Source of the DNA: Fluviicola sp.
Lineage (GTDB): Bacteria; Bacteroidota; Bacteroidia; Flavobacteriales_D; Crocinitomicaceae
DNA: 64,000 bases
NCBI RefSeq assembly: GCF_039596395.1
Contig: NZ_JBCNJT010000002.1
Coordinates: forward strand, 744,001 to 808,000
Reading direction: 5' to 3'
Shown here: positions 1 through 64,000 of the stretch, piece after piece
How positions within the stretch are numbered: position 1 is the stretch's first letter
Layout: every line of letters begins with the position of its first letter
Made by a program: the position numbers and the translations under genes
The notes under the pieces: generated by a model
Database searches by the model: none
What the model saw: the letters and a program-made list of their open reading frames with translations, nothing else
What the model was told of the DNA's origin: nothing

Positions 1-1
1 G

Positions 2-649
2 TGGCTTTGGCTGCTGGTAATGATCGTGCAGGATTTCGGGTTTTACTGGCACCATCGTTTGAGTCATAAGATCCGCCTATTCTGGACCGGGCACGTAAAC
101 CATCATTCGGCTACCCATTTGAGTTTGGCTATTGCACTGCGCCAGGGCTGGTTTGAAATTGCCTACCGCGATATCTGGTACATTCCTTTCATCCTGATTG
201 GTTTTCACCCGATCATGATGTGCATGATGCACCAATTCAACCTGATCTTTCAGTTCTGGCCGCATACGGATGCGATCGGGAAACTGGGCTGGTTCGACAA
301 GGTTTTCAATTCACCTTCCAATCACCGCGTGCACCATTCCCGGAAAATCGAAGACCTCGACAAAAACTACGGCGGTATCTTCATGATCTGGGATCATTTG
401 TTCGGAACTTACAAAGCGGAGGAACAAAAAACGACCGAGTACGGAATCCTTCACAATATCAGCACTTACAACGTTTTCCACATCGTGTTCGATGAATTCC
501 GCGACATGGTGCGGGATGTGAAACAAGCTTCCGGTTTGAAAGCCAAACTTGGCTATATTTTCAGAGCACCCGGCTGGAAACACGATGGAAAAGATGAGCG
601 CATTTCGACCTTGCAGCGGGAATTAAAAAAACAGGCGGAGACGCGATGA
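2..649 (+). CDS. sterol desaturase / fatty acid hydroxylase family protein, 5' partial
   Basis: The reading frame is already open at base 2, so the N-terminus lies outside the window and the first internal Met (base 20) is not the real start. The visible part carries the His-rich metal-binding motifs of the membrane fatty acid hydroxylase superfamily: HHRLSH, then HVNHHS about 9 residues later, and NHRVHHSRK about 70 residues further on. These residues hold a di-iron centre that hydroxylates or desaturates lipid substrates at the membrane. A hydrophobic stretch (residues about 50-75 of the visible part) fits a membrane segment. The C-terminus is charged. The substrate cannot be told from sequence; Bacteroidota members act on sterol-like or carotenoid/fatty lipids. 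The gene converges on the next one, with a palindrome between. Confidence 0.88.
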   Translation, partial: WLWLLVMIVQDFGFYWHHRLSHKIRLFWTGHVNHHSATHLSLAIALRQGWFEIAYRDIWYIPFILIGFHPIMMCMMHQFNLIFQFWPHTDAIGKLGWFDKVFNSPSNHRVHHSRKIEDLDKNYGGIFMIWDHLFGTYKAEEQKTTEYGILHNISTYNVFHIVFDEFRDMVRDVKQASGLKAKLGYIFRAPGWKHDGKDERISTLQRELKKQAETR

Positions 650-656
650 TATAAAT

Positions 657-688
657 CAGTAGGGACGCGAAGCATCGCGTCCCTACTG
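657..688. terminator. perfect palindrome between convergent genes, family A copy 1
   Basis: Arms CAGTAGGGACGCGA and TCGCGTCCCTACTG are exact reverse complements around a 4-nt loop AGCA. It sits between two convergent genes (stops at 649 and 697), so it could stop transcription from both sides, although neither side has a strong T-run. It shares the AGTAGGG(A/G)CG arm core with other palindromes in this window (12146, 34062, 35162, 38355, and more loosely 32396 and 48947). Confidence 0.6.
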
Positions 689-696
689 TCGTATTA

Positions 697-3294
697 TTAC
701 TTGGCGAGTTCTTCAACAATTGCGGATGTGCTATCTGGGATTGCTCCTTGTTCGCACGAATAAATCGTGGGGCGAATTTTTTCGCGGAATGCGGCATTTT
801 CCCGGCGTTTTTTCTGAACGGCGTAATTCGCTTTTTCTTTGAACAACCACTGTAATTCATCTTTCAGGCTCATGGCTTTTTCAACGCGGTGATCGTTCAG
901 GTGATTGATCCGTTTGTCGAATTCCTTCTCAGTGATTTCTTCCAGTGCAACGGGCTCAGTTTGCGTTTTTTGAGCTTTCAATTCATTGATCTGGTAATAG
1001 AAGAAGCCTTCTTCGTTCATTCCGATTATTGCAGCGTTGTAATTCATGTCGCCGTTCAGGTTGTAATTCAACTTCCCATCCGTGAAATCCAGGCGCTGGT
1101 AACTGTTGATCTCTTTGGAGAACAGGTACAGAAACAGTTTGCCGTATTGTTCCGCTTCCTTCACTTCTATGCTAATTGGTTTGTAGGTAATTTGAGCCGT
1201 TTTCCCGGTTGCGGGATCGGTAATAACGGTTGACTGACGATTGACCGTTGCTTCTCTGACGTAAGCATCGATATTGACAATGCTTCCCCCATTATGCATC
1301 TGGAATCCTGCCGTAACGCCCAGCTGTTTGTATACATTCCGCAAATTGAATCCGTACTCTTCATTCAAATTGGCAGATTCGCGCAGGCCTTTTCGCAACA
1401 CTTCTTTATTTCGTTCATCCTGCACTTCATGATCCCAGTGCCGTTCTCTACTCAGCGCAACCTGCAGGTTTTTCTTCCCGGTTTCACGAAGCGTTTTGAC
1501 CGCTTTTTCGTAAAATTCTTCCAGGTTCTTTTGATGTGCATCATTCATCCGGATCGCTCCTACTTTCTGATCCGCAAAGCGCTGGAATTCCGGGTAACCC
1601 ATCTTTACTACGCGCTGATCGAGTTTCCACAACGATTCGTCCAGGTTATTTGCATAGATATCAAATACCTTTTCATCACAGGTTTCATGAATGGCTTTCA
1701 TACGGTCTTCAAAATCCTGCGTTGCCAGATTCGTATGGTTGAATTTTTTGTTCCAGATGGCAAGAACTTTTGACGGCGGAATATGGTCAGTGACTGATTT
1801 CTGACCGGAACTTACCTGCACGCTAAACTTACCTGAATAAGGCGGTAAACAGTGTGATTGAGCCTTACAAACCTGGTAGGAAAATTTTCCGGAAATAGTG
1901 AATGTGCCCTTTTTTACCAGTTTCACTTGCTGTTTGAAAACAAGCCGATTGCTTTCGTAAAGTGCCATTTCACTGCAGAACTTCCGGACCTTGTATTTTT
2001 TTGCGCTTTCCGAATTCATTCCACCAGCATCAGGACTTAGATCCTCAACCGAACTTAAATCCTTCACTTCTCCGACAAACTCAAAATCCGGGGTTTTATT
2101 CAGCGTGAACCGGGTTGGTACGGTAAACGGTGAGATCGATTTGTTTAAAATCCCGATCATCCAGTTGTCTTCCAGGTTTACCGTTGCAACTATATTTACA
2201 ACATTGTTTTTCAGATTTTCCACGGAAAAATTCCAATGAACCTTATCCGTCGGGCTCTCAATTTGGGTCTGTTGTTTTACAGTACCTGAAATTATCTTTT
2301 CCTGATTTGAACTTCCTGCAATCGGAATTTCATCGATTCTTACGGAGTTATAAACAACTGGTTTTTGAGCATTCTCACTGCGGGCGATCGTATCTGAAAC
2401 AGCGGCGGTTTCCTCAAAACTCAAATACAAGCTATCGCGTCTGGTCCTTTCCTTAAACCACTTCAGTTCGTTCAATTTCGGTTCATAGCGCGGCGGGAAT
2501 AAGTCCATTTCCGACATGTCCTTCGGCTTGGGAAGGCGCTCCAGTTCTACCGGGTTCTGCCAATCGATTTTCCCATCTTTTCCCGGAACGCCGGTGAAGA
2601 GTTTCATGTCTTTTTTCAGTTCGCCGACCGGAACCTGGACGTATACACCTTTGTCTGTTAATTGCAGTTTTTTGCCTTCGGGTGTAAAAGCGTTCAGGCT
2701 GAACATGCCTTGCGTTTCCAGCAGGCGATCTCCCGATTTGGTACTCAATCCGGCTTTCACAATGTCAGATGCTTGTTGTGCTTCCTGCCACTGCACGATT
2801 GCTTCGCCCTTGTAAGCTTTTCCGTCGAGTAAGAATGATTCACCGGTTAAGCTCAGCAATACGCCGCTTTCAGACAAAAAAACATCCGATTTGCCGGTAA
2901 ACTGAAAATATTCCGGGTCGATGTTCTCAAAAGCCAGGTTTTTCTCCAGTTTTTCCAACATGGATTGCTCGATTTGTTCGGGTTCACTGTTCTTTTCGGC
3001 CCCACCTTTTTTCCATGTCATAGCAACATAAACCGCTGTAGCTAAAGCTCCGGCAATCACGATCGCAAGGCCGCTATTGATCAGTATTTTCTTCAGGTGG
3101 AACCACTTCCCGGATTCTTTTACCAGGGTGCGCAACGAATGCCGCCCGATCAGTTCACGGGTTAATTGGTGTAATTCAAATTCCTTTTGCAGTTCCGGAT
3201 TTTGGTTCAATTCCGTTTCAAAAGCTGCTTTTCCTTCTGCTGAAAGTTCGTTATTCAGATAACGCTCAATCAATTTGTTCCAGTTTGTTTCCAT
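697..3294 (-). CDS. large transmembrane anti-sigma-like protein with DsbD-N-like domain
   Basis: 865 aa. Residues 1-65 form a charged cytoplasmic part (ENxxLIERYLNNELS-like start) typical of Bacteroidota anti-sigma factors; one membrane helix spans about 70-93. The outside part has a beta-rich region (about 125-250) resembling domains common in Bacteroidota surface proteins, then residues about 350-497 closely resemble the N-terminal (alpha) domain of the thiol:disulfide interchange protein DsbD: W-N-F-S-V start, an NLEDNW segment, V-PT-RF, GEV, and YQVCKAQSHCLPP, with Cys476 and Cys482 five residues apart as in DsbD. Residues 500-865 are unassigned. The gene starts 3 bp after the sigma-factor stop, so the two are almost surely co-transcribed. 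The anti-sigma role is inferred from that position and topology; the redox-sensing idea is inference from the domain. Confidence 0.7.
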   Translation of the reverse strand: METNWNKLIERYLNNELSAEGKAAFETELNQNPELQKEFELHQLTRELIGRHSLRTLVKESGKWFHLKKILINSGLAIVIAGALATAVYVAMTWKKGGAEKNSEPEQIEQSMLEKLEKNLAFENIDPEYFQFTGKSDVFLSESGVLLSLTGESFLLDGKAYKGEAIVQWQEAQQASDIVKAGLSTKSGDRLLETQGMFSLNAFTPEGKKLQLTDKGVYVQVPVGELKKDMKLFTGVPGKDGKIDWQNPVELERLPKPKDMSEMDLFPPRYEPKLNELKWFKERTRRDSLYLSFEETAAVSDTIARSENAQKPVVYNSVRIDEIPIAGSSNQEKIISGTVKQQTQIESPTDKVHWNFSVENLKNNVVNIVATVNLEDNWMIGILNKSISPFTVPTRFTLNKTPDFEFVGEVKDLSSVEDLSPDAGGMNSESAKKYKVRKFCSEMALYESNRLVFKQQVKLVKKGTFTISGKFSYQVCKAQSHCLPPYSGKFSVQVSSGQKSVTDHIPPSKVLAIWNKKFNHTNLATQDFEDRMKAIHETCDEKVFDIYANNLDESLWKLDQRVVKMGYPEFQRFADQKVGAIRMNDAHQKNLEEFYEKAVKTLRETGKKNLQVALSRERHWDHEVQDERNKEVLRKGLRESANLNEEYGFNLRNVYKQLGVTAGFQMHNGGSIVNIDAYVREATVNRQSTVITDPATGKTAQITYKPISIEVKEAEQYGKLFLYLFSKEINSYQRLDFTDGKLNYNLNGDMNYNAAIIGMNEEGFFYYQINELKAQKTQTEPVALEEITEKEFDKRINHLNDHRVEKAMSLKDELQWLFKEKANYAVQKKRRENAAFREKIRPTIYSCEQGAIPDSTSAIVEELAK

Positions 3295-3297
3295 GGC

Positions 3298-3840
3298 TTA
3301 GAATTGATTGAGTTCGACATTCAGCTGAGCTTCCTGCACCAATTCCTTGGCTTTTTGGATGCAGCGGTATTTCTGGGCCTTCGCCACTTTATCATTCCGG
3401 AAACCGAGCTTTTTGGCAATATCTGTCATGTTCCAGCCCAAGCCGTAGAACAAATGCAGGAGTTCGCGGCATTGCTCCCCGATTTTCGTCAGGGCAGACT
3501 CAAGTTGCTTATACTGCAATTCCTTCTCCATCCAGGTCTCCGGTGTTTCTTCGGGATCCGTTTCCAGGCTTCCTGCGCCTTGTTTCTGATCTTTGCGGGA
3601 AGCATTGTACCACAGCAATTTACAGGTCTGTTTGATGAAATGAACCGGAGCCAATTGGAACTCAAAACCGGGATCGTTTTTCTTTCGCAGGTAAATGATC
3701 AGGGCTTCCTGGAAGAGGTCTTCTGCGGTCAGGCCGTCACAACCAAAGGTTCGAAGCAAGCGTTTGACCTCCGGAAAGTGCCTGTACAGCACAGCAAGCT
3801 CTTTTTTGATTTCCAAAGGATCGTATAGGCGTTTCTCCAT
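3298..3840 (-). CDS. RNA polymerase sigma-70 family (ECF-like) sigma factor
   Basis: 180 aa with a region 2-like stretch around residues 36-85 (LTAEDLFQEALIIYL, the DLxQE core of region 2, then FIKQTCKLLWYNASR) and a region 4 helix-turn-helix at about 118-165 (CRELLHLFYGLGWNMTDIAKKLGF, then a recognition helix). This is the sigma2/sigma4 layout without regions 1 or 3, the ECF type that redirects RNA polymerase to a stress or envelope regulon. It is the first gene of a two-gene unit with the transmembrane partner that follows 3 bp later. A weak -7-like TACCTTTC lies upstream. The regulon cannot be told from the sequence. Confidence 0.85.
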   Translation of the reverse strand: MEKRLYDPLEIKKELAVLYRHFPEVKRLLRTFGCDGLTAEDLFQEALIIYLRKKNDPGFEFQLAPVHFIKQTCKLLWYNASRKDQKQGAGSLETDPEETPETWMEKELQYKQLESALTKIGEQCRELLHLFYGLGWNMTDIAKKLGFRNDKVAKAQKYRCIQKAKELVQEAQLNVELNQF

Positions 3841-3902
3841 GTTGAATTTACCGGTTGTGTTCAGAAAACGGAAAGGTAAACATTTGACTGAAAATTATTT
3901 TT

Positions 3903-4268
3903 TTATTTCATCGCAACTACTTCCCAACTGTTCTTTTGTTTATCGATAAATCCGTCGGTAGTGAGCCAGTTGTCTTCCACGTGGGTTGCGATCTTTTTAA
4001 AGGTAATCTTACAAACCGGATGTTCCATCAGGTATTCTTCGTAGCGGCGTTTCACGGTAACCAGTTTAAAAACGGTTCCTTTTTCCATCAACCCGGTTTC
4101 CACGGATTTCACTTTACAGGTAAAGATCGTTCCGTATCCCATAGCAAAAGCATATTTCGCGCTGACGGTTAATCTCAGCTTGTCAGTTGCGACCGGCTTA
4201 CGGATTGTTTGGTCCGTGGAGCAAGCAACTACCAGGAGGAGCATGAAACAGGTAATGAACTTGTTCAT
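3903..4268 (-). CDS. small putative lipoprotein, function unknown
   Basis: 121 aa. It starts with a signal peptide ending in the lipobox-like LLVVAC at residues about 11-16, then a short Ser/Thr-rich linker, so it is probably a lipoprotein of the outer or inner membrane. The mature part is about 100 residues with alternating hydrophobic residues that suggest a small beta fold; I recognise no family. It stands alone 62 bp upstream of the sigma-factor gene start on the same strand, with its own upstream region shared divergently with the next gene. Confidence 0.6.
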   Translation of the reverse strand: MNKFITCFMLLLVVACSTDQTIRKPVATDKLRLTVSAKYAFAMGYGTIFTCKVKSVETGLMEKGTVFKLVTVKRRYEEYLMEHPVCKITFKKIATHVEDNWLTTDGFIDKQKNSWEVVAMK

Positions 4269-4309
4269 AAGGAGTTGAAGTATTTCTTTTTTAAAGTTAT
4301 TACAGATCC

Positions 4310-4322
4310 GTAAACGTTTTAC
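4310..4322. promoter_or_regulatory. LacI-operator-like near-palindrome in a divergent intergenic region
   Basis: GTAAACGTTTTAC reads almost the same on both strands around a central CG, the shape of operators bound by LacI-family repressors. It lies between two divergent genes (starts at 4268 and 4464). A perfect relative, GTAAAACGTTTTAC, occurs at 11043. No LacI-family gene is seen in the window, so the assignment is a guess. Confidence 0.25.
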
Positions 4323-4436
4323 TTGCGGACGTGATTTTCACACACTAATACCCTCTTTTTATCTGCTAAAAGACGCTGATTGAAATCATTTTCAACGGAT
4401 TGCAGGTGAATGTGTGCATTTTTCGCAACAGATTTT

Positions 4437-4444
4437 TACTTTTG
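4437..4444 (+). promoter_or_regulatory. -7 promoter element TACTTTTG
   Basis: TACTTTTG matches the Bacteroidota TAnnTTTG element exactly and ends 19 nt before the ATG at 4464. It lies inside the longer reading frame that could begin at 4410, which argues for the 4464 start. No clear -33 TTG is seen at the usual distance. Confidence 0.6.
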
Positions 4445-4463
4445 CACAAAATTAAGACCATCC

Positions 4464-5714
4464 ATGGAACAACCCGCTTCTCCTATCCAGGCACAAGCCG
4501 AAACCACTAAAAAGCCCAGAAGTAAATTCAGAAAATGGCTGCGCCGCGGTTATTTCGGAGTGATACACTTATTGGCATTGTTCGCTATGGCCCTGATCGG
4601 CGTTGCTTTGGCCGCCAAATTCAAGTGGACGAACGACAGCGGAAACGTGGATCTGAACAGCCGTTATTTTTCTGAAATGGCTGGGAAATACAACCAGGGC
4701 TTCCAAACAGATAGCTTGACTTTTGCCAAGCAGGAGCGGCAGATGTACCAAAACGTGGGGCTTTTGGCCAAATACTACCCGCACAATGCCAAGCTCATCC
4801 TGGATGCATTCCAGCGTTCGGGGGATGTGACGATTGCTTTACGCATGCTGGATGCCGCAAACCTGCGCATGAAAAAGCACAAAGGTTACCAGCAGGAATT
4901 GGCGCGTATTGAGGCTGCAGCAAGCGAAGCTTCCCTTTCGATCTATCCGTGGGCGAACTATCGGGAATGGAAAGAATTCTGCCGCGTGGTAAGAGCCGAT
5001 AGTGCTGCAATTGACTCCGTTTCACGCATTACGGGTGTTGAGTCGCGCCTGATTGTGATGTGTTTGGTAGGAGAACAGATTCGCATGTTTAACTCTTCCC
5101 GTGAACAATTCAAAAAGTACGTGATTCCCTACAACCGGTTGATCATGACTACCAACCGCGGATACGGGGTAACGGGAATCCTTCAGAATACGGCCTTGAA
5201 AATTGAGAAAAACCTTTTTGACAAAACGAGCGCTTTCTACCCGGGGGCGTATTACCAGAATTGTTTGAATGTCAAAGATTCCTTCCCGGAACTGGTCAAC
5301 GATACAATTGAAGCGCATAAGCATTTGACGATTCAGCGTTTGATGAAAGGCGGAGATCATTTCTATTCGTATTTGTACACGGCATTCTTCCTGCGCCAGT
5401 TCCAGTCGCACTGGGAAAAAGAAGGATTTACGCTTGCTTACCGCCCGGAAATCCTGGGAACGCTTTACAACCTTGGTTTCCAGAAAAGTAAGCCAAAGAA
5501 AAACCCTGCTGTGGGTGGTTCTACTTTCAATGTAGGCGACAAGGAGTATACTTTCGGTGGTTTGTGTTACGAATTCTACTACAGCGGCGAGTTGATGGAT
5601 TTGTTCCCGCTCACCAGTCAGCCGTTTGTTCCTACAAAAGTGTTGGAGAAGACGATTGTTTTCCCGGAGCCGAAGGAAGAAGAAGCTGTAGCGCCCGAAC
5701 CGGTCGCAGGGTAG
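4464..5714 (+). CDS. membrane-anchored protein with possible lysozyme-like fold
   Basis: 416 aa. A basic N-terminus (RSKFRKWLRRGYF) precedes one membrane helix at about residues 33-53; the rest should be periplasmic. Around residues 180-235 the pattern GVESRLIVMCLVGEQIR followed some 35 residues later by YGVTGILQNTAL recalls soluble lytic transglycosylases (a Glu-bearing helix, then a G-x-x-G-[LI]-x-Q segment), and the C-terminal GSTFNVGDKEYTFGG piece looks like a structured end domain. This suggests a cell-wall-related role, but the similarity is distant and the catalytic Glu is not certain. The start was chosen from the promoter placement; an upstream Met at 4410 would add 18 residues. Confidence 0.6.
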   Translation: MEQPASPIQAQAETTKKPRSKFRKWLRRGYFGVIHLLALFAMALIGVALAAKFKWTNDSGNVDLNSRYFSEMAGKYNQGFQTDSLTFAKQERQMYQNVGLLAKYYPHNAKLILDAFQRSGDVTIALRMLDAANLRMKKHKGYQQELARIEAAASEASLSIYPWANYREWKEFCRVVRADSAAIDSVSRITGVESRLIVMCLVGEQIRMFNSSREQFKKYVIPYNRLIMTTNRGYGVTGILQNTALKIEKNLFDKTSAFYPGAYYQNCLNVKDSFPELVNDTIEAHKHLTIQRLMKGGDHFYSYLYTAFFLRQFQSHWEKEGFTLAYRPEILGTLYNLGFQKSKPKKNPAVGGSTFNVGDKEYTFGGLCYEFYYSGELMDLFPLTSQPFVPTKVLEKTIVFPEPKEEEAVAPEPVAG

Positions 5715-5718
5715 TTAT

Positions 5719-5760
5719 CCTACTTTTGCCAAGGCAGAAAAAGTAGGCAAAACTGCCTTT
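5719..5760. terminator. overlapping alternative hairpins between convergent genes
   Basis: CCTACTTTT (5719-5727) pairs with AAAAGTAGG (5739-5747), while AAGGCAG (5731-5737) pairs with CTGCCTT (5753-5759). The second stem starts in the loop of the first and ends beyond it, so the two interleave. It lies in the 63 bp between convergent genes and probably ends transcription from one or both sides. Confidence 0.5.
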
Positions 5761-5777
5761 CAATTGTGCTTAAAAAC

Positions 5778-6422
5778 TTACAGATTAATAATCTCGTTGA
5801 TCGTGATGGCGATCAGGATGGTATTGAAGAAAAAAGCGACCAGGGAATGGGCCAGTGTTAAACGGCGCAGTCCTTTCTTTTTGATCACGACGTCGGAAAC
5901 CTGGAAGGTCATCCCGATCGTGAAGGAATAGTAAGCGAAATCAAAATAATCCGGGTGCTCTTCTCCGGGAAATTCCAATCCGCGGGAATCTTCGGCAGCT
6001 TTCTCGTCTCTGTCGCCGTAATACAAATGGGCATAGCGGAAAGTAAACGACAGGTGCAGGACCATCCAGGCCAAAGTTACGGTAGCGATGAAGAAAACCT
6101 CATGGATTGTGCTGTGCTTACTGAAATGGCTGTTGTTATCGCTATTCCAGAAAATAATGGCCACCAAAGCTGTGGAACAGGTCATTACCAATACGATGAA
6201 TTGCATCCAGACACCCAGATCTTCTTCTTTGGCACGCAAGCGGATCGATTTGGAAGGAATGCGGATCATCGTAATCACACTTTCCAGAAGGTATAATCCG
6301 CCGAATGTAAGCCACGAAAAAATAATGCTTTCCTGGGTCGACCAATTTAAACAGTAGAAAATCAGTCCCACTATAAAAGCAATGGCAAACACCAGTAAAA
6401 TCTTAAATCGGATGAATTTCAT
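5778..6422 (-). CDS. DUF1345 family integral membrane protein
   Basis: 214 aa with about five membrane helices: about 8-25, 33-52, 72-92, 108-125 and a last one near 190-210. The middle part carries the family's recognisable segment: a helix followed by FTFRYAHLYYGD, and later DYFDFAYYSFTIGMTFQVSDV, which is the most conserved stretch of DUF1345. The function of the family is unknown. It is a single gene on the minus strand, convergent with the upstream-listed membrane protein and divergent from the OmpA-type gene. A TACTTTTA element about 20 nt before the start may be its promoter. Confidence 0.85.
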   Translation of the reverse strand: MKFIRFKILLVFAIAFIVGLIFYCLNWSTQESIIFSWLTFGGLYLLESVITMIRIPSKSIRLRAKEEDLGVWMQFIVLVMTCSTALVAIIFWNSDNNSHFSKHSTIHEVFFIATVTLAWMVLHLSFTFRYAHLYYGDRDEKAAEDSRGLEFPGEEHPDYFDFAYYSFTIGMTFQVSDVVIKKKGLRRLTLAHSLVAFFFNTILIAITINEIINL

Positions 6423-6795
6423 GAACTTCCTTTTGGAAGCTTAAAAGTAGTATTTATTCGGTGTCGATTTATGGATGTTGAATTTTTAAGCGATTGTTCA
6501 ATTATTAATGGTTTCATACTATACCCATACTTGACCTATACATGACCCGTACTTGACCCGTCCTAAAATAACTATACAATTTGGCAGGTTTCAAGATCAA
6601 ATTCTCCGGGCATTCTGCATACCAACGGCGACGCGCCGAGTTAATTCGCTAAATGGTAAGTTTGCCAAATTGCGAACGGGTGCGCAAGCATTCCGGTTAA
6701 CGAACTCCGGCTTGAATTTCCGAATTTCACTTTTCGAAAATGCCATTCAATTGTTACTTTTCTCAAATACCGACATTGAGCATAAAAACACTGTT
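6423..6795. other. 373-bp divergent intergenic region
   Basis: This gap between the DUF1345 gene and the OmpA-family gene holds an 11-bp tandem repeat (6523-6563, listed separately) and an AT-rich stretch before the OmpA gene with a TACTTTTC element near 6755, close to the -7 consensus. A reading frame open through 6553-6795 joins the OmpA gene but encodes residues unlike a protein start and lies before a clear signal peptide, so I treat it as non-coding. Confidence 0.6.
6523..6563. repeat. 11-bp tandem repeat, 3.7 copies
   Basis: Consecutive units ACCCATACTTG, ACCTATACATG, ACCCGTACTTG and a partial ACCCGTCC. The 11-bp period is close to one DNA helical turn, so the copies face one side of the helix. 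It lies in the divergent region 230 bp before the OmpA-family start and 100 bp before the DUF1345 start. It could be a stacked protein binding site or a simple repeat. Confidence 0.7.
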
Positions 6796-7467
6796 ATGAA
6801 ACTCATATACTCTTTATGCTTCGCGGTCCTTGCTTTCGGTGTAAACGCACAAGCAACCAAGGCTCCTGTTAAAGTCGTTGTCAAAGGATTTAACGGGAAA
6901 CCTTATCCGAATGACAAAGTGCTTTTCGTGGGACAAAAGTCCAAACAAACACTTTCGGGAGTTACGAATCAAGCCGGGCAATTCGTTATCCAGCTACCGA
7001 GTGGTGATGTTTACGATATCCGCATCCAAAGTATCGGCGATGAAATTGAGTACAATACCCTGGAAATTCCTGCGGTAAAACCCGGTGAATTTTTTGAAGA
7101 AGCAGAATTGGTCATTGAATACGATCCCGGAACGACTTTTTCGTTTACCAACCTTCAATTCGAAACGGCCAAAGCAGACCTGAAAGCTGCCAGCTATGCG
7201 CATCTGAAAAACCTGGTAGAAATTATGAAGCGCAAAAAGGACCTGAAGATTCGAATTGACGGACACACGGACAGTGACGGAGAAGAACGCGCCAATCAAA
7301 TACTCTCACAGCAACGCGCGGAATCCGTCCGGAATTACCTCATCAGCCAGGGAATTGATGCCGGGCGCATGCAGGCAAAGGGTTACGGAGAAAGCAAACC
7401 TGTTGCTGATAACACCACTCCGCAAGGAAAGGCGAAGAACCGGAGAACGGAGATTTCCATCCTTTAG
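6796..7467 (+). CDS. OmpA-family outer membrane protein
   Basis: 223 aa. It begins with a clear signal peptide (MKLIYSLCFAVLAFGVNAQ), then a carboxypeptidase-regulatory-like or Ig-like beta domain (about 25-110, with V-T-N-Q-A-G-Q-F), and a C-terminal OmpA peptidoglycan-binding domain (about 120-223): FETAKADLKAASYAHL, IRIDGHTDSDG, the QRAESVRNYLISQGI helix and the NRRTEISIL end. OmpA domains grip diaminopimelate in the cell wall and tie the outer membrane to it. The start at 6796 is fixed by the signal peptide; the frame is open further upstream but without coding character. Confidence 0.9.
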   Translation: MKLIYSLCFAVLAFGVNAQATKAPVKVVVKGFNGKPYPNDKVLFVGQKSKQTLSGVTNQAGQFVIQLPSGDVYDIRIQSIGDEIEYNTLEIPAVKPGEFFEEAELVIEYDPGTTFSFTNLQFETAKADLKAASYAHLKNLVEIMKRKKDLKIRIDGHTDSDGEERANQILSQQRAESVRNYLISQGIDAGRMQAKGYGESKPVADNTTPQGKAKNRRTEISIL

Positions 7468-7483
7468 GATGGTGTTCAAACCG

Positions 7484-7514
7484 TTGAAAAGTTCAAAGGT
7501 TCAATACTTTTCAA
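7484..7514. terminator. hairpin between convergent genes
   Basis: TTGAAAAGT (7484-7492) pairs with ACTTTTCAA (7506-7514) around a 13-nt loop, directly before the stop codon of the minus-strand cytochrome gene and 17 nt after the OmpA-gene stop. A-rich and T-rich arms suit a bidirectional terminator. Confidence 0.5.
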
Positions 7515-8888
7515 TTATAACGATTGCAGATACTTTAAAAGGTAGGCGCGCTGTTTCGCGGGAAGTTTCTTGTAGTTTTCCTTGCTCTTTTCAGCTTCTC
7601 CACCGTGCCATAAAATAGCTTCTTCTATGGACCGTGCTCTTCCGTCGTGGAGCAAATACGTATGACCGTTCACTAATGAGATCAACCCTAATCCCCAAAG
7701 CGGCTGTGTTCGCCACTCAGAACCGGAAGCCAGATGATCCGGAACATTGTCTGCCAGGCCAGGCCCCATATCGTGGAGCAGCAGGTCTGTATAAGGAGTT
7801 ATTTTTTGGTTTTTCAAAGGGGCAATGTCTCCGCCGAAACCGGTGGTGAAATTCATCTTATGACAGGAAACACATCCAAGCGATTTGAAGTACTGCGCAC
7901 CGAATTTTACTTCGCCCTGCGTTACATTTCTTCTTCTCGGAACCGCCAGCGTTTTTGCATAAAGAATCACCGCATTCAGATCGTTGTCTTCGATTTCCGG
8001 CGTTCCCCCATTAGGTAAACCGGCACAGGAAGGCTGATTGGCCGTATAATTCTCATTCGGGAAGTAAGTGCTGGTAATACCGATATCCCCGTTGAATGCT
8101 CCTGCTACCTGGTGTGCAATGCTTCCTACGTTCGCTTTCCATCCGAAGCGGCCGATAACCGGCATTCCGGATACGATATCCGTTACGTAATTCGCAACTC
8201 CTGAAATACCATCACCATTCGCGTCATTCGGATCTGCATTTGCCAAAATATCTGCTTCGGAAATGAGTTCCAAAAGCCCCAAACCAATCATTTGCTGTCC
8301 AACCCGCGGAGAAATCCCGGTTGTTCCCTGCATCGCTCCATAGCTTTGACCTGCAACCGTGTAAACCGGTTTCCTGAGCGAATAAGTGCTTCCGTCGGCA
8401 AAATAACCGGTTTCCTCTACATAGGTAATTCCCATGCTTCCTTCGGGTGTGATGGAATTGTGCGAGAAATCCTGTAATTGTCCGCCGTAAATGGCATCGG
8501 GGGAATTGTCAAAGTTTGCGCCCAGGCGGAAAAGCAAACCGGAATTTGACTGGGGAGCTCCTCTTCCGTCGCGGAAGTGACAAGCCGAACAGGATCTTGC
8601 ATTGAACAATGGCCCTAACCCGTCTCTGGCAGTTGTTGAAGAAGGTGCCTGCACCCAGCTTTGATTAAAAAACGAATTTCCTACATAGAACATCAGTGAC
8701 TGGGCCGAAGTGAGCCCGTTGATCTGGTAAGAGAAAGCATAGGATGTTTGATCTCCCGTGCTGCAATCCCCGGCCAGATTCACCAATGTTGAATCGTCGC
8801 TATACGCAGAAACAACAGTGGTTTCTTCCTTCTTACAGGAAAAAACCACGATTGATAAAACGATTCCGAGCAGGAATAACTGTTTCAT
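7515..8888 (-). CDS. di-heme c-type cytochrome lipoprotein, DUF1111 family
   Basis: 457 aa. The N-terminus is a lipoprotein signal (VLSIVVFSCKK, Cys at 18). Two CxxCH haem-binding motifs are visible: CSACH at about 100-104, followed by FRDGRG, and CVSCH at about 339-343. A C-terminal HDGRARSIEEAILWHGGEA segment resembles the MauG/di-haem peroxidase group, where it lies near the active site. This layout is that of the DUF1111 family (often called thiol oxidoreductase), a periplasmic redox protein. Its start codon overlaps the imelysin stop by one base (TAATG), so the two are translationally coupled; in Bacteroidota such pairs are linked to iron acquisition. Iron handling is inference. Confidence 0.88.
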   Translation of the reverse strand: MKQLFLLGIVLSIVVFSCKKEETTVVSAYSDDSTLVNLAGDCSTGDQTSYAFSYQINGLTSAQSLMFYVGNSFFNQSWVQAPSSTTARDGLGPLFNARSCSACHFRDGRGAPQSNSGLLFRLGANFDNSPDAIYGGQLQDFSHNSITPEGSMGITYVEETGYFADGSTYSLRKPVYTVAGQSYGAMQGTTGISPRVGQQMIGLGLLELISEADILANADPNDANGDGISGVANYVTDIVSGMPVIGRFGWKANVGSIAHQVAGAFNGDIGITSTYFPNENYTANQPSCAGLPNGGTPEIEDNDLNAVILYAKTLAVPRRRNVTQGEVKFGAQYFKSLGCVSCHKMNFTTGFGGDIAPLKNQKITPYTDLLLHDMGPGLADNVPDHLASGSEWRTQPLWGLGLISLVNGHTYLLHDGRARSIEEAILWHGGEAEKSKENYKKLPAKQRAYLLKYLQSL

Positions 8889-10066
8889 TAAAATGTTATT
8901 GAGAATACTGCAGCTGCAGCATCTAAATCTACTTGTTCACTTTGCAGTGAAGTCACTACATCCAATACTTTAGGACGCTCAGCCGGCAACACGATTGCCT
9001 GGTCGAACGGATGGTACATCACAGCGATGTATCCCATCGTAGCGGCAAAACGGTTAACCAATGCCGTGTTTTTTGCAGCATCGATCGTACCTACCAAATC
9101 TTCCAGAGAATATCCGCTGATGTTATTTCCGAACGGAGAAGTGTAGTTTCCTTTGTACAGGTTCTCAACTGCCAATGCATTCAGGTAAATATCCCGGTGT
9201 GTATTGTCTGAGAAACAAGAATGCTCATCTTCCTGGTTTGCATTTTCGTAAGCAACATAGATACGCTCACCAGCCAATTCGTCTCCAGCAAGTACACGCA
9301 TCGAGTTGAACATTTTACGCAAAGCTGTTTTGCTGTCCAATGCCTGGAAAGTATGGTAGTAGCTTCCCGGAATTGCAGGATCCCAAGCATCTTTCACCTG
9401 GTCCAAAGCAGAAACCAACAAGTCAACTACTACTTTCAAATAAGTTGCACGACGGCCTTCGTTATCAGCAGTGGAGCCTCCGATCACATAATCCTCGTAA
9501 GATCTTTGTCCGGCAGTAAGCGCACTTAAATCCTGTCCCCACAATAAGAATTCGATTGCGTGGTATCCACAGGAAATTTTTGTTTCACCACCGAATTCAT
9601 TCGCCTGAACGATTGTTGCCGCATCAATAGTCGGGTAATTAGCTACGTCATTGATGATTCCAGCATTTGGCTCACCCACTACATAATCCACGTAGTTCTC
9701 GTCCATCGGCCATGCATTGATCAAACCTTCCGGTCCGTCGTTGGTATTGTCAATCGGTCCGTCAACAAACCGGAAAACTTCTGTTAAACCGTAAATCTCA
9801 CGTGCATCCAGCCATGCCTGTTTAGCAGCATCCAGGTTTGCCTGAGAAGGGTTATCCGCCAAGGTGTGACATGCAGTTTGCAAGGTTACGGTTGCAGTAT
9901 ATGAATCCTTGTATACAGCGAACGCCATATCCGCATACGTTTTTTTGATGTCCGTTTTTTGCTGTGCATATTGATCCGTAGACGTTTCGTCTTCCTTTTT
10001 ATCTTTCTTACATGCAGTAAATGCTACTGAAGCAAGTACAAATAGCCCGATTGCGGTTTTTTTCAT
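8888..10066 (-). CDS. imelysin family lipoprotein (peptidase M75 type, EfeO-like)
   Basis: 392 aa. It starts with a lipoprotein signal (VLASVAFTACKKDKKEDE). The imelysin signature GYHAIEFLLWGQDLS is at about residues 163-178; the HxxE within it is the family's conserved metal-site motif. The long helices around it, with ARE-IYGLTEVFRF earlier, fit the two-helix-bundle imelysin fold. The family includes insulin-cleaving ICMP and iron-uptake partners such as EfeO; most members are iron-related periplasmic binders rather than proteases. An upstream extension to 10114 is possible but would run through a well-formed promoter (10084-10114), so 10066 was chosen. It is the first gene of a two-gene operon with the di-haem cytochrome. 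Confidence 0.88.
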   Translation of the reverse strand: MKKTAIGLFVLASVAFTACKKDKKEDETSTDQYAQQKTDIKKTYADMAFAVYKDSYTATVTLQTACHTLADNPSQANLDAAKQAWLDAREIYGLTEVFRFVDGPIDNTNDGPEGLINAWPMDENYVDYVVGEPNAGIINDVANYPTIDAATIVQANEFGGETKISCGYHAIEFLLWGQDLSALTAGQRSYEDYVIGGSTADNEGRRATYLKVVVDLLVSALDQVKDAWDPAIPGSYYHTFQALDSKTALRKMFNSMRVLAGDELAGERIYVAYENANQEDEHSCFSDNTHRDIYLNALAVENLYKGNYTSPFGNNISGYSLEDLVGTIDAAKNTALVNRFAATMGYIAVMYHPFDQAIVLPAERPKVLDVVTSLQSEQVDLDAAAAVFSITF

Positions 10067-10083
10067 GGTACTAAATTTGGTCA

Positions 10084-10114
10084 CAAAAGTAAGGGAGGTG
10101 TGCTTCCCGCTCAA
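10084..10114 (-). promoter_or_regulatory. promoter of the imelysin/cytochrome operon (-33 TTG, -7 TACTTTTG)
   Basis: On the minus strand TTG (10112-10114), 20 nt, then TACTTTTG (10084-10091), a good match to the Bacteroidota promoter. The -7 element ends 17 nt before the ATG. The spacer holds GGGA-N8-TCCC, a small inverted repeat that could be a regulator site. Confidence 0.65.
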
Positions 10115-10254
10115 TACCAGATTTTAGGTATTTTGATTGGTTTCGGAAAAATTGTACCTTTTCACTGGAAATCAATTATTTCTCTTAAAGCCGGAACAGT
10201 GATTTTTGGCATTTAGTTTGTAATCCCTTTTTCCAATAAATTAGAAATTCAATT

Positions 10255-11043
10255 ATGAAAACACGTTTGATTATCTCCGCAGCAGTCATTTTAGTAGTGG
10301 GTTTAGCTTGCAGTATGCAGGAAATCGCGCTGCCAACTGTTTCAAACAATTCATTTCAAACAGGAGAAAAACTGCGCTACCGCATTACATATGGTTTCAT
10401 CGATGCGGGTGAAGCGGTCCTTGAAGTTAAGGAAACCAGCAAAAAAGGAAACGGAACACGCGATCTATATCATATCAAAGGAACGGGAAAAACACTCGGC
10501 GGATTCAATGCCGTTTACAAGGTGAATGATGTCTATGAAAGTTACATCGACAAAAAAGGGATTTTTCCGTGGCAATTCGTGCGTCGTGTGGAAGAGGGCG
10601 GATACAAGCTTTCCCAGGATTATGCATTCAAGCAAGACAAACAGAAAGTACACAACGGTGAGAAGGATTTCAGCACACCTTCCGGAATCCAGGATATGAT
10701 CTCTTCATTCTACTATGCCCGGACTTTGAATTTCAAATCTGCAAAGGTCGGTGATACGTTCGAATTCAAATGTTTTATGGACGATGAAATCTGGCCGTTG
10801 AAAGTGAAATACCTGGGTGATGAGAAGATTTCCATCCGCAAAGGAAAGTTCAACTGTATGAAATTTGCCCCGGTTGTTCAAACCGGACGCGTGTTTAAAA
10901 AACAGGATGACCTAAACTTTTGGGTGACAAAAGACGAAAACCGCATTCCGATCCTGGTGAAAGCAAAAATTCCGGTGGGATCTGTTAAGCTTCATCTGGT
11001 GGAATGGTCGGGATTAAAACACGACCTGATAAAGGCAAAATAG
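10255..11043 (+). CDS. DUF3108 domain-containing protein
   Basis: 262 aa with a signal-like N-terminus ending near a Cys (VVGLACSM), so probably a lipoprotein or exported protein. The mature part shows the DUF3108 pattern: FQTGEKLRYRITYGFIDAGEAVLEV at the start, DVYESYIDKKGIFPWQFVRRV in the middle, and a DDEIWPLKVKYLGDEKI then NFWVTKDENRIPI later. This family forms a beta-barrel or sandwich in the envelope; its function is not known. It is single, with no promoter element matching well, and is followed by a small perfect palindrome on its stop codon. Confidence 0.85.
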   Translation: MKTRLIISAAVILVVGLACSMQEIALPTVSNNSFQTGEKLRYRITYGFIDAGEAVLEVKETSKKGNGTRDLYHIKGTGKTLGGFNAVYKVNDVYESYIDKKGIFPWQFVRRVEEGGYKLSQDYAFKQDKQKVHNGEKDFSTPSGIQDMISSFYYARTLNFKSAKVGDTFEFKCFMDDEIWPLKVKYLGDEKISIRKGKFNCMKFAPVVQTGRVFKKQDDLNFWVTKDENRIPILVKAKIPVGSVKLHLVEWSGLKHDLIKAK

Positions 11044-11056
11044 TAAAACGTTTTAC
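11043..11056. promoter_or_regulatory. perfect 14-bp palindrome GTAAAACGTTTTAC
   Basis: The palindrome starts on the last base of the DUF3108 stop codon. The shape (A-run, central CG, T-run) is that of LacI-type operators, and a one-base-shorter relative lies at 4310-4322. It could also act as a weak terminator or be chance in AT-rich DNA. It lies 119 bp before the tryptophan dioxygenase start. Confidence 0.3.
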
Positions 11057-11145
11057 CATGCTAAAAATTTAGTAAGCGAAGGGGACGGAGTGCCAAATGT
11101 TCAAATATTCACGTTTTTGTTCATGATTAATACATTGCTTTCCCC

Positions 11146-11153
11146 TATCTTTG
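11146..11153 (+). promoter_or_regulatory. -7 promoter element TATCTTTG
   Basis: TATCTTTG matches TAnnTTTG and ends 21 nt before the ATG of the tryptophan 2,3-dioxygenase gene. The nearest upstream TTTG is 26 nt away, longer than usual. Confidence 0.55.
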
Positions 11154-11174
11154 CTGTCTAAAAGCTGAAAATAC

Positions 11175-12125
11175 ATGGAATTAACTCCTGAAATCTTAGA
11201 AAGAATTACTCTTCTTAAAGCGAAGTATGATGCGCAAGGTCAGGATTTAGTCACGTACCTGGATAGTTTGCTGTATTCAAGAATGCCGAACTATTGGGAC
11301 TACATTCAGGTAGACACGTTGTTGTCTTTACAGAAAACATATACCGATTTCCCGGATGAAATGGTTTTCCTGATGTACCACCAGGTAACGGAACTATACT
11401 TTAAGTTATGCCTGCATGAATTTCAGCAAATTTCAGATCGCAAGAACCTGGATGCGGCTTTCTTCGTGGAGCACGTTCAGCGCATCAACCGTTATTTTGA
11501 GGCTTTGACAAAGAGTTTTGAGATCATGGTCGACGGAATGCAGCGAGAACAATTCCTGAAGTTCAGACTGGCGTTGGCACCGGCTTCCGGTTTCCAATCC
11601 GCGCAGTACCGCAAAATCGAAATTTTCTCTACGGATTTCCTGCAGTTGGTTCACAAAGACCACCGTGCAAAATATACCGGTAAAGAACCGATTGCCGAGC
11701 TTTTTGAGAATATTTACTGGAAAGAAGGAGCAACAGATATTGAAACCGGTAAGAAGACTTTGACATTGACTCAATTCGAGGACCGTTACCGCGAGGAATT
11801 CATTCAGATGGGTGAAAAACTGCGCAACGATAACCTGTGGCAATGTTATTTACGCTTACCGGCTGAAGACCAGGAATCGCCTGAAGTTATCCATGTGCTG
11901 AAGCAGAACGATGTAAACGTAAACATTAACTGGCCGTTGGTTCACTATAAGTCTGCGGTGCGTTATTTACAGAAAGACAAAGGCGATATCGCTGCAACAG
12001 GTGGTACGAACTGGCAGAAATACCTTCCGCCGCGTTTCCAGAAGCGCATTTTTTACCCGGAATTGTGGTCTGAAACAGAAACTGCAGAATGGGGGAAGTC
12101 CTGGGTGGAAGCAGTGTTGAATTAA
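11175..12125 (+). CDS. kynA: tryptophan 2,3-dioxygenase
   Basis: 316 aa. It shows the family's key parts: DYIQVDTLLSLQ, then FLMYHQVTELYFKLCLHEF with the substrate-pocket His at 69, the QFLKFRLALAPASGFQSAQYRKIE loop, and the C-terminal ATGGTNWQKYLPP segment, with an upstream His in PLVHYKSAVRYL that fits the haem ligand. The enzyme is a haem protein that opens the indole ring of tryptophan to N-formylkynurenine, the first step of the kynurenine pathway. At 316 residues it is slightly longer than the proteobacterial type. No other kynurenine-pathway gene is nearby. It stands alone, followed by a strong palindrome. Confidence 0.93.
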   Translation: MELTPEILERITLLKAKYDAQGQDLVTYLDSLLYSRMPNYWDYIQVDTLLSLQKTYTDFPDEMVFLMYHQVTELYFKLCLHEFQQISDRKNLDAAFFVEHVQRINRYFEALTKSFEIMVDGMQREQFLKFRLALAPASGFQSAQYRKIEIFSTDFLQLVHKDHRAKYTGKEPIAELFENIYWKEGATDIETGKKTLTLTQFEDRYREEFIQMGEKLRNDNLWQCYLRLPAEDQESPEVIHVLKQNDVNVNINWPLVHYKSAVRYLQKDKGDIAATGGTNWQKYLPPRFQKRIFYPELWSETETAEWGKSWVEAVLN

Positions 12126-12145
12126 CAATACATTTTACAACAATA

Positions 12146-12177
12146 ACGTAGGGGCGCGATTAATCGCGCCCCTACGT
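12146..12177. terminator. perfect 32-bp palindrome after tryptophan dioxygenase, family A copy 2
   Basis: Each half (ACGTAGGGGCGCGATT and its exact complement) is 16 nt with no loop; it is followed on the plus strand by a T-rich stretch (GTGTTTTCTT). It probably ends the dioxygenase transcript just before the promoter of the next gene. It shares the GTAGGG(G/A)CG core of the dispersed palindrome family. Confidence 0.65.
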
Positions 12178-12187
12178 GTTTTCTTCG

Positions 12188-12195
12188 TATTTTTG
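12188..12195 (+). promoter_or_regulatory. -7 element TATTTTTG, 4 nt from the start codon (leaderless)
   Basis: TATTTTTG matches the -7 consensus exactly and leaves only CAGC before ATG 12200. Transcription from it should start at or next to the A of the start codon. Confidence 0.6.
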
Positions 12196-12199
12196 CAGC

Positions 12200-13042
12200 A
12201 TGCAAAAGGCGTTTCTCTTATTTATTCCTATATTCCTTCTTGCAGCAACGGTCCAGAAAACGAACCGTCTGCCGAAGGACCTGAAAGAAATTTCCGGGTG
12301 GGTTTTTGCAAACGACAGCACGCTGATTGCTCACAATGATGGTGGAAATGATCCCAAGATTTTCGTGCTGAACCTGGACGGAAGCATTCGCCATAAAATA
12401 ACGGTTACCAACGCGGACAATACCGATTGGGAAGATATTGCGACGGATCATAAAGGGAATTTGTACCTGGGAGATTTCGGGAATAATAATAACACCCGTA
12501 CCAATTTAAGAGTGCTGAAAGTGAGCCTGAAAAAGGTACTCGACAACGAAGATGTGGAGGCGAAATTCATTGATTTCTCGTATCCCGAACAAACCGGCTT
12601 TCCACCGAAACTGACTGAAAAGTACTTCGATTGCGAGGCCATGAGTTTTTATAATGATTCCCTGTATTTGTTTACCAAATGCCGCGCGGAACCTTTCGAC
12701 GGGAAATGCTACGTGTATGCGCTTCCCACGAAACCCGGAACATACAAAGCTAAAAAGAAGTATTACATGGTGCTTGGAAAGCGCGATTGGTTCAGGGATG
12801 CAGCTACTTCGGCCGACATTCGCAACGACAAATTATACCTGTTGACCTATAACCGGATCATCACGCACAGTTTTGAGAACGGAAGAGCGAAATACGAATC
12901 CCATCAAACACTTTTGCCGATAACCCAGAAAGAAGCCATCGCCGTGCATTCGAACGGGAAAATTTACGTGGCAGACGAACGGCAGAAGATCATTGGCGGC
13001 GGAAATATGTACATCATTAAACCAGTACAAAAGAAGAAATGA
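12200..13042 (+). CDS. exported beta-propeller-like protein, function unknown
   Basis: 280 aa with a signal peptide (about 1-18, MQKAFLLFIPIFLLAATVQ). The rest has repeated blade-like strands: LIAHNDGGNDPKIFVLNLDG, DNTDWEDIATDHKGNLYLGDFGNN and EAIAVHSNGKIYVADERQ, each ending in a G-x-[LI]-Y-[LV]-[GA]-D turn as in SMP-30/NHL-type propellers and esterase-like phytase proteins. The DWEDIA segment is typical of a widespread group of Bacteroidota secreted proteins without known function. The start is set by the promoter 4 nt upstream. The stop overlaps the next start by 4 bp (ATGA), so it heads a coupled trio. Confidence 0.75.
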   Translation: MQKAFLLFIPIFLLAATVQKTNRLPKDLKEISGWVFANDSTLIAHNDGGNDPKIFVLNLDGSIRHKITVTNADNTDWEDIATDHKGNLYLGDFGNNNNTRTNLRVLKVSLKKVLDNEDVEAKFIDFSYPEQTGFPPKLTEKYFDCEAMSFYNDSLYLFTKCRAEPFDGKCYVYALPTKPGTYKAKKKYYMVLGKRDWFRDAATSADIRNDKLYLLTYNRIITHSFENGRAKYESHQTLLPITQKEAIAVHSNGKIYVADERQKIIGGGNMYIIKPVQKKK

Positions 13043-13707
13043 ATCTCAGCAAGTTTGACGGAGTGATTTATGACATGGACGGAGTGCTTACCGACTCGGA
13101 ACCTTTGTGGAAAATTGCCATGGAAGACGTATTCAGAAGTGTGGGTTGCCCGCTTACCAAAGAAGATTTTCAGCAAACGGTGGGATTGCGCATCGATGAA
13201 GTGATTGCTTATTGGTACCAGGTTTCCCCGTGGCCGGATGCAACTCCGAAAGATGTGGAAAATGCCATTGTGCGGCGCATGGTGGAATTACTGACCGAAC
13301 GCGCCACTCCACTTCCCGGTGTGATAGAATCCCTGGAGTTTTTTGCTTCGAAGGGACTGAAAATCGGTTTGGCGACTTCTTCTTACCAGGTTTTGATCGA
13401 CTGTATCCTGGATACTTTGCAGATCCGCCATTTTTTCCAGGCCATCCATTCCGCAGAATTCGAATTGTACGGAAAACCTCATCCTGCCGTTTACTTAACG
13501 ACCGCAAAAAGCCTGGGTCTGGACCCCAGACGCTGCTTGGTGATCGAAGATTCCCTGAACGGGATTATTTCCGGGAAAGCAGCCCGGATGACCGTATTTT
13601 GTGTACCTGAAAAAACGCATCATCCAGAACCGAAACTGATGTTGGCCGATGCACAATTTGAGGATCTGAGTGAGTTGGTCCGTTCTTTTAATTCAGTAAC
13701 AGTATGA
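13039..13707 (+). CDS. HAD-superfamily sugar phosphatase, HxpB/YniC-like
   Basis: 222 aa. All four HAD motifs are visible: I, DMDGVLTDSE at about 11-20; II, GLATSS near 113; III, the Lys in GKPHPAVYL near 148; and IV, CLVIEDSLNGI near 167. The DGVLTDSEPLW start and the alpha-helical cap place it with the beta-phosphoglucomutase/2-deoxyglucose-6-phosphatase branch (HxpB-like), which dephosphorylates sugar phosphates to detoxify or recycle them. Whether it is a phosphatase or mutase cannot be fully told from the sequence. It overlaps both neighbours by 4 bp, so translation is coupled. Confidence 0.88.
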   Translation: MNLSKFDGVIYDMDGVLTDSEPLWKIAMEDVFRSVGCPLTKEDFQQTVGLRIDEVIAYWYQVSPWPDATPKDVENAIVRRMVELLTERATPLPGVIESLEFFASKGLKIGLATSSYQVLIDCILDTLQIRHFFQAIHSAEFELYGKPHPAVYLTTAKSLGLDPRRCLVIEDSLNGIISGKAARMTVFCVPEKTHHPEPKLMLADAQFEDLSELVRSFNSVTV

Positions 13708-14291
13708 TCGTAGCGATAGATGATAAATTGATTTCCACGGAAGTATTCGACCGCAAATTTGTGTGCGACCTGAACGCCTGCAAAGGCGCGTGCTGCGTGG
13801 AAGGTGACGGTGGAGCTCCGCTTACTTTCGAGGAAGTAGACATTATGGAAGAAATCCTGGACGATGTGATGCCCTTCATGCGCCCGGAAGGAATTGAAGC
13901 CGTACAAAAATCGGGGGTGTTTTACATGGACCCGTGGAACGAACCTGCATCGACCTTAGTGAACGGCAAGGAATGCGCCTTTGTGTATTTTGACGACCAG
14001 GGAATTACCAAATGTGCGATTGAACAGGCGTATTTATCCGGGAAAACGACCTGGAAAAAACCGGTTTCCTGCCATTTGTACCCGATCCGCGTCAAAAAAC
14101 TGAGCGAGGGCCTTGCCTTGAACTACGAAGAATGGAATATCTGCAAACCGGCTTGTGCGTGCGGCGAAAAACTGGATGTTCCGGTATACAAATTCCTGCG
14201 CGAACCACTCATCCGCGCATTCGGCGAAGAATTCTACGCAGACCTGGAAGGTATCGACAAAACGTTGAAAGAAGAAGGGTTGGGAGAGTAA
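13704..14291 (+). CDS. DUF3109 family protein with many conserved cysteines
   Basis: 195 aa. It has the family's Cys-rich pattern: CDLNACKGACCVEGDGGAPL at about 19-38, then a KCAIEQAYLSG block and SCHLYPIRV near 120-130, and WNICKPACACG near 148-158. The arrangement resembles YkgJ-type zinc/iron-sulfur cluster proteins and suggests a metal or Fe-S cluster. The biological role of the family is unknown. The gene overlaps the HAD phosphatase by 4 bp and ends the operon. Confidence 0.85.
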   Translation: MIVAIDDKLISTEVFDRKFVCDLNACKGACCVEGDGGAPLTFEEVDIMEEILDDVMPFMRPEGIEAVQKSGVFYMDPWNEPASTLVNGKECAFVYFDDQGITKCAIEQAYLSGKTTWKKPVSCHLYPIRVKKLSEGLALNYEEWNICKPACACGEKLDVPVYKFLREPLIRAFGEEFYADLEGIDKTLKEEGLGE

Positions 14292-14306
14292 AACCCATTT
14301 AAATGA

Positions 14307-14373
14307 ACCGCAAAGAAACATAAGGACTCAAAGATTTTGAGTTTATCCTTTGCCCGCTCATTCTCTTTGCGGT
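14307..14373. repeat. nested palindrome between convergent genes, family B copy 1
   Basis: Outer arms ACCGCAAAGA (14307-14316) and TCTTTGCGGT (14364-14373) are exact complements; an inner hairpin ACTCAAA/TTTGAGT (14326-14342) sits within, itself flanked by AAGG/CCTT. The element fills the 90 bp between convergent genes and probably ends both transcripts. A second copy with the same outer arms is at 26891-26955. Confidence 0.6.
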
Positions 14374-14381
14374 AAGAAAAA

Positions 14382-15086
14382 TCACACTTCCCAGCTTTCC
14401 CCCAGGATCCACTTGCGGATCATTTCCCGGTTCAGGATGTGCCCCACCACGCGGTAGGCCGATTTGGCAAAAGGATTGTCACCGTCCAGTTCTTCGGTTT
14501 GAACACCGGTTTGCGGATCGTAATAGCTGGCGTGTGTGAAAGTCACTTTTTTACCTGATTTGTATACAAAACCCACGTGGTTATCGAGTCCTGCTACGAA
14601 CAGTCCATCCGGTTGATCCAGGAAATAGCCTTTCATAAATTCGGGCGATTTGTTGCTGAAGCGTTTCACTTCAGTGGTCATCCGGGTGATGTAATATTCG
14701 GAAGCCTGCTGCGCCCATTTGACGCGCGGAATTTTAAACCCGGCATCCAAAAGCACGGTGGTGATGAAATAACCGCAAGCTATTTTTCCTTTTCGCGGGG
14801 TGCGCGTTGTTCCGTTAAAATCCCACTCGGTCCCGTACCACTGCTCGAAGAAATCGTGTGTGATCTTTTCCAGGAGGTAAGAAGTTGCTTTGTGTTCGAT
14901 CCTGCTACGGGATTCTTCATCCGCATTCATGTATTCTTTCTGAAAAGCAGTACGCTGGTTTTCCACGGAGGCAATCAGATCTTCGTAGGGAGGTAGTTTC
15001 AGAGTTCCTTTCAACCGGGATTTGTCCTGGAAACAACCCAGTAATAGAAAACACAAGGTATAAAGCGGTAAGAATTTTAGTTGCAT
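14382..15086 (-). CDS. putative lipoprotein, function unknown
   Basis: 234 aa. It starts with a signal peptide ending at a lipobox (FLLLGC, Cys at about 18). The mature part contains QWYGTEWDFNGTTRTPRKGKIACGYFITTVLLDAGF and GLDNHVGFVYKSGKKVTFTHASYY, a Cys ahead and a His later, which recalls NlpC/P60-like or amidase-type Cys/His enzymes that cut peptidoglycan or peptides. This similarity is suggestive only. It is a single gene, convergent with the DUF3109 operon. Confidence 0.6.
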   Translation of the reverse strand: MQLKFLPLYTLCFLLLGCFQDKSRLKGTLKLPPYEDLIASVENQRTAFQKEYMNADEESRSRIEHKATSYLLEKITHDFFEQWYGTEWDFNGTTRTPRKGKIACGYFITTVLLDAGFKIPRVKWAQQASEYYITRMTTEVKRFSNKSPEFMKGYFLDQPDGLFVAGLDNHVGFVYKSGKKVTFTHASYYDPQTGVQTEELDGDNPFAKSAYRVVGHILNREMIRKWILGESWEV

Positions 15087-15232
15087 GGTATTCGTTTAAC
15101 TTTCAGATCTTCCAAATGTTACAAAAAAAATGCGTTCTGCCACAGGCCATGAAAATATCTCTTCTCAATTCTCACTACTTTTTCCAATGCAAAATCAGCT
15201 ATCCGAAAACTATTTGCTGCTATAGTCTTTTA

Positions 15233-18082
15233 TTAATTACAATAAGCGCAGAACTTCGAGTCTTTGTTGTGCTCGAAAGGAACGCTTTGGTCCAGCATGT
15301 CGGAAATGGTCTGTTTGAGGATTTGCTCCAGGAACTCGGGGATGTCTTCTTTGCGGATGTCGTCGGGGAGTTTCAGGAAATGCGGGCTTTCCTTGATGGA
15401 CCGGAAGGAGAAAATTCCTGCCTGGTCGGTCAGAATGCCGGTTTCTTTGTAGTAGAGGTAGCAATAGATCAACAGCTGCAGCACGTGTTTTTGCTGGGAA
15501 TTTCCCTTGCGGCGATTAGTCAGAATGGCTTCTTCGTAACTTTCCTGGTTGGCCGTTTTCTTTAGCTCCACTTTGTCCTGGCTCACACTTCCGGATTTGT
15601 AGTCAATGATCCGGTGAACACCGTCAAACTGGTCGATGCGGTCGCAAATACCCGAAAGGCGTACTTCGATCGGTTTTGAAGAACCGGAATCCGGAACAAT
15701 CGGGATCAATGTTTCCAGTCTTCTTTCCAGTCCCAGGATAAACAAGGCTTTCTGTGGATTTTCCTTCAAAATGGTCCGGTCACGGCGAAGCACGTTCTGA
15801 ACCATTTCTTTCGCCACTTCAAAGTTGATGTGGTTGGTTCCCGTTTGCCAGGAATTGCGGTCTTCCGAGAAGTGCAACTCGAAACTTTTGCTCACCAAAA
15901 GCGGAACGTCTTTCTCCATCCGCTGCAGGTCGTCTTCCGTAACCGCTTTGCCTGAAATCTTTCTCCCCGATTCATCGAACCGGTCAATAAACGGTGCAAA
16001 AAGTGTTTCGAGCACGTAGTGGATAATCGTTCCGAGCGTGCTGCTTTCAATGTCTTCTTCAACCTTGTTCTCTTCCCCGAAACGCAATACGTAGCGGTAA
16101 TAGAAATCCAGCGGACAGCTCATGAACTTATCCAGCATGGAGAAGCTGATCCCACCGTTCAGTACTTCGTAAATGCGATTAATGACCTCGTCTGTTTTCT
16201 CAATGACCGTAGTCCCGACTTTTTCCTTGTTCCCGGCTGTGTAAAACGACTTTTGGATGTGCACATGCGGGTTGACCTGTGCGAGTTCCAATTCGATTTG
16301 CTGAATGTAACGGCTCGGTTCACTCGATCCCACAGATTCCGAAGCGCTCGAATAGGTAATGAGCATTTCTTCGGCGTGATGGAGCAAGCGGTAAAAGTGA
16401 TGAGCAAACAATCCCTGTTTTTCACGCGGTGTCGGCAACCCGAAATACTTGCGCAAATCCATCGGGATGATGGTGTTGATGGCGTTTTGAGGCGGCATGG
16501 AACCTTCGTTCAAACCAAACACAAAGATGCGCTTGAAATCCAGTCCGCGGGTTTCCAAAAGTCCCATGATCTGCAAGCCTTCCAGCGGATTCCCGAAATA
16601 AGCGATGGTTTCGTTGCTCCAGTTTCCATTGAACAGGTTCCGGAACGACGAAATGCTCATCAGCGGAGATTGGGTGCTCATGATGTTTTGCAAAACGATC
16701 GTTGCATGCGCAAACCTGCGAACAATGGCACGTTCCAGTTCGTTCTTTTCCTCGAGCCACAGGTCCAGCTTTTCGTTGAGTTGCTGAATGACCTGGATTC
16801 CTTTCAGCCAATCGTTTTTCCAGGGTTCAAAGATCAGTTTGTTCAACTCGGACAGGCGTTCGCTCAGGTCCAGTTTTTTCCGGTCGAGGAAGTGCCAGTT
16901 GTGGTTGATGATCCGCGATTCGATGTCCTGGATTTCTTTCTTTTCTTCAGCGGAAAGTACCCCCAAAATAAACGGATGGTGCGCAAATTGAATGAAATCC
17001 CGGTAGTAAATACTGGAATTTCCTCTTCTTAAAAACGATTCCTGCAGCCTGAAAATCAGGTCGACCCAGGAACGCAGGGAAGTTTGTCTCAGGGGCAAAC
17101 CAACGGTAATATTCGCCTGTCCGATCTCGGCCGGAAGGTGTTTCAAAATGGAACTCAGCAAGCTTTCATCGGCCAAAAGCACGAGTGTTTCGTTTAACTG
17201 AGCGGAATTCAGCTTTTTCAATTCGCTCCCCACCACCTGCGCCTGCGAAGTAAACTGCGGACATTCCACCACGCGGATATGCATTTCCTTCGTACTGAGG
17301 TGATTTTCGATAAACGGCAGCGTTTTCAATTCGAGCCTTTTACACAAATCGCGCTGGAACTGCCCGGCTTCGTGAATATTGTCGTTGAAATAGAACGCAT
17401 CGGAATCCATAAGGATCGAAGCCCTGCCCATGATCGAAAGTTGCCTCATAATCGAAATTTCCGACTCCGAAAGCGCGTTGAATCCTGCGAATACGAACTG
17501 GGTATCTTTATCGGCCGCAAAAGCCAAATCGATGTTGTTTGCCAGGTAGCGGTACGCTTTTCCCTTGGTCGTCAGCGATTTTTCATTCAACCGTTCTTCG
17601 AGTGCAAAATAATAAGGTTTCAGCTTGTCCCAAAAAGCCATGAACTGGATCTGACCTTTGGACAATTCTTCCGAATTAAACGACCAATTCTCGATTTCCC
17701 GGATATCCCGAAGGTTTTTAAACAATTGGTCGGCGGGCACCAGGTAACGGTCTATTTCATCGAAATCGCTCAGCAATATTTGCCCCCAGGCCATAAACGA
17801 GTCAAAAGAATCCACGTTGATTTCCACCGGGTCCTTTTTGAAAATATCGTACAATTCAAACAGCAAGCTGGTTTTATCAAGCACCGGAATCGGGTTGATA
17901 TCCTGGATCCAGCGGTCAATTGTCACGATCTTGGGCGACAGGATGGGCTTTTGGTAAAATTCGTAGAACGCACGTTGTAAATACGCGATCATACGTTCGG
18001 ATGGAACGACAATGCATGCATTCTGAAAATTCAGTGCATGTTCATCCATGTAACTCACAATCCTGTTTACAAATGTTTCCAT
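15233..18082 (-). CDS. PD-(D/E)XK nuclease family protein (AddB/RecB-like)
   Basis: 949 aa. The N-terminal two thirds look like a degenerate UvrD-type helicase: no good Walker A motif, but a LETRGLDFKRIFVFGLNEGSMPP segment near 509-530 that matches motif V/VI regions of AddB-like proteins. The C-terminal nuclease has LGTIIHYVLE (His at about 688) and the metal-binding D814, then D827-x-K829 in IIDYKSGS. AddB-type proteins work with AddA in repairing double-strand breaks. The protein ends FCAYCN followed by two stop codons; C656, C945 and C948 are present, but the fourth Fe-S cysteine of AddB appears missing. It probably forms an operon with the upstream membrane glycosyltransferase-like gene (28-bp gap). 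Confidence 0.82.
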   Translation of the reverse strand: METFVNRIVSYMDEHALNFQNACIVVPSERMIAYLQRAFYEFYQKPILSPKIVTIDRWIQDINPIPVLDKTSLLFELYDIFKKDPVEINVDSFDSFMAWGQILLSDFDEIDRYLVPADQLFKNLRDIREIENWSFNSEELSKGQIQFMAFWDKLKPYYFALEERLNEKSLTTKGKAYRYLANNIDLAFAADKDTQFVFAGFNALSESEISIMRQLSIMGRASILMDSDAFYFNDNIHEAGQFQRDLCKRLELKTLPFIENHLSTKEMHIRVVECPQFTSQAQVVGSELKKLNSAQLNETLVLLADESLLSSILKHLPAEIGQANITVGLPLRQTSLRSWVDLIFRLQESFLRRGNSSIYYRDFIQFAHHPFILGVLSAEEKKEIQDIESRIINHNWHFLDRKKLDLSERLSELNKLIFEPWKNDWLKGIQVIQQLNEKLDLWLEEKNELERAIVRRFAHATIVLQNIMSTQSPLMSISSFRNLFNGNWSNETIAYFGNPLEGLQIMGLLETRGLDFKRIFVFGLNEGSMPPQNAINTIIPMDLRKYFGLPTPREKQGLFAHHFYRLLHHAEEMLITYSSASESVGSSEPSRYIQQIELELAQVNPHVHIQKSFYTAGNKEKVGTTVIEKTDEVINRIYEVLNGGISFSMLDKFMSCPLDFYYRYVLRFGEENKVEEDIESSTLGTIIHYVLETLFAPFIDRFDESGRKISGKAVTEDDLQRMEKDVPLLVSKSFELHFSEDRNSWQTGTNHINFEVAKEMVQNVLRRDRTILKENPQKALFILGLERRLETLIPIVPDSGSSKPIEVRLSGICDRIDQFDGVHRIIDYKSGSVSQDKVELKKTANQESYEEAILTNRRKGNSQQKHVLQLLIYCYLYYKETGILTDQAGIFSFRSIKESPHFLKLPDDIRKEDIPEFLEQILKQTISDMLDQSVPFEHNKDSKFCAYCN

Positions 18083-18110
18083 ATCATTCCACCGATCAGG
18101 CGGTTAAGGT

Positions 18111-20135
18111 CTAGTTCCTGTAAAAGGTAAATTCGAAATCATCCAGCAACACCACATTTTTATTGGTATTGTGGATGTAGAAACTCAATTTTTCATCCGC
18201 TGCGGATCGTTTCGGGAGGAACAGGATAAATTCCTTTTCCGTCCATTCATTGACCGGTAAAACCGGGTTCAGTTCCACTGTCTGATAATAGTTCAGATCG
18301 TTACCCCGGGAATACGCCACGATGATCGCAATCTGGTTGTCGTTCTTACGCAGGAATTTTCCTTTTATTTTCAATACTCTTCCCTGCGTATCCGGGCCTA
18401 CATCTTTGGTGAAATCCTGTGCAAAACCATAGGCTTCGTTTTCACCTACCACCCCCACCTGGTTTTTAGCATCTGCGGGATCTTTTTCGTACAGAATTCC
18501 CGGCTGCGCCTTATTTATCGTTTCAAAATCAGTACGGATCGTTTTGTACGCTCCTTTCACCCCCATAAAATCCATCATGGATTGCGGGATCGTGTCCGTT
18601 TTCCGTTTACACAAAATCAGGTTTTCATTCGTAGCGATCGATTCTACTTTTTCTAGAATCTCCGGGTAAATCGCGTAAACCTCATCCATGAAATACGGCT
18701 TCTGGAACACCACATAATCCCATTTCCAGCTCAGTGCCCGGTTAATATCATCCGGTTCGTGGCCTACAACAGCCAATCCAACCCTGTTCATAAAGATAAA
18801 CGGAATATTCGGCCCGTAAGTATGGATCACCAAAATTGTATCTTCCCTGGCAACTCCTGATTTGGTCAGGAATTCATCTGATCCTTCAAAGTTCATAACG
18901 GATCCCGTGAAATGGTCACTCGCCACAAAAACACGTCGCTGATCCTGGAAATCGGAAGTTTCCCGGAAAGAAATCATCCCGAAATAGATCACGAATAAAG
19001 CCATGACTGTTTCCCCGAAATACCATTGCGGCTTGGGAAGAACTGCCAAACAAAGCGCTACGAAGAAAACGACCGGCAGGTAAAACGTGTCCAGGAAATA
19101 GTAATCGTGCGCGAAGAATTGCTTGGCCATTGCAAACCAGAATAAGACCACGCCCGTAAACCAAAACAAGCAGATGATCCACCACGCGTTGAATACCCTG
19201 TAAGTATTCCGTTCTTTGATGAGCAAAGCAATCAATACAAGAACGATCAGCAGGAACAGCAGGAAATAGTGTTTCATGGAAAGGTAAGCCAGCACCATCA
19301 CTTCCCAGATATGTTCCAGGATGGTTTTCATTTCCGCCCAATTATCGGCCGGCAACAGCTGGCTCAGGAAATCCGACCCGTATGTTGCCCGCAACGTGCT
19401 GTTGTAGTATTGAGCGGCCAAAATAACCAATGCAGAAAGGCCTACTCCGAGCACATTCGGCCAGAATTTTGCTTTCTTTTGGAAAATGCGGATGAGTTCG
19501 AAGCCCAAAACCGCCAGGTAAGGAATCACAAAGGTGAAACGGGCAAGCGCAGCAAAAGTGAAAAAGAACAGGGCCCATCTGAACCACTTCTTTCTTCCGC
19601 CTTCAAAATACAATGCATAGCAGTAAAGCGCTATGATCGTATTCGCAATACTTGGGATCGTGGGTAGGAATCCGCCCTGGTAAAAGATGTAAATCGGTGA
19701 AGACATCGCAAAAATGACCACCAAAGCCGCTTTTATTTTGGAGCCGCAGATCTTCTCCGACAACAGGTACAAAAAGAAAAATCCGACAATGCTGTAGATG
19801 AGTATGTACGCATGGAAAACCCACGGTTCATTCGTGCCGAAAGCCTCCATAAAGACCGCCGGAACGTAATCATGCACCGGAAATTCCACCGCTGTAATCG
19901 TCGAATAGCTCGGATCGGACCAATTTTTAGGAAACTGGTGATTGAGGATATAATTCTGAGGCTTGAAGAAGTTCAGATCGTTGCGCACAAATCCGTTTGC
20001 AAGTGCCAGCCGATCGTTTTGAGCCCACGTATGCGTATACGCAGGTATTTCATTCAGATGCCTGAACTGGAAGATCAGCGTAACGAATGTGATCAGTAAA
20101 AATGCGATGCTATTTGTGATGCTTCTTGTTTTCAA
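18111..20135 (-). CDS. polytopic membrane protein, glycosyltransferase-39-like
   Basis: 674 aa with about ten or eleven hydrophobic helices between residues 8 and 415, followed by a large soluble C-terminal part (about 420-674) likely outside the cell. The first loop carries WAQNDRLALANGFV, with an acidic residue where PMT/ArnT-type enzymes hold their catalytic Asp, and the topology fits a GT39/ArnT-like glycosyltransferase that uses lipid-linked sugar. The acceptor is unknown. The start is TTG: there is no in-frame ATG nearby and a stop codon lies five codons upstream. It precedes the nuclease gene on the same strand. Confidence 0.7.
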   Translation of the reverse strand: MKTRSITNSIAFLLITFVTLIFQFRHLNEIPAYTHTWAQNDRLALANGFVRNDLNFFKPQNYILNHQFPKNWSDPSYSTITAVEFPVHDYVPAVFMEAFGTNEPWVFHAYILIYSIVGFFFLYLLSEKICGSKIKAALVVIFAMSSPIYIFYQGGFLPTIPSIANTIIALYCYALYFEGGRKKWFRWALFFFTFAALARFTFVIPYLAVLGFELIRIFQKKAKFWPNVLGVGLSALVILAAQYYNSTLRATYGSDFLSQLLPADNWAEMKTILEHIWEVMVLAYLSMKHYFLLFLLIVLVLIALLIKERNTYRVFNAWWIICLFWFTGVVLFWFAMAKQFFAHDYYFLDTFYLPVVFFVALCLAVLPKPQWYFGETVMALFVIYFGMISFRETSDFQDQRRVFVASDHFTGSVMNFEGSDEFLTKSGVAREDTILVIHTYGPNIPFIFMNRVGLAVVGHEPDDINRALSWKWDYVVFQKPYFMDEVYAIYPEILEKVESIATNENLILCKRKTDTIPQSMMDFMGVKGAYKTIRTDFETINKAQPGILYEKDPADAKNQVGVVGENEAYGFAQDFTKDVGPDTQGRVLKIKGKFLRKNDNQIAIIVAYSRGNDLNYYQTVELNPVLPVNEWTEKEFILFLPKRSAADEKLSFYIHNTNKNVVLLDDFEFTFYRN

Positions 20136-20190
20136 GACTCCAAATTACTTAGAATAATCAACCCGTACAAATATCCGGCTATTCCCGGAT

Positions 20191-20757
20191 TTATTCGTTT
20201 TCCAAAGCAATCAATCGGTTTTCTTTTATCCACGGACCATCTTCACTGAAGGAAGCCGTATCGAAGTATTTTCCGGCTTTCAGGTGTTCGGTCCATTGTT
20301 CGTCGGTGACCCAAATCCGGTATTTCGCCAAGGGAAGGTTATTCGCATCGTCCCAAAAGTTTCTCCATTCTTCTTCCCATTCATCGTCCCAATCTTCGTG
20401 GTCTTCATCAATTCCAAGGTTATCCTTGACTTTCTGACCTACTTTTTCATGGGCTTCGTCTTCCACGAAAGGAACATTGCGGGCTTCATAAATCACCACT
20501 TTCTCAATGAATTTATGCGCTATCGGACCCAATGAGCCGGGCAAATACGAATCGTCGAACGGAATTTCCTTTGCAAGCGGCGATGTTGCCACCCGGTTGT
20601 AATCCTTATCGAAACTGTAAGCTTCAGAAGTCAGTAACGCCAGGGCAAAAGCCGGGTCTTCGGGGAAATTTCCCGCATCCGGATGTGCAAAAAGCACTTC
20701 CATATCAATCCACTTCTTTCCTTTTTTGATTACTGAAACAGTCCACAATGAACTCAT
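20191..20757 (-). CDS. hypothetical protein, acidic
   Basis: 188 aa, strongly acidic, with a run DEDHEDWDDEWEEEWRNFWDD near 115-137. No signal peptide or membrane segment is seen, so it should be cytoplasmic. I recognise no domain. It starts at an ATG with a TAATTTTA element about 30 nt upstream and lies 55 bp before the TTG start of the membrane glycosyltransferase-like gene on the same strand. Confidence 0.55.
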   Translation of the reverse strand: MSSLWTVSVIKKGKKWIDMEVLFAHPDAGNFPEDPAFALALLTSEAYSFDKDYNRVATSPLAKEIPFDDSYLPGSLGPIAHKFIEKVVIYEARNVPFVEDEAHEKVGQKVKDNLGIDEDHEDWDDEWEEEWRNFWDDANNLPLAKYRIWVTDEQWTEHLKAGKYFDTASFSEDGPWIKENRLIALENE

Positions 20758-20847
20758 TGAATGTATATTTTAGAGATGATTGGCCTAAAATTAAGTAAAA
20801 TTTACTCCTGAAGGCTTCCCGGAAACAGAAAACCGGGCGCTTTTAAT

Positions 20848-20855
20848 TATCTTCA
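20848..20855 (+). promoter_or_regulatory. -7-like element TATCTTCA, 4 nt from the start codon
   Basis: TATCTTCA differs from TAnnTTTG by two bases and leaves CGGG before ATG 20860, the same 4-nt spacing as at 12188, 24489, 36643 and 49638. Confidence 0.4.
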
Positions 20856-20859
20856 CGGG

Positions 20860-23800
20860 ATGTTAAGTTCAGCTGAAATGGATGACCCGGAAAACGACGA
20901 AGATGTGTTTATTTTTCGCGATTCCACCTTTGCTGAACTCAACTACGGCACGCTTTTGAAATTCGCGGAAGCATCAGCTATCCAGGTATTGAATTTCAGC
21001 GGGAATTCCGTTCATGCGGTCGAACTTTCCATCAACAAAGGCATCTTTTTATGCAATTACGGTTTCCGGGCCGAACACGAGGTCATCCTGACACAGGAAA
21101 ACCGGACCGTTGTGCTTGCCTGCAGCTGCGGCGGGAATGGTAAAAAACTGTGCGATCACCAGGCCATTGTCCTTTACCGGGTCATGGAACTGGGAGATTT
21201 CCGCGCTTTCTTTGATGAATCCGACCGGAAGAAACGCATTTCGGAAACCGCACTTTCCTACGGAATTTCGGATGAAACCAAGTGGAACGGGCTTTTCGAG
21301 CTCTCGTATGAAAACCGGCAGGTAAAAGTGACTTCGAAAAACCCGGAGTTGATCCGTTTAACTCCTGATAAACTGGACGAATTGAACCGCAAGCTGGCAC
21401 CGGTTTCCTTTTCCCCGGAAAAATTGCACGCTCCCCTGCCAAACCGCTATATTTCCTTTCGTGCTTACCCAGATGAAAACCATTTTGAGTTCGAAGTCAA
21501 TGAAAGTGCTTTGACCCAAAACGGCAAAATCAAAGCTCCGATCCGGGTATTGAACGCCCTGGAACTGGCATTGCAGGAAACTTCCCCGGAGCTGATCCAG
21601 GCTTATACTGCTTTGGGCATGTTGGGAACGAAGCATCATTTGTACCGCAATCTGGTTAATGACGAGGAAACTTTCCTGAAAGTGGTCAAATCGATCGGGA
21701 TTGCCAAACCGCTTTTTGATAAACTGGAAGTGATCGAAACCTGGAATACAAAACCTCCCAAAGACACGGATTTTACCCTTCATATTCACGACAAACCGAT
21801 GCAATTGCACCTGGATGTCAACCAGAACGAAGAATTCTTCGAAATTACCGGGTTTATTGAAGTTGACAATCACCAAATTTCCTTCGACCAGGTGAAAATG
21901 AAGAGCGAATTGTTTATCCGTCGCGGGCAGGACCTATACCTGATCAAAAACTGGAATTACCTGCGAACATTGAGCTATTTCCGGAAGAACCATCATAAAC
22001 TGATTATTCACCAGTCGCAGTTTGATGCTTTCCAGGCCAGTTTTTTGGTTCCGTTGGAGAACGTGATCAGCATCAATTATTCATACGTCAAAAAGGCTAC
22101 GCGGGCCATTATTAAACAAACAGAACTGGCAACCGTTGGTGCAAAACGCATTTATCTGACAGACAGCGAACATTATATTCACATTACTCCGATCATCGAA
22201 TACGGAAATGTGGAAATCCCCATTCTTTCCAAACGCAAATTGCTCACTATTGATCAAACGGGGAATTCTTTTGAGATTCCACGGGATGAAAACCTGGAAG
22301 TAGCTTTCCTGGGACAAATTATCCGTTTGCACAAAGATTTCGAATACCAGATGGGCGGCGATTTTTTCTATTTGCACAAAAGCCAGTTTTTGGAAAACGA
22401 TTGGTTTTTGAATGCATTTGAATCCTGGTCGGAAGCAGAACTGGAAATTCACGGTTTCCAGGAAATAACCAAATTGAAACTGGTTCCGAAAAGCATGAAG
22501 GTTTCCGTTCAAATTATCAGCGGAATTGATTGGTTCGAAACGAAGGCACATATTAAAGTCGGCGATAACCGCGTGCGTTTGAAAGAAATTCAGCGCAGTA
22601 TTATCCAGAAATCGCGCTATGTAAAATTAGGCGACGGGCAAATGGCCTTGCTTCCGCAACAATGGCTCGACCGTTTTTCGGCATTTTTCCAGGAAGGCGA
22701 ATTGGTCGAAGACGTCATCCGGATCCCGAAAACTTCCTATCAATTCATCGATGAATGGTTCGAAGCAGAAGAAATTGACAGCACAGTCCGGACACAGATT
22801 ACAGACTTAAAAGAGAAGATTACACACTTTGAGCGCATTCCTGAAGTTGACCTTCCGCAACAGTTCGAAACAGAACTCAGACACTACCAGCGGGAAGGCT
22901 ATCATTGGTTGCATTTTTTGAACGATTTCGGTTTTGGCGGAATCCTGGCAGACGATATGGGATTGGGAAAAACCATCCAGGTTTTGGCTTACCTTTCCAA
23001 AAAGCTAGAAACCAAAAAAGGTGTCCACCTGATCGTTGTTCCGACTTCCCTGGTCTTCAACTGGAAGGATGAAATCGCAAAATTTACTCCGCATTTGCGG
23101 GTTTTGGATCTTCACGGAACCAAACGCATCAAGTCGGTCCATCATTTCGAAGAATTTGATATTCTCTTAAGCACCTACGGAACCCTGCTTTCGGACATCC
23201 GCTACCTGAAAGACTTTGTCTTTGATACGATTATCCTTGACGAAGGTCAGGCAATCAAAAACCCGGATTCCAAACGCTACAAAACCGTTCGCTTGCTGCA
23301 ATCCAAACAGCGGTTTGTGCTTACAGGAACACCGATTGAAAACAACACACTTGATATTTATTCGATCCTGTCTTTCTGCAATCCCGGAATGTTTGGTTCA
23401 CTGAAACAGTTCAAGGAGCATTTTGCTTTCCCGATCGATAAATTCCAGGACAGCCTGCGTGCGAAAGAATTGCAAAAACGCATTCATCCTTTCCTGCTGC
23501 GGCGTACCAAAAAACAAGTCGCGACCGAACTTCCGGAGAAAACAGAAATGGTAGTTTACTGCGAAATGGATCACGAGCAGCAGCGCGTTTACGACGTTTA
23601 CAAAACCGAATTGAAGGAATATTTGCTGAGCGAACCCGATTTCACGGATGGTCAGCACAGCATGCATGTGTTGGCAGGCTTGACCCGATTGCGGCAAATT
23701 TGTAACTCACCTGCATTGATCAACGAAAACGGCGTTTCCTACGGCGATCAGTCGGCCAAGATCAAGGAATTGGTAGAACAGATCGAAGACAAAAAGAAGC

Positions 23801-24252
23801 ATCATAAAATCCTGGTATTCTCTCAATTCGTGGGAATGCTGGAACTCATCGAGAAGGCGTTGGAAGAGCGGGAAATTCCGTATTCCAAATTAACCGGCCA
23901 GACCCGCAAACGCAAGGAAGTGGTAAGCGCTTTCCAGGAAAACGAAAATATCCGCGTCTTTCTGATCAGTTTGAAAGCCGGCGGAATGGGCTTGAACCTC
24001 ACACAAGCAGATTACGTGTACCTCGTAGATCCGTGGTGGAATCCGGCAGTGGAAAACCAGGCCATCGACCGTGCTTACCGGATTGGGCAGGACAAAAAAG
24101 TGGTTGCCGTGCGTTTCATCACACCGAATACGATCGAAGAAAAAATACTGGAACTGCAAAAGCGCAAACACGAATTAGTGGGCGACCTGGTGCATACAGA
24201 TGTAAGTACGCTGAAGCAGTTGAGCCGGAAGGAGCTGGTGGAGTTGTTGTGA
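20860..24252 (+). CDS. SNF2-family DEAD/H helicase with SWIM zinc finger
   Basis: 1130 aa. Residues 88-100 contain the SWIM zinc finger CxCx7CxH (ACSCGGNGKKLCDH), a DNA- or protein-binding module common in bacterial SNF2 proteins. The C-terminal half is the helicase: Walker A in GGILADDMGLGKTIQV near 692-707, motif II DEGQ near 793, SLKAGGMGLNL and the motif VI region ENQAIDRAYRIGQ near 1065-1077. The middle (about 130-660) is a long family-specific region. SNF2 ATPases use ATP to move along DNA and remodel protein-DNA complexes; bacterial members act at RNA polymerase or in repair. It stands alone. Confidence 0.9.
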   Translation: MLSSAEMDDPENDEDVFIFRDSTFAELNYGTLLKFAEASAIQVLNFSGNSVHAVELSINKGIFLCNYGFRAEHEVILTQENRTVVLACSCGGNGKKLCDHQAIVLYRVMELGDFRAFFDESDRKKRISETALSYGISDETKWNGLFELSYENRQVKVTSKNPELIRLTPDKLDELNRKLAPVSFSPEKLHAPLPNRYISFRAYPDENHFEFEVNESALTQNGKIKAPIRVLNALELALQETSPELIQAYTALGMLGTKHHLYRNLVNDEETFLKVVKSIGIAKPLFDKLEVIETWNTKPPKDTDFTLHIHDKPMQLHLDVNQNEEFFEITGFIEVDNHQISFDQVKMKSELFIRRGQDLYLIKNWNYLRTLSYFRKNHHKLIIHQSQFDAFQASFLVPLENVISINYSYVKKATRAIIKQTELATVGAKRIYLTDSEHYIHITPIIEYGNVEIPILSKRKLLTIDQTGNSFEIPRDENLEVAFLGQIIRLHKDFEYQMGGDFFYLHKSQFLENDWFLNAFESWSEAELEIHGFQEITKLKLVPKSMKVSVQIISGIDWFETKAHIKVGDNRVRLKEIQRSIIQKSRYVKLGDGQMALLPQQWLDRFSAFFQEGELVEDVIRIPKTSYQFIDEWFEAEEIDSTVRTQITDLKEKITHFERIPEVDLPQQFETELRHYQREGYHWLHFLNDFGFGGILADDMGLGKTIQVLAYLSKKLETKKGVHLIVVPTSLVFNWKDEIAKFTPHLRVLDLHGTKRIKSVHHFEEFDILLSTYGTLLSDIRYLKDFVFDTIILDEGQAIKNPDSKRYKTVRLLQSKQRFVLTGTPIENNTLDIYSILSFCNPGMFGSLKQFKEHFAFPIDKFQDSLRAKELQKRIHPFLLRRTKKQVATELPEKTEMVVYCEMDHEQQRVYDVYKTELKEYLLSEPDFTDGQHSMHVLAGLTRLRQICNSPALINENGVSYGDQSAKIKELVEQIEDKKKHHKILVFSQFVGMLELIEKALEEREIPYSKLTGQTRKRKEVVSAFQENENIRVFLISLKAGGMGLNLTQADYVYLVDPWWNPAVENQAIDRAYRIGQDKKVVAVRFITPNTIEEKILELQKRKHELVGDLVHTDVSTLKQLSRKELVELL

Positions 24253-24274
24253 GAGATTCAAATAACTGTTTTTT

Positions 24275-24302
24275 CACGCAGATTTCGCCGATTTACGCAG
24301 AT
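24275..24302. repeat. ACGCAGAT direct repeat, 19-bp spaced
   Basis: ACGCAGAT occurs at 24276-24283 and 24295-24302, separated by TTCGCCGATTT, just after the helicase stop. From memory, similar CGCAGATT..CGCAGAT strings are scattered in many Bacteroidota genomes. It may be a remnant of a dispersed intergenic repeat. Confidence 0.4.
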
Positions 24303-24488
24303 AATTAGGTAATTAAATCCGCTCTCTCCTGTACATACGGGGATCGGAATCTATATAACCTGCATGCACTTAAAAAACTTCTAAACTTTGATTAATTAGT
24401 TCCCTTAAAGCTAGTTCGTATCAACCATCCCCGACTATACGATATGTTAAATCCCAACCGGAGATATCTACTCTATTCGTTTGTTTCG

Positions 24489-24496
24489 TACTTTTA
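24489..24496 (+). promoter_or_regulatory. -7 element TACTTTTA, 4 nt from the start codon
   Basis: TACTTTTA differs from the consensus only at the last base and leaves CGGT before ATG 24501, implying a leaderless transcript. Confidence 0.5.
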
Positions 24497-24500
24497 CGGT

Positions 24501-24740
24501 ATGAAAAAACGCTTGTTTTTATTGGCAATTGCATTGATCGCTGTGGATGTTGTTTTCGGGCAGGGTTGTTCCCAATGTAAATTATTGGCGCAGCAGGGAA
24601 GCGAATTGAATGAGAATTCATTCGGTTCTTCGATCAATACCGGAATCCTGTTCCTGATTGCAATTCCTTATTTAATCCTGATGTTTTTCTTCCGCAAGCA
24701 AATTGCACGCTTATTCAAAAGCAAAAAGGCGAAAGCTTAA
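24501..24740 (+). CDS. small membrane protein, function unknown
   Basis: 79 aa. An N-terminal signal or helix (MKKRLFLLAIALIAVDVVFG), then QGCSQCKLLAQQGSEL with a Cys-x2-Cys, and a second hydrophobic stretch (about 46-64) ending in a basic tail. The pair of cysteines is next to the predicted cleavage site, and it could be a small envelope protein with one or two membrane helices. The family is unknown to me. Its stop overlaps the stop codon of the opposite-strand nadD gene. Confidence 0.6.
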   Translation: MKKRLFLLAIALIAVDVVFGQGCSQCKLLAQQGSELNENSFGSSINTGILFLIAIPYLILMFFFRKQIARLFKSKKAKA

Positions 24741-25351
24741 CGGTAAAAATTCATCTCATCGATGTACTTGCGAACCGGATCGGTTAGCAGGTAACGCACA
24801 TCTTTTCCCTCTTTGATAGCGTGTCTGACAAAACTTGATGACACTTTCATCACCGGCGCATCTTCACACATAATGATATTCGGGTGGTTCTTGAATCCAT
24901 TTTCCGGATGATGTCCGATTTCCTGGACTTCTTCTTCCTCCTGGACCGTCAAAACACGCGGATAGACGTAGAATTTATAATTCGCCAGCAAATGTTCGTG
25001 ATTGTACCATTTGTGGAAAGTTCTCAGGTTGTCTTCTCCCATGATCAGGGAAAATTCGTGAGTCGGGTATTTCTCCTTCAGATATGCAAGAGTCGTGGCA
25101 GTATAATTCGGCTGTGGCAACTTGAACTCAATATCTGAGGCTTTCAGATTCACATTGTCCTGGATCGCTTCATTAACAATGGCCAACCGGTGGTAATCTG
25201 CCAGTAAAGAAGATTTTAGTTTCAGCGGATTCTGTGGCGTAACTACCAGCCACACCTGGTCGATATCGGTGTATTCCGCCATGAAATTTGCAATGACCAA
25301 ATGACCGACATGAATGGGATTAAACGTTCCGAAATACAAACCTACTTTCAT
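24737..25351 (-). CDS. nadD: nicotinate-nucleotide adenylyltransferase
   Basis: 204 aa. GTFNPIHVGHLVIANFM at the N-terminus is the phosphate-binding HxGH motif of nucleotidyltransferases and KVSSSFVRHAI near 173-183 is the C-terminal SxxxxR motif. The enzyme adenylates nicotinate mononucleotide in NAD synthesis in the cytoplasm. The start at 25351 overlaps the gmk stop by 4 bp (ATGA), so it is co-translated with gmk; a longer start at 25396 would lie inside gmk and add a nonconserved extension. The order yicC-gmk-nadD is a common Bacteroidota cluster. Confidence 0.93.
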   Translation of the reverse strand: MKVGLYFGTFNPIHVGHLVIANFMAEYTDIDQVWLVVTPQNPLKLKSSLLADYHRLAIVNEAIQDNVNLKASDIEFKLPQPNYTATTLAYLKEKYPTHEFSLIMGEDNLRTFHKWYNHEHLLANYKFYVYPRVLTVQEEEEVQEIGHHPENGFKNHPNIIMCEDAPVMKVSSSFVRHAIKEGKDVRYLLTDPVRKYIDEMNFYR

Positions 25352-25932
25352 ACTCCAGAAATAAATTTGTGAACAATCTCTGCTGCTTCTCTGCAAGCTC
25401 TTTGCAAATCGTCGTTCAGGAGAATATAATCAAACTCAGGTGCACGGTCCAGCTCGATCTGCGCTTTTGCCAAACGCATATTAATTTTTTCCTCTGTTTC
25501 CGTACTTCTGTAGCGCAGTCGTTTTTCCAGGGCTTCAAAAGAAGGAGGTTGTACGAAAATAGCCAGGGCATTATCGCCCATAATTTTCTTCAGGTTCAAT
25601 CCACCCACAACGTCCACATCAAAAATCACTGTCTTTCCTTCTCCCCAGATTCTTTCCAGTTCGGAAGCCAGTGTTCCGTAATAATTATCCGTATAAACTT
25701 CTTCCCATTCGATGAATTCACCGCCATCTATCTTTTCTTTGAACCCTTCGATTCCCAAAAAATAATAGTGTTTTCCATGCTCTTCCTCTCCTCTCGGATC
25801 ACGACTGCATGCAGAAATGGAGAATGCCAGTTCCGGAACTTCGCCTAACAAGTATTGAACAATGGTTGTTTTCCCGGCACCTGAAGGAGCAGAAAAAATC
25901 ACGCATTTACCACCACTCGAATCAAATGCCAT
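25348..25932 (-). CDS. gmk: guanylate kinase
   Basis: 194 aa. The P-loop SAPSGAGKTT is near 14-23, with SISACSRDPRGEEEHGKHYYF at 39-58 forming the GMP-binding region and FIEWEEVYTDNYYGT near 73-87. It phosphorylates GMP to GDP with ATP. Its start is 1 bp after the yicC stop and its stop overlaps nadD by 4 bp. One residue differs from the common SVSxTTRxPR motif (here SISACSRDPRG); this is within the family's range. Confidence 0.95.
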   Translation of the reverse strand: MAFDSSGGKCVIFSAPSGAGKTTIVQYLLGEVPELAFSISACSRDPRGEEEHGKHYYFLGIEGFKEKIDGGEFIEWEEVYTDNYYGTLASELERIWGEGKTVIFDVDVVGGLNLKKIMGDNALAIFVQPPSFEALEKRLRYRSTETEEKINMRLAKAQIELDRAPEFDYILLNDDLQRACREAAEIVHKFISGV

Positions 25933-25933
25933 T

Positions 25934-26800
25934 TTACAGGGTATTTAAAACTTGTTCTTTGATTTTTTCCAGGTGATCTTTCATTTCAACGACCAGTTTT
26001 TGCATTTCCACGTGGTAGGATTTGCTTCCGAGTGTGTTGATCTCACGACCGATTTCCTGTGTGATGAAGCCCAATTTCTTTCCGCATAACGGAATATTCA
26101 TGGTTTCCAAAAAGTAGTTCAGGTGATTGGAAAGACGCATTTTTTCTTCCGAAACATCCATCTTTTCAATGTAGAAAATGATTTCCTGCTCCAAACGGTT
26201 CAGGTCGATTGATATATTGGTGATTTTCTCCAATCCGGTTTTCATACGCTCACGAACTGCTTCAATGCGCGCTGTTTCGTATTTCGGAACTTCTGAAAGC
26301 AATTCTTCGATACGCCCGATGTTTCCTTCGAAGTCTTTTCGCAGCTGATCACCTTCCTGTTTACGGAATTCGTTCAAGTGCTGGCAAGCTTCTCTTACCA
26401 ATCCTTGTACAAAAGTCGATTCTTCATCCGAAAGTGCTTCTTTCTCATTGGAATAAATCTCCGGCATTCTCAGAACCATTGCCAGGATATCATCTGCCGG
26501 TTCACCCAATAATTCAGCTGTTTCCTTGATGTCTTTATAGTAAGCCTGCGCCAGATCCCGATTGATCGCGTAATTCTTCGTTTCACCGGAATTCTCCAGG
26601 GAAATAGACAATTCTACTTTTCCCCTGTCTAATAATTCAGCAACTATCGAACGATTTTCCAACTCAATCTCGCGGTACAATGGAATTGCACGCATATTCA
26701 GATCTAAGCTTTTACTGTTTAAGGAACGGATTTCCACAACGATTTTCTTCCCCTGGAAGGTACCACTTGCTTTTCCGTAGCCGGTCATTGATAATACCAT
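25934..26800 (-). CDS. YicC/YloC-family endoribonuclease
   Basis: 288 aa. It starts MVLSMTGYGKASG, the hallmark MTGYG/A start of the YicC family, followed by EIRSLNSKSLDLNMR, and ends in the conserved IKEQVLNTL region with the C-terminal DUF1732 (KLGFITQEIGREINTLGSKS, EMQKLVVEMKDHLEKIKEQV). Members are stress-induced RNases that act on RNA in several bacteria. A start at 26818 would add six residues; the family start and the -7 element at 26816-26823 fix the ATG at 26800. It heads the yicC-gmk-nadD operon. Confidence 0.92.
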   Translation of the reverse strand: MVLSMTGYGKASGTFQGKKIVVEIRSLNSKSLDLNMRAIPLYREIELENRSIVAELLDRGKVELSISLENSGETKNYAINRDLAQAYYKDIKETAELLGEPADDILAMVLRMPEIYSNEKEALSDEESTFVQGLVREACQHLNEFRKQEGDQLRKDFEGNIGRIEELLSEVPKYETARIEAVRERMKTGLEKITNISIDLNRLEQEIIFYIEKMDVSEEKMRLSNHLNYFLETMNIPLCGKKLGFITQEIGREINTLGSKSYHVEMQKLVVEMKDHLEKIKEQVLNTL

Positions 26801-26815
26801 TTGCTTCAGTTTGGG

Positions 26816-26823
26816 CAAAAGTA
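26816..26823 (-). promoter_or_regulatory. -7 element TACTTTTG of the yicC-gmk-nadD operon
   Basis: TACTTTTG on the minus strand matches the consensus exactly, ending 15 nt before the yicC ATG (26800). No -33 TTG is found at the standard distance. Confidence 0.55.
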
Positions 26824-26890
26824 AGGAAATATTGTCGAGAAGGTGTTAATTCCAATGTATGTACACACAAAGAAATTGAGTAAATGATTA

Positions 26891-26955
26891 AACCGCAAAG
26901 AAAGGAGTACTCAAAGTTTTTATCATTTCTTTGCGTTCCTTAACTCTTTGCGGTT
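26891..26955. repeat. palindrome, family B copy 2
   Basis: AACCGCAAAG (26891-26900) and CTTTGCGGTT (26946-26955) are exact complements, with a second CTTTGCG inside (26929-26936). Same outer arms as the element at 14307-14373. It lies upstream of the yicC operon and downstream of recA, both on the minus strand. Confidence 0.55.
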
Positions 26956-26994
26956 AAAATTAGGTTGTAGTCTTGTGCCGTATGTTCCAATACA

Positions 26995-27022
26995 AGTCCC
27001 ATCCGCCGTGGCGGACAGGACT
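26995..27022 (-). terminator. compact hairpin after recA
   Basis: AGTCC-CA-TCCGCC-GT-GGCGGA-CA-GGACT is a stem of 11 pairs with symmetric 2-nt bulges and a 2-nt loop, 20 bp beyond the recA stop. No T-run follows on the minus strand, so it is either a weak terminator or a 3'-end stabilising hairpin. Confidence 0.45.
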
Positions 27023-27041
27023 CATTGGAAACGATATGCAG

Positions 27042-28073
27042 TTAGTCCTGGTCTCCCACTACTGCAGTAGCAGTAGATCCAAGAGCTTCTTTGATTTTTG
27101 CTTCTAATTCGTCCATTAATTCCGGATTATCAGCGATCATATTTTTTACGGAGTCTCTTCCTTGTCCCAAACGTGTTTCACCGTAAGAGAACCAGGATCC
27201 GCTTTTCTTTAAAATGTTCAATTCTACTCCTAAGTCGATTACCTCACCTACTTTCGAAATTCCTTCTCCGTACATGATGTCGAATTCTGCTTTGCGGAAC
27301 GGAGGAGCTACTTTGTTCTTCACCACTTTTACTTTTACGCGGTTACCGATTACATCTTCTCCTTCTTTGATCTGGCTCGACTTACGGATATCGATACGCA
27401 TGGAAGCATAGAATTTCAACGCATTTCCTCCGGTTGTTGTTTCCGGGTTACCGAACATGACTCCGATCTTATCACGCAGCTGGTTGATGAAAATACAACA
27501 GCATTTTGCCTTGTTGATGGATCCGGTCAATTTACGTAATGCTTTGGACATCAATCGGGCTTGTAATCCCATTTGAGAATCCCCCATTTCTCCTTCGATC
27601 TCAGCTTTCGGAGTCAATGCCGCAACGGAGTCAATAACCAACAGGTCCACTGCTCCCGAACGGATCAAACTGTCTGCAATTTCCAATGCCTGTTCACCGT
27701 TGTCGGGCTGAGAGATCAATAAGTTGTCGATATCTACACCCAATTTCTGAGCATAGAACTGGTCAAATGCATGTTCCGCATCCACGATCGCTGCAATACC
27801 ACCTTGTTTTTGCACTTCTGCAATGGCGTGGATTGCCAGGGTTGTTTTTCCGGATGATTCCGGTCCGTAGATCTCAACGATTCTTCCTTTCGGGTAACCG
27901 TTTACTCCAAGAGCAAGGTCTAATGTGATTGATCCGCTGGGAATAACATCCATTTCTTCAATCGCATTATCTCCTAATTTCATTACAGATCCTTTTCCGA
28001 AAGTCTTGTCTAACTTTTCCATTGTTAGTTGAAGTGCTTTCAATTTTTCCGGGTTGATTTCTTTAACTGCCAT
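27042..28073 (-). CDS. recA: recombinase RecA
   Basis: 343 aa, the usual length. The Walker A loop [19 protein letters not shown], the Walker [23 protein letters not shown], the L1/L2 loops and the signature segment around [39 protein letters not shown] are all present. RecA forms filaments on single-stranded DNA to carry out strand exchange and triggers the SOS response by self-cleavage of repressors such as LexA. The promoter region carries two overlapping palindromes, a candidate operator. The C-terminal tail is short and acidic as usual. It is followed by a compact hairpin. Confidence 0.98.
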
Positions 28074-28109
28074 ATCGTTTAAATTTTAATCGTTTTGTTA
28101 TCGTTTCTG

Positions 28110-28117
28110 CAAATGTA
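28110..28117 (-). promoter_or_regulatory. -7 element TACATTTG of recA
   Basis: TACATTTG on the minus strand fits TAnnTTTG exactly, ending 36 nt before the recA ATG. The -33 region holds no clear TTTG but is covered by the palindromes at 28119-28145. Confidence 0.6.
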
Positions 28118-28118
28118 T

Positions 28119-28145
28119 GACCAGTAGGTCGTAAACTACTTACGA
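28119..28145. promoter_or_regulatory. overlapping palindromes over the recA promoter, candidate operator
   Basis: GACCAGTAGGTC (28119-28130) has arms GACC/GGTC around 4 nt, and TCGTAAACTACTTACGA (28129-28145) has arms TCGTAA/TTACGA around 5 nt; they overlap by two bases. They sit directly upstream of the recA -7 element and cover the -33 position. This is where a repressor such as a LexA-like protein would act. No known SOS box is matched and no lexA is in the window. Confidence 0.45.
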
Positions 28146-28153
28146 TGTACAGA

Positions 28154-28612
28154 TCATTCTAAATTTAAGATCTCTTCACCGTGTATTTTCGTTTTTGGTT
28201 TGTCTATTATATGTGTGATAATGCCTTTTTCATTTACGACAAACGTGGTCCGGTGGATTCCATCGTATTCACGCCCCATAAACTTTTTCAGACCCCAAAC
28301 TTTGAATGCATCAATCATTTTCCGTTCGGTATCTGCGATCAATGGAAAAGGTAAACTAAACTTTTCAATAAACTTCGTGTGCGCTTTTTCCGTATCCATG
28401 CTTACTCCCAAAATCGTATACCCCGCTTTTTTCAGTTCCCCGTACGAATCCCTTAAACTGCATGCCTGGTTCGTACAAGCCGGAGTATTGTCTTTCGGAT
28501 AGAAATAAATCACTAACTTTTTGCCGGTAAAATCGCGATTCGATAGTTCTTTTCCATTTTGATCTTGTCCCTGAAAATCAGGCATTCGATCACCTACTTT
28601 TAATCCAGTCAT
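28154..28612 (-). CDS. bcp: thioredoxin-dependent thiol peroxidase (Bcp-type peroxiredoxin)
   Basis: 152 aa. TPACTNQACSLRD near 44-56 carries the peroxidatic Cys and a resolving Cys five residues later, as in BCP/PrxQ; YFYPKDNTPACT before it and KFMGREYDGIHRTTFVVNEKGII later match the family. It reduces peroxides with thioredoxin in the cytoplasm. It starts with VGDRMPDF, typical of Bcp. It is upstream of recA with 80 bp between, driven by a strong promoter at 28656-28686. Confidence 0.92.
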   Translation of the reverse strand: MTGLKVGDRMPDFQGQDQNGKELSNRDFTGKKLVIYFYPKDNTPACTNQACSLRDSYGELKKAGYTILGVSMDTEKAHTKFIEKFSLPFPLIADTERKMIDAFKVWGLKKFMGREYDGIHRTTFVVNEKGIITHIIDKPKTKIHGEEILNLE

Positions 28613-28655
28613 TTAATTGTTGATTATTTAAACATTTATTTGACGAAGATGTAAT

Positions 28656-28686
28656 CAAAAGTACAACTTATTTTCAAACTGACAAA
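28656..28686 (-). promoter_or_regulatory. consensus promoter of bcp (TTTG-N19-TACTTTTG)
   Basis: TTTG (28683-28686), 19 nt, TACTTTTG (28656-28663) on the minus strand: the cleanest Bacteroidota promoter in this window. It ends 43 nt before the bcp ATG. Confidence 0.75.
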
Positions 28687-28761
28687 TTTGAGTTGCATTT
28701 TTTGCTTAATTTTTCGTCATCGGTTCGTTTTTGTAAAGGATGAATCTCCGGATTCCCGTTC

Positions 28762-30336
28762 CTACTCCGGGAAATAGACGCTTTGCCCGGTTTCCTGTTC
28801 GAGCAGGAATTTTTCCCGGATGACCTCCTGAACGGTGCGTTTTTCGATCTTACATTCCAGCCAGGAGATAATGTCCAGGTACAGGAACGGCCGTTTTTCA
28901 TAAGGAAGTTTGGACAATTTCACCAGTTTTCCATGCAAAATACGGAAGGCACGCATTAGCGAGCGATCATCTGCAAACGGAAGCTGGCGCAAGAAATTCA
29001 GGATTTCCTGCTGCACCCCGTGTAAATCGCCCATGTTGCGAAGGAAGCGGTAAACGGATTTGATCTGGTAATCCAGCAAATGGTCGTCTGTTCCCAATTC
29101 AAAATGCGCAATCAGGTTCAAAATGCGCGCAAATGCCTGGATATCTTCCCGCAGGGAAACGTCTTTCAGCTGAATGATGCGGTTCAGGTATTTAATGGCC
29201 ATCTTATTGTCGCCGTTCCCGAAATACAAACAAGCAACTTTATAATACAGGATCATGATGCGGTGGTTGTCCAAACGATCTTCGTGATCGGAAATGAACT
29301 GCTCCACTTTCGGAACGATCTCAATTCCCTCGGAAAAAGTACCGCACAAATAATAATAATTGATTTTTGCCGTGAGCCAGTACATGCGGTGCAATAGGGA
29401 AATGTTCTCATTCTCGCGGTCGCCCAGGTCTGCACTTTCCAACTTTTCGATGGATTCCTGCAAGCGTTTGTGATTCCTCAAATTGAACAGGGCATTCTGT
29501 AAGTTGTAAAGCCCTTTCAGGTACATTTCGCGGTAATGATCTTTTACATGTTCGTTATCCTCGAACAATTTCACCCACAAACTCGCGTATTTGAAGCACA
29601 TCAAAAATTCCTGTGTCATGTAATGGTACCACACATACGCATTGTACAGGTGCATTTTCTCTTCGAAGCTGAGTTCCGACATGTTGTATTCGGGCAAACG
29701 TTTCGCGAAGAATTCCTTCACGAACCGGTAATCTTTTTCGTCCCGCACAAATCCTACTTTTACGTTCAATGCGTAAAGCTGCAAAGACAAATTCGAAAAT
29801 TGGATGCTTCCCTGGACGTGCTTGCTCAAAGCCCTGCTCTCGGCTGTTAATTCGTCGGCGCGGGAAGAAACACTGCGCGTAATGTGCTGTGACTCGATGA
29901 ATTTTTCAAAATCCAGAATCTCCAAATGCAGTACCGTTGCCTGGATTTTTATAGCGTGCTGTTTGGCTTTCTCCAATAATTTCAACGCCTGGTTGTAAAA
30001 TCCTTTTTCATACAGGATCAAAGCGTGATCCATGGATTCCCGGATTTCAATTGCGGGCAAATGGGCCGCATGCTGCAGCCTCAAACTAGTCAGCAGCTGC
30101 TTGTATAAATGGGCTTTAATATTGGAAAGCTGGCTTTTCTTGATCGAACTGATTTTGGAAATGGCCAGGTCGTCCGAATAATTCTCCGTTTTATCAATAA
30201 AATCGAACAACTGCAAGTACTTGATTTCTTCCTGGGAAGAAGAATTCCGGTTCGCATAAAGCTTAAAACTTCGTTTTTCTGCCTTTGAAAGTGACGAAAT
30301 TAAACGAACTAAACTATCTGTTGATCCTGTGGACAT
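28762..30336 (-). CDS. hypothetical protein, helical-repeat type
   Basis: 524 aa. It starts SLVRLISSLSKAEKRSFKLYANR, then alternates long amphipathic helices (RLQHAAHLPAIEIRESMDHALILYEKGFYNQALKLLEKAKQHAI) in a TPR-like rhythm, with no signal peptide or membrane helix, so it should be cytoplasmic and likely a scaffold. Similar proteins are, as I recall, widespread in Bacteroidota as hypothetical proteins. It has no visible catalytic motif. No clear promoter is seen directly before the ATG. It is single, 149 bp upstream of bcp. Confidence 0.6.
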   Translation of the reverse strand: MSTGSTDSLVRLISSLSKAEKRSFKLYANRNSSSQEEIKYLQLFDFIDKTENYSDDLAISKISSIKKSQLSNIKAHLYKQLLTSLRLQHAAHLPAIEIRESMDHALILYEKGFYNQALKLLEKAKQHAIKIQATVLHLEILDFEKFIESQHITRSVSSRADELTAESRALSKHVQGSIQFSNLSLQLYALNVKVGFVRDEKDYRFVKEFFAKRLPEYNMSELSFEEKMHLYNAYVWYHYMTQEFLMCFKYASLWVKLFEDNEHVKDHYREMYLKGLYNLQNALFNLRNHKRLQESIEKLESADLGDRENENISLLHRMYWLTAKINYYYLCGTFSEGIEIVPKVEQFISDHEDRLDNHRIMILYYKVACLYFGNGDNKMAIKYLNRIIQLKDVSLREDIQAFARILNLIAHFELGTDDHLLDYQIKSVYRFLRNMGDLHGVQQEILNFLRQLPFADDRSLMRAFRILHGKLVKLSKLPYEKRPFLYLDIISWLECKIEKRTVQEVIREKFLLEQETGQSVYFPE

Positions 30337-30457
30337 TGTAATTTTTTACTTAAAATAATGTTTGTAATTGTTTGATTTACAGTTTAATAAGTATCTTAAG
30401 TTGGAGCTTGGGTATCGTAAATCGTAAAAATATTTATTTCGAATAATCAAGTCCATG

Positions 30458-30550
30458 TTACATCTTTGTTCTGTTCGAATGATTTAACACAATCATTCGC
30501 CCTAAAAAGTACTCATTTGAGTAACAGGAGTAGGGGTGCTCTTGTTTTTT
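30458..30550 (+). ncRNA. candidate structured small RNA
   Basis: Plus-strand features in the gap between two minus-strand genes: a 9-bp hairpin CGAATGATT-taacac-AATCATTCG (30476-30499), a 6-bp hairpin TACTCA-tt-TGAGTA (30510-30523), then CAGGAG/CTCTTG (30525-30530 with 30539-30544) directly followed by six T (30545-30550), a terminator-like end. CCCTA (30500-30504) could alternatively pair with TAGGG (30531-30535). A weak -7 (CATCTTTG, 30461-30468) precedes it. The size and shape would fit a small RNA, for example a 6S-like RNA, but I cannot test that here. Confidence 0.3.
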
Positions 30551-30561
30551 CGATTAATAGC

Positions 30562-30596
30562 AAAAAAATCCTTTGCCTTTTGGCAAGGGGTTTTTT
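30562..30596 (-). terminator. intrinsic terminator after the TIGR01777 gene
   Basis: CC(T)TTGCC-TTTT-GGCAAGG flanked by A-run and T-run on both sides (GGCAAGGGGTTTTTT on the plus strand, T-run on the minus strand), just beyond the stop of the minus-strand epimerase at 30599. Functional on the minus strand, possibly bidirectional. Confidence 0.75.
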
Positions 30597-30598
30597 GT

Positions 30599-31486
30599 TT
30601 ACCCAAAAATACGTTGAATTGTTGAATTAAGATCTGCATGCCGGAAAGAAAATCCTTCGGATACCAGTTTATCGTTAGACACTTTGTTGCCCGAAAGCAG
30701 CATCATGGCCATCTTCCCGAATAAAATCCGCACCATAAATGCAGGAACAGCAGGCAATAATCTTTTATTCAGTGTTTTAGCGATCAGTTTCGTGAGTTCT
30801 TTATTGGTAGTATTCCCGGCAGAAGCATGGTAAGCTCCTTCCAGTTTATGGGTAATCACATATTCAAAAACGCGATACAGATCTTCGCTGTAAATCCAGG
30901 GAATGGCTTGTTCCCCGGAAGCTAAAACGGCCCCGAATCCTTTTTTGACCGGATTGGCCAGTTTTTGCAAAGCACCTCCCGACTCACTCAATACGACTGC
31001 AATGCGGACTTTTGAAACGGGACAGATTGCTGAAAACTTATCGGCGGCTTTTTCCCATTCCCGGGTAATGTCTGAAATAATATCGTCCCCGAACCGATCG
31101 GATTCCCGGTAAATTTTTTCCGGATGATCGAACCCATAAGCCACCGCGCCGGATGCCGATACATATTGCTTGAGCGCTGATGAGTTGTTAAACGATTCGA
31201 AGAGGAATTTCGTAGTATCAACGCGGGAATCGTACAATTCCTCAATGCGTGCTTTGGTCCATCTTTTTGCAGCCAGTTCTGCGCCACTCAGGTTGATCAG
31301 GATATTTGTTCCGGCAATGGCCGAATGATCTATTTTACCTGCATACGGATCCCAGTTCAGGAAGAAACGGTCCGGATCTGAAGGTTTGCGGGAAAGTACC
31401 CAAACTTCGTGTCCTGCTTTTCGCAAATGATTGGCTAATCCTGTTCCGATAAGTCCTGAACCTCCTGCAATAACGATCTTTTCCAT
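30599..31486 (-). CDS. TIGR01777-family oxidoreductase (NAD-dependent epimerase fold)
   Basis: 295 aa. IAGGSGLIGTGLANHLRKAGHEVWVLSR is the N-terminal Rossmann motif GxxGxxG; LINLSGAELAAKRWTKARIEELYDSRVDTT is the characteristic SDR patch of the TIGR01777/SulA-like family, and AYHASAGNTTNKELTKLIAKTLNKR the C-terminal domain (DUF1731). The family is NAD(P)-binding and of unknown substrate; E. coli YfcH is a relative. It is single, ended by a strong terminator. Confidence 0.9.
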   Translation of the reverse strand: MEKIVIAGGSGLIGTGLANHLRKAGHEVWVLSRKPSDPDRFFLNWDPYAGKIDHSAIAGTNILINLSGAELAAKRWTKARIEELYDSRVDTTKFLFESFNNSSALKQYVSASGAVAYGFDHPEKIYRESDRFGDDIISDITREWEKAADKFSAICPVSKVRIAVVLSESGGALQKLANPVKKGFGAVLASGEQAIPWIYSEDLYRVFEYVITHKLEGAYHASAGNTTNKELTKLIAKTLNKRLLPAVPAFMVRILFGKMAMMLLSGNKVSNDKLVSEGFSFRHADLNSTIQRIFG

Positions 31487-31590
31487 ACATTGAACTGTTT
31501 TCAGGATCTAATTTAAGCTAAAAAAAGGGTGTCATTTGTTATAAACCTGTTACTTTTACTTAGCATATCATTTTGAATGAAACAAACGCT

Positions 31591-32385
31591 ATGAAAAAGT
31601 ATATTTTCCCTTTATTGCTTGTAGGATTGGTTTCCTGTGGTTCTGATAATTCCGGTGAGAAAAATTCCGGAGAGACGAAAACCATCGTAAAAACTTTCAA
31701 AAATGAAGCTGAAATGGACCGGCAAGTCCTTGAGTTAAAGAAAATCACGGAAGCTTCGGATATCGTTGCCAATTCCCTGCATTACGAAAAAGCGGACGGG
31801 CAAATGATTGAAGTGATCGGGCATTTGGACACGGCCAATGTGCTCCAGATCTTGGAAGAGCAATTTTCCGAAGGGAACGGCAAAACAAACGGTACGCGTT
31901 ACTATTTCCTGAACAACGGGAAACCTTTCGTGATCCAGGAATTGATTGACCAGGTGAACGGAGAGAATCAGGAAGCGACTTTCATTGACCGCATTTCGTA
32001 CTACGATTCGAAAGGAAAAATCATCAAGACCAAAGAGCGTCGTGCTTCTTTCCAGGACGATGTGAACGGCATGAAATACAAAGCAGCACCGCTTCACCCG
32101 ATCAGTTCACAACGAGCAATGGACGCGTTGAATTCTGAAAAAGAGTTTGCAACGACTTTCCAGGGATTCGTGAACCAGGATATGTTTAGCTACATCATTC
32201 TCGGAGCAGATGATCCGAACGGGTTTACAACAGCTTTACGACTCGATTACAAAGACCAATTGGTCAATATCCTTGCAGCGGACCCTGAAAAATACATGGG
32301 CGCACACGTAAAAGTAAACTTCGAGGTTCACAACGACAGAGGTTTTGAATTCCAGGTTTATGCGGGCGGGAAATTCGTAGATTAA
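31591..32385 (+). CDS. putative lipoprotein, function unknown
   Basis: 264 aa. It starts with a signal peptide ending VGLVSCGSDN, lipoprotein-type with a Ser/Glu-rich linker. The mature part alternates charged helices and strands (EMDRQVLELKKITEASDIVANSLHY, ATFIDRISYYDSKGKI) and ends GFEFQVYAGGKFVD. I do not recognise the family. The start is the signal-peptide Met at 31591; an upstream Met at 31573 is possible but would add only six residues. It converges on the SIS isomerase gene with a perfect palindrome between. Confidence 0.6.
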   Translation: MKKYIFPLLLVGLVSCGSDNSGEKNSGETKTIVKTFKNEAEMDRQVLELKKITEASDIVANSLHYEKADGQMIEVIGHLDTANVLQILEEQFSEGNGKTNGTRYYFLNNGKPFVIQELIDQVNGENQEATFIDRISYYDSKGKIIKTKERRASFQDDVNGMKYKAAPLHPISSQRAMDALNSEKEFATTFQGFVNQDMFSYIILGADDPNGFTTALRLDYKDQLVNILAADPEKYMGAHVKVNFEVHNDRGFEFQVYAGGKFVD

Positions 32386-32395
32386 TTATAACTGT

Positions 32396-32435
32396 AAAAA
32401 AGTAGGGCCGGAAAATTTTCCGGCCCTACTTTTTT
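32396..32435. terminator. perfect 40-bp palindrome, bidirectional terminator
   Basis: Exact complementary halves (AAAAA AGTAGGGCCGGAAAA and its complement) with an A-run on one side and a T-run on the other, so it is an intrinsic terminator in both directions. It starts 10 bp after the lipoprotein stop and its last two bases are part of the stop codon of the opposite-strand SIS isomerase. It carries the AGTAGGG core but not the CG of family A. Confidence 0.8.
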
Positions 32436-33420
32436 ATTTGATTTTCCCTAATTCTTCTTTCAAATAATCGATGATGTCGATTTCGATCGGATCTCCGTGC
32501 TTTAAATCGGAAATGTACAAGGACGTCCAGTCGATCAAATGGATCAGGTAGATGCTTTTTTCCACCGGAGTTGCTCCTTTTGCCGAGATCACTACTACTT
32601 TATCTGTTTTTGATTTAGTGCGTTCAACGGAAATGTCGAAACGTTTCTGATTGCGCATGGACAAATCGCCGGTTTGGATAAACAAACATGCATAGCGGTT
32701 GTCGCCGCCGCCCCATCCGACCAATTCATTGTGGTTCATTTCAGGAATGACGTTCTGCCAACTCAATTCTTTCGAGTTTTCGTTGAACTGTTGTCTTGCG
32801 CGAATGGTAATTCCTTCATATTCTGCACCGGCATAAACTGCTACGGTTCTTTTTTGAAGTTCGTGCGCTACACGCATCGCTTCTGATTTGATATGTGCCG
32901 ATTCGGAATCAATAAGGTTCTTCCCGTTTGAAATTTCGTTCAAAATCGTTGAGTGAGCATAACCCAATTGCAGGAAGATATTACTTAATTGTACCAAAGA
33001 AAACGCAAGTGCTGTTCTTGGCGGATTTCCACCCGGAACGATCACATACTGGTACTGATTGGATTTACAGAATTCAGCCAATGCACCACCGGAACAAATC
33101 CCGATAATCGTAGCACCTTTCGCTTTTGCATCTTCCAAAGCAAACAGGGTTTCTTCCGTATTCCCGGAATAAGAGGAACCGATCACCAAACTGTACTTAT
33201 CCACAAATGCAGGCAAGGTATAATCCTGAACGGACAATACCGGAACCGAACAGGAATTCTGGACCCATTGCGCTACAATTTTTCCACCGATCCCGGAACC
33301 GCCCATACCGCAAATAACGATATTCCGGATATCCTGGGTTGGTTTTACAAATGTTGCTCCGGCAGCAATTTCTAATGCTTCGCTGATGTTGGACGAAAAT
33401 GCCTGAATGAGTTTTTCCAT
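32434..33420 (-). CDS. SIS-domain bifunctional phosphoglucose/phosphomannose isomerase
   Basis: 328 aa. NIVICGMGGSGIGGKIVAQWV near 40-60 is the first phosphosugar-binding (SIS) motif, SLVIGSSYSGNTEETLFALEDAKAKGATIIGI near 87-120 the second, and the PEMNHNELVGWGG segment near 215-230 is the family's catalytic region. Such enzymes convert glucose-6-phosphate and mannose-6-phosphate to fructose-6-phosphate. The start at 33420 gives a normal start (MEKLIQAFSSN); a further Met at 33492 precedes a non-conserved tail. It is single. Confidence 0.92.
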   Translation of the reverse strand: MEKLIQAFSSNISEALEIAAGATFVKPTQDIRNIVICGMGGSGIGGKIVAQWVQNSCSVPVLSVQDYTLPAFVDKYSLVIGSSYSGNTEETLFALEDAKAKGATIIGICSGGALAEFCKSNQYQYVIVPGGNPPRTALAFSLVQLSNIFLQLGYAHSTILNEISNGKNLIDSESAHIKSEAMRVAHELQKRTVAVYAGAEYEGITIRARQQFNENSKELSWQNVIPEMNHNELVGWGGGDNRYACLFIQTGDLSMRNQKRFDISVERTKSKTDKVVVISAKGATPVEKSIYLIHLIDWTSLYISDLKHGDPIEIDIIDYLKEELGKIK

Positions 33421-33544
33421 AATTTTCTTTGATGCGTGTAAATATAGTAAGGCTTTTTCTAACAGAAGAAATTTTTTGATTTCTGACCGCAATCTTCATC
33501 TGCCCTCCTGTTAAATTAATGTACTTTTACCGGAAAAAGGAAAC

Positions 33545-34057
33545 ATGAAGGCCAGACTTGCATCGGAAACCCTTGCTATTACTACAAAAGTTGTTTTACC
33601 GAATGACACCAATACACTTGGTAACTTATTCGGAGGCCAATTGTTGGCCTGGATGGATGAAATTGCGAGTGTTTCTGCTCACCGGCATTCACGCAGGGTG
33701 GTTGTTACGGCGAATGTGAACAATGTGAGTTTCAATTCCCCGATCAATCATGCGTCTATCGTGACTTTGGAAGCGAAGGTTTCCCGCGCGTTCAATTCTT
33801 CGATGGAAGTTTTCGTAGATGTATTCGTGGAGGACAACATTACCGGGAAACGCAGCAAATCCAATGAGGCGATTTATACGTTTGTAGCTGTTGATCAGCA
33901 TGGCGGACCGATCCAGGTTCCTGAACTGGTTCCCGAAACGGAAGAGGAAGTGGAGCGTTTTGAAGGAGCGTTGAGAAGAAAGCAGCTGGCTTTGATCCTG
34001 GCTAAAAAAATGAGCCCGAAGGACGCCACGGAATTACGGAAATTGTTTATGGATTAA
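33545..34057 (+). CDS. acyl-CoA thioesterase, hot-dog fold
   Basis: 170 aa. NDTNTLGNLFGGQLLAWMDEIASVSAHRHSRRVVVTANVNNVSFNSPI has the core hot-dog helix with the N-x3-G-x-[LV]-x-GG pattern and Asp, as in the YciA/BFIT family. It hydrolyses acyl-CoA to free acid and CoA in the cytoplasm. A TACTTTTA element at 33522-33529 ends 15 nt before the ATG. It ends before family A copy 4 and converges with the GT9 gene. Confidence 0.93.
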   Translation: MKARLASETLAITTKVVLPNDTNTLGNLFGGQLLAWMDEIASVSAHRHSRRVVVTANVNNVSFNSPINHASIVTLEAKVSRAFNSSMEVFVDVFVEDNITGKRSKSNEAIYTFVAVDQHGGPIQVPELVPETEEEVERFEGALRRKQLALILAKKMSPKDATELRKLFMD

Positions 34058-34061
34058 ATCT

Positions 34062-34099
34062 ATTTAGTAGGGGCGAAAAATTATTCGCCCCTACTAAAT
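34062..34099. terminator. palindrome between convergent genes, family A copy 4
   Basis: ATTTAGTAGGGGCGAA (34062-34077) and its exact complement (34084-34099) around a 6-nt loop, 5 bp after the thioesterase stop and 1 bp before the stop of the opposite-strand glycosyltransferase. Core GTAGGGGCG as in the copy at 12146. Confidence 0.65.
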
Positions 34100-34100
34100 C

Positions 34101-35075
34101 CTATAATAAGTCTTTTCGAATCACCTCCGGGTTTTGCAGGTGCATGCAATTGAAATGCTTTCTCGGGCATTCTTTGTAACCGATTTTCGAACACGGCCTG
34201 CAGCTTAATCCATTTACTTCATGAATGGTGTATAACGATTTGTTTTGCGGTGCATACGTATACATCCCGAAATCAGGAACGGTATTTCCCCAAACGCTCA
34301 CAATCGGCGTTTCGAAGCAACTGGCAATGTGCATCAGCCCGGTGTCGCCGGTTAATAATTTAGCACATTGTTTGGTCATAAATGCCGACTGGCGCAGGGT
34401 CAATTTTCCACAAAGATCCAGCACGCGTTGGTTCGGAAGTTTTTGGATCAATTCGGCGGCACGTTCGGAATCCATGGGCCCGCCCAGCAGAACTACCGGT
34501 TGCTGAACTCCTTCCAGGATTTGCGCCATCAGCGAAACGGGCATTTGCTTGGTGGCATATTGTGCTCCCATTGCTACAGCGATAAACTGTTTGGAAGTCA
34601 AGGCAATGGATTCCAGGGAAACGACATCTGCATCCGACAGGAAAAAATCACAGGGCTTTTGATCGTTTTTTACGCCAAGTTCCTTCACTGCTTCAAAATA
34701 GCGATCCACCACGTGCACTTTCGGCATGCGGTTGATCTTGAATCTCGTTAAAAGCAATTTGGAGAAATTTTTCTTCGGAAAGGCAAAAGATTTCACTTTC
34801 AAAGCACGTTTCAGCCGCAAGGTGCGAATGTTGTTGTGCAGATCGATCACATAATCGTAGCGCTCGTTCTTCAACAGATCCACCACCTCATCTACCGATT
34901 TTTCAATGGTAATAATGCGGTCAATGTATGGATTTTGGTCCAATACGGATTGAAATGCTTTTTTGGTGATGAAATGGATCTCGGCATCCTTCACTTGTTG
35001 TTTCAGACAGCGCACAACCGGCGTGGTGAGTACCACATCTCCGATGGAACTGAAACGGACAACGAGAATTTTCAT
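34101..35075 (-). CDS. glycosyltransferase family 9 (heptosyltransferase-like)
   Basis: 324 aa. It begins MKILVVRFSSIGDVVLTTPVVRCLKQ, the GT9 start; the nucleotide-binding C-terminal half has LTGDTGLMHIASCFETPIVSVWG near 253-275, with TDTGLMHIAA-like residues of ADP-heptose LPS transferases. GT9 adds heptose or related sugars to LPS core. Near the end it carries three Cys (CRPCSKIGYKECPRKHFNCM), known in Bacteroidota GT9 proteins. A TACCTTTG -7 element ends 5 nt before the ATG. It is single. Confidence 0.9.
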   Translation of the reverse strand: MKILVVRFSSIGDVVLTTPVVRCLKQQVKDAEIHFITKKAFQSVLDQNPYIDRIITIEKSVDEVVDLLKNERYDYVIDLHNNIRTLRLKRALKVKSFAFPKKNFSKLLLTRFKINRMPKVHVVDRYFEAVKELGVKNDQKPCDFFLSDADVVSLESIALTSKQFIAVAMGAQYATKQMPVSLMAQILEGVQQPVVLLGGPMDSERAAELIQKLPNQRVLDLCGKLTLRQSAFMTKQCAKLLTGDTGLMHIASCFETPIVSVWGNTVPDFGMYTYAPQNKSLYTIHEVNGLSCRPCSKIGYKECPRKHFNCMHLQNPEVIRKDLL

Positions 35076-35080
35076 GCCGC

Positions 35081-35088
35081 CAAAGGTA
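35081..35088 (-). promoter_or_regulatory. -7 element TACCTTTG, 5 nt from the start codon
   Basis: TACCTTTG on the minus strand matches the consensus exactly and leaves only GCGGC before the GT9 ATG, so the transcript would be leaderless or nearly so. Confidence 0.55.
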
Positions 35089-35161
35089 TGAAAAAGATCA
35101 TTTTTGTTTTCACCATTATACGTAAATCAAACATATCAAAAAGATAGCCGTTTTTTAAACA

Positions 35162-35191
35162 GGCAGGGACGTGATGCGTGGCGTCCCTGCC
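35162..35191. repeat. palindrome, family A copy 5 (divergent)
   Basis: GGCAGGGACG pairs with CGTCCCTGCC around TGATGCGTGG; the inner part is a decayed relative of the copy at 657. It lies just after the stop of the coiled-coil gene at 35205. Confidence 0.5.
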
Positions 35192-35204
35192 GTATTTTCC
35201 TGAT

Positions 35205-35864
35205 TTATTTAATTTTTTTCAGCAACCCCTGCGTTTCGCTCACCTTGGTTGTTTGCGCACCGATTTCTGTTTCCTTCTTTTGAGATGCCGCTTCGTTGTC
35301 TTTAATCTTTTGCTCTTCTTCCGCGATTTTCTTTTTGTAATTCTCTATATCCTTTTTGGATTCCTCGATGTTTTTCAACATTTCTTCTTTCTCTCCGGTT
35401 AGTTTCTTCAGCGTTTTGGTCTCTGCTTCAATCATCCCGTTGACACTTTCTCTGGAAGCGTTCTGTCCGAATTTCTTCGCGCGGCTTTCGATGGTTTTGT
35501 GCTGGTCTTTGTGCTCACCGCTATTCATATACGCGCCACCCAAATCCACCGCAAAAGCTACTTTGATCTCTGAACCGCTTTCGATAATCTTTGCGTATCC
35601 GTCGAAATACTTGTCACCCATGTCTTTCATTTTGGCTTCTTTCGCGGTGTACTCACCCTTCGAACTGTTGTATTTTCCGCCCCAATCTTTCATTTCGGAC
35701 TTCAATTCTTTTTCGATAACATCTTTATTCCCGTAAGGAATGGTTACAACGATCGCGTCGAAAGATCCGTGAGAAAAACTCACTTTGTCATTTGATGTTT
35801 TTACTTCTTGTCCGATTGCCCAGGTAGTGAATAGTGTGGCAACGAAAAGTGTTACTTGTTTCAT
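35205..35864 (-). CDS. exported coiled-coil protein, tandem paralogue A
   Basis: 219 aa with a signal peptide (MKQVTLFVATLFTTWAIGQ). The N-terminal domain (about 22-125: VSFSHGSFDAIVVTIPYGNKDVIEKELKSEMKDWGGKY, IKVAFAVDLGGAYMNSGEHKDQ) is followed by a long coiled coil (about 130-219, KKLTGEKEEMLKNIEESKKDIENYKKKIAEEEQ). The upstream gene (35886-36551) encodes a paralogue with the same layout, so they arose by tandem duplication. Periplasmic by its signal; function unknown. The gap to the paralogue is 21 bp, so the two form an operon. Confidence 0.75.
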   Translation of the reverse strand: MKQVTLFVATLFTTWAIGQEVKTSNDKVSFSHGSFDAIVVTIPYGNKDVIEKELKSEMKDWGGKYNSSKGEYTAKEAKMKDMGDKYFDGYAKIIESGSEIKVAFAVDLGGAYMNSGEHKDQHKTIESRAKKFGQNASRESVNGMIEAETKTLKKLTGEKEEMLKNIEESKKDIENYKKKIAEEEQKIKDNEAASQKKETEIGAQTTKVSETQGLLKKIK

Positions 35865-35885
35865 GCTGTTTATATTGTGTGTTGT

Positions 35886-36551
35886 TTACTTGATTTTCTT
35901 AGCTGTTTTCTTACGTTCGGTGATTTGCAGGTTCTGCGTTTTGATCTCTTCCTGTTTGATGCTCAATTCGGCTTTTTTGGCTTCGATGTCTTTCTCCGCC
36001 TGTTTGATTTTCTTCTGGTAACTTTCAATGTCTTTGTTGGAGCTTTCAATGCTCTTTTCGATTTGCTTCTCTTCCTTTTCCAATACTTTCAGCGCTTTTT
36101 TGTCGGCATCCAAATCCGCATCGAGGCTCAGCCCTCCTGTTTTTGCACCAAAATTCCGCACGCGTTCACGAATGGTTTTGTACTCCGAAGGATGGTCTCC
36201 GGCAGACATGAATTTTCCGCCCATATCCACTGCAAAAGCCACTTTGATCGCATCGGCTGTTTCAATGATTTTCGCGTAGCCGTCAAAACGTTTGTCTCCG
36301 AAAACTTTCATTTTTCCCTGAACCACTTTGTACTCGTCGCCGGAAATGAGCAATTTTCCACCCCAACCCTTCAGTTCGGATTTCAATTGTTTCTCCACGA
36401 TAGCGCGCTTTCCAAAGGGAATTTCTGCAACGATTGCATGATGGGAACCTACGGAAAAAGTGACGGATTCGTCTTTTAATTTTACTTCCTGTGCTCTTGA
36501 AAAAACAGGAAATACGGCCGTTAATCCGATTAGTAAGAAGAATGATCTCAT
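35886..36551 (-). CDS. exported coiled-coil protein, tandem paralogue B
   Basis: 221 aa with a signal peptide (MRSFFLLIGLTAVFPVFSRAQ). Same layout as the downstream gene: VTFSVGSHHAIVAEIPFGKRAIVEKQLKSELKGWGGKLL, KVAFAVDMGGKFMSAGDHPSEY, then a Lys/Glu-rich coiled coil to the C-terminus. The two N-terminal domains are clearly homologous though well diverged, so the duplication is old. A Met at 36593 would put extra residues before the signal peptide and is disfavoured. First gene of the two-gene unit; function unknown. Confidence 0.75.
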   Translation of the reverse strand: MRSFFLLIGLTAVFPVFSRAQEVKLKDESVTFSVGSHHAIVAEIPFGKRAIVEKQLKSELKGWGGKLLISGDEYKVVQGKMKVFGDKRFDGYAKIIETADAIKVAFAVDMGGKFMSAGDHPSEYKTIRERVRNFGAKTGGLSLDADLDADKKALKVLEKEEKQIEKSIESSNKDIESYQKKIKQAEKDIEAKKAELSIKQEEIKTQNLQITERKKTAKKIK

Positions 36552-36642
36552 CGAGCAGGGTTTTGTCTCAGCAAGGTATGAACTTTGTTTCACTTTCCAA
36601 TATTTTTGTCGCTTTTTTGCCGCGCATTGTGCGTAGAAGATT

Positions 36643-36650
36643 TAACTTTA
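36643..36650 (+). promoter_or_regulatory. -7 element TAACTTTA, 4 nt from a GTG start
   Basis: TAACTTTA differs from the consensus at the last base and leaves CGGC before GTG 36655. A second candidate, TATTTTTG, lies about 50 nt further upstream (near 36600), so a leadered transcript is also possible. Confidence 0.45.
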
Positions 36651-36654
36651 CGGC

Positions 36655-37770
36655 GTGCAATTCCATTCAATACCCGGGCAGGAAGAAATTAAGTCTCATT
36701 TGATTGAAGAAGTCAAAGGAGGGAAAATCAGTCACGCCCAATTGTTTGCCGGAAAAGCCGGTCATGCTACCTTACCGATGGCTTTGGCATTCGTTCAGTA
36801 CATTTTCTGCGAAGACAAACAGGAAAACGACAGCTGCGGAACATGCGCATCCTGCAAAAAGGTTTCGGATTTACAGCATCCCGACCTGCACTTTTCATTC
36901 CCCACGGTCCAGGCCATTTCGAAAACAACGAATCCGCTTTTGCCACAATGGCGCACACAAATCCAGGAGCAACCGATCTTTGATCTCTATCACTGGACCA
37001 AACGCATGGATGATAAGGAACGGAAGCCGATCATCGGAACGGAAGAAAGTCTGGAAATCGTTAAGAAACTGGCCCTGAAATCTTACGAAGGAGGCTACAA
37101 AGTGATGCTGATCTGGATGGCGGAAGAAATGAATGCCACCTGTGCCAATAAATTGCTGAAAATCCTGGAGGAACCACCTGCGAAAACACTTTTCCTGCTG
37201 GTTACCGACAGTCCGGATAAATTACTCACCACGATCCTTTCCCGGACGCAGATCCTGCGCATTCCTTCTTACCCGATCGATGTGATCCAGCAGGTAGTGG
37301 AACGAAGCGGAGTTGGCCGGCAACTGGCAGAAAGTATTGCTTCCAGGAGTAACGGAAACCTGATCGATGCCCAGCAAATCATGGGAGATCAGTCCGAAGC
37401 AAACCTGTTCCGGGAATTGTTCATCCAGCTGATGCGCGTTTGTTTCAAAAAGGATGTCAACGCCATGCTGAACTGGACCGATGAGGTTTCGGCACTTTCA
37501 CGCGAGGGACAAAAACAATTTGTGCAATACGCCCTGCACATGGTTCGCCAAAGTTTACTCAAGAATTACACGCAGGATATGCTGACGCGTGTTTCCCAGG
37601 AAGAAGCTGCTTTCCTCGCTAATTTTGCGCGTTTCATTTCGAATAACAATGCGCTTGATTTCATGGAAATCTTCAACGACGCCTATTATCATTTAGACCG
37701 GAATGCTTTCGGGAAGTTGTTGTTTACACAGCTCTGCTTTCAAGTCATGCGCTTTATTCACAGAGCTTAG
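36655..37770 (+). CDS. holB: DNA polymerase III delta-prime-type clamp-loader subunit
   Basis: 371 aa. QFHSIPGQEEIKSHLIEEVKGGKISHAQLFAGKAGHAT has the delta-prime start with a Walker-A-like GKAGHAT (missing the final K/S, as in delta-prime). CEDKQENDSCGTCASCKKVSDLQHPDLHF is the Cys4 zinc module (Cys-x8-Cys-x2-Cys-x2-Cys), and NKLLKILEEPPAKTLFLLVTDSPDKLLTTILSRTQILRI the conserved SRC-like sensor region. Delta-prime forms part of the replication clamp loader. Its start is GTG with a -7 element 4 nt upstream. It converges on the next gene by 10 bp. Confidence 0.9.
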   Translation: MQFHSIPGQEEIKSHLIEEVKGGKISHAQLFAGKAGHATLPMALAFVQYIFCEDKQENDSCGTCASCKKVSDLQHPDLHFSFPTVQAISKTTNPLLPQWRTQIQEQPIFDLYHWTKRMDDKERKPIIGTEESLEIVKKLALKSYEGGYKVMLIWMAEEMNATCANKLLKILEEPPAKTLFLLVTDSPDKLLTTILSRTQILRIPSYPIDVIQQVVERSGVGRQLAESIASRSNGNLIDAQQIMGDQSEANLFRELFIQLMRVCFKKDVNAMLNWTDEVSALSREGQKQFVQYALHMVRQSLLKNYTQDMLTRVSQEEAAFLANFARFISNNNALDFMEIFNDAYYHLDRNAFGKLLFTQLCFQVMRFIHRA

Positions 37771-37780
37771 AATTTCTGTT

Positions 37781-38308
37781 TTAGTGTCTTGAATTTAAGA
37801 TCTTGAAATTGTGTTTTTTGGAGAATTTCTGTTGAACCTGGTCCACTTTATTGATCTCAATATCGTATTGCTTGTCGATTTCTTCAGCGGTTGACTGAAC
37901 TTCGTCCACCATTTTTTCCTGCTCTTCCATGCTTGCATTCTGGTAAGCATCGATCAGTTTCAACAACTTTTTGATTTCCGTTTTACCGTTGTTGCGCATG
38001 AACTGCGTATAAGCCAAAGCTTGCATCGTTAGCGTGCTGTCGCCTTCATACGGCTGAATTCCTTTAAATTCTTCCGTTGTTTTATCACACAATACAACCA
38101 GGTCGTCACATTTTTTCATACACACATCAATACCGCTATCTGTTGCCAGTGCCAAAATGTAGGCAGAATCCAGTGAGTTGATGTGATCCACAATGAAATC
38201 ATTGTATTCGACCACGTCCTTAAATCCTCTTCGCTTATCGTTGTTCATATTACAAGACACCAAAAGCATGAATGCCACAGCTGTCGAAAAAATAAATCCA
38301 AATTTCAT
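37781..38308 (-). CDS. putative lipoprotein, function unknown
   Basis: 175 aa. The signal peptide MKFGFIFSTAVAFMLLVSCNMNND has a lipobox (LLVSC). The mature part is helical (DVVEYNDFIVDHINSLDSAYILALATDSGIDVCMKKCDDLVVLCDKTTEE) with three Cys (residues about 70-83) and ends in a charged coiled-like stretch. The Met at 38308 is preferred over an upstream Met at 38392 because the signal peptide starts there. Unknown family. It is divergent from the ricT operon. Confidence 0.65.
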   Translation of the reverse strand: MKFGFIFSTAVAFMLLVSCNMNNDKRRGFKDVVEYNDFIVDHINSLDSAYILALATDSGIDVCMKKCDDLVVLCDKTTEEFKGIQPYEGDSTLTMQALAYTQFMRNNGKTEIKKLLKLIDAYQNASMEEQEKMVDEVQSTAEEIDKQYDIEINKVDQVQQKFSKKHNFKILNSRH

Positions 38309-38354
38309 GTGTGATTGTGTTTTAATTGGAACCGAAAATAAGGAATTTTTACCT

Positions 38355-38382
38355 GTAGGGGTAAAAAATTTTTCGTCCCTGC
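38355..38382. repeat. imperfect palindrome, family A copy 6
   Basis: GTAGGGGTAAAAAA and TTTTTCGTCCCTGC pair with three wobbles and one mismatch. Unlike the other copies it lies in a divergent promoter region, between the lipoprotein and ricT starts. Confidence 0.4.
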
Positions 38383-38472
38383 CGCTATTCACAAAAAGCT
38401 GTTGTCAAGTCGCGCGACAAAATGCAATCCCGACTGTTAATTTTCGTATTTTTACATCAAATTCGAAAAACT

Positions 38473-39903
38473 ATGGGATGTTCCTCGTGCAGTAGTGGCG
38501 GTGGTACGCCACGCGGCTGTAAAAATAATGGGACCTGTAGTTCTGGTGGATGTAATAAACTAGGTGTATTCGATTGGTTGGCAAACATGCAGTTGCCGGC
38601 AGGTCAGGCATCTTACGATATACTTGAAATTCGCTTCAAAAACAGTCGCAAGACGTTTTACAGGAATGCGAAAAACCTCTCGCTTCAAGTGGGTGATGTG
38701 GTAGTAGTTGAAGCAAGCCCGGGTTACGATGTGGGTGTTGTTTCCGTAGTAGGTGAATTAGCCAGAATTCAGGTCAAAAAGAAAGCTCCGGGTTTAAAAC
38801 CGATGGAGACCAAGAAGATTTTGCGTATCGCAAATCAGGAAGATATTGACAAATGGGTGCAAGCCCGCTCTCTGGAGTCGGAAGTGATGTTCCAGGCTCG
38901 TACTTTGGCCGTAAATATCGGTTTGGAGATGAAAATTTCCGATGTCGAATACCAGGGCGATCTTACGAAAGCAACGTTTTATTACACGGCTGAAGGTCGT
39001 GTGGATTTCCGCCAGTTGATCAAAGACATGGCCGATAAATTCAAGATCCGTATCGAAATGCGCCAGATCGGTTCGCGCCAGGAAGCTCAGCGTTTGGGTG
39101 GTATCGGTTCCTGCGGACGCGAGTTGTGCTGTTCCACCTGGTTGACAGATTTCCGCTCGGTTTCTACTTCTGCGGCGCGTTACCAGCAATTGTCGCTGAA
39201 TCCGCAAAAATTAGCCGGACAATGCGGAAAACTGAAGTGCTGTCTGAACTACGAGTTGGATATGTACCTCGATGCGATCAAGTCTTTCCCAAGCACGGAT
39301 GTGAAACTGCAAACCGAAAAAGGAACTGCTTTCCACATCAAAACAGATGTTTTCAAAAGACAATTGTGGTACATGTATGAAGGCGAAGCTTCTATCGGTG
39401 TAGGACTGGTTGCTTTGAGCCCTGAACGCGTTCAGGATATTATCAAGGTCAACAAATCCGGGAAAAAACCTGCCGATCTGAAGGATTTCGATTCGCATGT
39501 GGTTACACGCAAAGAACCGGATTACGACAATGTGGTAGGCCAGGATTCTTTGAACCGTTTCGACAATACGTTCAGCAAGAACAAAAAACGCAAGAAGAAA
39601 AAGCCGAAAGGAAATGCGCCGCAAGCTGAAGGTGTTGCAACAGCAACTCCAAAACCAGCTCAAAAGCCTGTTCAAAAACAAGACAGGCCGCAAGGAAATA
39701 AGCCGCAGCAGGATAAACAACCGCAAAACCGTCTGCAACAGCAGAATAACAAGCCGCAACAGCAGCAAAAACCTGCTCAAAACGCTCAAAGCGGAGAAGG
39801 AAATGCACCTCAGGCACAGGCAAATCCGAATAAGAAGAAAAACAATCGTCGCAGACCGCCGCGTAAAAATAACAACGGAGGAAATGAAGGTGCTCAAAAA
39901 TAG
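38473..39903 (+). CDS. ricT: PSP1-domain protein (RicT/YaaT-like), Cys-rich N-terminus
   Basis: 476 aa. It begins MGCSSCSSGGGTPRGCKNNGTC, six Cys in the first 27 residues (likely an Fe-S cluster as described for RicT-type complexes), then the PSP1 domain with GGIGSCGRELCCSTWLTDF and QKLAGQCGKLKCCLNYELDMY near 205-270. The last ~90 residues are basic, Lys/Gln/Pro-rich and likely disordered. In Bacillus the RicA/F/T complex aids RNA processing; here the gene starts an operon with gldH and others. The start is the ATG at 38473; a TATTTTTA element lies 18 nt upstream. Confidence 0.85.
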   Translation: MGCSSCSSGGGTPRGCKNNGTCSSGGCNKLGVFDWLANMQLPAGQASYDILEIRFKNSRKTFYRNAKNLSLQVGDVVVVEASPGYDVGVVSVVGELARIQVKKKAPGLKPMETKKILRIANQEDIDKWVQARSLESEVMFQARTLAVNIGLEMKISDVEYQGDLTKATFYYTAEGRVDFRQLIKDMADKFKIRIEMRQIGSRQEAQRLGGIGSCGRELCCSTWLTDFRSVSTSAARYQQLSLNPQKLAGQCGKLKCCLNYELDMYLDAIKSFPSTDVKLQTEKGTAFHIKTDVFKRQLWYMYEGEASIGVGLVALSPERVQDIIKVNKSGKKPADLKDFDSHVVTRKEPDYDNVVGQDSLNRFDNTFSKNKKRKKKKPKGNAPQAEGVATATPKPAQKPVQKQDRPQGNKPQQDKQPQNRLQQQNNKPQQQQKPAQNAQSGEGNAPQAQANPNKKKNNRRRPPRKNNNGGNEGAQK

Positions 39904-40360
39904 TTGGATAGTGGTCCTGTTGGTGGCCCTGCTCTGCTCATGCGGAGATTCACCGCTTTACAATAAGTCGTATTCTTTTGCGAATAATTCGTGGGAACAG
40001 GACGTAAAGCCGGTGTTCAAGGTCTATATTCCGGATACCACTTCTTTCTATACGATCCAGATTACGATTCGCACCACGACCGATTACGCTTACAATAACC
40101 TGTGGTTCTTCATTCATTCGCGCACTCCGCTCGGCCAGGTCGGAAGAGAGCCGTTTGAAATGAAAATTGCCAACCCGGACGGTTCCTGGATCGGTGAAAC
40201 TTCCGGAACAATTGTAGAAAATACGGTTTACTTCAAACACCGCAAATTCCCGCAGAAAGGAAATTATACCTTCACTTTCGAGCAGGGAATTACGGAGCAA
40301 AGCGTGAAAAATATCATGGATATCAGCTACGCTGTGACCAAAGATCCAAATCAGAATTAA
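39884..40360 (+). CDS. gldH: gliding motility lipoprotein GldH
   Basis: 158 aa. The start overlaps the ricT stop by 20 bp; a good GGAGG motif precedes the ATG by 3 bp, rare in this group. The signal peptide [16 protein letters not shown] has a lipobox (Cys at 18 or 20). The mature part ([56 protein letters not shown]) is the GldH pattern. GldH is a Bacteroidota lipoprotein required for gliding motility and for the function of the type IX secretion/gliding machinery in the envelope. Confidence 0.9.
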
Positions 40361-40364
40361 TGCT

Positions 40365-40799
40365 ATGGAAATCAAAGTCATCAATAAATCGAACAACGAA
40401 CTGCCGCATTATGCAACAGCAGATTCCGCAGGTTTGGATATTCGTGCATTTTTGAGTGAGGCAGTTACCTTGAAGCCTTTGGAGCGCAAACTGATCCCGA
40501 CGGGTTTGTACCTGGAGATCCCAAGCGGGTACGAAGTACAGATTCGCCCCAGAAGCGGTTTTGCATACAAACAGGGAGTAACTGTTTTGAATTCGCCGGG
40601 AACCATTGATGCGGATTACCGGGGTGAAGTCGGCGTGTTATTGATTAACTTGTCGAACGAAGATGTGATCATCGAAAGTGGTGAACGCGTGGCGCAGATG
40701 GTTGTAGCACCTTATGTACAGGCACAATTAACAGAAACGAATACACTTTCGGAAACCAGCCGTGGAGACGGAGGTTTCGGGAGTACAGGAAAAAATTAA
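40365..40799 (+). CDS. dut: dUTP diphosphatase
   Basis: 144 aa. All dUTPase motifs can be read: GLDIRAFL (motif 1), [11 protein letters not shown] (2), [20 protein letters not shown] (3), GERVAQMVV (4) and the flexible C-terminal arm [12 protein letters not shown] (5). The enzyme splits dUTP to dUMP and pyrophosphate, keeping uracil out of DNA; it works as a trimer. It starts 4 bp after gldH stop, within the operon. Confidence 0.97.
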
Positions 40800-40808
40800 A
40801 ACAATACT

Positions 40809-41816
40809 ATGAAAGTTATCGTTCCAATGGCGGGGCGTGGTAGCCGATTAAGACCACATACTTTAACAGTTCCGAAACCGCTTGTACCGGTTGGTGGAAA
40901 ACCGATCGTTCACCGCCTGGTGGAAGACATTGCTGCATTGTGCAGCGAACCGATTGACGAAATTGGTTTTGTGATCGGGGATTTCGGTCCTGAAATTGAA
41001 GCTGAACTGATCAAAGTGGCGGAAAAGTTGGGTGCAAAAGGAAGCATCTTCTACCAGGATAAACCGCTTGGAACGGCACATGCTGTTTTGTGTGCTGAAA
41101 AATTACTGCAAGGGCCGGTAGTTGTCGCTTTTGCAGATACTTTGTTCCGTGCAAATTTCAAAATCGACCCGAATGCCGACGGAATTTTGTGGGTAAAACA
41201 AATTGAAGACCCAAGCAATTTCGGAGTGGTAAAACTGAACGACAACGGTGAGATCGTTGACTTCGTAGAAAAACCGAGAGATTTCGTTTCGGACCTGGCC
41301 ATGATCGGGATTTACTATTTCAAGGACGGAATGGCTTTGAGAGACGAATTAAACTTTTTGGTAGAAAACGGCATCATAAAGAGCGGCGAGTACCAGCTTC
41401 CGGATGCATTGCGCAGACTGACGGAAAAAGGAAAGCGCTTTAAACCGGGAGAAGTAGATGAATGGCTTGACTGCGGAAATAAAGAAGTTACGGTTATTAC
41501 CAATCAGCGCGTGTTGGAATACGACCAGGAAAAAGGGATTGACATGGTAGACGATTCTGCAAAAGTGCTGAACTCAATCATTATTCCTCCGTGTTTTATC
41601 GGGAAGGATGTGATCCTGGAAAATTCGGTTGTAGGGCCGCATGTTTCACTTGGAAAAGGTTCCATGGTGACCAATTCCATTATTAAGAACAGCATTTTGC
41701 AACAGTATTCCATCATAGTTGATGCGAATCTGAAAGACTCCATGTTGGGTTCACATTCAAAATACAAAGGTTTGGCTCGGGATTTGAGCTTGAGCGACTA
41801 TTCAATTATCAGCTGA
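40809..41816 (+). CDS. sugar-phosphate nucleotidyltransferase with left-handed beta-helix tail
   Basis: 335 aa. VPMAGRGSRLRPHTLTVPKPLVPVGGKPIVHRLVED is the nucleotide-binding start (GxGxRLxPxTxxxPKPL); residues about 265-325 (NSVVGPHVSLGKGSMVTNSIIKNSIL) have the hexapeptide-repeat rhythm of a left-handed beta-helix. The type fits glucose-1-phosphate thymidylyl- or uridylyl-transferases for activated sugars. Sugar and nucleotide specificity cannot be told. Its stop overlaps the start of the TPR protein by one base (TGATG). Confidence 0.9.
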   Translation: MKVIVPMAGRGSRLRPHTLTVPKPLVPVGGKPIVHRLVEDIAALCSEPIDEIGFVIGDFGPEIEAELIKVAEKLGAKGSIFYQDKPLGTAHAVLCAEKLLQGPVVVAFADTLFRANFKIDPNADGILWVKQIEDPSNFGVVKLNDNGEIVDFVEKPRDFVSDLAMIGIYYFKDGMALRDELNFLVENGIIKSGEYQLPDALRRLTEKGKRFKPGEVDEWLDCGNKEVTVITNQRVLEYDQEKGIDMVDDSAKVLNSIIIPPCFIGKDVILENSVVGPHVSLGKGSMVTNSIIKNSILQQYSIIVDANLKDSMLGSHSKYKGLARDLSLSDYSIIS

Positions 41817-43525
41817 TGAAACAGTTCCTTTACGTATGTGCATGGATGCTTGTTCTTACTTCTTGTGGGACCAAAAAGGTGGCATCTTCCGGAAAAACGA
41901 ACAACCAGCAGGATCTGGCGTATATTCAGACCTTCCACAATGCCATGCGCTACAAGGTAAAGGGACAAACCAATGAAGCCATCCAGGCTTTCGATTCCTG
42001 TCTGACGATCCGTCCGGGAGACGATGCCGCAGCTTTCGGGTTGAGCCAGTGTTACCTGCAGCTCGACAATAAAACCAAAGCTGCCGAATACACCGAAATG
42101 GCCAGTAAACTCGACCCGAATAACATTTGGTATACGCAGGAACTGGGGTACATGTATTACAACCAGGGAAAATTTACCGAAGCTGAAAAATGCTTTGCCA
42201 AAATGGTGAAAGCGCAGCCAACGAATGTGGATTGGTTGTTTGCGCATTCGGAAATCCTGAAGCGTTTGGGACGCCAAACCGATGCTATCAACGCCTTGAA
42301 TAAGATGGAAGACCAATTAGGTGTTTTGCCCGATTTGTCTATCCAGAAATTCGAATTATATGTTTCGCTTAAACAAGATGAAAAAGGAATTGCCGAAATC
42401 CAGAAAGCCCGGGAAGTTTACCCGGATGACCTGGGATTGATCGGAACACTGGTGGATTATTATTTCTCCAAAAGGGAAATTGCCAAAGCTCAATCAATGC
42501 TGGTTGAACTGGTGAAAAACGATCCGTCGAATGCACGTGCAAACCTGGCTTTGGGTGATTTGTACTACCGCCAGATGAATAAGCCGGAAGCTTACAAGTA
42601 TTTCAAGGCTGCATTCGAAGGAATGGGTATTGACATCGATACGAAAATGTCGGTTTTGCTGGAAATGTATGAGAAGCAGGTGGTCGTTGATAAGGAACTG
42701 ATCGAATTGGCAGATTTGCTGATCGCAAGTTATCCGAACGATGCAAAAGGGTATTCTGTCAAAGGTGATTTACTGCTTCGCAACAACCAGAAAGAAGAGG
42801 CTTTGGTTGCTTATAAAGAAGCCCTGAAACACGAAGACGGCAAATTCCCGATCTGGAACCAGGTACTGATCCTGGAATACGAACTGATGAAGTTCGAAGA
42901 CCTTTACAAAGATGCACGTGCGTGCAGTGCCTTATTCCCGACGATTTCCAGTGTGCAGTTGCTGTATACCATTGCCTGCGTGCAATTGGACCATTTCCAG
43001 GAAGCTATTGATGCTGCAGATATGGGGAAAGATTTGGTGGTGAACGATCCGGCAACGGAATCTGAATTCTACGCGCAAAAAGGAGATGCTTTGTTTGGGT
43101 TGAAACGCTACCAGGAAGGAGCAGAAGCTTACGATAAAGCCCTGGCTATTTCTCCTTCAAATTCCCTGACAAAGAATAATTACGCCATGCGACTGGCATT
43201 GGCCAATATGGATCTTGCGAAAGCGGAAAGACTGATCAACGAAGTCCTTGACGGGAAATCAAACCAGGCACCATATGTGGATACCAAAGGAATGATCTTG
43301 TTCAAACAAGGCAAATTCAAACAGGCCTTGGAGCAGTTTACGATTGCTGACGAATTGGACAAAGAAAACAAAAATTACATCGAGCACATGGGCGATGCTT
43401 TCTTCAAATTGGGAGATACCGCTAAAGCGCTTGAATTGTGGAAAAAAGCACTTACACTTGGATCAAAGAATAAATTACTTACCAAAAAAATTCAATCAAA
43501 AACGTATGTCGATCCGGAATATTAA
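41816..43525 (+). CDS. TPR-repeat lipoprotein
   Basis: 569 aa. The signal peptide ends in a lipobox (LVLTSCGT, Cys at about 18). The mature part is a chain of tetratricopeptide repeats, roughly 12-14 helical pairs (for example NEAIQAFDSCLTIRPGDDAAAFGLSQCYLQ and EEALVAYKEALKHEDGK), a scaffold for protein-protein contacts in the periplasm or outer membrane. Its position between a nucleotide-sugar gene and the DUF4292/envC-like pair suggests a link to cell envelope assembly. Its tail overlaps the next start by 20 bp. Confidence 0.88.
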   Translation: MKQFLYVCAWMLVLTSCGTKKVASSGKTNNQQDLAYIQTFHNAMRYKVKGQTNEAIQAFDSCLTIRPGDDAAAFGLSQCYLQLDNKTKAAEYTEMASKLDPNNIWYTQELGYMYYNQGKFTEAEKCFAKMVKAQPTNVDWLFAHSEILKRLGRQTDAINALNKMEDQLGVLPDLSIQKFELYVSLKQDEKGIAEIQKAREVYPDDLGLIGTLVDYYFSKREIAKAQSMLVELVKNDPSNARANLALGDLYYRQMNKPEAYKYFKAAFEGMGIDIDTKMSVLLEMYEKQVVVDKELIELADLLIASYPNDAKGYSVKGDLLLRNNQKEEALVAYKEALKHEDGKFPIWNQVLILEYELMKFEDLYKDARACSALFPTISSVQLLYTIACVQLDHFQEAIDAADMGKDLVVNDPATESEFYAQKGDALFGLKRYQEGAEAYDKALAISPSNSLTKNNYAMRLALANMDLAKAERLINEVLDGKSNQAPYVDTKGMILFKQGKFKQALEQFTIADELDKENKNYIEHMGDAFFKLGDTAKALELWKKALTLGSKNKLLTKKIQSKTYVDPEY

Positions 43526-44414
43526 ATGGTTGGGAATTGCTTTATTGGTGGTTCTGGGTTCTTGTGCAAGAAGGCCAGTCGCAGATAAGCCCGTGAAGCT
43601 TGAAAAACGAAAAACGGCTGAGTTGATTCACGCAATGGACAGTCTTTCCGGTATTCGCCCGAATTCGTTCTATACCAAAATCAAGTGCCATTTCTCAGAT
43701 ACCAACCGGAGAGTCAGTTTCAAAACCTCCATCCGGGCAGTCAGAGACAGTGCTATCAACCCGATCATTACCTATGCGGGTATTCCGATTGTGAACTCCC
43801 TGATCAGACGCGATTCTTTGTTTATTTCCAACCGAAAGGACAAATGTAAAATCCTCACCAACATGGGCTACATTAAGGAATCCTTCGGAGTGGATTTCGA
43901 TTACCGAAATATTGAAGAGTTGCTTCTAGGCTTACCGGTTGCTTACGACACGACCCAAAAATATTTCCAGATCAACGACCCGTATAATTACATCATTTCT
44001 TCGCACCGCAAAAGAATCATCCGCAAAGAGAACCGGGACGAGAATACCAATAACCGCAACAACAAGCACGACCGGGACAATAACCGCGATAATCCGCGCA
44101 GGGAACGAAACGGGAACGATGACGCGAATGAGGAAGACAATGTCATCATCCGTTATTTCATTCATCCTTCTCTGAAAAGCATCAGCCGGATGGTCATCGA
44201 CAGCCCGGAAGACACGACCCACATTTCCGTAGATTATATTGACCGCGACACGGTAGATACTTACCTGTTGCCCAAAGAAGTAATCATCGATATTGTAACG
44301 GCCCGTAATCATATCGTTTTAACTATGGATTACGACAAGACAGAAATAAACACCCCTCAGGAAATTTATTTTGTAATACCGGAAGAGTATGACAACTGCA
44401 ATTCTGAAAAATAG
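43506..44414 (+). CDS. DUF4292 lipoprotein
   Basis: 302 aa. A short signal peptide ends in LLVVLGSCARR. The mature part shows the DUF4292 pattern: KTAELIHAMDSLSGIRPNSFYTKIKCHFSDTNRRVSFKTSIRAVRDSAI, then IVNSLIRRDSLFISNRKDK. A low-complexity basic/acidic stretch (Asn/Arg/Asp-rich) near 175-210 is inserted and probably disordered. The DUF4292 family is seen in Bacteroidota and resembles LolA/LolB-like or OMP-associated lipoproteins; function unproven. It overlaps both its neighbours. Confidence 0.82.
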   Translation: MSIRNIKWLGIALLVVLGSCARRPVADKPVKLEKRKTAELIHAMDSLSGIRPNSFYTKIKCHFSDTNRRVSFKTSIRAVRDSAINPIITYAGIPIVNSLIRRDSLFISNRKDKCKILTNMGYIKESFGVDFDYRNIEELLLGLPVAYDTTQKYFQINDPYNYIISSHRKRIIRKENRDENTNNRNNKHDRDNNRDNPRRERNGNDDANEEDNVIIRYFIHPSLKSISRMVIDSPEDTTHISVDYIDRDTVDTYLLPKEVIIDIVTARNHIVLTMDYDKTEINTPQEIYFVIPEEYDNCNSEK

Positions 44415-45696
44415 CCTGTTTATTCTTCTACTGACCAGCACCGGTTTTGTTTGGTCACAGAAGAAAAGCGATCAGCTTCAAGCCGAACAAAATAAGCTGG
44501 AGAAGAAACTTTCTACCACTAAATCTTTGCTGGACAAAGTAAAAAAGGGAACGGAATCTTCTTTGAATGAATTGAAACTGATCGAAAACCAGGTGAAGAA
44601 CCGGGAGTTGCTTGTTCGCAATTTTGACAACCAGATCCGCAGTGCAGAATTAACCATTTCTTCCAAAGGAGACCAGATCAAAGAACTTCAAAAACGCCTG
44701 GTCCGCTTAAAGGAGCAGTATAAAAAGCTGCTGATTTACGCTTACAAGCACCGCAACAAATCGGCAAAAATGATGTACATCTTCTCCTCTTCCAATTATT
44801 TCGAAGCAGTGAAAAGAACTTCCTACCTGAAACGTCTTTCGGAAATCCAGCAAAAGCAGTTCAAGGTCATTCTTCAAAGTGAAAAAACGATCCACAAAGA
44901 GATCAAAACCATCCGGGAAGAGAAAGACCACAAAAAAGTATTGTTGCAGGAGAAAATCGTTGAAAAGCAGCAGATCGAAAAGGATAAGTCGGCCAAACAG
45001 CTTGCTTTGGAGAAATTGCGCAAAGATGAGAACTCATTGATGGCAGAACTGAAAGAGCAGGAACGCCAGAAAGCAGAATTGAAGCGCCGTATCAAACTGG
45101 CAATTGAAAAAGAAATTGCCGAAGCCGAGGCAAAAGCCAAAAAAGAAGCGGAGAAAAAGGCTTCCCTGGCTTCCAAAAGCACTGCTTCATCGTCATCTTC
45201 CAAAACCACAACGACTTCTACCGCAACCAAAGAGGTTTCGTTTACGGATACCAAGGAAAACATTGCTTTGGGGAAAAGTTTTGAATCGAACAGGGGGAAA
45301 TTGCCGTGGCCGGTAGCAAAAGGTTCTATCACCGAAAACTACGGTAAAAACGCCCACCCGACTCTGCCGAACGTTTATACCAATAACAACGGAATTGATA
45401 TCGGCGCTCCGAAAAATTCGCAGGTAAGAGCCGTTTTTGACGGAGAAGTAACAAGCGTTTTGAATATTCCGGGAGCAGGAAAAGTGATTATCATCAAACA
45501 CGGAGCTTACAGAACGGTTTACAGCAACCTGCAGGAAGCTTACGTTTCTGTGGGCGATAAAGTGGGTTCAAAACAGTCCATCGGGTCACTGCTTGCGGAT
45601 GATGAAGGGAATCTTTCCACCTCTCATTTTGAGATTCACCAGGTGGTTGAAGGAAGCGTGCAACGCATCAATCCTACTTTGTGGCTGGCACAATAA
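44389..45696 (+). CDS. EnvC-like murein hydrolase activator (degenerate M23 domain)
   Basis: 435 aa. It has a signal peptide (about 1-23), a long coiled coil (about 25-255), an Ala/Ser/Thr-rich linker and a C-terminal LytM/M23-like domain (about 305-435). The zinc-site residues of active M23 enzymes are not kept: the HxxxD pair is N333..D337, the second-site HxH is T411-x-H413, and the neighbour of H371 lacks its partner. This loss is the mark of EnvC/NlpD-type amidase activators, which bind and turn on cell-wall amidases at division rather than cut themselves. It closes a tight operon. Confidence 0.87.
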   Translation: MTTAILKNSLFILLLTSTGFVWSQKKSDQLQAEQNKLEKKLSTTKSLLDKVKKGTESSLNELKLIENQVKNRELLVRNFDNQIRSAELTISSKGDQIKELQKRLVRLKEQYKKLLIYAYKHRNKSAKMMYIFSSSNYFEAVKRTSYLKRLSEIQQKQFKVILQSEKTIHKEIKTIREEKDHKKVLLQEKIVEKQQIEKDKSAKQLALEKLRKDENSLMAELKEQERQKAELKRRIKLAIEKEIAEAEAKAKKEAEKKASLASKSTASSSSSKTTTTSTATKEVSFTDTKENIALGKSFESNRGKLPWPVAKGSITENYGKNAHPTLPNVYTNNNGIDIGAPKNSQVRAVFDGEVTSVLNIPGAGKVIIIKHGAYRTVYSNLQEAYVSVGDKVGSKQSIGSLLADDEGNLSTSHFEIHQVVEGSVQRINPTLWLAQ

Positions 45697-45960
45697 GAAT
45701 TATCAATGGCATAATGATCAATTATTAAACGGGTATCTGTTCAAACACAGCATGAAAGCCGATCAGTATCAGATTTGCTTTTTACCGATTCTATTCAGTA
45801 TGAGCTTGTTAATCCTCATTCATAATGCCTGCATAGTAACCCGGGTAAGCAATTGGCTCATTTAACGACTTTTAAGAGCGTCTTTCCAACATTTTAAATT
45901 AATTTTGTTTCTGCGTAAGAGATCCACTATTTCGTTTTAGTGTATTTAATGTAATAGTCT
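45697..45960. other. 264-bp gap after the envC-like gene
   Basis: Holds the string ATGATCAATTATTAA (45713-45727), matched by ATGATCAATTATCAA near 47806, an AT-rich element of the kind repeated near gene ends, and a -7 element TAATTTTG at 45900-45907 for the next gene. A 37-codon frame starting at 45751 lacks support and is not called. Confidence 0.4.
45900..45907 (+). promoter_or_regulatory. -7 element TAATTTTG
   Basis: Exact match to TAnnTTTG, 53 nt before the ATG of the T9SS protein, so the message has a leader. No clear -33. Confidence 0.5.
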
Positions 45961-47802
45961 ATGTACAACTTTTCCTCCCTGATCATCCTTGGTCTGCTTG
46001 CTACTTTTTATTCATTCGGACAAACAGGTCCTGCGGGAGTAGGAACTTCTGCTACCAATGTTTTGTGGTTAAAAGCAGATGCCGGAACCAGTACTTCCAC
46101 AAACGGTTCTCCCGTTTCCTCCTGGGCTGATCAATCCGGGAACGGCGTGGTATTAAGTCAGGCTACAGCGGCACAGCAGCCACTATTCGTCAATTCTTTG
46201 ATGAACGGATATCCCGCAATCGAGTTTGATAACAACAGTTCTTCCGGGCAAAACGATTACCTCATCACTCCGGATAATCCTATTTTCGACAATACAAGCG
46301 GATACAGCTTCTTTACGGTAACACGTATGAAGGGATTCGGCGACGCGCAATCCATTATCAGTAAACGAAATAACGTTGGAAATGAAGAGGCTTTCATGCT
46401 TTTTTATTATACCGGAAACCGATTGTTTGTAGATATTGACAACGATAATAACCGCTTTTCAAACTCAGCAATAAGTACTGTCAATACCAACAAGATTTAT
46501 GATTTCTTTTTCGATGGGACATTAACTCCCACACAGCGTTCTACGATTTTTGACCAGGAAAACCTGTTAACTACCAGTACGGAAAGCAGTACAACAGTTC
46601 CGGATAAAGTTTCTCCTCTATTGGTAGGAGCAACACATACCGGGGATCCAAGACCTTTCAACGGATATATTTCCGAGATCATCATGTACCGCACGAAATT
46701 AAACGATGCACAACGCACCATTATCAATAATCACTTGTCGGCGAAATACGATATTGCGTTGAGCTCCAACGATTGGTACGTAGGTGATAATCCGGCAAAC
46801 GGGAATTATGACCGCAATGTTTCAGGAATCGGGAAAGATGCAACAGGCTTGACAAATCCTTCTTTCGATCCGTCAACTTGTGCAGGATTGGGAATGCAAT
46901 CGGTTTCCGGCCTGGACAACAACGATTACATTCTTGCAGGGCATGCTTTCCCTGTAAACAGTGAGACCACTACAGACATTGCCGGAATTACAGGAACAAA
47001 TGTTTCCCGCTGGCAGCGCATCTGGTATTTTGATGTGACCAATACGGGTGCTGCAAACGTTGCTAACCTCACTTTCGATATGAGTGACGGTGGAATGACA
47101 GGAGTAAACCTGGGAATCACCTCCAATTACATCCTGGTTTACCGCGCAGGACAAACCGGCCCGTGGACCGAGATCGCAGCGGCAAATTCCATTGCCGGAG
47201 ATCAGATTATTTTTACGAACCAATCCATTACACTCGACGGATATTACACTTTGGCTACCAAAGATTACACGATAAGCCCGTTGCCGGTTGAACTGGTTTC
47301 TTTTGCTGCAACACTGGCAGAACGAAAAGTTATCCTTAGCTGGCAAACAGCCAGTGAGTTCAACAGCAGCTATTTCGATGTGTTGCGTTCGGATGACGGC
47401 CAGAACTGGTCAACTATCGGAACGGTTTCCGCAAACGGCTCGTCACAGGTAACGCTTGATTATTCCCTGACAGATTATTCTCCTTTAACCGGTGTTTCCT
47501 ATTACCGCTTGAAGCAGGTAGATCAGAACAACAATTTCCACTTATCGGATATACGTTCCATCAACAACAGCCCGAAAGTAAACCAGGTAAAAGTTTACCC
47601 GAATCCGACGGACAAAGGATTGGTAACAATTCTTTCCGATGAGCCGATTTCGAGCCTTTCGGTTTACAACGCATTGGGCAAAGTTGTTTTCGAAGCAACT
47701 CCGGACTCAGAAGACACTTATTTACTGGACACGCAGTCTTTTGAATCGGGCATGTACTGGATTAACCTGAATGGGGAAAAATACAAGTTAATCGTACGAT
47801 AA
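45961..47802 (+). CDS. secreted LamG-like protein with T9SS sorting domain
   Basis: 613 aa. Signal peptide (about 1-20, ending FGQ). Residues about 25-275 are a concanavalin/LamG-like fold (VLWLKADAGTSTSTNGSPVSSWADQSGNG, RPFNGYISEIIMYRTKLNDAQR), typical of surface adhesins or glycan binders. A middle domain (about 280-440) ends in SPLPVELVSFAATLAERKVILSWQTASE, and the C-terminus (about 535-613) is a type IX secretion sorting domain: VKVYPNPT, ISSLSVYNALGKVVFE, FESGMYWINLNGEKYKLIVR. It would be exported through T9SS and anchored or released at the surface. Ligand unknown. Confidence 0.88.
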   Translation: MYNFSSLIILGLLATFYSFGQTGPAGVGTSATNVLWLKADAGTSTSTNGSPVSSWADQSGNGVVLSQATAAQQPLFVNSLMNGYPAIEFDNNSSSGQNDYLITPDNPIFDNTSGYSFFTVTRMKGFGDAQSIISKRNNVGNEEAFMLFYYTGNRLFVDIDNDNNRFSNSAISTVNTNKIYDFFFDGTLTPTQRSTIFDQENLLTTSTESSTTVPDKVSPLLVGATHTGDPRPFNGYISEIIMYRTKLNDAQRTIINNHLSAKYDIALSSNDWYVGDNPANGNYDRNVSGIGKDATGLTNPSFDPSTCAGLGMQSVSGLDNNDYILAGHAFPVNSETTTDIAGITGTNVSRWQRIWYFDVTNTGAANVANLTFDMSDGGMTGVNLGITSNYILVYRAGQTGPWTEIAAANSIAGDQIIFTNQSITLDGYYTLATKDYTISPLPVELVSFAATLAERKVILSWQTASEFNSSYFDVLRSDDGQNWSTIGTVSANGSSQVTLDYSLTDYSPLTGVSYYRLKQVDQNNNFHLSDIRSINNSPKVNQVKVYPNPTDKGLVTILSDEPISSLSVYNALGKVVFEATPDSEDTYLLDTQSFESGMYWINLNGEKYKLIVR

Positions 47803-47826
47803 AGAATGATCAATTATCAATAGATT

Positions 47827-47865
47827 AATGATCAAGGAAGCTTCGGGAAAGCCTCCTTGATCATT
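47827..47865. terminator. bidirectional terminator
   Basis: AATGATCAAGGA (47827-47838) pairs with TCCTTGATCATT (47854-47865), further extended by AGCTT/AAGC-like pairs. It lies between the T9SS gene stop and the opposite-strand SpoIIE gene stop, directly adjoining the latter. Confidence 0.65.
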
Positions 47866-48720
47866 TTAAATTCTGATACCAACCACGCAAATATCATCCA
47901 CCTGTTCCTGCTTTCCCTTCCAGTTATTGTAATTCAAAAGCAATTCTTTTCGCTGTTCGCGTAATTCGAAATCCCGGATGGAAAGCAGTAAATTGCGGAA
48001 TCGCTGACGGTTGAATTTCTTGACGTTCTCTCCGCCGAATTGGTCGGTGTATCCGTCAGAAAACAAGTAGAACTGATCTCCTTCCTGCAGCCCGAAATGA
48101 ACGGTTTCAAATTCCTTCGTTTCCTTCGAAGTGTGCCCGATTGAATCCGGCCCTTTTTTGAATTCGACCAGTTCTCCGTCTCTTATGAGGATTAACGGTC
48201 TTCCTGCTCCGCAAAACGAACCTTTCATTTGAGAAAGATTGAATTTGCAAAAAACGAGATCCATTCCGTCGCGGGTTGTTCCTTCCGTTAAGTGTTCATT
48301 GAATAAGCTCGTTAATTCGCGGTCCAGTAATTCCACGATCTTCGCCGGGTCGGATAATCCTTCCAGGCGAATGATTTGCCGGAGCAGCGCATTTCCGGCA
48401 ATGTTTACCATCGCCCCGGGAACACCGTGTCCGGTACAATCTCCTACCGCAAAATAGATGTCGTCGTGGTGCTGGAAGATCCAATAGAAATCGCCGCTTA
48501 CAATGTCCTTGGGCTGAAAAATGACAAAAGCATCCGAAAAGATGTTTTGGAAAATACGCTCATTGGGTAAAATGCTGCGCTGCAAACTTCCCGCATAGCG
48601 CATACTCTCATGCAAGGTTTCAGCCTGTTGTTCCAAATAAGCAATTCTACTGGCAAGTTCTCCGGAAACCAAATTGGGTCCTGATGCGGGAACCTGCTCT
48701 TCCAAAACGAGCGTGTTCAT
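47866..48720 (-). CDS. SpoIIE/PP2C-family serine phosphatase
   Basis: 284 aa. IFSDAFVIFQPKDIVSGDFYWIFQ near 60-83 and DIYFAVGDCTGHGVPGAMVNIAGNALL near 89-115 contain the conserved Asp metal ligands (SGDFYW, GDCTGHG); FSDGYTDQFGGE near 226-237 is the C-terminal acidic motif. It would dephosphorylate a protein in a partner-switch type signalling path. There is a short N-terminal coiled-coil-like stretch (about 28-45) and no membrane segment. Its partner anti-sigma or anti-anti-sigma gene is not in the window. Confidence 0.87.
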   Translation of the reverse strand: MNTLVLEEQVPASGPNLVSGELASRIAYLEQQAETLHESMRYAGSLQRSILPNERIFQNIFSDAFVIFQPKDIVSGDFYWIFQHHDDIYFAVGDCTGHGVPGAMVNIAGNALLRQIIRLEGLSDPAKIVELLDRELTSLFNEHLTEGTTRDGMDLVFCKFNLSQMKGSFCGAGRPLILIRDGELVEFKKGPDSIGHTSKETKEFETVHFGLQEGDQFYLFSDGYTDQFGGENVKKFNRQRFRNLLLSIRDFELREQRKELLLNYNNWKGKQEQVDDICVVGIRI

Positions 48721-48946
48721 CGTGTAAATAATAAAATTGTAAAAACTGATTGTTTGCTGAGGGTTTTCAGAGGCTCAACTACCTCCATTGCGATTTAGTA
48801 CCTGCAAATAGGATACATACGCATTCGCCAAATGGAATGGCGCGTAAAATTTCGGTATGTGGAAATGAAATTCACGGGGTAAAACTACTAAATAATTCTC
48901 AATCGAATTCCGAATTGTGCCCCGTTCTTCTTTTTTTCAATAAAAA

Positions 48947-48970
48947 AGGGACATGAAGCTTCACGTCCCT
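48947..48970 (-). terminator. palindromic terminator after the DsbA-like gene
   Basis: AGGGACATGAAG and CTTCACGTCCCT pair with one mismatch and no loop; a run of six T follows on the minus strand. It lies about 30 bp beyond the stop of the DsbA-like gene. The AGGGAC arm resembles family A. Confidence 0.6.
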
Positions 48971-49000
48971 ATTGTTTATTAATTTAATAATCTGATTGTA

Positions 49001-49633
49001 TTATCCTTTTAAAACCTCCCGGATTGTCTGTTCAAAATGCTCGATCGGTTGCGCGCCTGAAACGGCGTATTTACGGTCGAAAACAAAGAACGGAACACCG
49101 CGAACCCCTATTTGCTGTGCTTCCGAAATATCATTTCTTACGTTACCGGCAAACTTCGTCTCATCTTCCAGAACTTCTTTCACATCCAGGGCGTTTAATC
49201 CCACTCCGACACACAATTCCATCAGGGTGTCTTTGTCATTCAGATCTCTTCCTTCCGTAAAATAAGCTTTGAAAAACGTTTCTTCGATGGCGTCACCGAA
49301 TCCTTTGGTTTTCGCCAATTGAATTAGGCGATGTGCATCGAATGAGTTCGAAATAACTGCTTTCTCGAAATGATAATCAAGTCCCACGGCAGCTGCACGG
49401 GCTACTACCCCGGCGTGCATTTGTTTGGATTCTTCCACCGACATTCCCTTGCGTTCAGCCAAATACTCGTAAACGTTTTTACCAGGTTGCGGAACAATTG
49501 TCGGGTCCAGCTGAAAGCTTTTCCATTCAATTTCAAAGTTCTGATCCGGGAATTGATCTAACGCTGCTTCCAAATGTCTTTTCCCGATATAGCAAAACGG
49601 ACACATGATGTCCGACCAAATTTCAATTTTCAT
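49001..49633 (-). CDS. DsbA-family oxidoreductase (FrnE-like)
   Basis: 210 aa with no signal peptide. SDIMCPFCYIGKRHLE near 8-23 has the CxxC active site CPFC, and the C-terminal GVRGVPFFVFDRKYAVSGAQP segment carries the cis-Pro motif GVPFF. This matches cytoplasmic FrnE/polyketide-type DsbA-like thiol oxidoreductases. Substrate unknown. Its -7 element ends 4 nt before the start, so it should be a leaderless gene. It ends before a terminator. Confidence 0.93.
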   Translation of the reverse strand: MKIEIWSDIMCPFCYIGKRHLEAALDQFPDQNFEIEWKSFQLDPTIVPQPGKNVYEYLAERKGMSVEESKQMHAGVVARAAAVGLDYHFEKAVISNSFDAHRLIQLAKTKGFGDAIEETFFKAYFTEGRDLNDKDTLMELCVGVGLNALDVKEVLEDETKFAGNVRNDISEAQQIGVRGVPFFVFDRKYAVSGAQPIEHFEQTIREVLKG

Positions 49634-49637
49634 GAAG

Positions 49638-49645
49638 TAAAATTA
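49638..49645 (-). promoter_or_regulatory. -7 element TAATTTTA, 4 nt from the start codon
   Basis: On the minus strand TAATTTTA (one mismatch to consensus) leaves only CTTC before the ATG at 49633. Confidence 0.45.
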
Positions 49646-49652
49646 CAGCAAT

Positions 49653-50345
49653 TTACCCCGGTAAATACGAACTTAACAATTCTTGTGCTAGTTCCTTCGG
49701 GGAAATCTGGTTTACAGGATGTTGCCACTTTTCCACTTCCCGGTAGCCCGCATTTCCAAGCAGGGATTGCGTTTCAATGGTTTCTTCCTGTGTCACCATG
49801 ATATCTTTTGAACCACGTAAGAGTTGAACGGGAATTTGAATGCGGTGAAAATCATCAGCGGTTAGCGCTGGTTTATTTCCCAGTTCCAGCATCATCTTTG
49901 CCGTGCGCTGAAGAACCGTTTTCCAATTCTGTTCGCCATGAAGTGATTTTAAATAAGCAGCAAAGGCAGGAACTTTCTCTTCGATCTTTTCCGCGTTCAG
50001 CATCTTTGCTTCTTTTTCGGCACTTTCGGGGTTCCAGCCGAATTTGGTTCCCAAAGTCACGATCTTTTCAAACGTATTTGCTTCCTGGCTTTCCAGTTTC
50101 AGAGCCACGTAACCTCCCATGCTGTAACCGAAAACCAGCGGTTTTTGAAGATGGTTCTGCTGCATGAAATCCTTCAGGTTTTGAGCAAATCCTTCGATGG
50201 AGAAATCAGCGTTTCCTGCAGATTTCTTTCCGTGTCCGTCAAATTCAAGTGTGTAAACATGGAAGTGTTCCGACAATTGGGAAACTACCGGTTCGAACTG
50301 GGATTGGGCACCAAGCGCTCCGTGAAGAACGATCAAGTTTTTCAT
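49653..50345 (-). CDS. alpha/beta hydrolase
   Basis: 230 aa. LHGALGAQSQFEPVVSQL is the oxyanion-hole loop; GYSMGGYVAL near 74-83 is the nucleophile elbow (GxSxG) with the catalytic Ser; Asp in LLRGSKDIMVT near 195 and His in KWQHPVNQIS near 215 complete the triad. Likely a lipase/esterase or thioesterase; substrate unknown. It starts at an ATG with a TATATTCG-like element 3 nt upstream. A terminator of the next gene lies between. Confidence 0.88.
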   Translation of the reverse strand: MKNLIVLHGALGAQSQFEPVVSQLSEHFHVYTLEFDGHGKKSAGNADFSIEGFAQNLKDFMQQNHLQKPLVFGYSMGGYVALKLESQEANTFEKIVTLGTKFGWNPESAEKEAKMLNAEKIEEKVPAFAAYLKSLHGEQNWKTVLQRTAKMMLELGNKPALTADDFHRIQIPVQLLRGSKDIMVTQEETIETQSLLGNAGYREVEKWQHPVNQISPKELAQELLSSYLPG

Positions 50346-50361
50346 ACGCGAATATAAAAAG

Positions 50362-50390
50362 AAATCGGCCCGTAAGTTACGAGCCGATTT
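50362..50390 (-). terminator. intrinsic terminator after the giant repeat protein
   Basis: AAATCGGC/GCCGATTT enclose CGTAA-g-TTACG; on the minus strand the stem is followed by CTTTTTA. It lies 20 bp after the stop of the giant T9SS gene. Confidence 0.7.
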
Positions 50391-50409
50391 TCAATGATTT
50401 CGCTATTCA

Positions 50410-53400
50410 TTATTGTTTTACGATGCGCTGAATGTTATGCCCCTGTGAGTTTTTGAAATCAAACAGGTAAACACCGCGTTCGAAGTTTTGCAGGGAAACG
50501 GTTCCATTGTTTTGAATGTTGTCTCTCAATACCACTTTTCCCTGTGAATCGTAAACCGTTAATTCAGCTTCCGGGCCGGAGAAGTGGATGTGGACCAGGT
50601 CGGTAGCCGGATTCGGATAAATCTCGAACAGATTGTCTGAAATATCTGTCAAACCGGCAGTTCCTGCGTGGCCATTGTAAAAGGAAATTGCTTCCGTTAC
50701 CGTGAAGAATTCTCCCAACGATTTGTTCGGGCAGAATACGCTCAATTGCAGCCAGTAAATACCGTTTCCATTGTTCAATACGTAGCTCGCCGTGTCGAAG
50801 TTCGAACCGTTTGAATCCACGATGTTCCAGATTACGTTTACGGTATTTCCGTTTGCCCAGATAGAATCGATGTAAGCAGTATCAATGGAGTTGTAGAAGA
50901 TATCGCAATTGGTCATCGTTACTCCCAAAGAATCCAATGCCAGGGAATCGATAAACGGATTGTTGAAAACGTAATTAGAATCAACCGGAATTACGACCGT
51001 TGTGGAAAGTGTATCTCCGCAATTGCTGGTAACATGCAGATCGTGCACTCCGGCGCATAAACCGGTTACTAAAGAATACCCATTCGAAGTAATTACTTGC
51101 GAACCATTATCAAAATCCAGTTCGAAAGGGGCATTTCCGGAAAGGTCGATAGCTGCTTCTCCTACGCAGGAGTTTGCATCGGAAGGAAGAACAAATATGT
51201 TCTCAACCGCAAACGAAAGAGCCGGTATAATGGTCAAATGTAAAGTAACCGTTGAGTCACAACCTGCCACATTTTGCAATACAAAGGTTGGAGTGTTTGT
51301 AGATGCAATGTACGTATTCCCGTCAATCCACGTATACGAATCACACGCTGTTTGAACATCCGTTCCGGCTGTGGAATGATTGATCGTTAAATGAAGCGTT
51401 ACTATCGAATCGCAACCAGATGCATTTTGTAACACAAAAGTCGGGGTGTTTGTAGATGAAGTATAGGTATTCCCATCGATCCACGTATACGAATCACACG
51501 CCGTTTGAACATCTGTTCCGGTTGTAGAATGATTAATCGTTAAATGGAGCGTTACTGTCGAATCACAACCAGATGCATTTTGCAATACAAAGGTCGGAGT
51601 GTTTGTAGATGCAATGTACGTATTCCCGTCAATCCACGTATACGAATCACACGCCGTTTGAACATCCGTTCCGGCTGTGGAATGATTGATCGTTAAATCA
51701 AGCGTTACTGTCGAATCACAACCAGATGCATTTTGCAACACAAAAGCCGGAGTGTTTGTGGATGAAGTGTACGTGTTCCCGTCAATCCACGTATATGAAT
51801 CACATGCCGTTTGAACATCTGTTCCGGTTGTGGAATGATTGATCGTTAAATGAAGCGTTACTGTCGAATCACAACCAGATGCATTTTGCAATACAAAGGT
51901 CGGAGTGTTTGTAGATGAAGTGTACGTATTCCCGTCAATCCACGTATACGAATCGCAAGCGGTTTGAACCTCTGTCCCGGTTGTGGAATGATTGATCGTT
52001 AAATGAAGCGTTACTATCGAATCACAACCAGATGCATTTTGCAATACAAAGGTCGGAGTGTTTGTAGATGCAATGTACGTATTCCCGTCAATCCACGTAT
52101 ACGAATCACACGCCGTTTGAACATCCGTTCCGGTTGTGGAATGATTGATCGTTAAATGAAGCGTTACTGTCGAATCACAACCAGATGCATTTTGCAATAC
52201 AAAGGTCGGAGTGTTTGTAGATGAAGTGTACGTATTCCCGTCAATCCACGTATACGAATCGCAAGCGGTTTGAACCTCTGTCCCGGTTGTGGAATGATTG
52301 ATCGTTAAATGAAGCGTTACTGTCGAATCACAACCAGATGCGTTTTGCAACACAAAAGTTGGGGTGTTTGTAGATGAAGTGTACGTAATTCCATTGATCC
52401 AGGTATAGGAATTACAAGCTGTTCGAACATCAATACCGGTATTTGATTGGATAGTCAAATGTAAGGTAACCGTTGAGTCACAACCTGCTGCGTTTTGTAA
52501 AACGAAAGTCGGAGTATTTGTGGAAGAAGTATAGGTAATTCCATTGATCCACGTATAGGCATTACAGGCTGTTCTGGTATCGATACCAGTTGTTGCATTG
52601 TGGATTGTCAAATTCAATTTAATCAGTGAATCACAACTACCAACCCCCGGGATCAGGTAAGTCGGTGCATTCGTTGAAGAGGTATAAGTCGTTCCATTGA
52701 TCCAGGTATAGGAATTACATGCAGATACAACCTGAATTCTTTGCAGGGGTGTATCACAGGATTGTAACCTGATGATTCTGTTTTTTGGATTTGAATTGTA
52801 ACTGGTAAAATTTCCACCAGCTATAATTTTGCCATCGGCCTGGCGAAGCAAGCACATCACATAATTATTATCAAATCCCGGTCCTGGATTAAACGTTGCA
52901 TCAATACTTCCATCAGCGTTCAATCGTGCAATACGATACCGTGTCGCACCATTAAATATAACAAAAGGTCCCCCGACAATTATCTTACCATTCGGTTGAA
53001 AAGCCACGGCAAGAACCCCGCTATTTCCTGTTCCCGGATTGAATCCGGTTGCTAAAGAACCATTGTCGTTTAGTTTAACTATCCCGGAAATATTCGTGCC
53101 GTTATAATTCGAAATGACTCCGCTAACATAAATACCATTTGTGATTTGTACATTGTATGGATCTCCTGTAATGCCCGTACCGGTTGAAAACGTAGCATCA
53201 AATGTGCCATTGCTATTTATCCGGGCAATTTTTACCGAAGGATATTGTGTTGAACCAACATTGTAAGAAGTAAATTGTCCAACAGCCGTAATCTTTCCAA
53301 AAAAATCTACGACTAAGTCCGTTACCACACCATTAAAGCCATAGGGAATATTCACGCTGCCAAAAGTCAGATCAATAGATCCATTTGAGTTCAATCTCAT

Positions 53401-53928
53401 AATATTATGGACATACATATTGCCGTTAAAGTCATCAAATGACCCGCCGACCACCATTTTTCCATCGGTTTGCAATCTTATGGCATTCACATAGCTCATT
53501 GAGCTCAATGATCCTGTACCGGCATTAAAGGAAGCATCTAAAGTTCCATCCGTATTCAGCCTGGCAATATTTACTCTTGATACACCATTGTAGGTGGAAA
53601 AATGGCCTCCAATCAATATTTTGCCATCGGACTGAAGGATCACATCATTGATGCCCTGGTTTGCACCGGAACCTCCGGTATTGAATGTTAAATCGACACT
53701 ACCGTTCGGATTTAAACGGATAATATTATTGGCAGTTGTTCCATTGTATGAAGTGAAAAGTCCGACGCAAATGATTTTACCGTCGGTTTGTGCCACCATG
53801 GACCTGATCTCGCCATTGAATCCTGTTCCAATACTGAACGTAGGATCAATAGCAGCAGCTTGTGAAAAACCCATTGACGGGCTCAATAAACAAAGCAGGA
53901 ATAATAAGCGACAGGTAATTTTAAGCAT
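50410..53928 (-). CDS. giant delta-60/T9SS repeat surface protein (intact copy)
   Basis: 1172 aa with a signal peptide (about 1-24). Residues about 28-395 contain seven delta-60 type repeats (pattern Q-x-DGKI-[LI]-x-G-x-F-x-x-[YF]-N-G then R-[IL]-N-x-[DN]-G). Residues about 400-900 are ten 51-residue repeats, each with TACDSYTWIDGNTY, STNTP, FVLQN, GCDS and LHLTI. After a Cys-rich linker there is a conserved region and a T9SS sorting domain at the C-terminus (about 1085-1172, EIYPNPATD to HNIQRIVKQ). It is a surface adhesin-like protein. It shares the conserved region and sorting domain almost letter by letter with the truncated paralogue further on. Confidence 0.9.
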   Translation of the reverse strand: MLKITCRLLFLLCLLSPSMGFSQAAAIDPTFSIGTGFNGEIRSMVAQTDGKIICVGLFTSYNGTTANNIIRLNPNGSVDLTFNTGGSGANQGINDVILQSDGKILIGGHFSTYNGVSRVNIARLNTDGTLDASFNAGTGSLSSMSYVNAIRLQTDGKMVVGGSFDDFNGNMYVHNIMRLNSNGSIDLTFGSVNIPYGFNGVVTDLVVDFFGKITAVGQFTSYNVGSTQYPSVKIARINSNGTFDATFSTGTGITGDPYNVQITNGIYVSGVISNYNGTNISGIVKLNDNGSLATGFNPGTGNSGVLAVAFQPNGKIIVGGPFVIFNGATRYRIARLNADGSIDATFNPGPGFDNNYVMCLLRQADGKIIAGGNFTSYNSNPKNRIIRLQSCDTPLQRIQVVSACNSYTWINGTTYTSSTNAPTYLIPGVGSCDSLIKLNLTIHNATTGIDTRTACNAYTWINGITYTSSTNTPTFVLQNAAGCDSTVTLHLTIQSNTGIDVRTACNSYTWINGITYTSSTNTPTFVLQNASGCDSTVTLHLTINHSTTGTEVQTACDSYTWIDGNTYTSSTNTPTFVLQNASGCDSTVTLHLTINHSTTGTDVQTACDSYTWIDGNTYIASTNTPTFVLQNASGCDSIVTLHLTINHSTTGTEVQTACDSYTWIDGNTYTSSTNTPTFVLQNASGCDSTVTLHLTINHSTTGTDVQTACDSYTWIDGNTYTSSTNTPAFVLQNASGCDSTVTLDLTINHSTAGTDVQTACDSYTWIDGNTYIASTNTPTFVLQNASGCDSTVTLHLTINHSTTGTDVQTACDSYTWIDGNTYTSSTNTPTFVLQNASGCDSIVTLHLTINHSTAGTDVQTACDSYTWIDGNTYIASTNTPTFVLQNVAGCDSTVTLHLTIIPALSFAVENIFVLPSDANSCVGEAAIDLSGNAPFELDFDNGSQVITSNGYSLVTGLCAGVHDLHVTSNCGDTLSTTVVIPVDSNYVFNNPFIDSLALDSLGVTMTNCDIFYNSIDTAYIDSIWANGNTVNVIWNIVDSNGSNFDTASYVLNNGNGIYWLQLSVFCPNKSLGEFFTVTEAISFYNGHAGTAGLTDISDNLFEIYPNPATDLVHIHFSGPEAELTVYDSQGKVVLRDNIQNNGTVSLQNFERGVYLFDFKNSQGHNIQRIVKQ
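50411..51170. repeat. long direct repeat shared with the second giant gene, copy 1
   Basis: About 760 bp coding for the conserved region plus sorting domain is nearly identical to 57971-58728 in the same orientation, 7.56 kb away (same 19-mer ATTCAGCTTCCGGGCCGGA in both at matching offset). Copy 1 is intact; copy 2 has a 2-nt deletion. Confidence 0.85.
51229..52731. repeat. 153-bp coding tandem repeat, about ten units
   Basis: Tandem units of 153 bp that encode 51 residues each. Inner units are near identical at the DNA level and differ in a few positions (TYTSSTNT vs TYIASTNT; GTDVQ vs GTEVQ; CDST vs CDSI), with the first and last units more divergent. The near identity of codons shows recent unequal exchange or conversion. 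Confidence 0.9.
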
Positions 53929-54118
53929 GTGTTTTCAGATTGATTCTTCCATAAATTAATCATCGAACAATTAGAACTCCAGGAGTTTAAGTGTCAGATA
54001 AGTTGCAGTTTAAAGTACAAATAAACGGCTAAAAATTCATATGTAAATTACCAAATAATGGAATGTTTAACCAAATCGGGATTTTATCTGCTTAAAAACA
54101 GGTGTTACAAACAAAAAA

Positions 54119-54154
54119 ATCCGTCTCCCGACCTATGACAGACGGAAGACGGAT
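54119..54154 (-). terminator. intrinsic terminator
   Basis: ATCCGTCT/AGACGGAT stem with an inner TCCGTCTG-like loop, followed on the minus strand by seven T (54113-54119). It sits in the 290-bp gap below the lipoprotein gene that ends at 54219; the rest of that gap is AT-rich and without a visible gene. Confidence 0.75.
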
Positions 54155-54218
54155 CCGGGCTTCAATTTGAGTTACAGGAGCGCCCTTTTTTAAGTAGGAT
54201 TGGTTATTGAGGAGTGTC

Positions 54219-54947
54219 TTATTTAACGGTTACAACGATTTTGGAAATGTTGTCGCCATCCCAGGTTACTTCAACCGTGTCGTACCAAAGTTCTGCCGAA
54301 CATACATAAGTTCCGTCTGCTTTGATGTTAGTGATTGCAAGTCCCTGAGTTGCCGGATCTCCAAGCATCGGTTCACCGTTCTCAGTAGTAATATCGTAAG
54401 GGTTTACACCTTCTTTCACATATTTCTTAGCTGCTTCCAGGATACGTCCGCCTTCCGTAAATTCGTTCAGGAATGCTTTCATGCGGTCGCTTACTTTTAC
54501 CGTCGCTTCATCTTTCAAAGCTCCCATTTCCAAAGTAGCAGAAGCATCTCCGAACGATTTGATCTCGATCGTATATTTTCCGTTTACATCCAATAGGTAT
54601 AAATCGCTTTTATCAGGGCTTGAAGTCAAATCCAAATCTCTTACGAAAGGACCCGCAACCAGGAAATCCACTGCTTCAATTTCTTTATCTCCTTCTTTTA
54701 CCGAAAGGAAATAATTGCTGTTCTCTCCTTTTACGTCAACTACTACATAGATTTTACCTTCCGGTGCGATCAATGTTTGCTGCTCTTCTTCGTTTACCAA
54801 AACAGAACTCGCTTTAAAGTCAACGGTCATTTTCTGATCATCGAATTGAAACTCTGTTGCTTTTTTGATTGATACAGGTGGTGTAGCTGAACAGGATCCC
54901 AGTAATAATCCTCCTGCTGCAGCGATTGATAACATAATTAATCTCAT
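54219..54947 (-). CDS. putative lipoprotein, function unknown
   Basis: 242 aa. The Met at 54947 opens a signal peptide with lipobox (GGLLLGSCSATPP). The mature part has beta-rich segments (FQFDDQKMTVDFKASSVLVNEEEQQTLIAPEGKIYVVVDVKGENSNYF) and ends in a GTYVCSAELWYDTVEVTWDGDNISKIVV domain with Cys. A further upstream Met (55094) is not supported, as a strong promoter (54967-54994) lies between. Family unknown. Confidence 0.65.
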   Translation of the reverse strand: MRLIMLSIAAAGGLLLGSCSATPPVSIKKATEFQFDDQKMTVDFKASSVLVNEEEQQTLIAPEGKIYVVVDVKGENSNYFLSVKEGDKEIEAVDFLVAGPFVRDLDLTSSPDKSDLYLLDVNGKYTIEIKSFGDASATLEMGALKDEATVKVSDRMKAFLNEFTEGGRILEAAKKYVKEGVNPYDITTENGEPMLGDPATQGLAITNIKADGTYVCSAELWYDTVEVTWDGDNISKIVVTVK

Positions 54948-54966
54948 AATTCCTTTGTGTTTGCAG

Positions 54967-54994
54967 CAAAAGTAAACCAACAAAAAGTAGCAAA
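54967..54994 (-). promoter_or_regulatory. promoter of the lipoprotein gene (TTTG-N16-TACTTTTG)
   Basis: TTTG (54991-54994), 16 nt, TACTTTTG (54967-54974) on the minus strand, ending 19 nt before ATG 54947. Spacing is at the short end of the usual range. It supports the internal start. Confidence 0.6.
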
Positions 54995-55086
54995 ATGCCT
55001 CGTTTTGGTGTCCGAACGGCCGCAATTGATAAGTGCGCCCTTTTTTCAAATAAGCGTATGACACTACCAATAGAAAAAGGGAGGCT

Positions 55087-57036
55087 TTAATCAAAAAGGG
55101 TGCTGAATGGAATAGAGAAAAAGACGGTCGTTCCCTGCAATGGCACAGAACTGATCTCGAATTTAAAATCTCCTTTTCGCTTTTTGTTTAACAGGTTTAT
55201 GCGTTTTTCCGTGATTTGAATAGCAACGGATTCGTGACCCTTCTTCTCACGCGCCAGAGTTTCCTTTGAAAATCCTTTTCCATTATCGGTGATGCGAATT
55301 TCCAGTTCTTTACCGGCCTTTTTGTAGGAAATGTGTAATTCTCCCGGTTTGTTTAACCCCGGAAAACCATGTTCGATCGCATTTTCGATGAACGGCTGGA
55401 TCAGCATCGGAGGCAATAATACATTATCTGCAGATAATTGCTCATCGATCTCGATGGTGTAACTGAAGGAGTCGGAGAAACGCAATTGTTGTAAACGGAT
55501 ATAATCCTTTAACCAATTCAACTCATCGGATAATGGAATGTAGTCTTTGGAGGAATGCTGCAAAATAGCACGCATCAGGCGCGCAAAGGACGTCAGCAGC
55601 TTCCCGGATTCTTCCGTGTCTTTCCGGAGCATGAAGGTATGGATTGCATGCAATACGTTGAACGTAAAATGCGGGTTCATCTGGCTTTGCAGCAAGCGCT
55701 GTTCCATTTCCATGGTGGCTTTTTCCGCCTTCAACCGGTTGTTCCGGATTACGATAATTGCAATCAGGCATATCAGAACGAGTAATAAGATCGATCCGTA
55801 AACCAGGTAATTGCGCTGGCTGATCTGCAGGTCTTTCAACTCGTTTTCCTTTTTAAGCCTGTTGTTTTCCGCCTGCTTTTTTTCTGTTTCGTATTCTTCA
55901 CGCGCACGGGAAATGGCACGTTGGATCTCGTCATCCTGGTTCGCTTCAAAAAGTGCCTTGGATCCTTCCAGGTATTTCAATGCCATATCGGTATTACCCA
56001 TCGCTTTATAGACGTAATAATATTCTCGTTGCACGAGGGATTCCAACCCAAGGTGCCTCGGATTTCCCTTAATTAACGGGTATCTCAAATCCAATCCTGC
56101 GATTGCCTGGTCGTATTCTTTTAACTCTCTATATGCAATGGCCTTAAACATGGAAAGTCTTACAAGCTGTAATGTGTCCGCATATTTTTCATAGAATTCA
56201 TCACATTCAATGGCCAGCTGCAAGCCTTTCCGGGGTCTTTTTGTCTCACTATAAATAGCAGCCAGCCCAACTTTAGCCGCAAATATCCGTTCTTCATCCT
56301 TTAATTTCTTTTGTATTTCCAATGCCTCGTTCAAATAAGCTTCTCCTTCCGCATAGCGGTCCTGGTCGGCCATCAATCCTCCCAGATTGAGGAGTAGCCT
56401 GGAAACTTCCATGTCGTTCTTTAACTCCCTGAAAAGTGCAAGGGATTTCCTGTGATATACTTCTGCTTCCTTTATGCGTTTAAGGTCACCCAATAATATC
56501 CCTATCTCTCCGAGTAATGCTGCTTTTTCAGGTTTCAGGTTGTTCTTATCATAATACCTCAGGATTTTCAAGCAGTTGTCCAATGCTTTATCATAATCTC
56601 CGATGAACTTGTAATAATTCGTGTAATAGGCTTGGTTTTTTATGATTAACAGTTCATTTCCACCCAGCTTTTTATAAATAGCTGTTGATTTTTTCAGGTG
56701 ATCAATGGTTTTTCCCCATTCGTTGGTCAGGGAATAATAGAATCCGTAAGCGGCATGTGTCAATGCTATTTGCCGGTCGAACTTCAATTTGGTAGCCAAT
56801 TGAAACGAACTGTCCGTATATGCCTTGTACAAGCGTGTATCCAGGCCAAAACTATTCCTGGCTATTTCATAATACAGTTTTGCTTTCACCGTATCTTCTT
56901 TCTTGTGCCGGCGAAGTTGTTTCAACAGGTCTTCCGGCTGTGCATGAGATAAACCGGTAAACAGGCAGCAGAATAAAGCAAGAATAGCCGAACGACCCGC
57001 CAGTTGCAAGCGATCAGCGTTTTTGAAAGGATTCAT
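55087..57036 (-). CDS. LytS-type sensor histidine kinase with TPR sensor
   Basis: 649 aa from the ATG at 57036 (a TTG at 57045 would add three residues). Signal peptide (about 14-33), a periplasmic TPR-repeat sensor (about 40-360), a coiled linker, one membrane helix (about 410-434), then a His_kinase domain: QSQMNPHFTFNVLHAIHTFM with the phospho-accepting His (about 455; note Thr in NPHFTFN where Leu is usual), and the ATP site LLPPMLIQPFIENAIEHGF...ITDNGKGF. It pairs with the LytTR response regulator that ends 13 bp upstream. This layout is widespread in Bacteroidota. Confidence 0.9.
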   Translation of the reverse strand: MNPFKNADRLQLAGRSAILALFCCLFTGLSHAQPEDLLKQLRRHKKEDTVKAKLYYEIARNSFGLDTRLYKAYTDSSFQLATKLKFDRQIALTHAAYGFYYSLTNEWGKTIDHLKKSTAIYKKLGGNELLIIKNQAYYTNYYKFIGDYDKALDNCLKILRYYDKNNLKPEKAALLGEIGILLGDLKRIKEAEVYHRKSLALFRELKNDMEVSRLLLNLGGLMADQDRYAEGEAYLNEALEIQKKLKDEERIFAAKVGLAAIYSETKRPRKGLQLAIECDEFYEKYADTLQLVRLSMFKAIAYRELKEYDQAIAGLDLRYPLIKGNPRHLGLESLVQREYYYVYKAMGNTDMALKYLEGSKALFEANQDDEIQRAISRAREEYETEKKQAENNRLKKENELKDLQISQRNYLVYGSILLLVLICLIAIIVIRNNRLKAEKATMEMEQRLLQSQMNPHFTFNVLHAIHTFMLRKDTEESGKLLTSFARLMRAILQHSSKDYIPLSDELNWLKDYIRLQQLRFSDSFSYTIEIDEQLSADNVLLPPMLIQPFIENAIEHGFPGLNKPGELHISYKKAGKELEIRITDNGKGFSKETLAREKKGHESVAIQITEKRINLLNKKRKGDFKFEISSVPLQGTTVFFSIPFSTLFD

Positions 57037-57049
57037 GGAATTCAAATTA

Positions 57050-57796
57050 TTACAGGTGGTTTGCTTTAAAATGAGCTAAAACTTCTTCTTTTTTACGGGT
57101 GGAAACCGGTATTTCAATTCCATTCGGAAGAATCAGGAATCCACCGTTCCGCTTGTCGAATTGCGTAACATGGCGCATGTTCACCAGGTAACTCTGATGC
57201 GTACGGATGAACTGGTTGCTGCTGATCACACTTTCAAAATGAGCCAGGGTTTTGGAAACCAGGATCTCTTTCCGGTTCGTGAAGAAAAAATGGGTGTATG
57301 CTCCGTCAGCCAGGCAGTATGTGATGTCTTCCACATCAACAATGTGCAGCATGTCGGAAGTATTCAGCACAATGCGTTTTGGCTCGGTGTTTTTAATCTG
57401 CTGACGAAATACGTCCAATTGCTCCAGGATTTTATCATTCTGAATCCGCTTATGTGCCTTCAGCAATGCAGTCGTCAGATCAGAAGGGTCAAAAGGCTTC
57501 AGCAGGTAATCCAAAGCGGAAACCTGGAATGCTTTCAGTGCAAAATCATTGTAAGCAGTGATGAAAATCGTTGGAATATAACGCGGTGAAATCGTTTCCA
57601 GGATGTCAAATCCCGTTTTGTCGTGTAACTGGATATCCAGCAGGAGCAGATCGGGATCAAACTCGTCTATTGCCTGCAAAGCAGTCGATACACTATCCGC
57701 TTCACGGATTACCAGATTATCAATACCGGTTCGGGCCAAAACCATCAGGCAATTTTCCCGTGCCATTTTTTCGTCGTCTATGATTAAGATTTTCAT
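57050..57796 (-). CDS. LytTR-family response regulator
   Basis: 248 aa. IIDDEKMARENCLMV at the start with the acidic pair; phospho-acceptor Asp in LLLDIQLHDKTGF near 54; conserved Lys in DYLLKPFDP near 103. Residues about 140-248 are the LytTR DNA-binding domain (EDITYCLADGAYTHFFFTNRKEILVSKTLAHFE, FIRTHQSYLVNMRHV). It receives phosphate from the sensor kinase encoded 13 bp later and probably controls genes at direct 9-bp repeats. It lies between the two giant surface-protein genes, which may be targets (inference). A TATTTTTG -7 element lies at 57822-57829. Confidence 0.93.
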   Translation of the reverse strand: MKILIIDDEKMARENCLMVLARTGIDNLVIREADSVSTALQAIDEFDPDLLLLDIQLHDKTGFDILETISPRYIPTIFITAYNDFALKAFQVSALDYLLKPFDPSDLTTALLKAHKRIQNDKILEQLDVFRQQIKNTEPKRIVLNTSDMLHIVDVEDITYCLADGAYTHFFFTNRKEILVSKTLAHFESVISSNQFIRTHQSYLVNMRHVTQFDKRNGGFLILPNGIEIPVSTRKKEEVLAHFKANHL

Positions 57797-57821
57797 TACT
57801 GGAGGTTAAAAACGGAGACAA

Positions 57822-57829
57822 CAAAAATA
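57822..57829 (-). promoter_or_regulatory. -7 element TATTTTTG of the two-component operon
   Basis: TATTTTTG on the minus strand matches the consensus exactly, 25 nt before the ATG at 57796. No good -33 is seen, which could fit a regulated promoter. Confidence 0.5.
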
Positions 57830-57916
57830 CAAAAATCCTTGCTGCTGCTGACATACACATCTTCAATAAATCATTAACAAATGCTATTCATTGGGTCACT
57901 CAATCCCTAAAATAAC

Positions 57917-57946
57917 GAATCCACACATCAGCCGATGCATGGATTC
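57917..57946 (-). terminator. hairpin terminator after the second giant gene
   Basis: GAATCC (57917-57922) pairs with GGATTC (57941-57946), with CATC/GATG inside. Beyond it on the minus strand lies GTTATTTT. It sits 24 bp after the ancestral stop codon (57970-57972). Confidence 0.5.
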
Positions 57947-57969
57947 TGAAAAATAGTTAGTTATAACCA

Positions 57970-58080
57970 CTACTGCTTCACAATGCGTTGAACGCTATGT
58001 CCCTGCGCATTTTTAAAATCAAACAGGTAAATACCGCGTTCGAAGTTTTGCAGGGAAATGGTTTCATTGTTTTGAATGTT
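57970..58080 (-). pseudogene. detached sorting-domain end of the second giant protein
   Basis: In the +1/-1 frame this stretch encodes NIQNNETISLQNFERG, then IYLFDFKNAQGHSVQR, IVKQ and stop TAG, matching almost every residue of the intact paralogue's C-terminus. A 2-nt deletion at 58080/58081 (GTTCTCTC here, GTTGTCTCTC in the paralogue) puts it out of frame with the upstream gene. Confidence 0.85.
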
Positions 58081-58728
58081 CTCTCAATACCACTTTCCCC
58101 TGTGCATCATAAACCGTTAATTCAGCTTCCGGGCCGGAGAAGTGGATGTGGACCTGGTCGGTAGCCGGATTCGGATAAATCTCGAACAGATTGTCTGAAA
58201 TATCCGTCAAACCGGCAGTTCCTGCGTGGCCATTGTAAAAGGAAATTGCTTCCGTCACCGTGAAGAATTCTTCCAATGATTTATTCGGGCAGAATACGCT
58301 CAATTGCAGCCAGTAAACACCGTTTCCGTTGTTCAATACGTAGCTCGTCGTGTCGAAGTTCGAACCGTTTGAATCCACGATGTTCCAGATTACGTTTACG
58401 GTATTTCCGTTTGCCCAGATAGAATCGATGTACGCGGTATCAATTCCAGCGTAATAAATATCACAGTTCGTCAATGTGACACCCAAAGAATCCTGAGCCA
58501 GGGAATCGATAAACGGGTTGTTGAATACGAAATTCGAATCAACCGGAATTACGACCGTTGTGGAAAGTGTGTCTCCGCAGTTGCTTGTAACATGCAGATC
58601 GTGCACTCCGGCGCATAAACCTGTTACTAAAGAATACCCATTCGAAGTAATTACTTGTGAACCGTTGTCGAAATCGAGTTCGAAAGGGGCATTCCCGGAA
58701 AGGTCAATTGCTACTTCACCTATACACG
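57971..58728. repeat. long direct repeat, copy 2 (with 2-nt deletion)
   Basis: Matches 50411-51170 in the same orientation with an offset of about 7558. It covers the 3' end of the frameshifted giant gene. Recombination between the copies would delete the two-component system and lipoprotein genes between them. Confidence 0.8.
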
Positions 58729-61700
58729 TGTTAGCGTCTGAAGGCACGGAAAAACTATTTTCGATTGTTAGAGGCAGAGACGGAATGATGGTCAGGTCTA
58801 GAGTGATAACCGAATCGCAACCTGCTGCGTTCGGAATGGTGTCGATATACTGCCCTGAAACTGTAAACGTTTGACCGTTAATCGGCCAAGTGAAAGAACC
58901 GCAGGTACTTTCAGTTTCTGTGCTCAAACTGGAATTCAAAATCGTAAGGTCTAATGTTATAATCGAATCACAGCCAGCAGCGTTTGGAATCGTATCGATG
59001 TATTGACCGGATGAAGTATACGTTTGACCATTGACCGGCCAGGTGAAAGAACCGCAGGTACTTTCAGTTTCTGTGCTCAAACTGGAATTCAGGATAGTAA
59101 GGTGTAATGTTATAATCGAATCACAACCTGCTACATTCTGCAAGACAAATGTTGGGGTATTTGTAGAGGAATAGTAGGTGTTTCCGTCAATCCAGGTAAA
59201 AGAATTGCATGCTACTTGGGTATCGTTCACCGAATCGGATAGAATGGTCAAGTGAAGTATGATGATCGAATCACAGCCGAATGCATTTTGCAGCACTACT
59301 GTCGGTGTATCTGTTGAAGCATAATAGGAGTTTCCGTCTATCCATGTATATGATGTACATGCAGTTTGATTATCAATAACGGAATCTGCAAGTATTGTAA
59401 GATTCAGTGTGATAATTGAATCACAACCGGTTGAATTCAATAAGTTAAATGTAGCTGTATTATTTGATTGAGTATATGTGACTCCATCCATCCAGGTGTA
59501 CGGTCCACATGCAGAAACAGTTTGGGTACCAAATGTTTGAACACAATTCAATATTCTGGCGATTCGATTGTTTCCAAACCCATCATACTGCATAAACTCA
59601 CCTGCTGCCAAAATTTTCTTCCCATCAGGTTGGAGGATGATTGAATTGATACGTTGATACTGATTGGCACTTATGAATCCATTACCAATAGAAAAAGAAG
59701 GATCATAAGACCCATCGCTTTCTAAACGCGCAATTCCGTTAGATGGAATTCCATTAAAGGTTTGAAAAGTACCACCTATAATAATTTTACCATTTGGTTC
59801 TAGCCCTATTGAAAGAATAGTATTATTCGCTCCTGATGCCACATTAAAAGTCAAATCTCTTGACCCATCCGTATTCAACCGAGTTAATTTATTTGTTGAA
59901 TTACCGTTGCTATATGAGGTAAACCATCCTCCGACCAATATCTTATCATCGGGTTGAACTAGTATTGAGCTCACCTCGGCATTAAACCCATTACCGACAT
60001 TGAAAGATAAATCTATTGTTCCGTCCGAATTTAAACGAATAATTTTATTCGTGGCTGAACCATAATATGTTCCAAAAGTTCCGCCAACCAGAATTTTTCC
60101 GTCTGATTGCAATCCTATTGAATTTACTCCTCCATTAGCCAATGATGTACAGTTAAAAGAATTATCAATTGTTCCGTTTGTATTTAGTCTAGTAATGCGC
60201 CCTACTGTAACCCCATTATAATTAGTGAAATAACCCCCAACTAATATTTTTCCATCCGGTTGTAATGTCATGGTATAAATAGATGAATTAAATCCTGTGC
60301 CGGTATTAAAACTCATGTCGCGGGTTCCATTAGAATTTAAACGAACAAGTCTGCGAACAGAATCTCCATCATAAACTTGAAACCATCCCCCAACTAGTAT
60401 TTTTCCATCTGGCTGAACAAGTATTGAACTTACAATGTCGCTGAAAGATGCTGATGCATTAAAGGAAGTATCAACTGTTCCATTTGCATTTAATCTGGCC
60501 AAATACTTTTTAAAGCTTTCATTATACCATGAAAAATAACCTCCTATTAAGATTTTCCCATCTGGTTGTAATGCTGTTGTTAAAATCTCATCGTTTGCTC
60601 CTCCTCCTACATTGAATGAATTATCATTTGAGCCATTTGAATTCAAACGAATAATTTGATTTGAGCTAAATCCCGCAACAACCGGCAAGTCACCTCCTGC
60701 TAAAATCTTCCCATCGGTTTGCACTACAATTGATTTAACCTGAATACCACTTGTGGCAATAGTTATTCCGCTTAAACCAAATGAACTATCAAAGGTGCCG
60801 TCCCCGTTCAATCGTGCAAGTTGTGGCACTACGAAATTCTGATATATAGTAAAATCACCTCCCACTAAGATCTTTCCGTCAAGTTGAATGTCTATTGATA
60901 AAATATCATCATTCGCTCCGGAAGCGGAGGAAAAGGTTCCATCGAGAGTCCCATTTGTATTTAGTCTTGCAATTTTTTGAGCGGTTGTACCATTGTAAGA
61001 ACTAAAATTCCCTACTACGAAAATTTTTCCGTCTGGTTGTAAATCTATTGCATTCACAACATCATTTGGTCCAGAACCAATATCAAAAGTACTATCTAAT
61101 GTCCCATCAATATTTAAACAAGCAAGGCGATTTACGCCCAGTGAATTATAACTAGAAAATGCGCCTCCAAAAAGGATTTTTCCATCTGGTTGAATAAAAA
61201 TTGAGGTTACAATGTTATTTGTACCAGATCCAACGTTAAAAGTCGCATCCAAAGTTCCATCTGCGTTTAATCTGGCTAACCTGTTTTTACTCGTGTTATT
61301 TACATTCACAAATTCTCCTCCTATAAGAACCTTACCATCTGATTGAACGGCGATTGATCTTACGGATGTATTAGTAGTAGCTATAAATGTATTATCAAGG
61401 GTCCCGTCAGAATTTAAACGCGCGATGTTGAATTTAGATATCCCATTAAAAAAGTGAAATAACCCTCCTATAAGGATCTTGCCATCAGGTTGGATTGCCA
61501 AAGCATATATATAACCGTCTGATCCAGTTCCTATATTAAATGAGGTGTCGATTGTGCCATCATTATTCAACCTTGCTATTCCATTCTTAGCGACACCATT
61601 ATATAATGTAAAAAGACCTCCTATGAGTGTTTTACCATCTTGCTGTTTTACAATAACTTGTATATCATTATTCGCACCATCCCCATTCCCGAAACCAATA

Positions 61701-61798
61701 TCCGTCGGATTAAATGTCGGATCATTTGCTCCAGGCTGAGCAAAACTTGTACTTGAAAAGAATAAGAAAAAAAATATTAATGATACTAATCGGTTCAT
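58064..61798 (-). CDS. giant delta-60 repeat surface protein, C-terminally truncated by frameshift
   Basis: 1244 aa from the ATG at 61798 (a TTG at 61819 would add seven residues before the signal peptide MNRLVSLIFFFLFFSSTSFAQ). About 14 delta-60 repeats fill residues about 28-740. Then come five repeats with SYTWIDGN..GCDSIITLHLTI-type motifs, and the conserved region shared with the other giant protein. The frame ends LREHSKQ, because a 2-nt deletion removed the rest of the sorting domain, which remains in the DNA in another frame. The protein may thus be secreted poorly, stay in the periplasm, or be switchable if the loss is reversible. It is not clear whether the frameshift is a sequencing artefact. 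Confidence 0.85.
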   Translation of the reverse strand: MNRLVSLIFFFLFFSSTSFAQPGANDPTFNPTDIGFGNGDGANNDIQVIVKQQDGKTLIGGLFTLYNGVAKNGIARLNNDGTIDTSFNIGTGSDGYIYALAIQPDGKILIGGLFHFFNGISKFNIARLNSDGTLDNTFIATTNTSVRSIAVQSDGKVLIGGEFVNVNNTSKNRLARLNADGTLDATFNVGSGTNNIVTSIFIQPDGKILFGGAFSSYNSLGVNRLACLNIDGTLDSTFDIGSGPNDVVNAIDLQPDGKIFVVGNFSSYNGTTAQKIARLNTNGTLDGTFSSASGANDDILSIDIQLDGKILVGGDFTIYQNFVVPQLARLNGDGTFDSSFGLSGITIATSGIQVKSIVVQTDGKILAGGDLPVVAGFSSNQIIRLNSNGSNDNSFNVGGGANDEILTTALQPDGKILIGGYFSWYNESFKKYLARLNANGTVDTSFNASASFSDIVSSILVQPDGKILVGGWFQVYDGDSVRRLVRLNSNGTRDMSFNTGTGFNSSIYTMTLQPDGKILVGGYFTNYNGVTVGRITRLNTNGTIDNSFNCTSLANGGVNSIGLQSDGKILVGGTFGTYYGSATNKIIRLNSDGTIDLSFNVGNGFNAEVSSILVQPDDKILVGGWFTSYSNGNSTNKLTRLNTDGSRDLTFNVASGANNTILSIGLEPNGKIIIGGTFQTFNGIPSNGIARLESDGSYDPSFSIGNGFISANQYQRINSIILQPDGKKILAAGEFMQYDGFGNNRIARILNCVQTFGTQTVSACGPYTWMDGVTYTQSNNTATFNLLNSTGCDSIITLNLTILADSVIDNQTACTSYTWIDGNSYYASTDTPTVVLQNAFGCDSIIILHLTILSDSVNDTQVACNSFTWIDGNTYYSSTNTPTFVLQNVAGCDSIITLHLTILNSSLSTETESTCGSFTWPVNGQTYTSSGQYIDTIPNAAGCDSIITLDLTILNSSLSTETESTCGSFTWPINGQTFTVSGQYIDTIPNAAGCDSVITLDLTIIPSLPLTIENSFSVPSDANTCIGEVAIDLSGNAPFELDFDNGSQVITSNGYSLVTGLCAGVHDLHVTSNCGDTLSTTVVIPVDSNFVFNNPFIDSLAQDSLGVTLTNCDIYYAGIDTAYIDSIWANGNTVNVIWNIVDSNGSNFDTTSYVLNNGNGVYWLQLSVFCPNKSLEEFFTVTEAISFYNGHAGTAGLTDISDNLFEIYPNPATDQVHIHFSGPEAELTVYDAQGKVVLREHSKQ

Positions 61799-61816
61799 AC
61801 GGTTAAATTGATTCCG

Positions 61817-61824
61817 CAAAAATA
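61817..61824 (-). promoter_or_regulatory. -7 element TATTTTTG of the second giant gene
   Basis: TATTTTTG on the minus strand, 18 nt before ATG 61798; TTG lies 15 nt further upstream. It overlaps the start of the longer frame (TTG at 61819), which supports the ATG. Confidence 0.5.
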
Positions 61825-61827
61825 CAA

Positions 61828-61857
61828 AAATCCGCCCATCAACTGATGAACGGATTT
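61828..61857 (-). terminator. intrinsic terminator of gcvP
   Basis: AAATCCG/CGGATTT stem with CATC-aact-GATG inside, a T-run on the minus strand, 26 bp after the gcvP stop. Promoter of the next gene lies directly beyond. Confidence 0.75.
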
Positions 61858-61883
61858 CTCTATAGCGTTTATTGCTTTCTTAA

Positions 61884-64000
61884 TTAAGCCTCCACGTGCA
61901 TGTAGCTCTCTACGCTCGGACAAGAACAAATCAGGTTTCTGTCTCCGTATGCGTTGTCTACGCGACGTACCGGAACCCAGTATTTCCATTCTTTCAGGTA
62001 GGCAACCGGGTAAGCTGCTTCCTGTGGAGAGTACGGGTAATTCCAGTCTTTGTTGATGATACAGTCTGCTGTGTGCGGAGCGTTCTTCAACAAGTTGTTT
62101 TCTCTGTCGGCGTGACCATTCTCGATTTCTTTGATCTCCGCACGGATCTTGATCATCGCTTCGATGAAACGGTCAAGTTCTTCCTTGTCTTCCGATTCTG
62201 TCGGTTCAACCATCAAAGTTCCTGCAACCGGGAATGATACCGTTGGTGCGTGGAATCCGAAGTCGATCAAACGTTTTGCCATATCGGCAACTTCTACGTC
62301 TGCTGTTTTCTTGAAATCACGGCAATCCAGGATCATTTCGTGCGCTACTGTTCCGTTTTTACCGGTGTACAATACGTCGTAGTGACCTTTCAATTTCGCT
62401 GCAATGTAGTTGGCATTCAAAATAGCTGCTTCCGTAGATTGACGCAATCCGTCGGCTCCCAGCATTTTGATGTATCCGTAAGAGATCAATAAGATCAAAG
62501 CACTTCCGTAAGGTGCTGCGGAAACTGCGTGGATCGGCGTGCTTCCTCCTGCTGCAACAACCGGGTTGCTTGGTAAGAAAGGAGCCAAATGCGCTGCCAC
62601 TCCGATCGGTCCCATTCCAGGGCCACCACCTCCGTGAGGAATCGCAAATGTTTTGTGTAAGTTCAGGTGACAAACGTCTGCACCGATATTTCCCGGATTT
62701 GTTAATCCGACCTGTGCGTTCATGTTTGCACCGTCCATGTATACTTGTCCACCGTTTTCGTGGATGATAGACGTAATTTCACGGATACCTTCTTCGTAAA
62801 CTCCGTGTGTGGAAGGATAAGTAACCATCAAACCTGCCAATTCGTTCCCGATTTGGTTGGCAACTGTTCTTAATTCTTCGATGTTGATGTTCCCGTTTTC
62901 GTCACAACCTGTTACAACCACTTCCATTCCTGCCATGACTGCAGAAGCCGGGTTTGTTCCGTGTGCCGAAGAAGGGATGATCATTTTTGTACGTTGCTTG
63001 TCGCCGCGGCTTTCGTGGTATGCCTTGATAACCATCAATCCTGCATATTCTCCCTGTGCTCCTGAATTCGGCTGCAAAGACATGGCTGCAAATCCTGTGG
63101 ATTCACACAAATCTTTTTCCAGCTGACGGAACATCGCGTGGTAACCTGCTGCCTGCTCCACCGGAGCAAACGGGTGCATGTTTGCGAACTGAGGATTCGT
63201 GATCGGAATCAACTCGGAAGCTGCATTCAGTTTCATGGTACAAGATCCAAGCGGAATCATGGAGTGAACCAATGAAAGATCTTTGTTTTCCAAACGCTTC
63301 AAATAACGCATCATTTTGGATTCAGAATGATATTTATTGAATGTTGCGTGTGTGAAAACGGCATCTGTTCTCAAAACCGAAGCGCTTAAGGAAGATTCTT
63401 CCGTTACTGCACTCGTTCCGAAAATGCTCAAAATGGTTGCTACATCTTCTTTTGTATGTGGCTCACCGAAGCTGATCGTCAATTCAGATTCATTGATGAT
63501 GCGGAAGTTCATTCCTTTTGCTTCAGCAGCAGCTTTGATTTTTGCCGTGTCTACTCCTTTTACCCACACAGTATCAAAGAAAGAATCGGATCCAACCTGG
63601 ATTCCTGCTGCTTTCAATCCCAAAGCGGTAGAAGTTGCCAATGCATTCACATGCTCTGCAATTTCTTTCATTCCCGCAGGACCGTGGTATACTGCATACA
63701 TGGAAGCCATTACTGCCAACAAGGCTTGTGCCGTACAAATATTGGATGTTGCTTTATCTCTTTTAATGTGCTGCTCACGCGTTTGCAAAGCCATACGCAA
63801 AGCCATGTTGTTATCCGCATCTTTCGAAACACCGATGATACGGCCCGGCATGGCGCGTTTGTATTCGTCTTTTGCTGCGAAAAATGCTGCGTGAGGTCCT
63901 CCGTAACCCATTGGAACTCCAAAACGCTGGGAAGAACCGAATACGACATCAGCTCCCAGAGAACCCGGAGATTTCAACAAAACAAGGGACAGGATATCTG
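61884..64000 (-). CDS. gcvP: glycine dehydrogenase (P protein of glycine cleavage), N-terminus beyond the window
   Basis: About 705 residues of the C-terminal part of the P protein; the first codons are outside the window, as the open frame continues to the edge. [27 protein letters not shown] is the known repeated-domain motif, and the PLP-binding Lys is in [16 protein letters not shown] (Lys codon 62652-62654). PLP is bound here, glycine is decarboxylated and an aminomethyl group is passed to the lipoyl group of the H protein. No frameshift is seen. Full length in the family is about 950 residues. Confidence 0.96.

Follow-up and report, generated by a model that had tools for sequence, protein, structure and literature searches.

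An ECF sigma factor gene of Fluviicola sp. paired with an anti-sigma-like membrane protein that carries a DsbD-alpha domain in an exchangeable slot

The window analysed here, a stretch of 64,000 nucleotides in its full length, comes from Fluviicola sp., a freshwater bacterium, and was found to carry an ECF sigma factor gene followed by the gene of a large anti-sigma-like membrane protein. On the basis of sequence homology, alignment and predicted fold, residues of about 345–495 of this 865-aa protein are a DsbD-alpha domain. There is good support for the architecture of the pair; binding to sigma, sensing of redox state and a regulon are what we infer for it. It is moderately probable that the large protein is the membrane-bound anti-sigma factor of this ECF sigma factor, with the periplasmic DsbD-alpha-like domain as the sensor module, and that the pair would be controlled by periplasmic redox state. 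The coordinates of the features are given in Table 1.

The first gene had been described in the initial annotation as an ECF-like sigma factor, which profile searches bear out, as its product scored 49.1 bits against TIGR02937 sigma70-ECF (curated cut-off of 42.9) and 25.7 against Pfam Sigma70_r2 (cut-off of 24). The gene of the large protein lies on the same strand, 3 bp downstream of the sigma ORF. Homologs were gathered from the order and the class with a profile of residues 1–295, yielding 85 full-length homologs in Bacteroidia. In this neighbourhood survey, 82 of them had a sigma gene directly upstream and the remaining three began no more than about 370 bases from the edge of a contig, which supports the functional pairing proposed for the window genes. 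Genome contigs were also scanned with the single window protein as query, which gave no match, and with a closer alignment, which gave matches mostly in Fluviicola and other Crocinitomicaceae.

Table 1. Features of the sigma/anti-sigma-like locus, with positions in the window
Feature	Position	Strand	Basis
ECF sigma factor gene, 180 aa	3298..3840	-	TIGR02937 and Pfam Sigma70_r2, both above cut-off
Anti-sigma-like membrane protein, 865 aa, with DsbD-alpha module	697..3294	-	
Residues 1–65, predicted cytoplasmic anti-sigma domain	3100..3294	-	NCBIfam antisigma/zf-HC2 in relatives, helices in model; below curated cut-offs
Residues 70–93, single predicted membrane helix	3016..3087	-	Hydrophobic stretch; long helix 33–94 in model
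Residues 127–250, conserved beta domain common to all family members	2545..2916	-	Alignment, model
Residues 345–495, DsbD-alpha-like domain in exchangeable slot	1810..2262	-	Homology to own DsbD, alignment, fold
Cys476 to Cys482 (CKAQSHC), DsbD-alpha-type redox pair	1849..1869	-	Alignment with real DsbD
Residues 505–850, conserved C-terminal part, helical and beta domain, invariant-type Cys847	745..1782	-	C-core profile, model
Promoter-like element GTTTACCTTT-N11-ACAC, upstream of sigma gene	3857..3881	-	Exact window match, ortholog conservation

Three lines of evidence agree on the DsbD-alpha domain that had been claimed for the large protein: (i) residues 340–496 match the genome's own DsbD (a frame of 703 aa) with 36% identity and an E-value of 4e-17, (ii) the domain aligns through the Cys pair and the residues after it with the N-termini of over 20 real DsbD proteins of related genomes, and (iii) the predicted fold is that of DsbD alpha and not another one. 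The AlphaFold2 model of residues 340–500 has a pLDDT of 81, and all 18 PDB matches obtained with it at E ≤ 0.001 were DsbD alpha or the ScsB N-domain; when the full-length model was searched without isolating the domain, members of the DsbD/ScsB N-domain family took ranks 1–17. The Cys spacing given in the initial annotation was likewise correct, Cys476 and Cys482 forming a CxxxxxC motif which aligns with the real DsbD pair, and this spacing is also present in some real DsbD proteins. Pfam DsbD_N covers only residues 433–490 of the window protein, with an E-value of 0.0086 and 16.5 bits (gathering cut-off of 25), and an orthologue (L036) reaches 24.5 bits against the same cut-off. The identity of the domain is settled by the three lines above and not by the Pfam score, which is below threshold. 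The DsbD-type alignment, used as a sequence profile against PDB chains, gave no match at E ≤ 1.

Identity with full-length DsbD was considered and rejected, since no Pfam match to the DsbD membrane domain or to the C-terminal thioredoxin-like domain was found in the 865-aa protein, which has one predicted membrane helix. A free-standing DsbD-alpha-like protein of 150 aa with a Cys pair is encoded elsewhere in the same genome, directly before the genuine dsbD (L059:3148-3600, minus strand, contig C1).

In the full-length model, short helices are predicted to lead into one long helix spanning the membrane stretch; together with the hydrophobic residues at about 70–93, this prediction is in keeping with the single membrane helix noted initially. 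A profile of the C-terminal core matches every full-length homolog, and the FecR domain that marks FecR-type cell-surface signalling anti-sigma factors was not found in the protein by Pfam search. Its Cys residues are at positions 440, 476, 482, 539 and 847. Cys847 (window 754–756) is kept in 80 of 81 family members and Cys539 (window 1678–1680) in 56 of 85, in both cases whatever the slot content; these two residues perhaps form a structural disulfide or a second thiol site.

The GTTTACCTTT-N11-ACAC block recurs upstream of the sigma genes in Fluviicola, within surroundings that do not align, and a related version, G(T/G)TTACCTTT with ACA(T/C) ~11 bases further on, was identified upstream of most family sigma genes across the class (by eye in the distant ones). 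Conservation of such an element upstream of sigma genes suggests autoregulation of sigma, and the window element is a probable autoregulatory ECF promoter. The same element also precedes a paralogous sigma gene, the product of which is ~55% identical to the window sigma factor (L060:2899-4431, at about 1947900-1949430 of contig C1 in the same genome).

When the full 30-base window promoter was searched with 3 mismatches allowed, no copy besides itself was found in its own genome. The shorter core has 5 exact sites in this genome and 39 exact matches in 14 genomes, compared with 10 for a reversed control. The 39 genus-wide matches include the family sigma genes and the paralogous sigma gene, and others precede three OmpA-family gene types, a transglutaminase-like gene, and lipoprotein-like and other exported-looking genes, several of the matched genes recurring in two to five genomes. 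These candidate targets, of one or other of the paralogous sigma factors, suggest a role in the envelope and not the control of redox enzymes.

The homologs have in common an N-terminal part ending near residue 295 and a C-terminal part beginning near residue 505, and the slot between them is variable. The slot holds cytochrome c in 21 of the 85 members, a DsbD-alpha-like domain in 12 (7 with both Cys), the two together in 3, TonB_C in 6, a CarboxypepD_reg-like domain in 4 and a PpiC-type PPIase in 2, with no recognised domain in the remaining 37. Cytochrome c and/or DsbD-alpha therefore account for 36 of the 48 recognised modules, and non-redox domains for 12. The cytochrome c and PPIase domains exceed the Pfam cut-offs in the members tested, the PpiC-type ones being those of L107:3040-5559 (plus strand) and L120:1055-3499 (minus strand). 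TonB_C, whether in the slot (L076, L079, L081, L085, L088 and L089) or at the C-terminus, is an unusual combination with an anti-sigma-like protein. The Cys pair is kept in 8 divergent DsbD-like copies and absent from 7 of the 15 DsbD-like slot domains. Slot domains are under purifying selection, with dN/dS of about 0.18 for one DsbD slot pair and about 0.12 for one cytochrome slot pair. An earlier notion that the slot takes redox modules only was withdrawn because of the TonB_C, PPIase and CarboxypepD_reg inserts.

For the window pair, the proposed redox control could work as follows. The cytoplasmic N-terminal domain would hold sigma at the membrane in an inactive state. Cys476 and Cys482 would receive electrons through the thiol-reducing pathway of the periplasm (DsbD/CcdA type) or lose them to oxidants there; depending on its redox state, the Cys pair would shift the periplasmic region to another conformation or make it more or less accessible to proteases; and sigma, once freed, would transcribe the operon that encodes it, probably together with a few envelope genes. 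Since the window DsbD-alpha domain has its Cys pair intact, what the protein reads is probably the thiol/disulfide state of the periplasm or the flow of thiol reductant. Thiol/disulfide sensing cannot hold for the family as a whole, as the DsbD domain is only one of several exchangeable modules. Counting against a redox reading are the Cys-less DsbD-like domains and the non-redox modules tallied above, the OmpA-family and transglutaminase-like genes of the candidate regulon, and a weak match of the window protein to the anti-sigma profile (E 0.035).

Several of these observations would be expected if the slot were a generic docking site, its modules binding differing envelope partners and the pair monitoring envelope assembly or stress rather than redox. 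We regard this explanation as possible, though on the unlikely side. It would accommodate the TonB_C, CarboxypepD_reg and PPIase inserts, the existence of Cys-less DsbD-like copies, the OmpA-family envelope proteins among the candidate targets, and the presence of TonB_C at the C-terminus of 14 of the 85 members (among them L035, L036, L098, L100, L119 and L124). However, cytochrome c and DsbD-alpha together make up three quarters of the recognised modules, most of these redox modules still have their Cys pair or CxxCH, and within the Fluviicola group the module alternates solely between cytochrome c and DsbD-alpha.

This alternation was followed among close relatives. The N-terminal parts of the DsbD and cytochrome versions in Fluviicola are 74–85% identical to the window protein, and the window locus has flanking genes in common with versions of both kinds, indicating orthologs which carry different modules. 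On a tree of the common parts, at least 9 changes are required for cytochrome and at least 4 for DsbD with Cys, counted on well-supported branches. Two members (L042 and L045) have a Cys-less DsbD-like domain together with a cytochrome, and an ancestor with both modules followed by alternative losses would be a simple reading of the pattern. A tree of the DsbD domains alone (139 columns, long branches) gave no decision between one capture and several. The same two members had suggested strict complementarity, with cytochrome c always accompanied by loss of the Cys pair; this was dropped, as L092 has both and several Cys-less copies are without cytochrome. One complete genome titled Glaciecola amylolytica (L141, CP034120.1) clusters with Fluviicola at the sigma/anti-sigma locus, and the species name on this accession is probably wrong.

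As DsbD-alpha is replaced by cytochrome c in sister species, the switch probably answers to envelope redox conditions, and the exchange suggests that redox or electron flow more generally may be what is read. Cytochrome c maturation requires both reductant and haem, and a link to it is attractive but speculative. A broader proposal, which we hold only tentatively, is that of a Bacteroidia-wide anti-sigma family with a plug-in periplasmic slot. In such a family, cytochrome c and DsbD-alpha would be equivalent readers of one pathway, namely periplasmic electron or thiol flow (for example the steps of cytochrome c maturation that supply reductant and attach haem), passing envelope redox on to ECF transcription, and close species would swap the haem or thiol reader with the rest of the circuit unchanged.

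The redox sites, intact in a DsbD-alpha-like fold, would also suit modules that function as electron carriers and are held at the membrane by the large protein, with a link to sigma that is of secondary importance or signals no more than that the protein is there. This appears improbable, as the anti-sigma-like N-terminus and the adjacency to sigma are also found in the 37 members with no recognised module, and separate DsbD-type and cytochrome c genes are present in each genome of the genus Fluviicola that was checked.

Other cytochrome-related genes were observed near the sigma loci. A gene of about 460–485 codons with two cytochrome c matches lies ~3–6 kb from the paralogous sigma gene in five Fluviicola genomes (G001:C1, G002:C309, G003:C1, G008:C24 and G013:C1), and a similar gene with two cytochrome c matches was found near the main pair in G005:C46. 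In the window itself, positions 7515–8888 (minus strand) encode a lipoprotein with two CxxCH motifs, which by eye resembles a di-haem oxidoreductase, and the adjoining gene at 8888–10114 (minus strand) encodes an imelysin-like protein, also recognised by eye.

The large protein is probably an anti-sigma factor, which would bind sigma. Of 52 family members, 35 matched NCBIfam 'antisigma' with their N-terminal 75 residues, at a best E-value of 2.4e-6, and 19 matched zf-HC2 (E-value of 0.21 for the window protein); none of these matches reaches the curated cut-off. The partner of the paralogous sigma factor in the same genome, a protein of 317 aa, shares only the N-terminus and the membrane part with the 865-aa protein; its remainder has a WG-repeat-like stretch. 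The anti-sigma-like partner named in the initial annotation is supported by homology, predicted fold and sigma adjacency. That it is instead a membrane protein co-transcribed with sigma for another reason would fit the lack of any profile match at a curated cut-off, yet is very improbable given that the adjacency holds across very divergent members of the class, that the paralogous partner has just these two parts in common with it, and that most members match anti-sigma profiles.

Among known systems, the window protein resembles the class I membrane anti-sigma factors of the RseA, RskA and RsiW type (PMC7406223) in its gene position directly after sigma, its short N-terminal helical domain, its one membrane helix and its extracytoplasmic sensor region, and differs from them in its weak N-terminal profile similarity and in its periplasmic region, which is large, made of two parts and interrupted by an exchangeable slot. 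The DsbD-alpha domain has the predicted fold, the Cys spacing of E. coli DsbD and the periplasmic location of nDsbD (PF11412; PDB 1L6P, 1JPE and 1VRS), but it is below threshold in Pfam, is fused to an anti-sigma-like protein and has a long unordered loop with the extra Cys440. Dma proteins are also from Bacteroidota and share the N-terminal anti-sigma domain, one membrane helix, a large extracytoplasmic part and an adjoining ECF gene, and have a disordered tether followed by a C-terminal outer-membrane beta-barrel (PMC13088901). Identity with Dma was rejected, as no barrel is predicted for the window protein, the C-terminal part of which is modelled as helical with a small beta domain. The proposed redox control of an ECF sigma factor recalls RsrA and ChrR (PMC7406223); however, these have a zinc-thiol site in the cytoplasm, whereas the window protein has a periplasmic DsbD-alpha module or, in orthologs, a cytochrome c module.

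In the open-access literature, apart from the 2021 ECF reclassification, we found no published anti-sigma factor that contains DsbD-alpha or cytochrome c, and none with a large periplasmic region in two parts and an exchangeable slot. In a coevolution study, 6% of Bacteroidetes ECFs were found to adjoin a recognised class I anti-sigma domain (PMC7406223), a figure that would fit with families such as that of the window pair being missed by profiles. The analysis also suggests what a large and so far uncharacterised family of Bacteroidia proteins is likely to do. The natural swap of a thiol and a haem module between syntenic orthologs provides a ready-made domain-exchange set, with which the question of the signal is directly testable. 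If the proposed redox control is true, envelope thiol or respiratory electron flow would be linked directly to transcription.
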